A DNA stretch of 41,599 nt, taken from assembly GCA_035533095.1 (NCBI GenBank), contig DATLUM010000003.1:1-41599 (forward strand), in the 5' to 3' direction. Below, piece after piece: positions 1-41,599 of this stretch. A program made the translations under genes and the position numbers. Origin of the DNA: Acidimicrobiales bacterium (lineage in GTDB: Bacteria; Actinomycetota; Acidimicrobiia; Acidimicrobiales; Palsa-688). The notes under the pieces were generated by a model. The model searched no databases. It had not been told where the DNA came from and saw nothing but the letters and a program-made list of their open reading frames with translations. Numbering within the stretch: the stretch's first letter is position 1; every line of letters starts with the position of its first letter.

Positions 1-226
1 CCCGGCGCCGCCGGCGTGCCCACATGCCGAACGGGATGGTACTTGTCACCGTGACGAGCGCCTCCCGTACACGGAGGCTGTCGAAGCAGACAACTGATCC
101 TCCCATGGAGCCGACTGCGCCTGACATCCATGCCGATTGTCCGACGTCGCTCTTCAGGCAATGCCACGCGGCTGGCGCGGGCCGCGGCGGCGCCGACTAG
201 ATCGCCCATACCGCCCGGGAGGCGAG

Positions 227-577
227 TCAGTTCTCGCTCGTGAGTACTTGGCGCAAGCGCTCGAGCAGAAAGTCTTCATCGGTTGGGTTGGTGGCGACGT
301 CGAGCACCTTCCTGCGACTCGTGGGTCCACGAACCAGCGTGACTGAGCCGCGGGGTACACCGAGAGCGTCCGCGACGGCCGCGAGCGCTGCCCGAGTCGC
401 TCTGCCACTCTCGGCGGGTGTAGCGACGCGTACCACCAAAGCGCCATCGTGGGTTCCACCGACCCGGGTCCGCGACGAATTCGGTCGGACGTGGATCTCC
501 AGCCGCACGGGGCTCAGTCTGCCCTCAAACACCAATGGTTGGTCGCGCTCGAAACGTCCGGCGGCCTGGTGACACAC
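227..577 (-). CDS. DUF167 / YggU family protein
   Basis: A short protein with the DUF167 (YggU) signature: a beta-strand ending in 'VRPNSSRTRV', then 'DGALVVRVATPAESGRATRA', and a C-terminal 'RGPTSRRKVLDV' strand. The molecular role of the family is not established. The 116-residue reading from a GTG at 577 is slightly long; an internal GTG at 508 would give 93 residues, closer to the usual size, and begins exactly at the conserved domain. It is the first of a run of minus-strand genes but is separated by about 120 bp from the next one, so operon membership is uncertain. Family assignment is confident, the start is not. Confidence 0.8.
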   Translation of the reverse strand: MCHQAAGRFERDQPLVFEGRLSPVRLEIHVRPNSSRTRVGGTHDGALVVRVATPAESGRATRAALAAVADALGVPRGSVTLVRGPTSRRKVLDVATNPTDEDFLLERLRQVLTSEN

Positions 578-698
578 CTACTCCCGGGGCGATCTGAGAA
601 GTCGTCCCAGAGCACGCGCTCCATCATCGTCGATCCACGTCAAGGGGTGAGAGTGCGGCATGGCCGACACCTACCCGGGTGGTACCCGCCGCCCCGGG

Positions 699-1394
699 TC
701 AGGTCCCGGCTCCGAATAGGAAGCCGATGCCGTAGGTCACTGCCATCGCTACGGCGCCGCCTGCGCCGACTCTCAGGGTGGCCCGCAGTCGTCGGGCGCC
801 GCCCAGCAGAGCGCCTAGCGCGCCCAAGGCGCACAGGGCGGCCAAGGTGATCGCGGCGATCACCGCCATACGAGATCCGGCTGGGCCGATCGCGGCAGTT
901 AGGAGCGGGATGGCGGCTCCGACCGCAAAGCTGGCCGCCGAGGCGGCTGCCGCCTGGAATGGTTTGGCCGCGGTGGACGGCGTGTGGCCGAGTTCGTCGC
1001 GAAGGTGCGCGCCGAGCGGATCGGACGCGTGTAGGGAGGCTGCTACTTGGGCAGCTAGTTCGGGGGGTAGGCCGCGGGCCTGGTATAGGGAGGTCAGCTC
1101 GCGTAGTTCTGCTTCCGGGTCCTGGGCCAGTTCTGATCGTTCGCGAGCGCGATCCGCCCGTTCGGTGTCAGCCTGGGCGCTGACCGATACCCACTCGCCG
1201 ATGGCCATGGCCATCGCCCCGGCGCTCAGTGCGGCGACACCGGCGGTAAGGATCGAGTTGCGAGACGCTCCCGACGCCGCGACCCCGATCAGCAGGGCGG
1301 CGGTGGAGACCAGGCCGTCGTCCGCGCCCAGGACGGCAGCACGCAGCCAACCGGAGCGCTGTGACCGGTGGCGCTCGATCGTCGCAGCAGTCAC
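699..1394 (-). CDS. VIT family (CCC1/VIT1-like) membrane transporter
   Basis: Predicted Fe2+/Mn2+ transporter of the vacuolar iron transporter family, acting in the membrane. The N-terminal hallmark 'RAAVLGADDGLVSTAALLIGVAASG' is followed by a second helix with 'AGAMAMAIGEWVSVSAQADTE', a charged cytoplasmic loop rich in Glu ('RERSELAQDPEAELRELTSLY') that in VIT proteins helps bind metal, and three C-terminal hydrophobic helices. I start it at the GTG at 1394 (231 residues): translation further upstream runs through the end of the preceding gene and has no family resemblance. It lies 67 bp downstream of the DUF4389 gene on the same strand. No clear ribosome binding site is visible at this GTG. 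Confidence 0.85.
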   Translation of the reverse strand: MTAATIERHRSQRSGWLRAAVLGADDGLVSTAALLIGVAASGASRNSILTAGVAALSAGAMAMAIGEWVSVSAQADTERADRARERSELAQDPEAELRELTSLYQARGLPPELAAQVAASLHASDPLGAHLRDELGHTPSTAAKPFQAAAASAASFAVGAAIPLLTAAIGPAGSRMAVIAAITLAALCALGALGALLGGARRLRATLRVGAGGAVAMAVTYGIGFLFGAGT

Positions 1395-1461
1395 CGACGG
1401 GCCCGCGGTTCGTCGGTGGTCGCAAGGTTGGTGGCACCCACGACATGGCTCCCGTAGCCGG

Positions 1462-2058
1462 TCAGGCGGCCAGGTGGAATGGTGGGTATTCGTCGGTGAG
1501 CAGTCCTGCGTATGCCTCGACCCGCAGGGCGTAGCGGTAGACGCCGACCAGGTAATTCCGAAGGCTCTCGGGGTACTCGCCGGTGAAGAGCACCGTGACG
1601 AACCCTCCAACCAGCGCGAACACCGCTCCGATCGCGAGCACGGCCAGCACCACATAGTGCGGGATGGCCAGGAACCACTTGTAGAGCGGCTTCCAACGGT
1701 CGAGATGCTCCGGGTAGGCGATGCTCAGCGTGGTGTGCGGTTCGACCCCGTCATCTGTCGCGGTCGGATCGAAATCGAATGGCGGGTAGTCCTCATGGAG
1801 GAACAGCGCGTAGCTGAACGCCCGCCACTCGTAGCGGTATGTGGTAGCGATCATGTCGAACAACGGCTTCGGGATGCGTTCGGTAAACAACACCGTGAAG
1901 AGACTGATCAGGATCAGGATCTCCCGCAGGCTTCGCAGAGCGCTGGCGATCATGAGCTGGGGAACTGCCAGCAACCACTGCACCAATGGCTTCCACCAGG
2001 TGACGTGGCGATCCCCGTGGAACTCCAGCTGCGCCGGGTATGGGGCGGATATTGACAT
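1462..2058 (-). CDS. DUF4389 membrane protein with two repeats
   Basis: A 198-residue membrane protein of the DUF4389 family, function unknown. It consists of two related halves: each has 'YP..L....W.KPL..W.LA.PQ/H', a hydrophobic helix, an 'F.VLFT...P..L...I....YR/RYA..' segment and ends 'EDYPPF' or 'DEYPPF', so it looks like an internal duplication. The ATG at 2058 has a strong, well spaced AGGAGGT ribosome binding site 6 nt upstream, which fixes the start. It is co-directional with the VIT-type transporter and may be co-transcribed with it. The pairing with a metal transporter is suggestive only. Confidence 0.85.
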   Translation of the reverse strand: MSISAPYPAQLEFHGDRHVTWWKPLVQWLLAVPQLMIASALRSLREILILISLFTVLFTERIPKPLFDMIATTYRYEWRAFSYALFLHEDYPPFDFDPTATDDGVEPHTTLSIAYPEHLDRWKPLYKWFLAIPHYVVLAVLAIGAVFALVGGFVTVLFTGEYPESLRNYLVGVYRYALRVEAYAGLLTDEYPPFHLAA

Positions 2059-2196
2059 CGCGACCTCCTGCAGGGCTGCCCAAGGAATGGCGAGCCCTCA
2101 ACGCATCATGTGGTCGTGCGGCTTGTTCGTGTCAGGGGCGAAGGGCACATCTTCAGGTCGCGAATCTGAGGGCTCTCGGTCGGACCGCGGGATCGT

Positions 2197-3279
2197 TCAT
2201 CCCTGGAGTTGGCTGAGCACGGCGGTGACGGTGCGTTTGGTTCCGCTCTGGCTGACCAGGTCGACTGTGACCGTCTTGCCCGGTGCGAGTTGGGCCAGGA
2301 TGGCCTGCATCTCGGTGAGCGAGGTGACCTTGTTACCGTCGACGGCGGTGATGAGTTCGCCGGGAACGATCCCTGCGGTGGCTGCGCTGCCTCCCGCTGT
2401 GACGCTGACAACTATGGCGCCGACCCGCTGTCCGTTCTGGTCGACGGCGTCGGCCGCGGCGATGTCGAGTGAAGCTCGGTCGCTGCGGGTGACCCGGCCT
2501 GAGCTGATGAGTTGGGCGGCGATCAGCTTGACGGTGTTGGAGGGGATGGCAAAGCCGATCCCCGGTATGGTGCCTCCTCCTTGTTGATCGGCGGCCGCCA
2601 GGGTGGGGATGCCGATGACTTCCCCGGCCAGGTCGACCAACGCTCCGCCGCTGTTGCCGGGATTGATCGCTGCGCTCGTCTGGATGGTGGAGGGGAGCAC
2701 GACGCCGTTTCCTTCGCTGACCGGCCGGCCGTTGTAGCTGACGATTCCGTCGGTCACGGAGCTGGAAAGGCCCAGCGGGTTGCCGACAGCGAAGACGATG
2801 TCGCCTATCTGTAATGCGTCCGAATCGCCGAACGTCGCGGCGGCAAGGTTGCTGGCACCTTTGACCTTGATGACTGCCAGGTCGTCGGGGGCGTAGCTCC
2901 CGAGCAGAGTGGCCGGCAACCGATCACCGTTGAGGAGCTGCACCGTAAAGGTGGTGGCCGAGCCGACGACGTGGGCGTTGGTGACGATATCGCCTGCGTT
3001 GTCGTAGATCACCCCGGACCCGAGCCCGCTGGAGGTCGATATCTGTACGACCTGGGGGCGAACCTTCGCCACTACCGCCACGAAGGCCTGCTCTAGCTCG
3101 GATGCCGCTCTGCTGACGTTGGGCGACGCCGATTGGGTCGGGGTGGCGGTCGTCGTCGGGGACTGCAATGGGGTCGGGCCGCTTGACGCGCACGCTGCTA
3201 CTAAGCCGGTGAGGGCCACCAGCATCATCGAACTGATGACGCCATGAAGGTACGCCTTGCGCCTGAAGCGATGTGCCAC
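2197..3279 (-). CDS. HtrA/DegP-like trypsin-type serine protease, lipoprotein
   Basis: Predicted cell-envelope quality-control protease. A lipoprotein signal peptide ends in the lipobox V-A-A-C (Cys30), followed by a Ser/Thr/Pro-rich linker to about residue 58. The S1C protease domain shows His103 ('TNAHVVG'), Asp133 ('DDLAVIKV') and Ser210 ('NPGNSGGAL'). A single PDZ domain occupies about residues 265-355 ('SVTAGGSAATAGIVPGELITAVDG'). The start is a GTG at 3279; a TTGACA-like hexamer lies about 30 nt upstream (3309-3314). The next upstream gene is divergent, so this gene probably has its own promoter. All catalytic residues are present, so it should be active. Confidence 0.92.
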   Translation of the reverse strand: MAHRFRRKAYLHGVISSMMLVALTGLVAACASSGPTPLQSPTTTATPTQSASPNVSRAASELEQAFVAVVAKVRPQVVQISTSSGLGSGVIYDNAGDIVTNAHVVGSATTFTVQLLNGDRLPATLLGSYAPDDLAVIKVKGASNLAAATFGDSDALQIGDIVFAVGNPLGLSSSVTDGIVSYNGRPVSEGNGVVLPSTIQTSAAINPGNSGGALVDLAGEVIGIPTLAAADQQGGGTIPGIGFAIPSNTVKLIAAQLISSGRVTRSDRASLDIAAADAVDQNGQRVGAIVVSVTAGGSAATAGIVPGELITAVDGNKVTSLTEMQAILAQLAPGKTVTVDLVSQSGTKRTVTAVLSQLQG

Positions 3280-3384
3280 TGGTTCAACGATGCCTGTGCA
3301 GGTCGGTTGTCAACCAGGGCCGAAGGTCACCGAAACCTCTTCAGTCGGCCAGGTCGAGAGAAGCATCTGGCCGATCGAGCAGCC

Positions 3385-4107
3385 ATGAAGGCGAGAGCGA
3401 CCGGCGAGCAGGCGCCGGAGGAGTCTCTGGTGGGTGTCCCAGACGGGGCGCGCGACCAACCCGCCGAAGGCGTTGGTTATGGTCTAGGAGTGCTGCGGGC
3501 GGGACTTCGCATGCTCTGGCGGGCGCTGCCGGTTATCGGTACGACGACCGTCGTGCCGCTGCTGCTCTTCTACATTGCTATGGCCGCCGGATCCGTAGCG
3601 TGGGGGATCGGCGTGTCGGTGGCCTACGCGTACCTGACCGCCGGCTACCAGTACCTCCGCAGGCGCCGGGTGAGCGGCATGTTGCTCATGACGGTCCTGC
3701 TCGTGACCTTGCGTGCGGTGGGCGCGATTGCGTCCGGGCACGTGTTCGTCTACTTCGTGCTGCCTGTCGCAGAAACCGGCGTGTTCGGGCTTTTGTTCCT
3801 GGCGACGATGGCGACCAAGGAGCCCCTGATCGTCCGTCTCGCGCGTGACATGGTCCCTCATCTGGCGGATGACTTGGCGGGCCGGCGTGGCCTGGTCACC
3901 CGGCTGTCGCTGGTGTGGACGATCACCTACCTGGCCAGCGGGGCTACAACGCTGCTCATGTTGCTCTCGTTCTCCCTACCGGTGTACCTGGGCGCGCACC
4001 AACTCGCCGGCTGGATGTGGGTGGCCGCCGGGATCGGTGCCTCAGTGATGCTGTGCCGACGCCACGGGAGCGGGCTGCTCTCGGCGGCCTTCAGCTCTTT
4101 GGCCTGA
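3385..4107 (+). CDS. multi-pass membrane protein, VC0807-like
   Basis: A 240-residue integral membrane protein with about six hydrophobic segments, preceded by a polar N-terminus of some 45 residues. The arrangement 'VVPLLLFYIAM...WGIGVSVAYAYLTAGYQYLRRRRVSGMLLMT' with a basic loop after the second helix resembles the VC0807/DUF3159-type families; the function is unknown. I choose the ATG at 3385 because the longer reading from 3244 overlaps the 5' end and promoter of the divergent protease gene. It may share the intergenic control region with that protease. The family name is tentative. Confidence 0.65.
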   Translation: MKARATGEQAPEESLVGVPDGARDQPAEGVGYGLGVLRAGLRMLWRALPVIGTTTVVPLLLFYIAMAAGSVAWGIGVSVAYAYLTAGYQYLRRRRVSGMLLMTVLLVTLRAVGAIASGHVFVYFVLPVAETGVFGLLFLATMATKEPLIVRLARDMVPHLADDLAGRRGLVTRLSLVWTITYLASGATTLLMLLSFSLPVYLGAHQLAGWMWVAAGIGASVMLCRRHGSGLLSAAFSSLA

Positions 4108-4792
4108 ACCCCCCGACGGACCCACCGGGCGCCGTCGGTGACGCCGCAACGTGGCGCTGCTGCGCCGGTCGGTCGCAATCGAACAGCAGCCGGTGCACGT
4201 AGGAGCGCATGTCGCGCCTGGGAGGCGGGAAGTTACCCGCCAGACGTTTGGCAGCGAGTGGCAGCGCGAGTGAGGTTCCGAGGAGAAGCCCGTCGCGTCC
4301 CCGGCTCTTCCAGAGGACGAGGGGCAGCGCACCGATCGCGAGCGCGCAACCGGCTCCGGACTGTCGGGCAAGCCGGCCACCGCCCAGCCCTGCTCCGAGG
4401 ACGACGGCGCCTTCGGGCGCAGTGGCGAGACAAGCTCCCAACGCCACCGACACGCCTCGGCCCCCTTGAAGCCGCAGAAACGGCGACCAGTTGTGACCGG
4501 CGACCGCGGCGAACGCTGCGAGCGCTCCGAGGCGGGCGCCGCGCCTACGCGCCAGAAGCGGAACTGCAGCACCCTTGGCAAGTTCCATGCAACCGACTAC
4601 GGCGAGGGGACCGAAACCGGCTACCTGGTGCAGGCTGGTGCCCGAGACGGTCCCGGTGCCGACATTCCTCAGGTCCACACCCTCGAGCCGCCGGGCGGCG
4701 ATATTGGTGAACGGGGTCGAGCCCAGCAGGTAGGAGGCGACGATCAGCACAGGCGCTGGCAGGCGCCGGCAAGGGCCCTTGCGGCGTTTCAT
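4091..4792 (-). CDS. PlsY-like glycerol-3-phosphate acyltransferase, divergent
   Basis: PlsY transfers an acyl chain from acyl-phosphate to glycerol-3-phosphate in the membrane. The fold is recognisable: 'SYLLGSTPFTNIAARRLEGVDLRNVG', then 'MELAKGAAVPLLA', then 'AVAGHNWSPFLRLQGGRGVSVALG', with several hydrophobic helices. Two signature blocks differ from canonical PlsY: the glycine-rich motif usually near 'GSGNxGxTN' reads 'GTGTVSGTS', and 'GGKG' reads 'GGRG'. It could be a specialised paralog using another acceptor rather than the housekeeping enzyme. The ATG at 4792 lies 2 nt after the stop of the DegV gene, so the two are almost certainly co-translated. The C-terminus overlaps the convergent membrane-protein gene by 17 nt. 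Confidence 0.72.
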   Translation of the reverse strand: MKRRKGPCRRLPAPVLIVASYLLGSTPFTNIAARRLEGVDLRNVGTGTVSGTSLHQVAGFGPLAVVGCMELAKGAAVPLLARRRGARLGALAAFAAVAGHNWSPFLRLQGGRGVSVALGACLATAPEGAVVLGAGLGGGRLARQSGAGCALAIGALPLVLWKSRGRDGLLLGTSLALPLAAKRLAGNFPPPRRDMRSYVHRLLFDCDRPAQQRHVAASPTAPGGSVGGFRPKS

Positions 4793-4794
4793 AC

Positions 4795-5655
4795 TCAGGA
4801 ACCGGTTTCCGGCTCCCACCACCAAGCGAGTCCCCGCAGGTCCGGACCGGTGTGAGCGACCATCGCCGGACCGAACGGAGCGGCGAAACGAGTGACCGGC
4901 TCGACGACCTCGCAAACCGCAGCCAGCAGCTTCTCCGCTTCCTCCGGCGCTCCCACGTGCAGGCCGGCAACGTGGAGCCGGTGCCCCGGCCGCTTCGACT
5001 TTCGCCACGAGGAGATCATGAGATCGAACGCCGCGTTCGGCGAGAACACCGGCCGCATCGGCCGGACGTTGCCTCGGCGCAGCTCGAATACCGGGCGGAC
5101 CCCGACGGCGTTGCCGATCGCACCCAGAGGGCTTGGAACCCGTCCTCCCCGGATCAGGTACGTGAGATCGCCGACCTCTGCAACGAGCCGCACCCGGCGT
5201 CGCGCTTCGGACGCGGACCGGATGACTTCGTCGAACGGTGCGCCGTCGATCGCCGCCTGTGCGGCTGCCAGGACGACGAGACCTTCAGCGCCGGCAGCCG
5301 TTCCGCTGTCGATCACCTCCACCCGGGCATCGGTCATACCGGCGGCAAGCCGCGCCGAGTCACCGGTACTCGAGAACGACCCGCCCACTGTTATGACGAC
5401 AACCCCTCGGCCCTGGTCCGCTTCTTCGATCGCCGACAGGAAGGCGCCAGGAGTCGGGGCGGCTGTCTTGACCGTCGAGCCTTCGCGAACGAGCCGGGCA
5501 ACCTCGTCTATCCCGACGCTGTCGTCGGTGCAGGGGACCCCGTCGATGTCCAGTGACAACGGCGCTATCGCGACCCTACAGCTGCTGGCGAGATCCGGCG
5601 CGATCGATGCCGCGCTGTCAGTCACGACACCGACCACGATGCCCTCAGTACCCAT
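4795..5655 (-). CDS. DegV family fatty-acid-binding protein
   Basis: DegV proteins bind a single fatty acid; in Firmicutes (FakB) they present it to the kinase FakA to make acyl-phosphate. Here the N-terminal half carries 'VVTDSAASIAPDLA' and the conserved 'TAAPTPGAFLSAIE'; the loop that usually reads like 'SSGLSGTYQSA' is 'VGGSFSSTGDSARLA'; the C-terminal half has 'GDLTYLIRGGRVPSPLGAIG' and ends with 'GPAMVAHTGP', typical of the family. At 286 residues it is full length. It is immediately followed by the PlsY-like gene (2-nt gap), an arrangement that fits delivery of acyl groups to an acyltransferase. No FakA-type kinase is present in the window. Confidence 0.92.
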   Translation of the reverse strand: MGTEGIVVGVVTDSAASIAPDLASSCRVAIAPLSLDIDGVPCTDDSVGIDEVARLVREGSTVKTAAPTPGAFLSAIEEADQGRGVVVITVGGSFSSTGDSARLAAGMTDARVEVIDSGTAAGAEGLVVLAAAQAAIDGAPFDEVIRSASEARRRVRLVAEVGDLTYLIRGGRVPSPLGAIGNAVGVRPVFELRRGNVRPMRPVFSPNAAFDLMISSWRKSKRPGHRLHVAGLHVGAPEEAEKLLAAVCEVVEPVTRFAAPFGPAMVAHTGPDLRGLAWWWEPETGS

Positions 5656-5700
5656 GCCCGGGAAGCCAGAAACAAAGGGCGGTCACCGCGCACTCCGCCA

Positions 5701-6690
5701 TCATTCGCTCGCCCTCAGGCGGGCGGCTGCCACCCATCCGACGGCGACCAGCAGCCAGAAGCTCAAGCCGCGGTACAGGACGACTGCTGCGGTTGCCGGG
5801 GCAGCCGGGAGGTGCGAACGAGCGAGCATCGTGACGAGTCCCCCCTCAACGATACCTAGCCCGCCCGGTGTGATCGGGAGTTCGGCCAGCAATTGTGCGC
5901 CCGCATACACCACGAGAAGCGAGCTCCATGGCACGTGGATCCCGATGGCAAGGATCGCGCTGGCCAGAACGAACGTGTCGAGAATCCAGTTCGCCACGGC
6001 CGCTGACGCGCCGAGAGCCCAGACCCGAGGCTCCGGTCGGATGTCCTTCATCTCGGCGACCGCCTTCTGTGCGCGGTACAGCCGGGTCTGTATTGAGTCC
6101 GGAGCGTGCCGCTGCGTGAGGCGAATGGCCCGGTCCACGAGCTTCCCGAGAAGCTCGGTGCGCTGGAACAGCAAGGCCGCCAGCGCGGCGCCCACCATCA
6201 CAATCGCCAGCGGGCCGACCAGGATGTCGCGTAGCTCGCCGCCGACCACCACAGACCCTACGAAAGCGACCAGGGTCAGGGCTGCGAACGCGATGGCCCC
6301 GGCGGACAATTCCGCCCACGCGGCACCAACCCTGCTGGCCCCCACACGTCGATACTGGCGGAACACGTATCCCTCGGCGACGAGCACGCCCGCCGGGATC
6401 GACATCGCAACCGCGTTCGAGGCCAGCGTTATAGGGATCATGCGCGGAAAAGACACGGCCGTACCGGTGGCATCGATCAGCCGCTGCTGGAGCAGCGAGA
6501 GCGAGAGGATCGACAGAGCCTCGGCTGCGCCGCCGGCGAGCAACCACTCCCAATGGACGCCTACGACGAGGGATCCGACCGCGGCGAGTTTCGGGATCCT
6601 GCGTATGACGAACACGGCAGCCAGGGCCACCATGACGATTTCGAAGGCCCGCCTCGCCCAGAAGCGCCACCCTCTATGCCGATTCGGCAC
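5701..6690 (-). CDS. LPG-synthase-TM (UPF0104/AglD-like) membrane protein
   Basis: A polytopic membrane protein of the lysylphosphatidylglycerol synthetase TM / UPF0104 family, whose members are thought to flip or modify lipids. About eight hydrophobic segments are visible, with family features such as 'LASNAVAMSIPAGVLVAEGYVFRQYRRVG' and near the C-terminus 'LLAELPITPGGLGIVEGG', the best conserved block of the family. I place the start at the GTG at 6690 (329 residues), overlapping the 3' end of the hydrolase gene by 17 nt; translation upstream of it lies inside that gene and has no hydrophobic character. It is followed 45 nt later by the DegV gene, so the four genes may form one lipid-related operon. 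Confidence 0.83.
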   Translation of the reverse strand: MPNRHRGWRFWARRAFEIVMVALAAVFVIRRIPKLAAVGSLVVGVHWEWLLAGGAAEALSILSLSLLQQRLIDATGTAVSFPRMIPITLASNAVAMSIPAGVLVAEGYVFRQYRRVGASRVGAAWAELSAGAIAFAALTLVAFVGSVVVGGELRDILVGPLAIVMVGAALAALLFQRTELLGKLVDRAIRLTQRHAPDSIQTRLYRAQKAVAEMKDIRPEPRVWALGASAAVANWILDTFVLASAILAIGIHVPWSSLLVVYAGAQLLAELPITPGGLGIVEGGLVTMLARSHLPAAPATAAVVLYRGLSFWLLVAVGWVAAARLRASE

Positions 6691-7588
6691 GGAACGGTGT
6701 CGGCAGCTCGGTTCCCTCCGGACGGGGACCGCAGCGACTCGCCTGCACCCCCAGGACGTGCTCGCATGCCTCCAGGAGGACCGATGCAAAGTGGTCTGGG
6801 TCACTCAGGCAAGCGCTGTGCCCTCCGGACATCTCGAACACTCTTGCACCGCAGACACCTGCAAGATGGGCTTGCCTGTCGGTCGGGACGTGAACGTCGT
6901 CTGCCGTCAGGAGCACCGCCATCGGTGCCTGTATCTCTCCGATCCACTCGCTGGCATCGTAGGTAGCCAGATCCGCGGCAAGGTAGAGCACGTTGCTCCA
7001 GCGGTGGCGCCTCATCAAGGGCAACGCCCATCGTTGGAACCCGTCCCATCCGTATAGAAGTCGCATGATGGCTTCAGCGACCACAGCGGAGACCGCATCG
7101 GGCAGCATCGAGGCGAACCTGCAGATCCCGTTGAAGATCCGGGTCCAGCGCGCCGTGATCGGGACGGCCGTAAAGCGCGCTGCCGATGCGCACAGCACCA
7201 CTCCTGCGACCAGGTCATCGTGTTCACGGGCGAGACGCTGGGCGACAGCGCCACCGAGCGAGTACCCCACCACCGCCGCTGGCGCCAGGTCCAGCGTGCG
7301 GATGAGCGCTGCCACGTCCTCGACGACGTCGTCGAGGCTCGCCTTGCGCCCGTGTCGTGGTCCGAGGCCGTGGCCTCGCAGGTCGGGCGCGACCGCCCGG
7401 AAGTGCTCACCGAGGAGACCGAACACGCCGTACCAGGTGATGTCCGCGGTGGACGTCCAGCCGTGCAGAAGCACGACAGCAGGGGCGCCGGGGCGCCCCG
7501 GGGCCTCGCGGACGAACATTTCGCCTCGGGAGCCAACATCGACGAGACGACCTGCGGGGAGCCGCCAGTCGTCCGGCTTGGCTGTCAT
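6674..7588 (-). CDS. alpha/beta hydrolase
   Basis: A 304-residue alpha/beta-hydrolase-fold protein. The oxyanion motif 'LLHGWTSTADITW' is at about residues 40-52, the nucleophile elbow 'GYSLGG' contains Ser110, an acidic residue is found at Asp230/231 ('TADDVHVP') and the catalytic His257 is in 'GGHSAC'. The triad is intact, so an active esterase, lipase-like or C-C hydrolase enzyme is expected; substrate unknown. It heads a minus-strand group with the flippase-like protein, DegV and PlsY homologs, suggesting an acyl-lipid substrate. The C-terminal 35 residues are polar and lie outside the hydrolase fold. Confidence 0.88.
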   Translation of the reverse strand: MTAKPDDWRLPAGRLVDVGSRGEMFVREAPGRPGAPAVVLLHGWTSTADITWYGVFGLLGEHFRAVAPDLRGHGLGPRHGRKASLDDVVEDVAALIRTLDLAPAAVVGYSLGGAVAQRLAREHDDLVAGVVLCASAARFTAVPITARWTRIFNGICRFASMLPDAVSAVVAEAIMRLLYGWDGFQRWALPLMRRHRWSNVLYLAADLATYDASEWIGEIQAPMAVLLTADDVHVPTDRQAHLAGVCGARVFEMSGGHSACLSDPDHFASVLLEACEHVLGVQASRCGPRPEGTELPTPFRAESA

Positions 7589-7815
7589 ACCCGCGGGTTC
7601 CCGATCGCCGTTACCTCCTGGCCCTTTCGACTGGCCTGACTCGACCCGGGCTTGCGCTGGACCGACCCACCTAACCCCTCTTTACCGGACATACCCGCAA
7701 CATCCCTTCGGCATGCAGGGGCCCGAGAACGCTATTCGTGCCCACGCCGACACTGCATTTCCGATATGAATCTTCGCCTATTGAACCGCAGCCGGAGTAC
7801 CGAGAAGCTGAAGAC

Positions 7816-8226
7816 ATGCCCTCCGGTGATACGGGCGCGCCCGGCGACCAGCCGAGTAGAGACTTGACGACCAACGTCGAGGAACTGCGTGATGTCTCGA
7901 TCGTGCACGTGGCGGGCGAAATCGACATCAGCACCGTGGGCGACCTCGAATCGGCCATCGAGCGCGCCCGGGCCCACGCCGGACCGGGCGGTGCAGCGAG
8001 CGGCGTGGTCGTCATCGACCTGCGGGGCGTCACCTTCCTGGGGGCGGAAGGGTTGAGGAGTCTCGTCAGCGCCCAGAACCGGATAGCCGAGTCCGGCGGG
8101 TCGATGCGGGTGGTGGCGCCTGCAGGCGGCGGGATCATCCGGCGACTTCTCGACCTGAGTGGTGTCGGGGCCCTCCTGGACCTGTTCGAGACGATCGAGT
8201 CAGCTGTTCCTGCCGACCGGGACTGA
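7816..8226 (+). CDS. STAS-domain protein (anti-sigma factor antagonist-like), non-phosphorylatable
   Basis: A single STAS domain as in SpoIIAA/RsbV anti-anti-sigma factors. Visible blocks are 'VSIVHVAGEIDISTVGDLESAIE', 'GVVVIDLRGVTFLGAEGLRSLVSA' and 'RVVAPAGGGIIRRLLDLSGVGALLDLFET'. At the regulatory site SpoIIAA reads D57-S58-S59-G60; here the aligned residues are Gly76-Ala77-Glu78-Gly79, so the serine normally phosphorylated by the anti-sigma kinase is Ala. I start at the ATG at 7816 (136 residues) because the upstream in-frame stretch from the GTG at 7738 has about 50% GC at third positions, unlike the strongly GC-rich third positions downstream. No anti-sigma kinase or sigma partner is adjacent. 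Confidence 0.85.
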   Translation: MPSGDTGAPGDQPSRDLTTNVEELRDVSIVHVAGEIDISTVGDLESAIERARAHAGPGGAASGVVVIDLRGVTFLGAEGLRSLVSAQNRIAESGGSMRVVAPAGGGIIRRLLDLSGVGALLDLFETIESAVPADRD

Positions 8227-8419
8227 ACTCTGGTCCTGGTCGCTTGGGGGCCATCGAGCTGGCGGTGAGCACGAGCCTTCGGGGTAATCCAGACCCGGAT
8301 GCTGGCGACACAAACGAGGCTCAAGCGTGCGGCTCAAACCGTTGCTGGAGTACCGCATGGCCGGCGCGATCGGCGGGCACGCCCAGCCGGGGCTGTGCAG
8401 TTAGGCTCACAGCCTTAGA

Positions 8420-9247
8420 ATGGGTGAGCGAAGCGGAAGCGCAGCAGCCGCCTGGCGGCAGGCGCTCGAAGCGTGGGCCATCCCTCCTGAAATACTCGCC
8501 CGAGCTCCAGAGTCGCCGTGGGGATGCCCGAGAGCACTCTTCGAGAGAGCTGCGGCACATGCCCTTGCCACCACCACCGAGAGCCCGTCACGAGCGCGCG
8601 CCCGCGAGGCACTGCCACCGGGAGGATCGGTGTTGGATGTCGGCGCTGGCGCAGGCGCGGCCAGCTTGCCGCTCGTTCCGCCCGCGAGGACAGTGTTCGC
8701 AGTGGACGTGAGCGATGAGATGCTCCACGCCTTCGTGCAGGGAGCTGAGCGGGTGGGCGCCGAACACCGCGAGATCAAAGGCCAGTGGCCGGATACGGAG
8801 ATAGAAGCGCCGGTGACGGACGTTGCGGTCTGCCACCACGTCGCCTACAACGTCGCGAACCTGGCCGGACTTTTCGGCGCCCTCGACCGCCACGCAAGAC
8901 GGAGGGTCGTGGTGGAGCTGACAGAGCGGCACCCCCAAAGCGACCTCAACGATTTGTGGAAGCAGATCCACGGCATCGACAGACCGAGCGTGCCTACCGC
9001 AGACGACGCTGCCGCTGTCGCGGCGGAACTCGGGTTCGACGTCCAATTGGAGCGCTTCGAGCAAACGGCCCTCTGGCACGGCTCGGAGCGCGACGAGCGT
9101 GTCGCGTTCGCGCGACGGCGTTTGTGCGTCGGATCGGAATACGACCCCTTCATCAGCGAGTGGCTCGCCCGCTCCGGCGAAGAAGTACAGAACCGCAAGC
9201 TGGTCACCCTCTGGTGGGACAGCAGGTCCTGGCAGGGCGACTCATGA
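8420..9247 (+). CDS. class I SAM-dependent methyltransferase
   Basis: Predicted methyltransferase with a Rossmann SAM-binding core: motif I 'GGSVLDVGAGAGAASLPLV' at about residues 68-86, an acidic residue ending strand beta2 ('TVFAVDVSDEMLHAF'), and 'VTDVAVCHHVAYNVANLAGLF' as the motif IV region. An N-terminal helical extension of about 60 residues and a C-terminal polar region ending 'VTLWWDSRSW' are present; the substrate cannot be inferred. A TAGGCT box lies 12 nt before the ATG (8402-8407). It is followed 79 nt later by the HsaA-like monooxygenase on the same strand but that gene has its own operator, so they may be regulated separately. Confidence 0.85.
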   Translation: MGERSGSAAAAWRQALEAWAIPPEILARAPESPWGCPRALFERAAAHALATTTESPSRARAREALPPGGSVLDVGAGAGAASLPLVPPARTVFAVDVSDEMLHAFVQGAERVGAEHREIKGQWPDTEIEAPVTDVAVCHHVAYNVANLAGLFGALDRHARRRVVVELTERHPQSDLNDLWKQIHGIDRPSVPTADDAAAVAAELGFDVQLERFEQTALWHGSERDERVAFARRRLCVGSEYDPFISEWLARSGEEVQNRKLVTLWWDSRSWQGDS

Positions 9248-9309
9248 CATGCGGGCGGTCTCACTCTGCGCAACCGCTGCGCAGGATCCGCTTGACCAGA
9301 ACTCATTTC

Positions 9310-9324
9310 TAGAAAAAGATTCGA
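9310..9324 (+). promoter_or_regulatory. TetR operator copy 1, before the monooxygenase gene
   Basis: The 15-mer TAGAAAAAGATTCGA sits 2 nt before the ATG of the HsaA-like gene. It matches the palindromic site in front of the tetR gene at 13 of 15 positions (TAGAAAAA, then ATTC and the final A are shared). An AT-rich motif of this kind is conspicuous in very GC-rich DNA. Binding by the neighbouring TetR protein, blocking initiation, is inference. Confidence 0.6.
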
Positions 9325-9326
9325 AC

Positions 9327-10526
9327 ATGCGTGAATTCGTCCATCCCGCCATCAACGCGCTTCGCGACGCCGGTCCCGAGCTGAAGGCGCAGGCCGCCGT
9401 CAACACCGAGGAACGCCGACTGTCGGACGCCACGGCGAAGATCCTCCGGGACACGGGCGCCATGCGCCTGGTTCAGCCGGCACGCTACGGAGGCCTGGAA
9501 GCCGACCCGAGAGTGTTCGTCGAGGCGATGATGCTGGCGTCTCAGTTCGACGGCGCTGCCGGGTGGGTCCTCGGAGTGGTAGGGGTTCACAACTGGCACA
9601 TCGGCCTCTACGCCGACGAGGTGCAGAAGGAAGTCTGGGGTGATGACCACGACACCTGGGTCAGCTCCTCCTACAACTACGTCGGCAAGGCCAGCCGCGT
9701 GCAAGGGGGCTTCAGGCTCACGGGACGCTGGTCCTTCTCCTCGGGATGTGAGCATGCCCGATGGGTGTTCGTCGGTGGATTCGTATTCGACGACGAAGGT
9801 CGCCCTCTGGAGATGCGCCACTTCCTCCTCCCGCGCCAGGACTACGAGATCGTTGACGTGTGGCACGTCGCCGGGCTGTGCGGCTCCGGAAGCAACGACA
9901 TCGTCGTCGACGGCGCCTTCGTCCCCGATGCGAGGAGCATGAGCTGGCCCGACCTCAAGGCACACAATTGTCCCGGGACCGAGGTGAACCGGTCCGCGCT
10001 GTTCCGGGTGCCGTGGGGATCCATGTTCCTCAACGCGGTGACAGCACCCCTCGTCGGGATGGCCCGGGGGATGCTCGACGAGTCGGTCGCCCTGGTCAAG
10101 CAGCGGGTGAGCGGATACGTCCCGCCCGGACCCTCCACGGGGCCTTTCGACGCCAAGCGCATATGGCCGGCTGTCACGATGGCGAGGCTGGCCGAGGCCT
10201 CGGCTGAGGTGGACGCGGCAAGAGTGCAGATGCTCGACAACCTCGGCGACGTCTACTCCTACGCCGAGACGGGCGAAGAGGTGCCCCTGGACGTTCGCGC
10301 CCGTGCCCGGCGGGACCAGGTGATGGCGGCCAAGAGGGCGACAGACGCCGCCAACTCAATCTTCTCGCTCGCCGGCGGGCGGGGTCTGTCCTTGAAGAGC
10401 CCCATTCAGCGGTTGTGGAGGGACGCCCAGGCCGGTGCTCACCACGTAGTGAACGGCGCCGACCAGGCCCTCACTTCTTACGGCGCGTTCCTGATCGGTG
10501 AGGAGATCGAAGATCAGCTGGTCTGA
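9327..10526 (+). CDS. HsaA-like flavin-dependent monooxygenase (acyl-CoA dehydrogenase fold)
   Basis: Oxygenase component of the two-component FMNH2-dependent type; the closest relatives I recognise are HsaA (3-HSA hydroxylase of steroid degradation) and related phenol hydroxylases. The acyl-CoA-dehydrogenase-like fold is visible: N-terminal helical domain with 'GAMRLVQPARYGGLEADPRVFVEA', middle beta domain 'GGFRLTGRWSFSSGCEHARWVFVGG', then 'VAGLCGSGSNDIVVDGAFVP', and the C-terminal helical domain with 'SLAGGRGLSLKSPIQRLWRDAQAGAHH'. The 399-residue length fits the family. No flavin reductase partner (HsaB-like) is in the window. The 3' end overlaps the convergent tetR gene by 56 nt. Steroid substrate is possible but unproven; hence no gene symbol. 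Confidence 0.82.
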   Translation: MREFVHPAINALRDAGPELKAQAAVNTEERRLSDATAKILRDTGAMRLVQPARYGGLEADPRVFVEAMMLASQFDGAAGWVLGVVGVHNWHIGLYADEVQKEVWGDDHDTWVSSSYNYVGKASRVQGGFRLTGRWSFSSGCEHARWVFVGGFVFDDEGRPLEMRHFLLPRQDYEIVDVWHVAGLCGSGSNDIVVDGAFVPDARSMSWPDLKAHNCPGTEVNRSALFRVPWGSMFLNAVTAPLVGMARGMLDESVALVKQRVSGYVPPGPSTGPFDAKRIWPAVTMARLAEASAEVDAARVQMLDNLGDVYSYAETGEEVPLDVRARARRDQVMAAKRATDAANSIFSLAGGRGLSLKSPIQRLWRDAQAGAHHVVNGADQALTSYGAFLIGEEIEDQLV

Positions 10527-11127
10527 GCGCCTCCCAAGCCGTGCCCGACAGCTCGAGAGAGGCGGAGCGAACCGCCGCCTGCGACGGCACGCCCCGGTAC
10601 AGGGCGGAACGAACCCAGTGGTGCACAGGCCCGATGAGCACCGCGGTGACCGTCTCGAAGGGGAGCTTGCGTAGCTCGCCGCCGGCCATCCGTTTGTCGA
10701 GCCATCCCTTCACGACGGCCAGGAACTCGGCGTTCTCGTCGAGAAGCTCGGCGGCGACGTCGTCCGAGCGGTAGCCGGCGAATGGATGCTGCAGCAGGAA
10801 GGTCGCCGGGCGGGGATGCCTGACGAGCCAGCGGAGGTGATAGTCGACAGTATCTTTGATCCCGAGTTCAGCACGAGGGTCCGCCGCGAGGATGGCTCCG
10901 GCACCGGACTGATAATCGTTGAGCAGGCTGTAATGCAGGGTCGCCAGCAGGAGATCCTTGGATCCGAAGTGATGGTAGAGGGTGCCGACGCTCACGCCGG
11001 CACGGGCGCACACCTTTTGGACGAACATTCCGGACTCGCCGGTCTCCACTATCGTGTCGAGGGCAGCCGCGAGGATGTCCGCCCGGCGGCGTAAGGTCTT
11101 GCGGGTTCGCCCCCCGGCGGTGACCAT
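10471..11127 (-). CDS. TetR family transcriptional regulator
   Basis: A 218-residue TetR repressor. The N-terminal helix-turn-helix domain is clear: 'RRADILAAALDTIVETGESGMFVQKVCARAGVSVGTLYHHFGSKDLLLATLH' at about residues 14-65. The C-terminal ligand domain contains 'RHPRPATFLLQHPFAGYRSDDVAAELLDENAEFL'. Its ATG directly abuts a perfect-arm palindrome (11128-11142) that recurs before the monooxygenase gene, supporting autoregulation plus control of that gene. The 3' end overlaps the monooxygenase by 56 nt. The ligand is unknown; a steroid or aromatic intermediate, or its CoA ester, would fit the context. Confidence 0.93.
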   Translation of the reverse strand: MVTAGGRTRKTLRRRADILAAALDTIVETGESGMFVQKVCARAGVSVGTLYHHFGSKDLLLATLHYSLLNDYQSGAGAILAADPRAELGIKDTVDYHLRWLVRHPRPATFLLQHPFAGYRSDDVAAELLDENAEFLAVVKGWLDKRMAGGELRKLPFETVTAVLIGPVHHWVRSALYRGVPSQAAVRSASLELSGTAWEALRPADLRSPHRSGTRRKK

Positions 11128-11142
11128 TAGAAAAATATTCTA
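11128..11142 (-). promoter_or_regulatory. TetR operator copy 2 / leaderless tetR promoter
   Basis: Inverted repeat TAGAA-AAATA-TTCTA with perfect 5-bp arms immediately upstream of the tetR start codon. On the minus strand it contains TAGAAT (11142-11137), a TANNNT -10 box 9 nt from the ATG, so the operator would cover the promoter of a leaderless tetR transcript. It also lies between tetR and the divergent propeller gene starting at 11170/11188, which it may control as well. Confidence 0.65.
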
Positions 11143-11169
11143 GTTGGGTGCCGTGGCAGGCACTTCCGG

Positions 11170-13221
11170 TTGGGGCAAGATGCAGATGTGACTCCCGGAG
11201 GACGACGAGGTCCGCGTCGCGCGCCAGCGCATCGCCGACCGACACACCAAGATTTTGTCCGCAGGCGCCTGGCGGTGCTGGGTGCGACGGCCCTGGCGGT
11301 CGTCGTCGTTGCTGCGGTGCTCACCAACGACTCGTCGAAGGGGTCCCCCAAGGCGAAGACAGCAGGTACCGTCGCCAAGACCAGCCATCCCCCTCAGCTG
11401 CAGGTCAGCATCGCCTCGTGGCAGCTCCCGTCCCCGCTGTCGAGGACGGTAGCCCTCTCCGTGGACGGAAACATCGACGTCTTCGGAGGACTCACCGGTA
11501 CCGGCAACTCGACGACCGGTGCCGTCGTGCAGATAGATCCGGCGAACGGCCACAGCCAGAACGTCGCCACCCTGCCCGTGCCGGTGCACGACGCCGCGGG
11601 TGCCGCGATCGGGAGTCGCTACTTCGTGTTCGGGGGAGGGACGACCGCGCTGACGGAATCGGTGCAGTCCTTTTCGCCGGACAGCGCCGCGGGATCGCCT
11701 GCGATGTCGGTGGCCGGCCAGCTTCCCGCGAAGCGCGCGGACCTTGCGACAGCTACCGGGCCTGATGGCACCGTCTACATCGCCGGCGGCTACGACGGGG
11801 CGAGCTTTTCGCCGGACGTGCTGTCCACGCGCAACGGGACGTCTTTCTCCGTAATTGGAAGGTTGCCGGTCCCGGTCCGCTACCCCGCCGTCGCTGTCAC
11901 GGCAGGAAAGCTCTGGGTCCTCGGCGGTGAAGCCGCCGGCGGCGGAGAGAGCGACGCCATCCAGACCATCGACCTCAAGACACACGCGGCCACCGTCGCC
12001 GCCCATCTCCCGCGGCCCATCTCGCACGCTTCGGCCGCGACTCTCGGCGGCACCGTCTATCTCTTCGGCGGCCGCTCGGGCGGCAACGCACTCGACACCG
12101 TCTACAAGCTCGACCCGGTAAAGGCGACTTTTTCGCAAGCAGGCAGTATTCCGCTCCCGATGTCGGACATGTCCGCCGTCGCGTTCGGCGAGACCGTCTA
12201 CCTCGTCGGCGGGGAAGGCCAGCTCGCCCAACCAGGGCAGTCGGTCATCGTCGCCCGGATGTCCTCTACGACGCCGGCGGCCGCTGCGACGGGGGCAGCT
12301 CCCTTCTCCGGCGACCTGTTGATCGCCGATCGCGGCAACGACAGGCTGCTGCTCGTCACGGCCGACAAGAAGGTCCTCTGGGTCTTCCCGAGCCTCCTGC
12401 ACCCCGCTCCGCCTCAGGGTTTCTACTTCCCCGACGACGCTTTCTTCGCCAAGCACGGCACAGCCATCATCACCAACCAGGAGGACCAGAACACGATCCT
12501 CGAGATCGCATACCCGTCCGGGCAGGTCATCGGCAGCTATGGGCACCCGAACCAGCCGGGCAGCTCTCCCGGGTACCTCAACCAGCCCGACGACGCCTAC
12601 CTGTTGGCCGACGGCAAGATAACGGTCGCGGACGCCAAGAACTGCAGGATCCTGTTCATCAACTCCAACTTCACCTACCTGTCGAGCATCGGCCATACCG
12701 GGCGCTGCCAGCACGACATTCCCAACGACGTTGCCTATCCCAACGGCGATACCCCCCTGCAGGACGGCAACTTCCTCGTCTCGGAGATCAACGGCTCCTA
12801 TATCGACGAGGTGACCATGTCGGGGCAGGTCGTGTGGTCGGTCAAACTGCCGATGATCGGATACGTATCCGATCCCCAGCAGCTGGGGCCCGACCTCTAC
12901 CTGGTTGCCGACTACTCGAGGCCCGGTGGCATCTACGAGTTCACCCGAGAGGGCCAGATCGTCTGGAGCTACAAGGTCGCCTCCGGCGAGGGCATGCTCG
13001 ACCACCCCAGTCTCGCCGAGCGCTTGCCCACTGGACTCATCTGTGCCAACGACGACTACCGCGACAGGGTGGTCTGTATCAACCCAACCACCAAGCAGAT
13101 CGTCTGGCAGTACGGCGACACTGACTCACCCGGCACCGCGCCGGGGATGCTCAAGATCCCCGATGGGTTCGATCTTCTCGCGCCCGACAAGAGCACTCCG
13201 ACGCACCCGTTCACCGGGTGA
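11170..13221 (+). CDS. membrane-anchored double beta-propeller protein (Kelch-like + NHL/PQQ-like)
   Basis: A 683-residue protein of unknown function. A basic N-terminus precedes one hydrophobic anchor ('RRRLAVLGATALAVVVVAAVLT', about residues 29-50) and a Ser/Thr/Lys linker. Residues about 85-365 form six Kelch-like blades ('IDVFGG', 'YFVFGGG', 'VYIAGGYDG', 'LWVLGGEA', 'VYLFGGRSG', 'VYLVGGEG'). Residues about 380-680 form a second propeller of NHL/PQQ type ('GDLLIADRGNDRLLLV', 'ILFINSNFTYLSSIG', 'YEFTREGQIVWSYKV', 'KQIVWQYG'). The first start is a TTG at 11170; the GTG at 11188 is an equally plausible start. It is divergent from tetR with the operator between them. The protein is expected outside the membrane; binding or enzymatic role cannot be deduced. 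Confidence 0.8.
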   Translation: MGQDADVTPGGRRGPRRAPAHRRPTHQDFVRRRLAVLGATALAVVVVAAVLTNDSSKGSPKAKTAGTVAKTSHPPQLQVSIASWQLPSPLSRTVALSVDGNIDVFGGLTGTGNSTTGAVVQIDPANGHSQNVATLPVPVHDAAGAAIGSRYFVFGGGTTALTESVQSFSPDSAAGSPAMSVAGQLPAKRADLATATGPDGTVYIAGGYDGASFSPDVLSTRNGTSFSVIGRLPVPVRYPAVAVTAGKLWVLGGEAAGGGESDAIQTIDLKTHAATVAAHLPRPISHASAATLGGTVYLFGGRSGGNALDTVYKLDPVKATFSQAGSIPLPMSDMSAVAFGETVYLVGGEGQLAQPGQSVIVARMSSTTPAAAATGAAPFSGDLLIADRGNDRLLLVTADKKVLWVFPSLLHPAPPQGFYFPDDAFFAKHGTAIITNQEDQNTILEIAYPSGQVIGSYGHPNQPGSSPGYLNQPDDAYLLADGKITVADAKNCRILFINSNFTYLSSIGHTGRCQHDIPNDVAYPNGDTPLQDGNFLVSEINGSYIDEVTMSGQVVWSVKLPMIGYVSDPQQLGPDLYLVADYSRPGGIYEFTREGQIVWSYKVASGEGMLDHPSLAERLPTGLICANDDYRDRVVCINPTTKQIVWQYGDTDSPGTAPGMLKIPDGFDLLAPDKSTPTHPFTG

Positions 13222-13254
13222 TTGTCGCCCCGCCGTGAAGGCGTCCAACAGCGG

Positions 13255-13821
13255 CTAGGGAGCGGGAACGGTCGTCACGAGCCGCGCGCGGACCAGCGGC
13301 TCGAAATGCTCGAGGGGCTCGCTCCTGTACTCGGAATCGAACGCCGTCTGGTCGTACTTGGCGCAGAACTCCTCGGTGTACCCGAAGTACGGCGAGTCTC
13401 GGTACTGCTCGCGGGTGTTGCGGTCCAGCCCTATGTGATGCCAGAAGTAGTAGCCCTGGAAGATGCCGTGCTTCTCGACCATCCAGTGGTTGGCTTCCGA
13501 GACGAACGGCTTGAGGATGTCAGCCGCTATGGAGGGGTGGTTGAACGGGGAGAGCGTGTCGCCGATGTCGTGCAACAGTGCGCAGAGGACGTACTCCTCG
13601 TCGCGGCCGTCTCGTTCGGCTCTGGTCGCCGTCTGGAGGGAGTGCTCGAGGCGGTCGACAGGGAACCCGCCGTGGTCGCTCTTGAGATCCCGCAGGAGCA
13701 TGAGTACCCGGTCGGGCACGAAGCTCTGGGTCACGTTGAGGTGCGGCGAGATGAGCGCCCAGTCCTCCGCGGTGGACTCCTCGAAGGTCTTGAACTTGGC
13801 GCGAGGGGCCGAAGTGGTCAT
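13255..13821 (-). CDS. HD-domain metalloprotein (phosphohydrolase / PhnZ-MIOX-type oxygenase-like)
   Basis: A 188-residue HD-domain protein. Metal ligands are visible as His60 ('RLEHSLQTATRA'), His84-Asp85 ('ALLHDIGDTL') and downstream histidines in 'NHWMVEKHGIFQGYYFWHHIG'. The 'EHSLQTATRA...DEE.V..ALLHDIGD' pattern and the extended C-terminus resemble the branch related to PhnZ/MIOX-type mixed-valent di-iron oxygenases as much as nucleotide phosphohydrolases; I cannot decide between hydrolysis and oxygenation. The ATG is preceded by a TACCCT box 7 nt upstream, so transcription can start at the gene even though carbonic anhydrase lies just upstream on the same strand. Confidence 0.8.
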   Translation of the reverse strand: MTTSAPRAKFKTFEESTAEDWALISPHLNVTQSFVPDRVLMLLRDLKSDHGGFPVDRLEHSLQTATRAERDGRDEEYVLCALLHDIGDTLSPFNHPSIAADILKPFVSEANHWMVEKHGIFQGYYFWHHIGLDRNTREQYRDSPYFGYTEEFCAKYDQTAFDSEYRSEPLEHFEPLVRARLVTTVPAP

Positions 13822-13828
13822 GGGTTCG

Positions 13829-13834
13829 AGGGTA
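13829..13834 (-). promoter_or_regulatory. -10 box, leaderless promoter of the HD-domain gene
   Basis: TACCCT on the minus strand ends 7 nt before the ATG at 13821, so transcription would begin at or within a base or two of the start codon. No -35 consensus is evident. Confidence 0.55.
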
Positions 13835-13866
13835 CCCCTCGGCCGACCTAAAGAGGTAGAGGCCGC

Positions 13867-14361
13867 TCAGGCCGGGATCAGCCGCGCCACCAAGCCAGTT
13901 TCGACGTCGTAGCGCCACCCCTCGACGGTCGTGCCGGGCGGCAGGCCCCGGCACGAGCGGACGGCTTCCACGTCGTCCACAAGCGCCACATCCGGGTCAG
14001 GCATGGACAGCCACGACCAGCCGTTGGTGGCGTCCCGCTGTTGTTGGGACATGGCGTCGGGAACGCTTGCATCGTCGGTACCAGCGAGAGCGCATTTGGT
14101 GTGATGCATGACAGCGATCTCTTTCACGCCGAGGAACGTGGCTGCGAGCACCATCGACCGCAGCACGTCGGGGGTAACCCGGCCGCCGGCGTTGCGCAGG
14201 ATCTTCGCGTCCCCCACCGACAGCCCGAGGATGGATAGTGGGTCGATCCGGGTGTCCATGCAGGTCAGAACGCAGAAGGCCTTGACCGCCCGCGCCTCCA
14301 TACCGTCGTGAGTGAAACGTGAGGCGTAACCGGCGTTGGCGGCAAGCAACTCGTCGAACAT
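13867..14361 (-). CDS. beta-class carbonic anhydrase
   Basis: Zinc enzyme interconverting CO2 and bicarbonate. The signature 'CVLTCMDTRIDP' supplies Cys34 and the Asp36/Arg38 dyad, and 'AVMHHTKCALAG' supplies His87 and Cys90; 'KILRNAGGRVTPDVLRS' is the conserved central block. At 164 residues it belongs to the short actinobacterial type (Rv1284-like). It is the upstream neighbour of the HD-domain gene on the same strand with a 45-nt gap. It could supply bicarbonate to the biotin-dependent carboxylase encoded elsewhere in the window, though nothing links them directly. Confidence 0.93.
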   Translation of the reverse strand: MFDELLAANAGYASRFTHDGMEARAVKAFCVLTCMDTRIDPLSILGLSVGDAKILRNAGGRVTPDVLRSMVLAATFLGVKEIAVMHHTKCALAGTDDASVPDAMSQQQRDATNGWSWLSMPDPDVALVDDVEAVRSCRGLPPGTTVEGWRYDVETGLVARLIPA

Positions 14362-14467
14362 GACCTAGAGCCTTGCAAAACGACAGCCGCGCGCGTAACG
14401 CACCGGGGCTGTCCGCCACGATCCAGGCCCGGACCCGCTACGGAATGTCCCAGCAGCTGATCGAGAG

Positions 14468-14486
14468 TCAGCGCTCGAAGCGCTGA
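14468..14486 (-). terminator. hairpin downstream of the DinB-like gene
   Basis: Perfect 8-bp inverted repeat TCAGCGCT with a 3-nt loop, located 30 nt past the stop of the minus-strand DinB-like gene. There is no U-tract after it, so it is a hairpin consistent with, but not proof of, termination. Confidence 0.5.
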
Positions 14487-14515
14487 TCCGGCCCGTTCGG
14501 ACTGGGCGGCCGGTG

Positions 14516-15391
14516 CTAGATGGTGAAGGCGAGGTTGGACACGACTCGCCTTCCGAGCTCGTCGTCACCGGCGATCTCCACACCACCGAGGTCGCCGGAT
14601 GGGGTACCGCCGAGCAGCCCTCCGGGGTCGACCCGCCCGCACGCCAGGCGGGTGAAGGCGCTCGACGAAAGCACGAGCGTCGTGGCCGGCCCGCCGGTGT
14701 CGGGCAAGGTCCGGACCACCTTGGCGCGGCCGTCGACCACGGCGACGTTCAGCTCGCGCTGCACCGGGCCGGTGAGGCGGAAGGTGACCGACTGGCCGGC
14801 CGCGAGGCCGACCTTCTTGCCGACCACGAAACCCAGCGCCCGCACGATCTCGTCGACCGATTGCTCTGCCACAGCGCCTGACTCGTGGCCGGGGCGGCCG
14901 ACGGCGTCACGGATGTCCTGCTCGTGCACCCAGCAGTCGAAAACCCTGATCTGCATGAACCGGCGGTAGTCGGCCTTGCCTACCGGGGTCCACGATTCGG
15001 TGGCGAAGTCTTCCTCGCTCATGGCGGCAAGCGCTGCGCGCCTCTCCTTGGTCACGTCGGCGAAATCCGCCAGGACCTCCTTGCGGGCGCGGCCGGCGAG
15101 CGCTGCGACCCAGACCTCGTTGAAACCGCCGATGTCGTTGCGCACGTGTTCGGGCCTGCCCGGGTCGACTTCCGGGTTGGGCCTGCCGAGCAGCATCGAC
15201 TCGGTTCCGATCATGTGCGCGTACTGGGCGGCGACGGTCCAGCCGGGGCAGGGAGTCGGTCGCTGCCAGTCCGCATCGTCGATCTCGTCACCGAGTGCGA
15301 GTAACGAGTCCCATTCCTCCGAAAGCTGCGCGGTCAGGTCCGTCCCGCTGCTGCCGGCGACGATCCCCGGTGCGCCACTCGCTTCGGCCAT
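14516..15391 (-). CDS. DinB-like / maleylpyruvate isomerase family protein (mycothiol-dependent type)
   Basis: A 291-residue protein of the actinobacterial TIGR03083 / maleylpyruvate-isomerase N-terminal family, metal-binding four-helix proteins several of which use mycothiol. The N-terminal domain shows 'DWQRPTPCPGWTVAAQYAHMIGTE' with His59, and 'RRFMQIRVFDCWVHEQDIRDAVGRPG' with His156 and Asp159 as likely metal ligands. The C-terminal domain ('VTFRLTGPVQRELNVAVVDGRAKVV...') resembles the SCP2-like extension common in the family. Its ATG at 15391 directly follows the stop of the DsbA-like gene, indicating translational coupling. The substrate is not predictable. Confidence 0.85.
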   Translation of the reverse strand: MAEASGAPGIVAGSSGTDLTAQLSEEWDSLLALGDEIDDADWQRPTPCPGWTVAAQYAHMIGTESMLLGRPNPEVDPGRPEHVRNDIGGFNEVWVAALAGRARKEVLADFADVTKERRAALAAMSEEDFATESWTPVGKADYRRFMQIRVFDCWVHEQDIRDAVGRPGHESGAVAEQSVDEIVRALGFVVGKKVGLAAGQSVTFRLTGPVQRELNVAVVDGRAKVVRTLPDTGGPATTLVLSSSAFTRLACGRVDPGGLLGGTPSGDLGGVEIAGDDELGRRVVSNLAFTI

Positions 15392-16078
15392 TCAGGCCAC
15401 CGGCCTTTCGATAGTGCGCCAGTCGCGCGCCTCGATGTAGGGGGTGAAGCTGGCGCCGATGTGGTCCCAGTCGGCGGCGGTCTTCGGGCGTCTCAGCTCG
15501 TAGAGGTGCGGGAACTCGGTCCAACCGGCGACCAGGTCCCACAGGCGGCCGGCCTCCTCGCCCCGCGGCGCCGGAGTCACCACCGGCCCGAAGAGGGCGG
15601 TCCGCTGAGTACCCGCTTGAAGTACGAGGGTGGGCACGCCGAAGCCGCCGAGGGCGACAGCGGCTTCGTGATCGGCCCGAACGTCGTCGTGGGTCGTCTC
15701 GTCGGCGAGCGCCGCGTCGACGAGACCGGGTTCGACGCCGATCTCGGTGAGGACTGCCGCGACCCCCTCCGGGGTGTGGACCTTCACGCCGTCCTCGTGG
15801 AGGGCTCTGCCGGCGGCGGCGTAGAAGCGGTCGACAGCGTCATTGCCGTCCAGCCCGCCGGCGCCTCGGCGGAGCAGCGCCGCGACCCGCATCATCGACC
15901 AGCCGTACGACCAGTTGCGCTCCCAGGGGTGCTTCTTGCCGTCCTCGCGGTTCACCTCCTCCAACGAGAAGAACCGCCACGTGACCTGGATGTCGCGGAC
16001 CCGCGCCGCCTCGCGGATCCACTTGCTCGTCTGGTAAGCCCAGGGGCACATGACGTCGAAGTGGAAGTCGACGTTCAT
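15392..16078 (-). CDS. DsbA-family protein, Rv2466c-like, single-Cys active site
   Basis: Thioredoxin-fold DsbA/FrnE-type protein, most like the mycothiol-dependent reductase Rv2466c. The fold starts at once with 'MNVDFHFDVMCPWAYQTSKWIREA' and contains the cis-Pro loop 'GGFGVPTLVL'. The active site is C11-P-W-A14: the second cysteine of the CPWC found in Rv2466c is alanine, so it can only work as a monothiol enzyme, plausibly with mycothiol as resolving thiol. It is immediately followed (no gap) by the DinB-like gene of a family containing mycothiol-dependent isomerases, which supports a thiol-dependent pathway. Upstream it is separated from the crotonase gene by 29 nt. Confidence 0.82.
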   Translation of the reverse strand: MNVDFHFDVMCPWAYQTSKWIREAARVRDIQVTWRFFSLEEVNREDGKKHPWERNWSYGWSMMRVAALLRRGAGGLDGNDAVDRFYAAAGRALHEDGVKVHTPEGVAAVLTEIGVEPGLVDAALADETTHDDVRADHEAAVALGGFGVPTLVLQAGTQRTALFGPVVTPAPRGEEAGRLWDLVAGWTEFPHLYELRRPKTAADWDHIGASFTPYIEARDWRTIERPVA

Positions 16079-16107
16079 CGGGCCAGACCCTACGCCGGCC
16101 GCGGGTG

Positions 16108-16875
16108 CTACTTGCCCGCCCAGTTCGGCGGGCGCTTCTCGATGAAAGCGGTGAGCCCTTCCTTCATGTCCTCACTGCTCATCGCTCTCACCATCGCCTC
16201 GCTGGAAAGGCGCCAGCCGGCGTCCTCGTCCTCGGTCATCGCCGCGTACACGACCTTCCGCGACTCCCGGACGGCCACCGGGGCGTTCGCCTCCACGCGG
16301 GCGGCAAGCTCCTTGGCCTTGGCAAGCGCTTCGCCGGGTTCGCAGAGCACGTTGACCAGCCCGAACTGGTAGGCCCGCTCGGCGTCGATGGGGTCTCCGG
16401 TCAGGGTGAGCTCCATGGCGATGTTGAACGGGAGCTTGCGCGGCAGGCGGAAGAGACCGCCGCCGGCGGCCACGAGACATCTCTTGACTTCTGGGATGCC
16501 GAACCTCGCGCTCGTCGAAGCGACGATCAGGTCGCACGCGAGGGTGATCTCCGTGCCGCCGGCGAGAGCCGGGCCGTCCACCGCCGCGATGATCGGCTTA
16601 GAGCGCTCGCGACGGGTGATCCCGGCGAACCCGCCCCGTTTGGTCTGCAGGTCGCCGGCGCGTCCCGCGTTGATCTCCTTGAGATCGGCGCCGGCGCTGA
16701 ACACCGGGGGCACACCCGTGAGGATGCCCAGCCACAACGAGTCGTCGCCTTCGATCTTGTCGATGGCTTCTTCGATGCCTTTGGCGACCTCGCCGTTGAC
16801 GGCGTTACGCGCGTCAGGCCGGTTGATGGTGATGATCCCTATGTGACCTTCGGTTTCGAACTCGACGATTGCCAT
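16108..16875 (-). CDS. enoyl-CoA hydratase (crotonase family)
   Basis: A 255-residue crotonase-fold enzyme, expected to hydrate trans-2-enoyl-CoA in beta-oxidation. The CoA/oxyanion motif 'VFSAGADLKEI' is at residues 59-68; 'GPALAGGTEITLACDLIVAS' places Glu109 and 'FGIPEVKRCLVAAGG' places Glu129 at the positions of the two catalytic glutamates, so hydratase activity rather than an isomerase-only variant is expected. It follows the SDR gene by 12 nt in the same direction, a hydratase/dehydrogenase pair for successive beta-oxidation steps. Confidence 0.92.
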   Translation of the reverse strand: MAIVEFETEGHIGIITINRPDARNAVNGEVAKGIEEAIDKIEGDDSLWLGILTGVPPVFSAGADLKEINAGRAGDLQTKRGGFAGITRRERSKPIIAAVDGPALAGGTEITLACDLIVASTSARFGIPEVKRCLVAAGGGLFRLPRKLPFNIAMELTLTGDPIDAERAYQFGLVNVLCEPGEALAKAKELAARVEANAPVAVRESRKVVYAAMTEDEDAGWRLSSEAMVRAMSSEDMKEGLTAFIEKRPPNWAGK

Positions 16876-16887
16876 GCCAGCGCCCGC

Positions 16888-17664
16888 TTACTTCGGCTGC
16901 AGGCGCGCAGCGCCGTCGATGCGGATGGTCTCGCCGTTCATGTAGCTGTTCGTCACCAGCTCGACGGCAAGGCTTGCGAACTCCTCCGGCTTGCCCAGGC
17001 GGTCGGGGAAGACTACGTCCTTCTTCAGCTTCTCCTTGAAGGCCTCGGACCCCTCACCACTGCCGTAGATCGGCGTGTCGATGAGGCCCGGTGCGATCGT
17101 GTTGACGCGGATCCCGACGACCCCTAGGTCACGGGCAATCGGAAGCGTCATGCCGACGACGCCGCCTTTCGAAGCCGAGTATGCGGCCTGGCCGATCTGG
17201 CCGTCGAAAGCTGCGAGCGACGCAGTGTTGACGATGGCGCCCCGCTCGCCGTCCGCGAGGGGTTCGTTCTGGCTCATGGCCGTCGCCGCGAGGCGGATGC
17301 AGTTGAACGTGCCGACGAGGTTGATGCCGATCACCTTGATGAAAGCGTCCAGGTTGTGGGCCGAGTCGTAGCTCCCGTCCTTGCCGATGGTGCGGGTTGC
17401 CCATCCCACGCCGGCACAGTTGACGAGAGCCCGCAGCGGGCCCATGTCCTTGGCGGCTTCGACCGCGGCGATCACCTCGTCGGTGTTGGTGACGTCGGCA
17501 CGCACGAAGACGCCGCCGACTTCCTTGGCAAGCTCCTCACCCTTGGCGTCGTTCATGTCCAGCACCACACAGCGGGCACCCCGCTGGGTCAGCAGGCGCA
17601 CCGTCGCCTCGCCGAGCCCAGAGGCGCCGCCGGTGACGATCGCGGAGGCTCCGTTGATTTCCAT
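16888..17664 (-). CDS. SDR, 3-hydroxyacyl-CoA dehydrogenase-like (HSD17B10 type)
   Basis: A 258-residue short-chain dehydrogenase. The NAD-binding motif 'TGGASGLG' spans residues 11-18, Asp36 in 'VVLDM' favours NAD(H), 'NCAGVG' is at 82-87 and the catalytic Ser149, Tyr162, Lys166 ('AAYSASKGG') are intact. 'APGLIDTPIYG' and overall sequence resemble type-10 hydroxyacyl-CoA dehydrogenases acting on short-chain, branched-chain or steroid substrates. It is the first gene of an operon with the crotonase 12 nt downstream, and has a leaderless-type promoter box 7 nt before its ATG. Confidence 0.9.
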   Translation of the reverse strand: MEINGASAIVTGGASGLGEATVRLLTQRGARCVVLDMNDAKGEELAKEVGGVFVRADVTNTDEVIAAVEAAKDMGPLRALVNCAGVGWATRTIGKDGSYDSAHNLDAFIKVIGINLVGTFNCIRLAATAMSQNEPLADGERGAIVNTASLAAFDGQIGQAAYSASKGGVVGMTLPIARDLGVVGIRVNTIAPGLIDTPIYGSGEGSEAFKEKLKKDVVFPDRLGKPEEFASLAVELVTNSYMNGETIRIDGAARLQPK

Positions 17665-17671
17665 GACGCGA

Positions 17672-17677
17672 AGGCTA
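17672..17677 (-). promoter_or_regulatory. -10 box, leaderless promoter of the SDR-crotonase operon
   Basis: TAGCCT on the minus strand, 7 nt upstream of the ATG at 17664. Confidence 0.55.
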
Positions 17678-17721
17678 GGCGAGGGCCGCTGTCGCGTAAC
17701 AATCCCGCGGACCGGCCGGGG

Positions 17722-17727
17722 TAGGTT
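17722..17727 (+). promoter_or_regulatory. -10 box, leaderless promoter of the PAP2-like gene
   Basis: TAGGTT, 8 nt upstream of the ATG at 17736. Confidence 0.55.
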
Positions 17728-17735
17728 GGCGTCGC

Positions 17736-20738
<3,003 letters not shown>

Positions 20739-20746
20739 GACCCTCA

Positions 20747-20752
20747 AGGGTA
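20747..20752 (-). promoter_or_regulatory. -10 box, leaderless promoter of lysC-asd
   Basis: TACCCT on the minus strand, 8 nt before the GTG start of lysC at 20738. Confidence 0.55.
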
Positions 20753-20821
20753 CCAGTGGGGTGGTGGCGGCCCCCGGCGGTTTGGGGCGGCGGCCGCGGC
20801 TAGGCCTGTTGGCGCCGCGGC

Positions 20822-20827
20822 TAGCTT
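20822..20827 (+). promoter_or_regulatory. -10 box, leaderless promoter of the cyclophilin genes
   Basis: TAGCTT, 8 nt before the GTG start at 20836. It lies about 70 bp from the divergent lysC promoter. Confidence 0.55.
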
Positions 20828-20835
20828 TGTGCGCC

Positions 20836-21768
20836 GTGCCTACCGACAAAAGAGCCCGCCAGCGCGCAGGGCGCGCAGCGCGCATGGCCGAACTTCAGCG
20901 CGCACAAAAGAGGCGCAGCCGCATCCGGCGCGGTGTGATCATCGGTGTCGTGGTGGCCGTGGCAGTCGGCCTGGCCGTGTACACCGGCACGCGGGGCGGT
21001 TCGTCGAAGAAGGTCAACACGGGTACCGGCACCTCGACGACGGCTCCCGGCACGACCACTCCCGGGACCGCTTCCACCGTCCCGTTGGGCACCGGCCTGG
21101 CCGTCCGGACGGCCCCGGCGGTCAGCGCCAACTGCTCTACGCCGGCCGGAGGCGCGACAGGATCAGGCGCCGCGACGGCATCCGGCAACGGTGTGTCGAT
21201 CGTGCCGGCGCCGGCCCACGTGCCGTTCCCGAACCTCGACGGGTCATCGCCCCGCTACACCAAGTTCTCCTCCGCCCCGCCGTTCTGCATCGATCCGACG
21301 AAGACCTACAACGCGACTGTCAAGACCGACGCGGGCAGCTTCGTCATCGAGCTTCTGCCCAAGTACGCGCCGGTCACGGTCAACAACTTCGTCTTCCTCG
21401 CCGGCTACCACTTCTACGACGGGATCGTGTTCCACCGGGTCATCCCTGGCTTCATGGACCAAGTCGGTGACCCGACGGCGACGGGGAGCAGCGGCCCGGG
21501 GTACTCGTTTGCGGACGAGCTGCCGTCGGCCAGCTCTGCTTACGGCACGGGTATCGTCGCCATGGCCAACAGCGGCCCGAACACGAACGGATCGCAGTTC
21601 TTCATCGTCGTCCCGGGCGGAGGTTCGGGGCTGTCACCGTCGTACAGCGTTTTCGGCCAGGTGACGTCGGGCATGGACGTGGTCGAGAAGATCAATTCCG
21701 ACGGGTCCCAGGCGGGCACGCCGGCGAAGTACCACAAGATCCTGTCCGTCAGCATCACCGCCTCCTAG
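20836..21768 (+). CDS. membrane-anchored cyclophilin-type peptidyl-prolyl isomerase
   Basis: A 310-residue cis-trans prolyl isomerase exposed outside the membrane. A very basic N-terminus precedes one anchor helix (about residues 33-50, 'GVIIGVVVAVAVGLAVYTG') and a Thr/Ser/Gly-rich linker to about 150. The cyclophilin domain shows 'VNNFVFLAGYHFYDGIVFHRVIPGFMDQVGD' with the catalytic Arg of FHR, and 'AMANSGPNTNGSQFFIV'. The GTG at 20836 is chosen from the TAGCTT box 8 nt upstream and the loss of coding character before it. It is followed 11 nt later by a second cyclophilin gene, apparently a tandem duplicate without the anchor. Confidence 0.9.
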   Translation: MPTDKRARQRAGRAARMAELQRAQKRRSRIRRGVIIGVVVAVAVGLAVYTGTRGGSSKKVNTGTGTSTTAPGTTTPGTASTVPLGTGLAVRTAPAVSANCSTPAGGATGSGAATASGNGVSIVPAPAHVPFPNLDGSSPRYTKFSSAPPFCIDPTKTYNATVKTDAGSFVIELLPKYAPVTVNNFVFLAGYHFYDGIVFHRVIPGFMDQVGDPTATGSSGPGYSFADELPSASSAYGTGIVAMANSGPNTNGSQFFIVVPGGGSGLSPSYSVFGQVTSGMDVVEKINSDGSQAGTPAKYHKILSVSITAS

Positions 21769-21779
21769 GAGCGTTCACT

Positions 21780-22340
21780 TTGGCTTCAACCACCCCGTGC
21801 CCCTCCCCCGAAGGGTCGAGCCCCAAGCAGCAGCAGTTCGACGGCCCGCCGCCGATGTGCATAGACGCCTCGAAGCGCTACAGCGCGCAGATGGTCACGT
21901 CGAAGGGCGCCATGACGATCGCTCTCGACCCCATCGCCGCTCCGCAGACCGTCAACAACTTCGTCTTCCTCGCCCGCTACCACTACTTCGAAGGGATCGT
22001 CTTCCACCGGATCATCCCCGGGTTCGTCCTGCAGGGTGGCGACCCGACAGGTACCGGTCGCGGCGGACCCGGTTACCGGTTCGCCGACGAGCTGCCACCG
22101 CCGGGACGCTACGAGCTGGGATCGCTGGCGATGGCCAACGCCGGTCCGGACACCAACGGGAGCCAGTTCTTCGTCATCAGCGGGGCGTCAGGGGTGCGGC
22201 TGCCTCCGCAGTACTCGTTGTTCGGCAAGGTGGTCGCAGGGCTGGACGTCGTCGCGGCGATCGACGCTGTGGGGACCCAGTCCGGGACACCAACCGAGAC
22301 CGTCACCATCGACTCGGTGACGATCACCGAGTCCGAATAA
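21780..22340 (+). CDS. cyclophilin-type peptidyl-prolyl isomerase, cytosolic
   Basis: A 186-residue cyclophilin without signal or anchor. Conserved blocks: 'VNNFVFLARYHYFEGIVFHRIIPGFVLQGGDPTGTGRGGPGYRFADELP' (given in parts: FHR Arg and Q-G-G-D are the active-site residues) and 'AMANAGPDTNGSQFFVIS'. The start is a TTG at 21780, supported by an AGGAG ribosome binding site overlapping the stop codon of the preceding cyclophilin gene. Both proteins share a 'PPPMCIDASKRY'/'PPFCIDPTKTY' lead-in before the domain, which supports their origin by duplication. Housekeeping protein folding is the likely role. Confidence 0.9.
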   Translation: MASTTPCPSPEGSSPKQQQFDGPPPMCIDASKRYSAQMVTSKGAMTIALDPIAAPQTVNNFVFLARYHYFEGIVFHRIIPGFVLQGGDPTGTGRGGPGYRFADELPPPGRYELGSLAMANAGPDTNGSQFFVISGASGVRLPPQYSLFGKVVAGLDVVAAIDAVGTQSGTPTETVTIDSVTITESE

Positions 22341-22365
22341 GCCTCTGCCCGCCGGGCCGCGAGTA

Positions 22366-23109
22366 CTAGCGGTTCCTGAGGACCTCCAGGCCCGCCGGCT
22401 TCCCGTCCACGTACACGGTCACACCGCCGGCGCCGGCGGTGCGCCACGACCCGTCACCGTCGCGGATCAAGGCAGTGCGCTCATCGATCGCTGCAATCCG
22501 CAGGTGGCCCGTGGCGAGCTGCACCGTGCGGTTGGCCTTCTCCTCGGACCAGGTGTCGTAATGGGGCAGGACCGCCAGTTGCGGGATGAGCCCGAGCCCC
22601 AGTGTCAGCGCACCCCCGCGTGGATCGACCATCGGATCCCCCAACACCATCGCGCCGGCGCTCGACCCGGCCACTACAGCACCGGAGTGCCAGGCGCCGA
22701 CGAGCGCCGACCAGGCCGGCGTGTCCTTGAGGACCGAGCGAAGGTGCATTGGCGAGCCGCCCGACAGGTAGATGAACCTGGCGCCGGCGACGATCTTCAC
22801 CTGGTCGTCGTCGACAGCGTCGGACCGGGACAGGATCATCGCCGGGCGGACCGTCGCGCCGAATTCGGCGAACCAGGCGGCCGCCTTATCGACGGCCCTT
22901 TGCGGGTGCTCATAAGCGGCGGCGGTCGGGAGCACGACCACTTCGGATTTGCCCGACTGCTCCCAGAGATCGCGGTCGAAGTCGCAGCCGGGGGTCCATT
23001 CTCCGCCGCCCACCAGCGCCAGCGTGCCGGGTGTGAGACTGGTGCCGGTGGGGTCGTCCGTACCGGTGGGGTCGTCGGCGCCGGGGTCGCCGTGGTCCGC
23101 TTCGCTCAT
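22366..23109 (-). CDS. S51 family peptidase / cyanophycinase-like protein
   Basis: A 247-residue class I glutamine-amidotransferase-fold serine hydrolase of family S51 (dipeptidase E / cyanophycinase). 'GTLALVGGGEWTPG' starts the fold, 'ARFIYLSGGSPMHL' is the substrate loop and 'GAVVAGSSAGAMVLGD' contains the nucleophile Ser150. No cyanophycin synthetase is nearby, so a dipeptidase role is as likely as cyanophycin breakdown. The N-terminus carries a short tandem duplication 'DDPTGT-DDPTGT'. A TACGGT box 8 nt upstream supports the ATG at 23109. It is convergent with the cyclophilin genes with 25 nt between stops. Confidence 0.85.
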   Translation of the reverse strand: MSEADHGDPGADDPTGTDDPTGTSLTPGTLALVGGGEWTPGCDFDRDLWEQSGKSEVVVLPTAAAYEHPQRAVDKAAAWFAEFGATVRPAMILSRSDAVDDDQVKIVAGARFIYLSGGSPMHLRSVLKDTPAWSALVGAWHSGAVVAGSSAGAMVLGDPMVDPRGGALTLGLGLIPQLAVLPHYDTWSEEKANRTVQLATGHLRIAAIDERTALIRDGDGSWRTAGAGGVTVYVDGKPAGLEVLRNR

Positions 23110-23117
23110 CGCCGGTC

Positions 23118-23123
23118 ACCGTA
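23118..23123 (-). promoter_or_regulatory. -10 box, leaderless promoter of the S51 peptidase gene
   Basis: TACGGT on the minus strand, 8 nt before the ATG at 23109. Confidence 0.55.
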
Positions 23124-23165
23124 GCGGGCCGCCGCCGGCGCCTCGGCGGTTGCGCGGGGACTGAC

Positions 23166-23258
23166 GGGGCTGAGGGGTGCACCGGGGCTGACGGGTGCGC
23201 CGGCAAAGGCAGGCGCACCCGTCTGATTCCCGCGGGGGTGGCAGACCCCTTCTCCGCG
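23166..23258 (+). other. structured sequence upstream of the mutase gene
   Basis: Three elements occur in succession: an 18-bp direct tandem repeat (23166-23183 and 23184-23201, two mismatches, unit GGGGCTGANGGGTGCNCC), a perfect 11-bp inverted repeat ACGGGTGCGCC / GGCGCACCCGT (23191-23201 and 23212-23222, 10-nt loop), and a nested hairpin with arms CGCGG/CCGCG and GGGT/ACCC (23231-23258). The block lies 64 nt before the mutase start. I do not recognise a riboswitch family in it. It could be a structured leader, an operator or a transcription barrier between divergent genes. Confidence 0.5.
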
Positions 23259-23321
23259 TAGGCCACTGTAGCGGGGGTTGGCGGTTTCGGCACCCGGTGC
23301 ATCCGATGGGAGAATGTCGCC

Positions 23322-25298
23322 GTGACCACACCCTCGAATGACGCCGCCGGCGCCCGGCTGACCCAGCCGGACCGGCCCTGGGTGATGCGCACCTACTCCG
23401 GGCACTCCACCGCAAAAGCCTCGAACGAGCTCTACCGGACGAACCTGGCGAAGGGCCAGACCGGCCTGTCCATCGCCTTCGACCTGCCGACCCAGACCGG
23501 TTACGACCCGGACGCGCCGGAAGCTCGCGGCGAGGTCGGAAAGGTCGGCGTGCCCGTGGTGCACAAGGGCCACATGGCCGAACTGCTGGAGGGGATACCT
23601 CTCGAGCAGATGAATACCTCGATGACGATCAACGCCACAGCAGCCTGGCTGCTCGGCCTCTACGTCGCCTGCGCCGACGACACCGGCGCGCCACGCGCCG
23701 CCCTCACCGGCACCACGCAAAACGACATCGTCAAGGAATACCTCTCCCGCGGCACCTACATATTCCCGCCGGCGCCGAGCCGGCGCCTGACCGTCGACAC
23801 GATCGCGTGGGCGGTGCGCAACCTCCCCAAGTGGAACCCGATCAACGTGTGCAGCTACCACCTTCAAGAAGCTGGTGCCACACCTGTCCAGGAGTTGGCG
23901 TTCGCGCTGGCGACGGCGGTGGGCGTGGTCGACGCAGTGCGCGATTCCAAGCAGCTGGAAGAAGACGAACTGCCGGCCGTGGTGGGACGGATCTCTTTCT
24001 TCTGCAACGCAGGCATCCGCTTCGTCGAGGAGACGTGCAAGATGCGCGCGTTCACCCGCATGTGGGACCGCATCTGCCTGGAGCGCTGGGGAGTCGACGA
24101 TCCGAAGCTTCGCCGTTTCCGCTACGGGGTCCAGGTGAACTCGCTCGGGCTCACCGAGCAGCAACCCGAGAACAACGTCCCCCGTATCGCCCTCGAAGCC
24201 CTCGGTGTCATCCTGTCCCGCGATGCCCGGGCACGCGCGATTCAGCTCCCCGCGTGGAACGAGGCGCTCGGGCTGCCGCATCCCTGGGACCAGCAGTGGT
24301 CCCTGCGGATCCAGCAGATCCTCGCCTTCGAGACGGACCTGCTCGAGTACCCGGACCTCCTCGACGGTTCACACGTGGTCGAGGCGCGTACAACGGAGCT
24401 GATCGAGGCTGCGTCGGAGGAGCTTTCCGCGATCCTCGGTGACGGCGGCGCCTTCGAATCGATCGAGCGGATGAAGTCCGCGCTCGTGGTGAGCCAGTCG
24501 GAGCGGACACGGCGAATCGAATCCGGCGATGCGATCGTAGTTGGTGTCAACCGTTTCACCACGTCCGAGCCGTCGCCGCTTGACGTCGAAGGGGCCGTGC
24601 TGCGGGTCGATCCCGCTGTGGAAGCCGAGCTGGTCGAGGACGTGGTCAGGTGGAGGAAAGAGAGGGACGGGAGCGCGGTGCAAGCGGCCCTTGACGAGTT
24701 ACGCCGAGCGGCTGAGAGCCCGGGCGTCAATGTGATGCCGGCGACGATCCAGCTCGCACACGCCCGCGGGACCACCGGCGAGTGGGCGACCGCGTTGCGG
24801 GAGGTGTGGGGCGAGTACCGGGCGCCGACGGGCGTGGGGAGGGCGGCCGTGGCACGTGACGACGGTTTCACCACAGCCCGCTCGCGGGTGGGAGCCGTCA
24901 CGGCGCGGCGCGGAGCCCCGCCGCGGTTGCTGGTGGCGAAGCCCGGCCTCGACGGCCACAGCAACGGCGCGGAGCAGATCGCCGTGGCAGCCCGTGACGC
25001 CGGCTTCGAGGTGGTGTACCAGGGGATCCGCCAGACGCCGGCGCAGATCGCCGCAGTTGCGCGCGACGAGGACGTGGACGTGGTGGGCCTTTCGATCCTG
25101 TCAGGCAGCCACCTGGAGTTGGTTCGCGAGGTGATGGGCGGCCTGCGCGACGCCGGCGTGTCGGTGCCCGTCGTGGTCGGGGGGATCATCCCTCCCGGTG
25201 ACGAGGCGGAGCTGCGGGCGGCCGGTGTGGCTGCGGTGTACACACCGAAGGACTTCGAGCTGGGTCGAATAGTCGCCGAGCTGGCTGGGCTCGTCTGA
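23322..25298 (+). CDS. meaA: ethylmalonyl/methylmalonyl-CoA mutase-type protein (MeaA/Ecm-like)
   Basis: Adenosylcobalamin-dependent acyl-CoA mutase with both domains in one 658-residue chain. The N-terminal TIM-barrel domain begins 'RPWVMRTYSGHSTAKASNELYRTN' and includes 'LSIAFDLPTQTGYD' and 'TLTGTTQND'-type core ('ALTGTTQNDIVKEYLSRGTYIFPP'). The C-terminal B12 domain carries 'KPGLDGHSNGAEQ' with the cobalt ligand His546, followed by 'VGLSILSGSHL' and 'VVVGGIIPPGDE'. The sequence style (single chain, 'GQTGLSIAFDLPTQTGYD', 'DGHSNGAEQIAV') matches ethylmalonyl-CoA mutase/MeaA rather than MutB. The GTG at 23322 follows a GGGAGA ribosome-binding-like stretch. It belongs to C2/propionate carbon assimilation. 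Confidence 0.9.
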   Translation: MTTPSNDAAGARLTQPDRPWVMRTYSGHSTAKASNELYRTNLAKGQTGLSIAFDLPTQTGYDPDAPEARGEVGKVGVPVVHKGHMAELLEGIPLEQMNTSMTINATAAWLLGLYVACADDTGAPRAALTGTTQNDIVKEYLSRGTYIFPPAPSRRLTVDTIAWAVRNLPKWNPINVCSYHLQEAGATPVQELAFALATAVGVVDAVRDSKQLEEDELPAVVGRISFFCNAGIRFVEETCKMRAFTRMWDRICLERWGVDDPKLRRFRYGVQVNSLGLTEQQPENNVPRIALEALGVILSRDARARAIQLPAWNEALGLPHPWDQQWSLRIQQILAFETDLLEYPDLLDGSHVVEARTTELIEAASEELSAILGDGGAFESIERMKSALVVSQSERTRRIESGDAIVVGVNRFTTSEPSPLDVEGAVLRVDPAVEAELVEDVVRWRKERDGSAVQAALDELRRAAESPGVNVMPATIQLAHARGTTGEWATALREVWGEYRAPTGVGRAAVARDDGFTTARSRVGAVTARRGAPPRLLVAKPGLDGHSNGAEQIAVAARDAGFEVVYQGIRQTPAQIAAVARDEDVDVVGLSILSGSHLELVREVMGGLRDAGVSVPVVVGGIIPPGDEAELRAAGVAAVYTPKDFELGRIVAELAGLV

Positions 25299-25329
25299 AA
25301 CGATCGGACGGGTGGGTCCCCTCTTCTCT

Positions 25330-25376
25330 GTCCACTTCTCCCGCTTGGAGCGCGCCGTAAGCGGACAGGGCTCGCG
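25330..25376. terminator. possible hairpin between convergent genes
   Basis: The 118 bp between the mutase stop and the sigma-factor stop contains CTGTC...CGCTT paired imperfectly with AAGCGGACAG. A bulged hairpin is possible and would serve both converging genes; no U-tract is seen. Approximate limits. Confidence 0.3.
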
Positions 25377-25416
25377 CCGGCCTGGCGGTTCGGCGTGAAC
25401 TCTGTACCCTCATGAC

Positions 25417-25956
25417 TCAAGCGAGCGCGGCGGCGAGGTCGCGGCGAGCGTCCTCGAGGTGCTTGCGGACCGTGCCGCCGGCGATGCCAAGCGCCTCGGC
25501 CGCTTCGCGGACGGGCAGACCGACCACGAGGCACATGACAGCGCACGACCGCCGGCGGGGCGGCATCGCGGCGAGGGCCGCCTCGATCGCGACGGATGAT
25601 GCGGCGGCGGATCCGGTCGGGTCGGGCGGGTTGCGCTCAGCGGTAGCGGGTGGCCGGCGGGCAGCCTTGCGCTGGGCCTTGGCCAGGAGACGGAACCCCG
25701 CGGTGTACACATAGCCGGTGGGGTTCGGGCCGCGGCTGACCCGGCTCCAGTGCACGAGCGCCCTGGCGAAGGCCTCTTGTGCCGCGTCCTCCGCGGCCGC
25801 GGAGTCGGCGCCGGCGAGACGGAGGGCGCGGACCAGGCGGTGGTAGTGGCTCTGGTAGCAGTAAACGAAGTCAACCGTTGGCAGGTCCGCGATGGGTTCT
25901 CTGGCGGCTCCGGCCGCGGCTGGCGGGTCGGGTGGGAGAACCTGCACCGCCACCAT
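25417..25956 (-). CDS. ECF-type RNA polymerase sigma factor
   Basis: Region 2 is visible as 'YCYQSHYHRLVRALRLAGADSAAAEDAAQEAFARALVHW' (residues about 32-70; helix binding the -10 element), and region 4 as 'AMPPRRRSCAVMCLVVGLPVREAAEALGIAGGTVRKHLEDARRDL' near the C-terminus, a helix-turn-helix. I start at the ATG at 25956 (179 residues), 19 nt after the stop of the upstream membrane-protein gene; longer readings run into that gene. Region 4 of this sort is typical of SigE/SigM-like ECF factors in actinobacteria. The upstream gene probably encodes its membrane-anchored partner. Confidence 0.85.
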   Translation of the reverse strand: MVAVQVLPPDPPAAAGAAREPIADLPTVDFVYCYQSHYHRLVRALRLAGADSAAAEDAAQEAFARALVHWSRVSRGPNPTGYVYTAGFRLLAKAQRKAARRPPATAERNPPDPTGSAAASSVAIEAALAAMPPRRRSCAVMCLVVGLPVREAAEALGIAGGTVRKHLEDARRDLAAALA

Positions 25957-25975
25957 CGTGTCAGCCGGCGGCTTC

Positions 25976-26986
25976 CTAGCCGCCGGACCCATTGGTGCCG
26001 GATCCCGTAGTGCCGGATCCCGTCCTAGGGATGGTCGGGCTGGGGGCACGGGCAGGGGCAGGGGCGGGTGCCGGAGTGGGGCAGGCGACCGCCGCCGAGC
26101 CGGAGACACCCGCGCTAGCTGAGCCCGAGCCGACCGTCCCCGAGCCGGCAGAGCCCGAACCGGCAGAGCCCGAGCCGACAGAGCCCTGGGTGGGCGTCAC
26201 GACCGGCAGCCACTGGACGGGCGTGGTCGCCAAGGAGTGACCGGAGGAGTCGAGCGCGGTCAGGGTCCCTACCGTCTCCTGGGTGACCTTGCCCGACTGG
26301 AACCAGGCCGCCGGCGCAGCGAGGACCGCCCATCCCTGAACCGGGGTCATCTCGTCGGTGGCCCCGCCGGTGAAGTCCATGCGGACCTTGCTGACGGCGG
26401 AGTTGGTCTGCAGCACAACGACGGCGACCGGGTCGCCCTCGGCGTCGCCCACCACCGTGGTTTGCTCGCTGAGAATCATCGACCCGAGCTGCTGAACCAC
26501 GAACCCGCTCCCGGCTGTGGCCACCATGTCCGGTGTCGATACCTCGGCTTGGAAGTGGGAGCCGGCCGTCCCGCACTCGGTACTGCCCGCTGAGCTGAGG
26601 GGCATCATTAGGGGGGTCGCGACCAGGTAGCCGCGGATATCGATCCCGTTGGCCTGCCGGGTGAACAGACGAGTGAACCTGTTCGGCTCCGGGAGAGCGG
26701 CCGACGGCCCGCCGGCGATCTGGGCGCCGCTCGGGGCCTGGGACGATGCGCGGGTGCTCGACCCGGACGCAGGCGAGGTGGCGACGACCTGCCGGGCGGA
26801 CCCTCCGGTGGTCGACACCGCGTACCCCACCCCCCCACCGGCGGCCACGGCAACCACACCGGCCAGGGCGGCGGCACGCCAGCGCATGCGCCGTCCCGCC
26901 CTCGCGACGATCGCGTGAAGGTCGTCGGAGCCGGACACATCCCCATCACCGAGGAGGCCTCCCATCCGCGGATCCACTGGTTGCAT
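25976..26986 (-). CDS. single-pass membrane protein, possible regulator partner of the ECF sigma factor
   Basis: A 336-residue protein not matched to a named family. A cytoplasmic N-terminus of about 38 residues ('DPRMGGLLGDGDVSGSDDLHAIVARAGRRMRWR') precedes one helix (about 39-60) and a Ser/Thr-rich stalk; an extracytoplasmic domain follows at about residues 100-270 with two cysteine-poor beta-rich stretches ('VAVVVLQTNSAVSKVRMDF', 'GWAVLAAPAAWFQSG'). The C-terminal 60 residues are low complexity: 'GSAGSGSAGSG' repeats and a Pro-Ala run. It is co-transcribed with the sigma gene 19 nt downstream. The topology resembles anti-sigma factors, but no zinc-binding HxxxCxxC motif is present and the gene order is inverted, so this role is inference. 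Confidence 0.65.
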   Translation of the reverse strand: MQPVDPRMGGLLGDGDVSGSDDLHAIVARAGRRMRWRAAALAGVVAVAAGGGVGYAVSTTGGSARQVVATSPASGSSTRASSQAPSGAQIAGGPSAALPEPNRFTRLFTRQANGIDIRGYLVATPLMMPLSSAGSTECGTAGSHFQAEVSTPDMVATAGSGFVVQQLGSMILSEQTTVVGDAEGDPVAVVVLQTNSAVSKVRMDFTGGATDEMTPVQGWAVLAAPAAWFQSGKVTQETVGTLTALDSSGHSLATTPVQWLPVVTPTQGSVGSGSAGSGSAGSGTVGSGSASAGVSGSAAVACPTPAPAPAPARAPSPTIPRTGSGTTGSGTNGSGG

Positions 26987-27024
26987 ACCCTCTATAACCC
27001 CCGAGGGCAGCGTTTCGCGTACTA

Positions 27025-27044
27025 AAGAGGTTCGCGAACCTCTT
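27025..27044 (-). terminator. 20-bp palindrome at the accE stop codon
   Basis: Perfect palindrome AAGAGGTTCGCGAACCTCTT. On the minus strand the accE stop codon TGA (27046-27044) supplies the first base of the left arm, so the hairpin forms immediately after translation ends, followed by TAG and no long U-tract. A very similar element marks the recR stop. Confidence 0.6.
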
Positions 27045-27235
27045 CAGATGCCGCCACGCTCCACCCAAGGACGCTCGCGGCGAATCGTCGTCGGGCGCGA
27101 CCACCACCGGCCGGAGAAGCGCCAAGGGCCGGGACGCTCGGGCTCTTGCGCCGCCAGGACCACCGGCCGCGGCCAGGCCATCTCCACCGCCGCCACGATC
27201 GCTGCGAGTTCCTCAGGGGAAGGGTCGGCCGCCAC
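27044..27235 (-). CDS. accE: acyl-CoA carboxylase epsilon subunit
   Basis: A 63-residue protein with the ACC epsilon pattern: 'SPEELAAIVAAVEMA' near the N-terminus and 'WRFSGRWWSRPTTIRRERPW' near the C-terminus. Epsilon subunits bind and stabilise actinobacterial acyl-CoA carboxylase complexes together with the beta (carboxyltransferase) and biotinylated alpha chains. The GTG start shares one base with the TAG stop of the beta-subunit gene (TAGTG), so translation is coupled. The biotinylated alpha subunit is not in the window. The stop codon sits in a 20-bp palindrome. Confidence 0.93.
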   Translation of the reverse strand: MAADPSPEELAAIVAAVEMAWPRPVVLAAQEPERPGPWRFSGRWWSRPTTIRRERPWVERGGI

Positions 27236-28791
27236 TAAAGGGGCACGTTACCGTGCTTGCGCTTCGGCAGCTCCTCCCGCTTGGAGCGCAAAAGGTCGAG
27301 CGAACGGGCCAGCACCTTGCGGGTGTCCGCAGGGTCGATCACGTCGTCGACGTAGCCGCGCTCCGCTGCGAGGTACGGGTTGGCGAACTTCTCCGTGTAC
27401 TCCTCGACCAGCTGCGCGCGGCGGGACGCCGCGTCAGGCGAGGTGGCCAGCTCGCGGCGGTAAACGATGTCCACCGCGCCTTGTGGTCCCATCACCGCCA
27501 GCTCCGCGGACGGCCACGCGAACGCGAGGTCGGCGCCGATGGACTTGGAGTTCATGACGACGTAGGCACCGCCGTAAGCCTTGCGGGTGATGATCTGGAT
27601 GCGGGGAACCGTGGACTCGCAGTAGGCGTAGAGCAGCTTGGCCCCGTGACGGATGATCCCCCCGTACTCCTGGTCGGTTCCGGGCATGAAACCGGGGACG
27701 TCGACGAAAGTGACGAGCGGGATGTTGAACGAGTCGCACGTGCGCACGAACCGTGCACCCTTCTCGGAGCTCTCGATGTCGAGCACGCCGGCGAGGTTCT
27801 GTGGCTGGTTGCCGACTATGCCCACGACGTGCCCGTCGATGCGGGCGAAGCCGCATACCAGGTTCATCGCCCAAAGCGAGTGGTACTCCACGAAGTCGCC
27901 GTCGTCGACGACCGCTGTGATGACCTTCTTCATGTCGTAGGGCTGGTTGGGGCTGGCGGGGATCAAGCCCCGCAGCTCCGGCGTCGAACGCTCGGGGTCG
28001 TCGCCGGTCTCGAGGCGCGGCGGCTCCTCCATGTTGTTGGACGGGAGGAAGCCGAGCAGGTAGCGCACCTCGTCGAGGCAGCTCTTCTCGTCGGCCGCGA
28101 CGAAAGCCGCGACACCCGACTTGGTGGCGTGAGTGAGCGCGCCGCCGAGCTGTTCGAGAGTCACCTCCTCACCGGTCACGGTCTTCACCACGTCCGGGCC
28201 GGTGATGAACATCTGGGAGGTGTCGCGCACCATGAAGATGAAGTCGGTCATCGCCGGGCTATAGACGGCGCCGCCGGCGCACGATCCCATGATCACGCTG
28301 ACCTGGGGGATCACGCCCGACGAGTCGACGTTTCGCTTGAAGATCCCGCCGAAGTAGTGCAGACCTACGACGCCTTCCTGCACGCGCGCGCCGCCGCCGT
28401 CGTTGATGCCGATCATCGGCACACCGAGCGAGGTGGCGAGATCCATGATCTTGTGGACCTTCTCGCCGAACACCTCACCGAGGGATCCTCCATTGACGGT
28501 GAAGTCCTGGGAGAAGATGCAGACCTTGCGACCGTCGATCGTGCCGAAGCCGGTGATCACACCGTCTGTGTAGGGCCGCTTGTCATCGGGCAGTCCCGGG
28601 GCCCTCGTGCGAGCGAGCATGTCGAGCTCCTGGAACGACCCCTCGTCCAGCAGGTAGTCGATCCGCTCCCTCGCCGTCATCTTGCCCTTGGAGTGCTGGC
28701 GCTCGATGGCGTGGGGCGGCCCGGCGTGGATGGCCTGCTCCTTGCGGCGGGCCAGTTCCTCGAGGCGTTCGGACATCGGGTGCTCTGACAT
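27235..28791 (-). CDS. accD5: acyl-CoA (propionyl-CoA) carboxylase beta subunit
   Basis: Carboxyltransferase that moves CO2 from biotin to acetyl- or propionyl-CoA, making methylmalonyl-CoA in the latter case. The 518-residue chain contains the two crotonase-like halves typical of AccD5/PccB: 'GGGARVQEGVVGLHYFGGIFKRN', 'VSVIMGSCAGGAVYSPAMTDFIFMV' in the first and 'GFARIDGHVVGIVGNQP', 'VDVPGFMPGTDQEYGGIIRHGAKLLYAY', 'KAYGGAYVVMNSKSIGADLAFAWP' in the second, with the two glycine-rich oxyanion motifs intact. I start at the ATG at 28791, 8 nt from a TACCCT box; a second in-frame Met lies five codons later. The accE gene overlaps the stop by one base. Confidence 0.93.
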   Translation of the reverse strand: MSEHPMSERLEELARRKEQAIHAGPPHAIERQHSKGKMTARERIDYLLDEGSFQELDMLARTRAPGLPDDKRPYTDGVITGFGTIDGRKVCIFSQDFTVNGGSLGEVFGEKVHKIMDLATSLGVPMIGINDGGGARVQEGVVGLHYFGGIFKRNVDSSGVIPQVSVIMGSCAGGAVYSPAMTDFIFMVRDTSQMFITGPDVVKTVTGEEVTLEQLGGALTHATKSGVAAFVAADEKSCLDEVRYLLGFLPSNNMEEPPRLETGDDPERSTPELRGLIPASPNQPYDMKKVITAVVDDGDFVEYHSLWAMNLVCGFARIDGHVVGIVGNQPQNLAGVLDIESSEKGARFVRTCDSFNIPLVTFVDVPGFMPGTDQEYGGIIRHGAKLLYAYCESTVPRIQIITRKAYGGAYVVMNSKSIGADLAFAWPSAELAVMGPQGAVDIVYRRELATSPDAASRRAQLVEEYTEKFANPYLAAERGYVDDVIDPADTRKVLARSLDLLRSKREELPKRKHGNVPL

Positions 28792-28799
28792 CGGTCCAA

Positions 28800-28805
28800 A
28801 GGGTA
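28800..28805 (-). promoter_or_regulatory. -10 box, leaderless promoter of accD5-accE
   Basis: TACCCT on the minus strand, 8 nt before the ATG at 28791. Confidence 0.55.
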
Positions 28806-28865
28806 CTGCCGGCGCCACCAACGCCCCCATTCGGCGTGGCCGTTCGAGCGGCAAGACTGCCAGGT

Positions 28866-29597
28866 GTGGCCACTCCCGCAGCTCCGGCGAACAGGCGGGC
28901 GGTCGAGCCTCCTCCGACCCGCTGGGAGTTCCCCTCGGACCCTCGCGCGCTCGCCAGGGCAGCTCAACAGAGCGGGGGGGAGGTCGTGGCCGTCGGGGCC
29001 GACCTCGAACCGGGAACGCTGCTGGCCGCGTACCGGTCCGGGTTGTTCCCGATGCCGGCGAGGCGCGGTCTTCCTGGCTGGTGGTCACCAGAACCCCGTG
29101 GGGTCATCCCGCTGAACGCTGGAGGCTTGAAGGTGTCGCGCTCGCTCCGCAGGTCGTGCGCACATTTCGAGGTCCGCGTCGACACCGCGTTCGAAGAGGT
29201 GATCGCTGCGTGCGCCGACAAGCGCCGGCCTGGCAGGTGGATCGACCGTGACATCGTGCGTGCATACACCCGGCTGCACGAATGGGGTTGGGTGCACAGC
29301 GTGGAGGCCTGGGATGACAAGGGCGTGCTGGCCGGTGGGCTCTACGGCGTCGCGGTGGGCGGCCTCTTCGCCGGCGAGTCGATGTTCCACCGGCAGACCG
29401 ACGCGTCGAAGGTCGCTCTGATTCGACTCGTCGAAATTCTGCGCGCAGCGGGCGACGCCGAGCGCCGGCTCCTCGACGTCCAATGGGTGACACCGCATCT
29501 CGAGTCGCTCGGGGCGGTAGGCGTGACACGCGAGGAATACCACCGCCGGCTCGAGGTGGCGCTCAGTCTCCCCCAGCCGGAGTGCTTCGGCGGCTAG
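28866..29597 (+). CDS. aat: leucyl/phenylalanyl-tRNA-protein transferase
   Basis: Attaches Leu or Phe to N-terminal Arg/Lys of proteins, marking them for ClpAP degradation (N-degron pathway). Signature blocks: 'VAVGADLEPGTLLAAYRSGLFPMP', 'GWWSPEPRGVIPLNAGGLKVSRSLRR', 'IAACADKRRPGRWIDRDIVRAYTRLHEWGWVHSVEAW', 'GLYGVAVGGLFAGESMFHR' and 'LLDVQWVTPHLESLGAVGVTREEY'. I begin at the GTG at 28866 (243 residues); an AAGACT box 7 nt upstream resembles the leaderless pattern seen elsewhere. It is divergent from accD5, and its last 35 nt overlap the convergent exonuclease gene. Confidence 0.93.
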   Translation: MATPAAPANRRAVEPPPTRWEFPSDPRALARAAQQSGGEVVAVGADLEPGTLLAAYRSGLFPMPARRGLPGWWSPEPRGVIPLNAGGLKVSRSLRRSCAHFEVRVDTAFEEVIAACADKRRPGRWIDRDIVRAYTRLHEWGWVHSVEAWDDKGVLAGGLYGVAVGGLFAGESMFHRQTDASKVALIRLVEILRAAGDAERRLLDVQWVTPHLESLGAVGVTREEYHRRLEVALSLPQPECFGG

Positions 29598-30471
29598 CCG
29601 CAAGACGGTCGGCACGTGCGGCTAGCGAGGCCGAGTCCAAGACACCCGCTGCGAACGCGCCGAACTTGGCGTCGGGGCCCGACCAGAGCAGCTCCGAAAC
29701 GCCGGATATCACGGGCGGTTCGGTTCTGAGCGTGGCGAGATCCCGAAAGAGCATCGCCAGGCCCCTGGATGCGGCGAGCGTCGCGGCGAGAGTCCCGCCA
29801 GCCCGGACATTCACTTTCCATTGGGCCCCCGAATCCGGGATCGACTCGAGATGCCCGTATACAGCGAGCACCGCGGCAGCCGACTTGGCGCCCCAGCCCG
29901 GCAGTCCGGGGAATCCGTCGGCGCTGTCGCCGACCAACGCGAGGTAGTCGGGGATCGACGCCGGCGGGACACCGAACTTCGCCACTACACCCTGCTCGTC
30001 GATGATGGCTCCCTTGCGCCGGTCGAGCTGCACGACGCGGGTGCCGGTGACGCACTGGGCCAGGTCCTTGTCGGGAGTGCAGACCACCACTTGGTCCACC
30101 GTGGGATCCGAAGCAGCTACAGCCGCGGCGGATGCAAGCGCGTCGTCAGCTTCGAGCTCGACCATCGGCCAAACGGCCGCGCCCATCAGGGCGAGCGCCT
30201 CCTCCAGTAAGCCGAACTGGCCGAGCAGCAACGGGTCGACGCCGGCGCTCGTCTTGTAGCCCGGCCACATGTCGTTGCGAAACGACTCGATCACATGATC
30301 CGTGGCCACCCCCACGTGAGTCGCCCCATCCTCAATCAGGGCCAGCACCGACGAGAGAACTCCGCGGACGGCCGCCACCTCCTGGCCGGCCGAGTTCGCA
30401 TGCGGCGGCGCTCCGAAGAAATGCCGGAACAGCTCGTAGGTTCCGTCGACGAGATGGACCCTCACGCGCAT
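29563..30471 (-). CDS. 5'-3' exonuclease (PolA N-terminal-like, FEN family)
   Basis: A stand-alone 302-residue homolog of the 5' nuclease domain of DNA polymerase I. Acidic metal-binding residues appear as Asp9 ('HLVDGTYELFRHFFG'), 'ELEADDALASAA' and 'VVCTPDKDLAQCV'; the helix-hairpin-helix-like DNA-binding region is 'PDYLALVGDSADGFPGLPGWGAKSAAAVLAVYG'. It could act on flaps or RNA primers; an independent PolA is presumably elsewhere. It overlaps the convergent aat gene by 35 nt and is divergent from the HAD gene. Confidence 0.88.
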   Translation of the reverse strand: MRVRVHLVDGTYELFRHFFGAPPHANSAGQEVAAVRGVLSSVLALIEDGATHVGVATDHVIESFRNDMWPGYKTSAGVDPLLLGQFGLLEEALALMGAAVWPMVELEADDALASAAAVAASDPTVDQVVVCTPDKDLAQCVTGTRVVQLDRRKGAIIDEQGVVAKFGVPPASIPDYLALVGDSADGFPGLPGWGAKSAAAVLAVYGHLESIPDSGAQWKVNVRAGGTLAATLAASRGLAMLFRDLATLRTEPPVISGVSELLWSGPDAKFGAFAAGVLDSASLAARADRLAASRRSTPAGGD

Positions 30472-30494
30472 GGCGGTTCAGCATGGTAGGTCGG

Positions 30495-30500
30495 TACGGT
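30495..30500 (+). promoter_or_regulatory. -10 box, leaderless promoter of the HAD gene
   Basis: TACGGT, 8 nt before the GTG at 30509. Confidence 0.5.
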
Positions 30501-30508
30501 GCAGCGCA

Positions 30509-31090
30509 GTGACATGGTTGATATGCGACTACGGGGAGGTGATCAGCCTCCCCCAACCCGCCGGCGACCTGGCGGCCATCGAGGCGGCGGCGGGCGTCCA
30601 AGGCGACGGGCAGAGCTTCTGGAAGGCGTACTGGCGACACCGCCCTTCCTACGACCGGGCTGATGTCACCGCGGCCGAATACTGGCGGGCTGTCACCGGC
30701 CGCGCGGTCAACTCCGACGCGTTGGAACACCTCGCCCGAGCCGACGTGGGAAGCTGGCTGCATCCCAACCCCGACAGCATCTCTGCTGTTGCCGAGTTAA
30801 AGGAGAGAGGCGTGCGGCTGGCCCTTTTCTCCAACGCGCCGGCCGAACTGGCCAGAGAGCTGCAGTCCGCGCCCTGGCTGGGGTCTTTTTCCGAGAAGTT
30901 CTTCAGCTGCGACCTGAACGCGGTGAAGCCCGCCCACGACTCGTACCTGGCCGTGCTCGAGTCATTGGGCGCTCACCCGGAAGAGGTCGTGTTCGTCGAT
31001 GACCGGCCGGCGAACGTCGCCGGCGCCCAAGCCGTCGGTATCCGGGCGTTCGTCTTCGAAGGCCCGGCGCAGTTGGCCAGACTCGTCTAG
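30509..31090 (+). CDS. HAD-superfamily hydrolase
   Basis: A 193-residue haloacid-dehalogenase-like phosphatase of subfamily IA. The first motif is 'WLICDYGEVIS' (nucleophile Asp at about residue 7), motif II 'LALFSNAPAELA', motif III Lys in 'NAVKPAHDSYLAVLE' and motif IV 'VVFVDDRPANVAGA'. The second Asp of the DxD phosphatase motif is replaced by Gly, as in dehalogenase-like or FMN-hydrolase-like relatives, so phosphatase activity is not certain. The GTG at 30509 fits both the motif position and a TACGGT box 8 nt upstream. Substrate unknown. Confidence 0.85.
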   Translation: MTWLICDYGEVISLPQPAGDLAAIEAAAGVQGDGQSFWKAYWRHRPSYDRADVTAAEYWRAVTGRAVNSDALEHLARADVGSWLHPNPDSISAVAELKERGVRLALFSNAPAELARELQSAPWLGSFSEKFFSCDLNAVKPAHDSYLAVLESLGAHPEEVVFVDDRPANVAGAQAVGIRAFVFEGPAQLARLV

Positions 31091-31126
31091 CTGTTCGCGC
31101 CATCGTGGGCGTCGCAGCGAACCTCT

Positions 31127-32083
31127 CTAGGCAGGCTCAGGCGTCAGGATCTCGTAGCCGTCCTCGGTCACGAGGATGGTGTGCTCGAACTGCGCGGTGC
31201 GCCGGCCGTCGGCGGTCACCGCGGTCCACCCGTTGTCCCACATCTTCTCGCGCCAGGTGCCAAGGGTGATCATCGGTTCGATGGTGAACACCATCCCGGG
31301 CTCCATGACGGTGGACGCCTCGGGTGTGTAGTAGTGCGGGACACTCGGCGACGTGTGGAACTGCTCTCCGATCCCGTGCCCGACGAACATCCGGACGACG
31401 CCGAGGCCATTGCTCGACGCGTGCGTTTCGATCGCACGCCCGATGTCGGAAAGAGGCCGCCCAGGGCGCGCGGCCTCGATTCCCAAACGGCGGCACTCGC
31501 GTGTCGCCTCGACGAGCCTGCGCGACTCCGCGTCGACTTCGCCGACGTAGAAAGTCGCGTTGCAGTCGCCGTGGACGCCGTCGATGTATGCGGTCACGTC
31601 GATGTTCACGATGTCTCCGTCGAAGAGAGGTCGGTCGTCGGGGATGCCGTGGCAGATGACCTCGTTGACCGACGTGCAGATCGACTTCGGATAACCGTGG
31701 TAGTTGAGCGTCGAGGGGAAGGCGCCGCGCTCGATGTACGCCCCGTGGGCGATGACGTCGAGTTCGTCCGTCGTCACTCCCGGCGCGACAGCTGCACCGG
31801 TCACCGCCAACACCTCGGCGGCTATGCGCCCCGCCACGCGGATGCGCTCGATCACGTCGGCGGACTTGACCATCGGCTCATCGCGGCGCTCGGGTATGCC
31901 GGTGCGGTAGTAGTCGGTGGGCACGATCCCGTCCGGCACTCCAAGCATGGGGCTCACGTCACCTGGCAGAACCCGGCCCTCTGTCGCCTTGTGGCAGCGC
32001 TTGTACTTGCGGCCGCTGCCGCACCAGCAGGGGTCGTTGGATCTGGGGATCCGGGTAGAAGTCTGCGTCGCGGGTGCCGTCAC
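31127..32083 (-). CDS. map: methionine aminopeptidase with N-terminal SEC-C zinc motif
   Basis: Removes the initiator methionine from nascent proteins. The N-terminal SEC-C motif 'NDPCWCGSGRKYKRCH' (Cys19, Cys21, Cys30, His31) probably docks to the ribosome, as in the MapA-type long enzymes. The catalytic domain shows His145, metal ligands Asp162 ('NIDVTAY'), Asp173 ('HGDC'), His236 ('FVGHGIGEQFH'), Glu269 ('FTIEPM') and Glu300 ('QFEHT'). The GTG start overlaps the stop of the epimerase gene by 4 nt (GTGA), so the two are translationally coupled. The stop codon lies within an AGAGGTTCGC sequence shared with other gene ends. Confidence 0.95.
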   Translation of the reverse strand: MTAPATQTSTRIPRSNDPCWCGSGRKYKRCHKATEGRVLPGDVSPMLGVPDGIVPTDYYRTGIPERRDEPMVKSADVIERIRVAGRIAAEVLAVTGAAVAPGVTTDELDVIAHGAYIERGAFPSTLNYHGYPKSICTSVNEVICHGIPDDRPLFDGDIVNIDVTAYIDGVHGDCNATFYVGEVDAESRRLVEATRECRRLGIEAARPGRPLSDIGRAIETHASSNGLGVVRMFVGHGIGEQFHTSPSVPHYYTPEASTVMEPGMVFTIEPMITLGTWREKMWDNGWTAVTADGRRTAQFEHTILVTEDGYEILTPEPA

Positions 32084-32481
32084 TCCTGCACCAGCTCTAT
32101 CAACGTCCCGAACGCGGTCTTGGGGTGCAAGAACGCGACAGTCGTGCCGCGCGAACCCGGCCTCGGGGTCTCGTCGATCGCGCGCGCGCCGGCGGAGACG
32201 GCTTGCTTCAGCGCTTCCGCGCAGTCGTCGACGCGGTAACCCACGTGGTGCAGCCCTTCACCCTTGGTATCGAGGTACTTGGCGACCGGCGAGTCCTCGC
32301 GTGTCGGTGTCAGCAGCTGGATGTACGAATCGGCGACGGAGAGCAGAGCCTCCTCCACCCCGTCGCGCTCGACAACCTCACGGTGGGTCACGGTCGCGCC
32401 GAACGTCTGCTTGTACCAGTCGACCGCCGCGTCGAGATCCCGGACCGCGATAGCGACATGGTCCACTTCGGTCAGCGCCAT
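32080..32481 (-). CDS. mce: methylmalonyl-CoA epimerase
   Basis: Interconverts (2R)- and (2S)-methylmalonyl-CoA, and probably ethylmalonyl-CoA epimers, between carboxylation and the B12-dependent mutase. A 133-residue VOC-fold protein with metal ligands His8 ('DHVAIAVRDL'), Gln55 ('SYIQLL'), His78/His79 ('GEGLHHVGYRVDD') and Glu129 ('GTLIELVQE'), plus the substrate-binding 'VAFLHPKTAFG'. It has a leaderless promoter box 6 nt from the ATG, shares its upstream region with the divergent thiolase, and overlaps map by 4 nt. Confidence 0.94.
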   Translation of the reverse strand: MALTEVDHVAIAVRDLDAAVDWYKQTFGATVTHREVVERDGVEEALLSVADSYIQLLTPTREDSPVAKYLDTKGEGLHHVGYRVDDCAEALKQAVSAGARAIDETPRPGSRGTTVAFLHPKTAFGTLIELVQE

Positions 32482-32487
32482 CCGCCC

Positions 32488-32493
32488 AGGCTA
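32488..32493 (-). promoter_or_regulatory. -10 box, leaderless promoter of mce-map
   Basis: TAGCCT on the minus strand, 6 nt before the ATG at 32481. The divergent thiolase box (32513-32518) is only 19 bp away, so the two promoters share regulatory space. Confidence 0.55.
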
Positions 32494-32512
32494 CCGCCGC
32501 GCCGGGCGGTCG

Positions 32513-32518
32513 TAGACT
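32513..32518 (+). promoter_or_regulatory. -10 box, leaderless promoter of the thiolase gene
   Basis: TAGACT, 7 nt before the ATG at 32526. Confidence 0.55.
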
Positions 32519-32525
32519 GGGCGGC

Positions 32526-33710
32526 ATGCCAGGTTCAGTCATGGTCGCCGGCGCACGCACCCCGATCGGCAGGCTTTCCGGAGCGCTCTCGGGCTTCTCG
32601 GCGGCGCAACTCGGCGCGGTCGCGATCCGGGAGGCTCTTCGGCGGGCCTCGATGCGGCCGGAGGACGTGGACTACGTGATCATGGGGCAGGTACTGCTTG
32701 CGGGCACGGGCCAGGTGCCGGCCCGCCAGGCGGCGACCGCAGCGGGGATCCCGATGACCACGCCGGCGACGGTGGTCAACAAGGTCTGTCTTTCGGGTCT
32801 CAACGCGATCTACCAGGCGGACCTGATGATCTCGGCGGGCGACGCGGATGTCGTCGTGGCGGGCGGCATGGAGTCGATGACAAACGCGCCGCACCTGCTG
32901 CTCGGCGCTCGGCAGGGCTACCGCCTCGGCGATGCCGTCCTGCGCGACGCCATGATGTACGACGGTCTCGAGGACGCTCGCAGCCACGAGGCGATGGGGC
33001 GCGACAGCGAGAACTACCTGCCCCGGTTCCCCGACGTGACCCGCGAACGCCAGGACGCCTTTGCAGCGGAATCTCATGAAAGAGCGGCCAGGGCGACCAA
33101 GGACGGCCTCTTCGCCGAGGAGATAGTCGCGGTTGAGGTGCCCCAGAGGAAAGGTGATCCTGTTCTCGTCAACACCGACGAGGGCATCCGGTCAGGCACG
33201 ACAGCGGAGTCGCTGTCCGGGTTGCGGGCGGCCTTCGCGGAAGGTGGGTCGATAACGGCGGGGAACGCCTCGCAGATCTCGGACGGCGCGTCCGCGGTGA
33301 TAGTGATGTCCGAAGAGGCCGCAGAGCGCTGCGGCGTCGAACCGCTCGGCCGTGTCGTGAGCTACGGAATGGTCGCGGGGCCTGACACCTGTCTGATGAC
33401 CCAGCCGTCGCGGTCCACTTTGAAGGCTTTGGGCAAGGCAAGCCTCGGCGTCGGCGACGTGAGCGTCTTCGAGTTCAACGAGGCGTTCGCCGCGGTCGCT
33501 CTCGCTTCCATCGACGACCTCGGAATCTCAGGGGACATCGTCAACCCCAACGGCGGCGCCGTCGCGCTCGGGCATCCCATCGGCGCGTCAGGGAACCGGT
33601 TGGCGCTCACGCTGCTGCACGAGCTGCGCCGGCGCGGCGGTGGTATAGGCGTGGCCGCGCTGTGCGGAGGCGGCGGGCAGGGCGACGCCCTGGTGGTCCG
33701 CGCGGGCTGA
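32526..33710 (+). CDS. acetyl-CoA acetyltransferase (thiolase)
   Basis: Condenses two acetyl-CoA to acetoacetyl-CoA or cleaves 3-ketoacyl-CoA. Nucleophile Cys88 is in 'NKVCLSGLNAIYQADLMI', the general base His350 in 'GGAVALGHPIGASGNR' and Cys380 in 'ALCGGGGQGDALV'; 'EFNEAFAAVAL' is the conserved substrate block. The 394-residue length fits a biosynthetic-type thiolase; no FadJ-like partner is adjacent. It is divergent from mce with only 44 nt between starts, an arrangement I recall from other actinobacteria, and in this window it completes an acetyl-CoA to ethylmalonyl-CoA entry. Confidence 0.94.
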   Translation: MPGSVMVAGARTPIGRLSGALSGFSAAQLGAVAIREALRRASMRPEDVDYVIMGQVLLAGTGQVPARQAATAAGIPMTTPATVVNKVCLSGLNAIYQADLMISAGDADVVVAGGMESMTNAPHLLLGARQGYRLGDAVLRDAMMYDGLEDARSHEAMGRDSENYLPRFPDVTRERQDAFAAESHERAARATKDGLFAEEIVAVEVPQRKGDPVLVNTDEGIRSGTTAESLSGLRAAFAEGGSITAGNASQISDGASAVIVMSEEAAERCGVEPLGRVVSYGMVAGPDTCLMTQPSRSTLKALGKASLGVGDVSVFEFNEAFAAVALASIDDLGISGDIVNPNGGAVALGHPIGASGNRLALTLLHELRRRGGGIGVAALCGGGGQGDALVVRAG

Positions 33711-33727
33711 ACCTGTTCGAGCCGGCT

Positions 33728-33751
33728 AAAGGGGTTCGCAGAACCTCTTCA
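33728..33751. terminator. near-palindrome at the recR stop, between convergent genes
   Basis: AAAGGGGTTCGCAGAACC with the right arm TCTTCA: a close variant of the palindrome at 27025-27044. The recR stop codon (33751-33749) again forms the edge of the arm. It lies 17 nt after the thiolase stop and could terminate both genes. Confidence 0.55.
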
Positions 33752-34378
33752 GTCGACCAACTCTCGACGCCCTTCCAAGGCCCTGCCTAGCGTCAGCTCG
33801 TCGGCATACTCGAGGTCCCCGCCGGCGGGGAGGCCCCGTGCGACCTGGGTGACCTTCACGGGGAGCGGCTTCAGGAGGCTGCCGAGATACAGCGCGGTCG
33901 CGTCGCCCTCGATGTTGGGGTTGGTGCAGAGGATCACCTCTTTGATCGCTTCGCGATCAATGCGGGCGAGCAGCTCGCGAATGCGCAGCTTGTCGGGCCC
34001 GATCCCGTCGATCGGGCTGATCGTGCCCTGGAGGACGTGATACCGGCCGCGGAACTCCCGAGTCTTCTCGACCGCGACCAGGTCGCGGGGCTCCTCCACT
34101 ACGCAGACGACCGTCGGGTCGCGTCTCGAGTCGGTGCAGATCTCGCACTCGATCTCGCTGTCCGGCTGGGCCTCCTCGCGCCGGCTCTCTGCGACGTTGA
34201 AGCAACGGCGGCACCAGGACACCCGCTCTTTGACGACGCTGATCGCGCGCGCCAGGCGGAGCGCGTCATCGGACGAGAGCCTCAAGAGGTGGAAAGCGAT
34301 CCGCTGCGCGGACTTGGGCCCGACCCCTGGAAGCCTTCCCAACTCGTCGATCAGGTCTTGGACTGAATTTGCGTACAT
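33749..34378 (-). CDS. recR: recombination mediator RecR
   Basis: Acts with RecFO to load RecA on gapped DNA. N-terminal HhH motif '[24 protein letters not shown]', Cys4 zinc finger (Cys56, Cys59, Cys78, Cys81), Toprim domain '[42 protein letters not shown]' and C-terminal '[49 protein letters not shown]' are all visible. The zinc finger contains a short insertion between the Cys pairs ('[13 protein letters not shown]'). It is 59 nt downstream of ybaB in the dnaX-ybaB-recR operon. Confidence 0.97.
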
Positions 34379-34437
34379 GGGCGGCTCGACATGGGGTCAT
34401 CCGAGCGTACCCGGGTGCCGGCGCGGTTCGGGGGTTC

Positions 34438-34791
34438 TCAGAGACCCAGCAAGCCACCCAGGTCGAGGGCGCCGCCGCCCGCTCCGGCGATACCGCCGAG
34501 GGCGCTAGAAGCGAGCGCATGCGCCTGCTCCACCGCGTCTCTAACCGCGGCGAGGACCAGGTCCTGGAGCATCTCGACGTCATCGAGAACCGACGGGTCG
34601 ATGGTTATGTCCTGGAAGTCGAGGCCCCCCGTGACCTTCACCCGCACAGCCCCTCCGCCGGCCGTGCCCTCCACGACCTTGGCGGCGGCTGCCTGCTGGG
34701 CCTCGCGGAGGTTCTGCTGAACCTGGCCCAGCTGCGAAAGCAGCGAGTTGAAGTCGGGCGGCTCGCTGCCCCGGTTGCCCTGGTTGCTCAT
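34438..34791 (-). CDS. YbaB/EbfC nucleoid-associated protein
   Basis: A 117-residue DNA-binding dimer of the YbaB/EbfC family. Core: 'LLSQLGQVQQNLREAQQAAAAKVVEGTAGGGAVRVKVTGGLDFQDITIDPSVL' in sections, then 'MLQDLVLAAVRDAVEQAHALASSALGGI' and a Gly-rich tail ending 'GGGALDLGGLLGL'. It overlaps the end of dnaX by 4 nt (ATGA), the conserved dnaX-ybaB-recR order. Chromosome-organising role is known for the family. Confidence 0.95.
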   Translation of the reverse strand: MSNQGNRGSEPPDFNSLLSQLGQVQQNLREAQQAAAAKVVEGTAGGGAVRVKVTGGLDFQDITIDPSVLDDVEMLQDLVLAAVRDAVEQAHALASSALGGIAGAGGGALDLGGLLGL

Positions 34792-36614
34792 GACACCTCC
34801 TCGGCGCCGGGGAAGGCCTCGAGCAGTCGCTGCTCGGGCGAGATCGCTGCCGTGGCGGGCGCGTCCTGGAGTTCGTGGATGTCGCCGATGTCGTTCAGGT
34901 CGACTTCTGCGGGCTGGCGCTCGACGCCTGGCCCGGTTCCGGCCGCTCCTTCGAGGACCAGGCGAAGCGGCACTCGGCGGCCGAAGTGCTCCTCCATGGC
35001 GGCATGGATCTCGGGCAGGAGGGGCTCGGCACGGGTGAGCAACCCCTGGTCGGGCAGCGCGTAGACAGCAGCTTCCGGGTCTACGCCGACGAACCGGCCA
35101 GCGGAGACGTACACCTTCACGCCCGGCCTCAGCTTCGGCAGGATCGAGTCCCCCCAGGCGATGGTCAGCTCCTCCCGGGTCGGTAGTGGGCCGCCGGCGG
35201 ACGGCGGCGAAGTCGGAGGTGCCGGGGCGCCGGCCGGCGGCCGGGCGGTGTCCTCCGGCCTGGTCGGGTTCTCCGGCCGGGCGGTGTTCTCCGGCACGGC
35301 TGGGGGTCGCGAAGGGGGTTGGCGGTGCGCACCGAGCGCGGGCTTCGCGCCGGGCGGCATCGGGGGAGGCGCCGGCGCGGGAGCGGGTTGCGCCGGCGCC
35401 GAGCGCGGCAGGGCGTCGCGATGAGCGAGGGGGCGGTCCCGCCCTCCGGCCCTCGGCTGCCCTTCGGTCGCCGACTGCGCTTCAATCCTCGACGGCCCTT
35501 CAACCCTCGATTGGCGTTCGAGCCTCTCCAGCCGCTCCAGGATGGCGGCACGGCTGTCGTCCGCCTCGGGCGAGGCGACGCGGATCAGGGCGACCTCGAG
35601 CGTGATACGCGGATCTGGTGCGTCGCGCATGTCGATCAGCGCCTGGCCGATCACCTCCATCGCCCTCACCAGCGCCGGGGTCCCGAGGCGGCGTGCCTGC
35701 GCCTCCGCCTCCTCGGCGGCCTCGTCGGCGAGCATCACGAGCGAACGGGCCTGCATCGCCAGGAACCCGTTGCGCAGGTACTCCAGCACCTCGGTAGCGA
35801 TCCGCCGAGGGTCCCGCCCGGCGGTCGCCGCCTCCGCGACCTCGACCAGCACCCGGGCCGGATCGCGATCTCCCAGGGCCGCGACCAGGTCGGACACCAC
35901 GCCGACCTCGTCGTCTACGCCGCCGGCGGCAGCAACCTGGTCGAGAGCCGAGAGAGCGTCGCGGGCCGATCCGTGACCCCTCTTCACCACGAGGTCGATC
36001 GCCTCCGAGGGGAGACCGAGCGAGGCACGGGCGTTGACATCGCTGAGCAGGGAACCGAGCAGATCCGGCCCGAGCAACCGGAACTCGAAATGCTGGGTCC
36101 GGCTGCGGATGGTCGGCAGCACCTTCTGCGGGTCGGTGGTCGCCAGCACGAAGATCACATGCCCGGGCGGCTCCTCAAGGGTCTTCAACAACGCGCTTGA
36201 CGCCGCCGACGTCAGCTGGTGCACCTCGTCGACGATGTACACCTTCCAACGACCAGGCGTCCCGAGCGACACCCGCGACAGCAGGTCCTTCATCTCGTCT
36301 ATGCCGCGGTTGGTGGCCGAGTCGAGCTCCTGCACGTCGAGCGACGATCCCTGGCGGATCGACACGCACGACCCGCAGGTGCCGTCCGGCTCGCCGTCGT
36401 CGGGGTTCTCGCAGTTGAGCGCCATCGCCAGGATCCGAGCGGTGGAGGTCTTGCCCGTCCCCCGCGGGCCGCTGAACAGGTACGCGTGGGCCACCTTGCC
36501 GTCTCGCACAGCGCTGCGCAGGGCGCGAGTGACGTGGTCCTGGCCGAGCACCTCGTCGAAGCGCTGCGGCCTGAACCGCCGGTAGAGCGCCAGATGAGGG
36601 GTTCCTTCAGCCAC
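34788..36614 (-). CDS. dnaX: DNA polymerase III subunit gamma/tau
   Basis: Clamp-loader ATPase. Walker A 'GPRGTGKT' at residues 49-56, Walker B and sensor 'VYIVDEVHQL', SRC-type arginine block 'TIRSRTQHFEFRLLG', and the AAA+ lid, followed by a Pro/Ala/Arg-rich linker (about residues 395-490) and a conserved C-terminal domain. The zinc finger reads Cys68...Asp77, Cys80, Cys83: the second of the usual four cysteines is Asp. The GTG start lies 8 nt after a TAGGCT box. It overlaps ybaB by 4 nt and has tRNA-Ser divergently upstream. The 608-residue length corresponds to a tau-like product; no slippery frameshift site was noted. Confidence 0.96.
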   Translation of the reverse strand: MAEGTPHLALYRRFRPQRFDEVLGQDHVTRALRSAVRDGKVAHAYLFSGPRGTGKTSTARILAMALNCENPDDGEPDGTCGSCVSIRQGSSLDVQELDSATNRGIDEMKDLLSRVSLGTPGRWKVYIVDEVHQLTSAASSALLKTLEEPPGHVIFVLATTDPQKVLPTIRSRTQHFEFRLLGPDLLGSLLSDVNARASLGLPSEAIDLVVKRGHGSARDALSALDQVAAAGGVDDEVGVVSDLVAALGDRDPARVLVEVAEAATAGRDPRRIATEVLEYLRNGFLAMQARSLVMLADEAAEEAEAQARRLGTPALVRAMEVIGQALIDMRDAPDPRITLEVALIRVASPEADDSRAAILERLERLERQSRVEGPSRIEAQSATEGQPRAGGRDRPLAHRDALPRSAPAQPAPAPAPPPMPPGAKPALGAHRQPPSRPPAVPENTARPENPTRPEDTARPPAGAPAPPTSPPSAGGPLPTREELTIAWGDSILPKLRPGVKVYVSAGRFVGVDPEAAVYALPDQGLLTRAEPLLPEIHAAMEEHFGRRVPLRLVLEGAAGTGPGVERQPAEVDLNDIGDIHELQDAPATAAISPEQRLLEAFPGAEEVS

Positions 36615-36622
36615 GAGCGCCC

Positions 36623-36628
36623 AGCCTA
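36623..36628 (-). promoter_or_regulatory. -10 box, leaderless promoter of dnaX-ybaB-recR
   Basis: TAGGCT on the minus strand, 8 nt before the GTG at 36614. Confidence 0.55.
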
Positions 36629-36805
36629 CGGCAGCCCTTCCGGTCCCAAAAGCAGCAGCTGGCGCCCGGCGCGGCGGTCAGGCGATCTGCGGCACACGAT
36701 GCGGTCCGCTGAGAGCTGCTGCCGTCAGGCCCTGACTCGGTTCACGGTGCGCCGTTACGCAGGACCCGACCGCCGCGCCCGGCGCCAGGCCATCCATGGA
36801 CACGA

Positions 36806-36811
36806 TACCCT
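36806..36811 (+). promoter_or_regulatory. possible -10 box of the tRNA-Ser gene
   Basis: TACCCT about 16 nt before the mature 5' end of tRNA-Ser, the same hexamer as several mRNA promoters here. A 5' leader of around 10 nt would result. No -35 consensus is seen. Confidence 0.4.
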
Positions 36812-36827
36812 AGGAATTCCCAGCCGA

Positions 36828-36912
36828 GGAGGGGTGCGAGAGCGGCCGAATCGGCACGATTGGAAATCGTGTGTCCTTCACGGGACCGTGGGTTCAAATC
36901 CCACCCTCTCCG
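36828..36912 (+). tRNA. tRNA-Ser (anticodon GGA)
   Basis: Acceptor stem GGAGGGG pairs with CCTCTCC (one G-U), discriminator G at 36912. The anticodon stem CACGA/TCGTG encloses TTGGAAA with anticodon GGA at 36862-36864. A long variable arm and the T arm GTGGG-TTCAAAT-CCCAC identify a class II serine tRNA. CCA is not encoded. It sits divergently upstream of dnaX. Confidence 0.97.
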
Positions 36913-36926
36913 CTCGAAATGAGTCC

Positions 36927-36962
36927 CTGGTCAGCGGGGGTCCAGGGACCTCCGCTGACCAG
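36927..36962. terminator. strong hairpin between tRNA-Ser and the repeat-protein gene
   Basis: Perfect 11-bp arms CTGGTCAGCGG / CCGCTGACCAG, with the inner segment also able to pair, giving a stem of up to 15-16 bp. It lies 14 nt after the tRNA and 42 nt before the stop codon of the convergent repeat-protein gene, so it can end transcription from both sides. No U-tract flanks it. Confidence 0.7.
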
Positions 36963-37004
36963 CCCGACCGCACGGTCGCCGAGAAGCGCCGGCTCCCTGT
37001 CGGG

Positions 37005-38855
37005 CTAGCTGTCGGACAGGCTGAGCCCCAGCCGGAACAGGTACGAGTCGACAGCCGTTCGGTTCAGGTCGTGGAGGCGGCTGGAGGCGGCAGCGGTCAC
37101 GTCGTAGATCGGGTACGGGTAGGCCGCTCCCCCGACGACCGGCTTGTTCAGTGGAGATCCCCCGTGCGAACCGGCGAACTCGGCGTCGCCGTAGTTGAAG
37201 ACGCCCCCGTCGGACGCAAACAGCCAGTAGCCGCCACCGTCCTCGGCCGGTGCCATGGCCACGATCGGCTGGTTGAGGGGCGACCCCCCGTGGGAGCCGT
37301 AGAAGCGGGCGTCGCCGTAGTTGAAGATGCCCCCGTCGGACGCGACGAGCCAGTAGCCGCCGCCGTCGGGGGTGGTGGCCATGCCGACAATCGGCTGGTT
37401 CAGGGGCGACCCCCCGTGGGAGCCGTAGAACCCGGCGTCGCCCATCGTGAAGACCCCTCCATCTGACGCGGCGAGCCAGTACCCCCCGTCGTCATAGGTG
37501 GGCGCCATCCCGACTACCGGCGCGTTGAGCGGGCCGGTCGCCGAGCCGTAGTTACCGGCGTCGCCGTAGTTGAAGACGGCTCCGTCCGACCCGGCCATCC
37601 AGTAGCCGCCACCGTCATAAGTGGGGGCCATCCCCACTATCGGCTTGCTCAGTGGCGAACCCCCGTGCGACCCCAGGATCGGGGCGGTGCCGTAGTTGAA
37701 GATCCCGCCGTCCGAGGCGACCATCCAGTAGCCGGGGGGGATCCTCCACGTGGTGTCGAGCTGATTGGACGTGGCGCCAAGGGTCGATGCCGTGATCGTG
37801 GTCTGCACCGAGTTGAGCGAGGACGTGTACAGGACCGCCGTCGCGCCCGACACCGGGACCGTGAAGGCGTCGCCCAAATTGGAGAGCGAGCCCTCCGGGA
37901 CGACCTGGCCGTCAAGACCCGACACCCAGAAGTTGGAGTTGGTGCCGGCGTTCACGATCCCCGTCATGATCGTGTTGCCATCGCCGGAGCTCAGGGGGTC
38001 GGGAGACGACCCGCCGTCACCGAACCCGTAGACGGTCCCGTTGGCGGTCATGATCCGGTAACCGCCCCCGTCCGGCGTGGCGGCCAAGGCGAGGACGGGG
38101 GAGTCGACGCCCGTTGCCGCTGGGGAACCCCAAAAGCTGGCATTACCGAAGTTGAAGATCCCGCCGTCGGATGCCACCAGCCAGTAGCCGGCACCGTTCG
38201 GTGTGGCTGCCATGGCGACGATGGGTCGGTTGAGTGAGCGGCCACCCATCGAGCCGTAGTAGCCGGCGTCGCCGTAGTTGAAGATGCCCCCGTCAGACGC
38301 AACAAGCCAGTAACCGCTGTCCGACGCTGCGGCGATACCCACCACTGGCTGGTACAGCGGGGACTGCGAGTGGTCCCCGGACCAGACGGCGTCGCCGCAG
38401 GCCGTCACCGAGGCGTCGTCGCCGAGAAGGAAGTAGCCGCCGCCGTCCGGCGTTCCCGCGATCCCGATTACCGGGGCCCCGCCGGTCGTGCAGTTGAACG
38501 CAGGTGCGGTTCCCTCATTCAGCACGTAGCCGTCTTCGCCGGCGATCCAGTACCCGGTTCCACCGGCGGACTCGGCGACTCCGACATAGACGTCGTCGGG
38601 CAATAGCCCGTTGGTCGGGTGGAACTGGACGTTCGTCCCGCTCGGAGGCTGGCCCCCGTTGTAGGTGACCGTTGCGGTCACGATATCGAGGCCGTCCACG
38701 TACGGCGAGGGCTCGCTCTGCACGGCCGACACCGACACCTGAGGGGACACGGTCGCGTGCGCCGACGGCCCGCCCATAACCGCTGACACCGCCACGACCA
38801 GCCCGAGTGCCGTCCCGGCAGCCACCGTTCGCCGCACAGGGTGGAAATTCTCCAT
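37005..38855 (-). CDS. secreted 11-repeat protein ('VASDGGIFNYGDA' repeats)
   Basis: A 616-residue exported protein of unknown function. The signal peptide runs to about residue 34 ('GGPSAHA'). Residues 40-95 look like an Ig-like or adhesion domain. Then come eleven repeats of about 42 residues beginning GYW at positions 101, 140, 181, 223, 265, 308, 375, 417, 458, 500 and 542. Unit core: 'GYWLVASDGGIFNYGDAxFYGSxGGSPLNxPIVGMAxTxDGG'. A 25-residue insertion separates repeats 6 and 7; the last five are the most similar to one another. A polar 35-residue tail ends the protein. Repeats of this sort may form a beta-propeller or solenoid. No anchor motif is seen, so release or cell-wall association are both possible. 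Confidence 0.85.
   Translation of the reverse strand: MENFHPVRRTVAAGTALGLVVAVSAVMGGPSAHATVSPQVSVSAVQSEPSPYVDGLDIVTATVTYNGGQPPSGTNVQFHPTNGLLPDDVYVGVAESAGGTGYWIAGEDGYVLNEGTAPAFNCTTGGAPVIGIAGTPDGGGYFLLGDDASVTACGDAVWSGDHSQSPLYQPVVGIAAASDSGYWLVASDGGIFNYGDAGYYGSMGGRSLNRPIVAMAATPNGAGYWLVASDGGIFNFGNASFWGSPAATGVDSPVLALAATPDGGGYRIMTANGTVYGFGDGGSSPDPLSSGDGNTIMTGIVNAGTNSNFWVSGLDGQVVPEGSLSNLGDAFTVPVSGATAVLYTSSLNSVQTTITASTLGATSNQLDTTWRIPPGYWMVASDGGIFNYGTAPILGSHGGSPLSKPIVGMAPTYDGGGYWMAGSDGAVFNYGDAGNYGSATGPLNAPVVGMAPTYDDGGYWLAASDGGVFTMGDAGFYGSHGGSPLNQPIVGMATTPDGGGYWLVASDGGIFNYGDARFYGSHGGSPLNQPIVAMAPAEDGGGYWLFASDGGVFNYGDAEFAGSHGGSPLNKPVVGGAAYPYPIYDVTAAASSRLHDLNRTAVDSYLFRLGLSLSDS
37116..38555 (-). repeat. tandem array of eleven ~126-nt repeats within the secreted protein gene
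   Basis: The coding repeats are conserved at DNA level: 'GTGGGAGCCGTAGAA' and 'TCGCCGTAGTTGAAGA' recur in register in the 3' half (37150-37720), which suggests recent unit duplication or conversion, while the 5' repeats have drifted. Confidence 0.85.
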
Positions 38856-39017
38856 TTGTCCTGCCCCCTCGCTGGCCCCGCTCCCGCAGCTGCCGCGCCA
38901 GAAGACTACGACTGCGGCACCGCCTCGGTCAACGGTTTGACCGCCCTCGCAGCCGGACGGGTTGCGTGCTGCCAGGGTGCAGGTAAAAGATCAGCCGTCT
39001 CTGCAGAGGGGAGAACC

Positions 39018-39767
39018 GTGGCACAGGAAAGCCTGGACCTGACAGGAAAGGTCGCTCTCGTAACCGGGGCGTCAAAGGGGATAGGGGCGGCGATCGCCAG
39101 GATCTACGCGGAGCACGGCGCGATGGTGATGCTCTCCTCGCGCAAGAAGGACGCCCTCGAGGAGACCGCTTCCACCATCGACGGAGAGACCGCCGTCCAC
39201 GCGGCCCACGCCGGCGACCCTGTCCAGGCGGCCGAGTGCGTAGCGGCGACGATCGGGCATTTCGGAGGGCTCGACATCCTCGTCAACAACGCCGCCACGA
39301 ACCCCTACTTCGGCCGCGCCATCGACATCGACCTGCCGCGCTTCGACAAGACGGTGGAAGTGAACATGCGTGGGCCTTTCATCTGGACCCAGGAGGCCTG
39401 GCGCCAGCGGATGTCGGAGCACGGGGGGAGCGTCATCAACATCTCGTCGATAGGTGGCCTCAGCTTTGGCGGGCCCCTCGGCATCTACGACCTGACCAAG
39501 GCTGCCCTCATCCACATGACCAAGCACCTCGCCAGCGAGCTGGGCCCGAAGACGCGGGTGAACGCGATCGCACCCGGTCTTGTGAAGACCGACTTCGCCC
39601 GTGCGCTTTGGGAGCCGCAGGGTGAGGAGGTGGACCGCCCCTGGCCGCTGCGCCGGCTCGGCCAGCCGGCCGACATCGCGCGTGCCGCTCTGTTCCTCGC
39701 CAGTGACCTGTCGTCGTGGATCACCGGAGACGTGCTCGTGGTCGACGGCGGTGCCATGGTGAGCTAA
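39018..39767 (+). CDS. SDR family oxidoreductase
   Basis: A 249-residue short-chain dehydrogenase/reductase. 'ALVTGASKGIGAAIARIYAEHGA' is the dinucleotide-binding motif, 'LDILVNNAATNPYFG' follows strand beta4, and the catalytic residues are Ser in 'INISSIGG', Tyr and Lys in 'IYDLTKAAL'. The C-terminus 'LFLASDLSSWITGDVLVVDGGAMVS' is typical. The GTG at 39018 is preceded by a good AGGGGAG ribosome binding site. Substrate not predictable; the next gene follows 11 nt later in the same direction. Confidence 0.9.
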   Translation: MAQESLDLTGKVALVTGASKGIGAAIARIYAEHGAMVMLSSRKKDALEETASTIDGETAVHAAHAGDPVQAAECVAATIGHFGGLDILVNNAATNPYFGRAIDIDLPRFDKTVEVNMRGPFIWTQEAWRQRMSEHGGSVINISSIGGLSFGGPLGIYDLTKAALIHMTKHLASELGPKTRVNAIAPGLVKTDFARALWEPQGEEVDRPWPLRRLGQPADIARAALFLASDLSSWITGDVLVVDGGAMVS

Positions 39768-39778
39768 GTGTTTAGGTA

Positions 39779-40870
39779 ATGGCAGACCTCTGGGACCTGA
39801 TCGGCGAGGAGTACGAGGAGGTCGTCCACTGCCACGACGCAGTGAGCGGCTTGCGCGCGATCGTGGCGATCCACTCCACGGCGTTGGGGCCCGCGTTGGG
39901 AGGGACCCGCTTCTACCCCTACGGATCTGGCGATGATGCTCTGGTCGATGTGCTGAGGCTCGCCAAGGGCATGACCTACAAGTCGGCGCTCGCCGGACTG
40001 GATCTCGGCGGTGGCAAGGCGGTGATAATCGGGGACCCTGCGACCGCGAAGACCGAAGCGCTGTTGAGGGTGTACGCGAGGTTCGTGGACTCGTTGGGCG
40101 GGCGGTACCTGACGGCGGAGGATGTCGGTACGACACAGGCCGACATGGATCTCATAGCGCGCGAGACGCGCTGCGTGACGGGCACGTCGCCGTTGCTCGG
40201 TGGCTCGGGTGATCCCTCCGAGGCGACGGCCCGCGGCGTCTACTGGGCGATGCGGGCCACTGCCGCGCACCTCGAGGGCAGCGGGGACCTGGCCGGACTG
40301 CACGTCGCAGTGTCGGGTGTCGGCAAGGTCGGGTCCGCGCTCGTCGGCTTGCTCGTGGCGGACGGGGCGAAGGTGACGGTCGCCGACGTCAACCGTGCCG
40401 CCGTCGACCGCCTCGAGGGGGACGGTGTGGCGACAACCGACCACGCTGCCGCCCATTCGATTCCATGCGACATCTTCGCCCCGTGCGCACTAGGTGCGGT
40501 CCTCAACAGCAGGACCATCCCAGAGCTCCACTGCAGGGCGGTCGTCGGGGCGGCCAACAACCAGCTCGAGACCGACGCCGACGGAGAGGAGCTGGCGCGG
40601 CGAGGAATCGTCTATGTGCCTGACTTCGTCGTCAATGCCGGCGGGGTGATCAACATCGCGGACGAGCTGATCGGCTACCACCGTGAGCGTGCGCTCGAAT
40701 CGGTCAAACGAATCGGCGAGACGACCTCTCAGATCCTCGCTGCGGCTGCGGACGGTTCGAGGACGACCGTCGAAGCCGCCACGCAACTAGCCGAGGCGCG
40801 CATCGATAGCGTGTCCGCCACGCGGCGGATCACGTCTTTTCCCAGGCCTGTTCCTAGACCAGGCGCTTAG
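39779..40870 (+). CDS. branched-chain amino acid dehydrogenase (Leu/Val dehydrogenase)
   Basis: Oxidatively deaminates leucine, valine or isoleucine to the 2-oxo acid, feeding branched-chain acyl-CoA degradation and thus propionyl-CoA. The 363-residue chain has 'ALGPALGGTRFYPY', Lys68 in 'KGMTYKSALAGLD' and catalytic Lys80 in 'LGGGKAVII', the same numbering as well-studied leucine dehydrogenases, and an NAD motif 'VAVSGVGKVGSALVGLLVADGAKV'. 'GAANNQLE' and 'PDFVVNAGGVINIADE' complete the family pattern. It is 11 nt downstream of the SDR gene and probably co-transcribed. Whether Val or Leu is preferred cannot be told. Confidence 0.93.
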   Translation: MADLWDLIGEEYEEVVHCHDAVSGLRAIVAIHSTALGPALGGTRFYPYGSGDDALVDVLRLAKGMTYKSALAGLDLGGGKAVIIGDPATAKTEALLRVYARFVDSLGGRYLTAEDVGTTQADMDLIARETRCVTGTSPLLGGSGDPSEATARGVYWAMRATAAHLEGSGDLAGLHVAVSGVGKVGSALVGLLVADGAKVTVADVNRAAVDRLEGDGVATTDHAAAHSIPCDIFAPCALGAVLNSRTIPELHCRAVVGAANNQLETDADGEELARRGIVYVPDFVVNAGGVINIADELIGYHRERALESVKRIGETTSQILAAAADGSRTTVEAATQLAEARIDSVSATRRITSFPRPVPRPGA

Positions 40871-40914
40871 AGCCGGACAGTGGTCGAGAGTCGTCGGGCT
40901 GCCGTGAGGAGGCG

Positions 40915-40920
40915 TAGCCT
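40915..40920 (+). promoter_or_regulatory. -10 box, leaderless promoter of the GNAT gene
   Basis: TAGCCT, 6 nt before the GTG at 40927. Confidence 0.5.
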
Positions 40921-40926
40921 TCGCTC

Positions 40927-41577
40927 GTGACTACTGGGGTTAACACACAGTTCGATATCTCGCCCCTTTCGTGCCGGGGCCGGGATCTGGACTCCGCGGC
41001 GATGGTGGCCGCGCGCGCATTCCACAACGATCCGTTCTTCGAGCATCTCGACCCGAAGGGTGTGAGACGGGCCCGGGCCCTGGCTCTGTTCTGGCGATCG
41101 GAGATCGCGTGCCTCGGCGACGGCGCGCGCGTGCTCGGGGCCCGGGACCCGGATGGGCGAGTGGTAGGTGTGTCGGTCTGGCTGCCTCCCGGCCAGTACC
41201 CGCTGCCGGCCATGGCTCAGGTCCGCCAGATCCTCGGCGCCGGTCGCGCGATGGCCCTTCGGCCGAAGGCGATGGTGGAGGGGCTCCGCTATCTGTTGGC
41301 CATCGACAAGGCGCATCCCAAGGAAGAGCTGTGGTACCTCCTGCTGCTCGCGGTCGACCCGTCGGTTCAACGCGGCGGGATCGGTGCGCGGTTGCAGGAA
41401 GAGGGCCTCGCCTCGGCCGACAATGAAGGGCTCGACTGCTACCTCGAGACCCAGAAGACGGAGAACCTCGTCTACTACCGCCGCTTCGGCTACGACGTGG
41501 CGGAGGAGCTGCGCCCGGTCGAGGGCGGGCCGCCGCTTTGGACGATGCGCCGGCCGTGCAAGGCCGCGACCCTGTGA
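40927..41577 (+). CDS. GNAT family N-acetyltransferase
   Basis: A 216-residue acetyltransferase. The acetyl-CoA pyrophosphate-binding motif A is 'LLAVDPSVQRGGIGARLQEEGL' (Q-R-G-G-I-G), preceded by strand 'ELWYLLLL' and followed by motif B 'GLDCYLETQKTENLVYYRRFGYDVAEEL', which is the conserved end of this subgroup. The N-terminal 100 residues are the variable acceptor-binding part. The GTG start fits a TAGCCT box 6 nt upstream. Acceptor unknown. Confidence 0.88.
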   Translation: MTTGVNTQFDISPLSCRGRDLDSAAMVAARAFHNDPFFEHLDPKGVRRARALALFWRSEIACLGDGARVLGARDPDGRVVGVSVWLPPGQYPLPAMAQVRQILGAGRAMALRPKAMVEGLRYLLAIDKAHPKEELWYLLLLAVDPSVQRGGIGARLQEEGLASADNEGLDCYLETQKTENLVYYRRFGYDVAEELRPVEGGPPLWTMRRPCKAATL

Positions 41578-41599
41578 TCGCCCGGACGGCCCCAGCGCC

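Follow-up and report, generated by a model that had tools for sequence, protein, structure and literature searches.

A gene for a DegV/FakB-type fatty-acid-binding protein lies directly beside a gene for a divergent PlsY-family membrane acyltransferase in the window analyzed here, a 41,599 nt stretch of an Acidimicrobiales genome, and the same two genes are paired in many other actinobacteria. On balance, we lean toward reading the window genes as a reordered version of a cassette conserved in actinobacteria, in which a PlsY-fold acyltransferase depends on acyl-phosphate supplied by FakA and acts on an acceptor that is unlikely to be glycerol-3-phosphate. Most known work on fatty-acid kinase concerns Firmicutes, in which the acyl-phosphate feeds PlsY or PlsX. 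The recurrence of DegV beside an altered PlsY in many actinobacteria suggests a little-known route of fatty acids onto a nonstandard lipid.

Gene content and conservation of the DegV–PlsY pair

The four genes proposed by the sequence-only reading are real, all lie on the minus strand, and each scores above the Pfam cutoff of the family assigned to it. The alpha/beta hydrolase (6674..7588) matches PF00561 (80.1 bits, cutoff 25.8) and contains a G-Y-S-L-G-G nucleophile motif, recognized by eye. The flippase-like membrane protein (5701..6690) belongs to the LPG_synthase_TM family (PF03706, 85.9 bits, cutoff 33.4; TIGR00374, 62.5 bits), and the DegV protein (4795..5655) to the DegV/EDD family (PF02645, 175.8 bits, cutoff 27; TIGR00762, 183.7 bits, cutoff 99.7). 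The PlsY-like protein (4091..4792) matches PF02660 at 79.3 bits against a cutoff of 24.1 and reaches 58.3 bits with TIGR00023, so far under the curated PlsY cutoff of 137.2 that the label "divergent" is correct. With its ATG start at 4792, the gap to DegV is 2 nt, as claimed. The 17 nt overlap between the hydrolase and flippase genes likewise holds, given a GTG start at 6690 for the latter; further in-frame starts exist at 6804, 6789, and 6633, the last of which was picked by a codon-based gene caller, and comparison with homologous N-termini lends plausibility to 6690. A plus-strand gene (3244..4107) converges on the PlsY-like gene, sharing 17 nt with it, and encodes a membrane protein of the DUF3159/VC0807-like family, which has a weak, subthreshold IspA match. 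Its relatives match PF11361 (36.9 bits, cutoff 34.2) and VC0807_fam (89.2 bits, cutoff 65), and the family is found near the pair in 34 of 80 named loci.

The order of the four genes is not conserved in relatives, most of which read PlsY-like then DegV, and we set it aside in favor of the DegV and PlsY-like pair as the conserved unit. That these two genes belong together was borne out. In 61 related genomes, with PF02660 and DegV coordinates compared by eye, a DegV gene is near 30 of the 36 noncanonical PF02660 matches and near none of the 14 residue-checked canonical PlsYs (50 matches in total). DegV is present in 67 of the 80 named loci with a PlsY of the window's type, here called class A, and in 62 of them it lies downstream of PlsY on the same strand. 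No modeled gene intervenes in 29 of these 62 loci, while 28 have one MFS gene in between, 4 have an LPG_synthase_TM gene, and 1 has two MFS matches. Regions taken from across the phylum, a partly picked sample, give DegV within 5 kb at 15 of the 17 loci whose PlsY has R104 but lacks H177, against 0 of 36 H177-bearing PlsY genes. DegV is within 5 kb of none of seven K104-type proteins lacking H177.

Alpha/beta hydrolases and a transporter, either of the MFS type or LPG_synthase_TM as in the window, recur around the pair. One or the other transporter is present in 54 of the 80 named class A loci, never both together; LPG_synthase_TM proteins near the pair in relatives include those of L113 and L119, which are PF03706 members. 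The window hydrolase is not matched by the model of c20, the hydrolase family that recurs in relatives, and a search for the window hydrolase's own family found none in the 80 named loci, a weak test in that the model was built from one sequence only. FakA-model matches occur in or beside the cluster at nine loci (L115, truncated, L122, L133, L169, L179, L225, L226, L236, and L281), and in four of the five genomes of L115, L122, L133, L169, and L179, the cluster FakA is the only FakA match. Because the pair is conserved with hydrolases, a transporter, and sometimes FakA around it, transfer of an activated fatty acid from DegV to the acyltransferase, as the sequence-only reading envisaged, is well motivated; plain lysophosphatidic acid as the product is doubtful, since the acceptor residues are changed. 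A weak DegV-model match between the PlsY-like and DegV genes in many loci, considered as a second DegV, proved to be an MFS transporter. For the MFS proteins of two relatives, the best model is TIGR00900 (99.7 bits, under its cutoff of 319.6), the PRK08633 match is weak, and the LplT equivalog gives no match; on these grounds we do not count the MFS gene as a member of LplT.

Predicted fold and active-site residues

The AF2 model of the window PlsY-like protein (pLDDT 88, pTM 0.84) has the PlsY fold. Its nearest neighbors are the PlsY structures 5xj5-5xj8, with Z about 22, and every row above Z 8 in the fold list is a PlsY entry. The residues that bind acyl-phosphate are retained: position 41 is T or S in 80 of 80 class A proteins (T in the window), H92 is present in all 80 and in the window, and so are G102 and G103, which belong to a GGRG loop in the window protein that fits the GG-x-G pattern. 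The glycerol-3-phosphate pocket is largely altered, the positions of S35, R45, K104, S142, H177, and N180 being T, Q, R, C, L, and N, respectively, in the window. None of the 80 class A proteins has H177, versus 14 of 14 canonical ones; K104R and N37T are each seen in 80 of 80, and R45 remains R in 41 of 80. With residues for glycerol-3-phosphate recognition missing or substituted and those for acyl-phosphate kept, we propose an acyl-phosphate donor and an acceptor other than glycerol-3-phosphate.

We referred these residues to the PlsY mutagenesis described in PMC5700162. According to that paper, Aquifex PlsY retains 25% activity with K104R, its Km being barely affected, and 17% with S35T, and no working substitute was found for H177. 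K104R alone says little, because of this residual activity and because four H177-bearing PlsYs without a nearby DegV (L270, L274, L276, and L282) also have R104. The argument for a changed acceptor is thus carried mainly by the loss of H177 from the aligned proteins. All but one of the 80 class A proteins retain N180, and the class also retains R176 and R183; for this reason, the acceptor may bear a phosphate and may even be glycerol-3-phosphate bound differently.

In the window DegV, T64, S95, R172, and H268 provide the carboxylate-site residues and the equivalent of the catalytic Arg173, and G stands in place of Ser171, which is also true of S. aureus FakB2. The FakB carboxylate site is mostly kept in DegVs of class A loci, with the histidine at position 270 missing in 19 of 64. 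The equivalent of FakB Arg205 is F in the window; R occupies this position in 18 of the 64 class A-locus DegVs versus 34 of 35 other DegVs. According to PMC8892158, Arg205 is fully conserved among FakB proteins and is a key residue for binding both FakA and the membrane. With the FakB1 equivalog NF038249, a model of one FakB type, the window DegV scores 63.4 bits against a cutoff of 350. A quick tree places the DegVs of class A loci apart from other DegVs, except those of L102 and L179, the latter a Mycolicibacterium protein on a long branch whose placement is unsure.

The other DegV-linked PlsY, class B, retains both K104 and N37, and its position 35 is S or T. Since just one of 12 class B proteins has T at position 41, the pattern of a kept donor site and a lost acceptor site does not fit this class.

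FakA, proposed mechanism, and competing explanations

The sequence-only reading noted that FakA is missing. This is correct for the window, but the genome encodes FakA at C50:154356-155957 (542.7 bits, cutoff 396.1), so its absence at the genome level is rejected and the main puzzle of that reading is gone. This FakA adjoins none of the genome's three DegV genes. The genes, their persistent pairing, the PlsY fold of the model, and the exchanged residues lead us to infer the catalytic steps and the acceptor as follows. DegV would bind a free fatty acid, which the hydrolase may have released. FakA, encoded elsewhere in the window genome but within or next to the cassette in certain relatives, would then phosphorylate it. 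The divergent PlsY would use the resulting acyl-phosphate to acylate its acceptor, probably not glycerol-3-phosphate, and the flippase-like protein, or an MFS protein at other loci, would carry a lipid, either the substrate or the product, through the membrane. By analogy with LplT-Aas of Gram-negatives, the acceptor might be a lyso-lipid that the cassette re-acylates, an identification we put forward tentatively. Extended to actinobacteria at large, a re-acylation system driven by DegV and FakA is conceivable, though we would not presume it; in it, a PlsY-fold enzyme with a remodeled acceptor pocket would pass acyl-phosphate to a lyso-lipid or some other acceptor than glycerol-3-phosphate, served by its own flippase or MFS protein.

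A simpler account is that the window protein is the plain glycerol-3-phosphate acyltransferase of its genome, a diverged PlsY that makes lysophosphatidic acid and is fed by PlsX and FakA/DegV. It is the sole PF02660 match in a 96.8%-complete genome, the same search found no canonical PlsY there, no GPAT_C PlsB match was found in that genome, and PlsX and FakA are both present; the retained fold, acyl-phosphate residues, and N180, together with the activity left by K104R in Aquifex (PMC5700162), also suit this account. We nevertheless consider it rather unlikely, as H177, for which that same paper reports no working substitute, is absent from all of class A. Moreover, several relatives with near-complete genomes (G006, G042, G044, G050, and G052) have neither a PF02660 nor a GPAT_C match, from which it follows that another glycerol-3-phosphate-acylating enzyme must be possible in their order. 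Perhaps this is a PF01553 protein, of which the window genome has six matches. For class B only, a further objection is that G037, G046, and G057 also encode a canonical PlsY; class A offers no clear case of this kind, G055 having a second, partial, unclassified PF02660 match.

The pair could instead buffer or store fatty acids, with DegV and the PlsY-like enzyme trapping them as a neutral or glyco-lipid that the transporter exports. Recurrent MFS or flippase-like genes and the surrounding hydrolases agree with this, but no glycosyltransferase or storage-lipid family was found among the representative neighbors scanned, and we regard it as improbable. Inherited linkage without shared function seems very improbable. 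The loci are not independent, since many belong to related genomes and have additional neighbors in common (for example, MerR, nuclease, and glycine-cleavage genes). However, the pair is kept in different contexts (MerR/GcvT/GcvP/RodZ; DUF2017-ClpS-CtaA; AIRS and M24-peptidase genes), with either gene first and in several orientations; there are two PlsY/DegV types, both carried by G051 and G058, and the pairing is absent from H177-bearing PlsY.

Relation to known systems

We know of no PlsY-fold enzyme with an acceptor other than glycerol phosphate, and the cassette enzyme, if the proposal is true, would be the first; the cluster predicts a new acyl acceptor for this fold. Set beside the PlsX/PlsY pathway and Aquifex PlsY (5xj5-5xj9), the window protein shares the predicted fold, the acyl-phosphate-binding threonine and histidine, and the GGxG loop; it differs in having DegV nearby and a TIGR00023 score under the cutoff, and its class in the exchanges at K104 and N37, the lost H177, and the variable R45. 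Some latitude toward the acceptor would not be new in PlsY, because known PlsYs are reported to accept both stereoforms of glycerol-phosphate (PMC13400652).

The window DegV has the carboxylate-site residues and catalytic arginine of the Firmicutes FakA/FakB system, and FakA is likewise present in its genome and in or beside the cluster at the nine other loci. Here, in contrast, a FakB-type protein is tied by position to one acyltransferase, and Arg205 is mostly replaced. We did not find a DegV–PlsY acyltransferase cluster in the open-access literature searched, although it may nonetheless be published. The cluster of DegV, an altered PlsY, and, in several lineages, FakA provides a testable lead on acyl-phosphate use in actinobacteria and bears on a gap in several near-complete relatives, which encode PlsX and FakA yet give neither a PlsY-family nor a PlsB C-terminal-domain match.

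If the re-acylation proposal is true, the cassette could be viewed as the acyl-phosphate analog of LplT-Aas, the lysophospholipid remodeling system of Gram-negatives (PMC11416262). On paper, the roles are similar, namely, a lipid transporter, an acyltransferase, and fatty-acid activation, the last of which belongs to Aas in the Gram-negative system. The cassette proteins come from different families, acyl-phosphate chemistry would be used, and the window has LPG_synthase_TM in place of an MFS protein. Set against the MprF / LPG_synthase_TM flippases, the window protein shares PF03706 membership with the L113 and L119 proteins but scores 47 bits against the MprF equivalog cutoff of 600 and matches the TM-region family alone.

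The DegV/PlsY-like pair as the conserved unit

The four genes of the module lie on the reverse strand of the window: an alpha/beta hydrolase (6674-7588), a flippase-like protein of the LPG_synthase_TM family (5701-6690), DegV, a FakB-type fatty-acid-binding protein (4795-5655), and a PlsY-like protein (4091-4792). The 2-nt spacing between DegV and the PlsY-like gene described in the sequence-only reading agrees with the coordinates, as does the 17-nt overlap of hydrolase and flippase-like genes, provided that the latter starts at GTG 6690; the flippase-like gene and DegV are 45 nt apart. On the forward strand, a membrane protein of a DUF3159/VC0807-like family (3244-4107) is convergent with the PlsY-like gene and overlaps it by 17 nt.

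In a set of 61 genomes we found 50 PF02660 matches and compared their coordinates with those of DegV matches by eye. Fourteen (L003-L016) are canonical PlsYs by their active-site residues, and none of these 14 has DegV close by. DegV is near 30 of the remaining 36, window included, at up to about 350 bases in 28 cases, within 1.3 kb in genome G055 and within 1.8 kb in G014. It is not close to the other six (G056:C20, G037:C1:736050, G007:C54, G048:C181, the partial G055:C136, and G032:C416, which is locus L017, class-B-like on a 4-kb contig). The divergent proteins fall into class A, which includes the window protein, and class B, and two genomes (G051 and G058) carry two pairs apiece, one per class. 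In most relatives the PlsY-like gene comes before DegV, with DegV first in the window, G033 and G014.

We also scanned genomes with the class A alignment and took the loci of the best 80 of 118 relatives, which are not independent of one another in phylogeny. By title they are mostly Acidimicrobiia, Acidimicrobiales and unresolved Actinobacteria/Actinomycetes; the set also includes Acrocarpospora phusangensis and Mycolicibacterium xanthum, and a few titles read Acidobacteria or Thermoanaerobacterales. A DegV accompanies the PlsY-like gene in 67 of these best 80 loci, on the same strand and downstream in 62 and on the opposite strand in 5. Between the PlsY-like gene and the 62 downstream DegVs lie no modelled gene (29), one MFS transporter (28), LPG_synthase_TM (4) or two MFS matches (1). 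In seven of the 13 loci without DegV the sequence stops within 1.6 kb downstream (L116, L117, L125, L131, L156, L159, L163), and L147 stops at 1.8 kb; DegV is absent despite more downstream room in L104, L120, L137, L165 and L167. Either an MFS or an LPG_synthase_TM gene, never the two together, is found in 54 of the 80 loci, a DUF3159-like gene in 34 and a hydrolase of family c20 in 24. The window's own hydrolase family, searched with a single-sequence model, was found in none of the 80, and with the order itself variable, the four-gene arrangement emphasized in the sequence-only reading is not conserved; the conserved unit is the DegV/PlsY-like pair.

Two other arrangements were seen. The A. 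phusangensis locus (L165, 6977-8852) has two class A genes near each other. Another recurrent neighbor, c27 (L104, L105, L136, L153, L076), is a large membrane protein near the pair with an S-E-G-A motif that by eye resembles a hydrolase nucleophile; neither of the two members scanned scored above a Pfam cut-off.

Residues of the PlsY-like and DegV proteins

The AlphaFold2 model of the window PlsY-like protein (pLDDT 88, pTM 0.84) predicts a PlsY fold, its top solved-structure matches being PlsY 5xj5-5xj8 (TM 0.66-0.69 by query, Z about 22 over 181-185 residues). According to PMC5700162, PlsY (Aquifex numbering) holds acyl-phosphate by T41 and H92, clamps the phosphate of glycerol-3-phosphate by S35, R45, K104 and N180, and binds its 2-OH by S142 and H177; H177 has no working substitute, and K104R and S35T retain 25% and 17% activity. 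Across the 80 class A sequences (79 from the named loci plus the window), position 41 is T in 71 and S in 9, H92, G102, G103, R176 and R183 are invariant, and N180 is kept in 79. N37 is replaced by T and K104 by R in all 80, H177 is kept in none, R45 is kept in 41, and position 35 is T in 44 and S in 26. H177, K104, R45 and N180 are present in every one of the 14 canonical relatives. The 12 class B proteins retain N37 and K104, with S or T at 35, and are without H177 and N180; T41 occurs in one. Because R104 is also found in four H177-bearing PlsYs (L270, L274, L276, L282), the loss of H177 weighs most. In a quick tree with 28 sampled class A proteins, class B forms a single group (SH-aLRT 100), and class A groups separately, together with two phylum members (SH-aLRT 98).

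We also scored sixty phylum-wide regions (L225-L284) around PlsY-family matches, with DegV counted within 5 kb. Twenty were picked after short flanks were known, those of G331, G160, G264 and G100 partly because DegV was visible; the other 40 were taken roughly down the match list, some entries skipped, with neighbors not known beforehand. In these partly picked regions, DegV lies near 0 of 36 H177-bearing genes and 20 of 31 without H177, an alignment gap being taken as absence of H177. By locus, R104 without H177 goes with DegV in 15 of 17 (exceptions L229 and L258), again in partly picked regions, and K104 without H177 in 0 of 7. The 40 neighbor-blind regions hold three R104/H177-less loci, two with DegV (L256, L281) and one without (L258). 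In L227, L228, L234, L235 and L244, all from one family of the phylum (f50), several PlsY-like genes are arranged in tandem or lie close to a single DegV. A further divergent type with W at the T41 position (L250, L255, L262, L272; genomes of 1.3-1.7 Mb) has no DegV within 5 kb.

With FakB residue roles as given in PMC9136124 and PMC8892158, DegVs of class A loci (n = 64) have T (50) or S (14) at T62, S95 in 61, R173 in 61, H270 in 45 and R205 in only 18; R205 and H270 are found in 34 and 35 of 35 other DegVs. Since the carboxylate-site residues are mostly kept and R205 mostly lost, class A DegVs look able, by their residues, to bind and present fatty acid, with an altered contact to FakA or the membrane. 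A quick DegV tree keeps three groups apart, with two exceptions (L102 and L179).

FakA and the proposed route

Gene content, the conserved linkage, the predicted fold and the residue pattern are what the analysis shows directly. By analogy with the known families, DegV would bind a fatty acid, FakA would convert it to acyl-phosphate, and the PlsY-like protein would consume this. The passage from FakA to PlsY is supported as chemistry because B. subtilis FakA/FakB were used in vitro to feed PlsY (PMC13400652), the title of which states that PlsY accepts both stereo-forms of glycerol-phosphate. By further inference, the acceptor of the PlsY-like protein would be other than glycerol-3-phosphate, the transporter would move a lipid, and the hydrolase would free fatty acid. 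The closest functional parallel is LplT-Aas (PMC11416262), a nonhomologous system. In the open-access papers searched, mostly by titles and abstract openings, we found no DegV/PlsY-like cluster in these bacteria.

The sequence-only reading noted no FakA in the cluster and proposed a search of the genome for one and for a second, canonical PlsY. The window genome (96.8% complete) does encode one FakA, along with one PlsX, three DegVs and six PF01553 matches; the window gene is its sole PF02660 match, and a search for a GPAT_C PlsB gave none. FakA is present in 56 of the 61 relatives. Five near-complete relatives (G006, G042, G044, G050, G052) have PlsX and FakA matches and match neither PF02660 nor GPAT_C, so that a lysophosphatidic-acid source is not evident from these families.

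In some named loci FakA lies within the cluster, as an initially unnamed neighbor family whose L122 member matches PF13684, PF02734 and PF21645. The order is FakA, PlsY-like, DegV in L122 and L133, PlsY-like, DegV, FakA in L169, and PlsY-like, FakA, hydrolase, then DegV on the opposite strand in L179; in L115 the FakA is truncated. The cluster FakA is the sole match in the genomes of L115, L122, L133 and L169, which are of unstated completeness. The cluster copies of L115 and L179 fall below the FakA cut-off, and M. xanthum (L179) has a second match elsewhere. The genomes of five further named loci (L134, L142, L153, L165, L180) were tested too, and the lone FakA of each sits elsewhere. Among the phylum-wide regions, FakA-model matches occur within 5 kb in L225, L226, L236 and L281.

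The M. xanthum cluster (6986-10811) joins PlsY-like, one of the genome's two FakA matches, hydrolase and DegV, and L236, from a one-contig genome (G121), brings together PlsY-like, MFS, hydrolase, FakA and DegV matches, its PlsY-like gene (8642-9240) being split over two frames.
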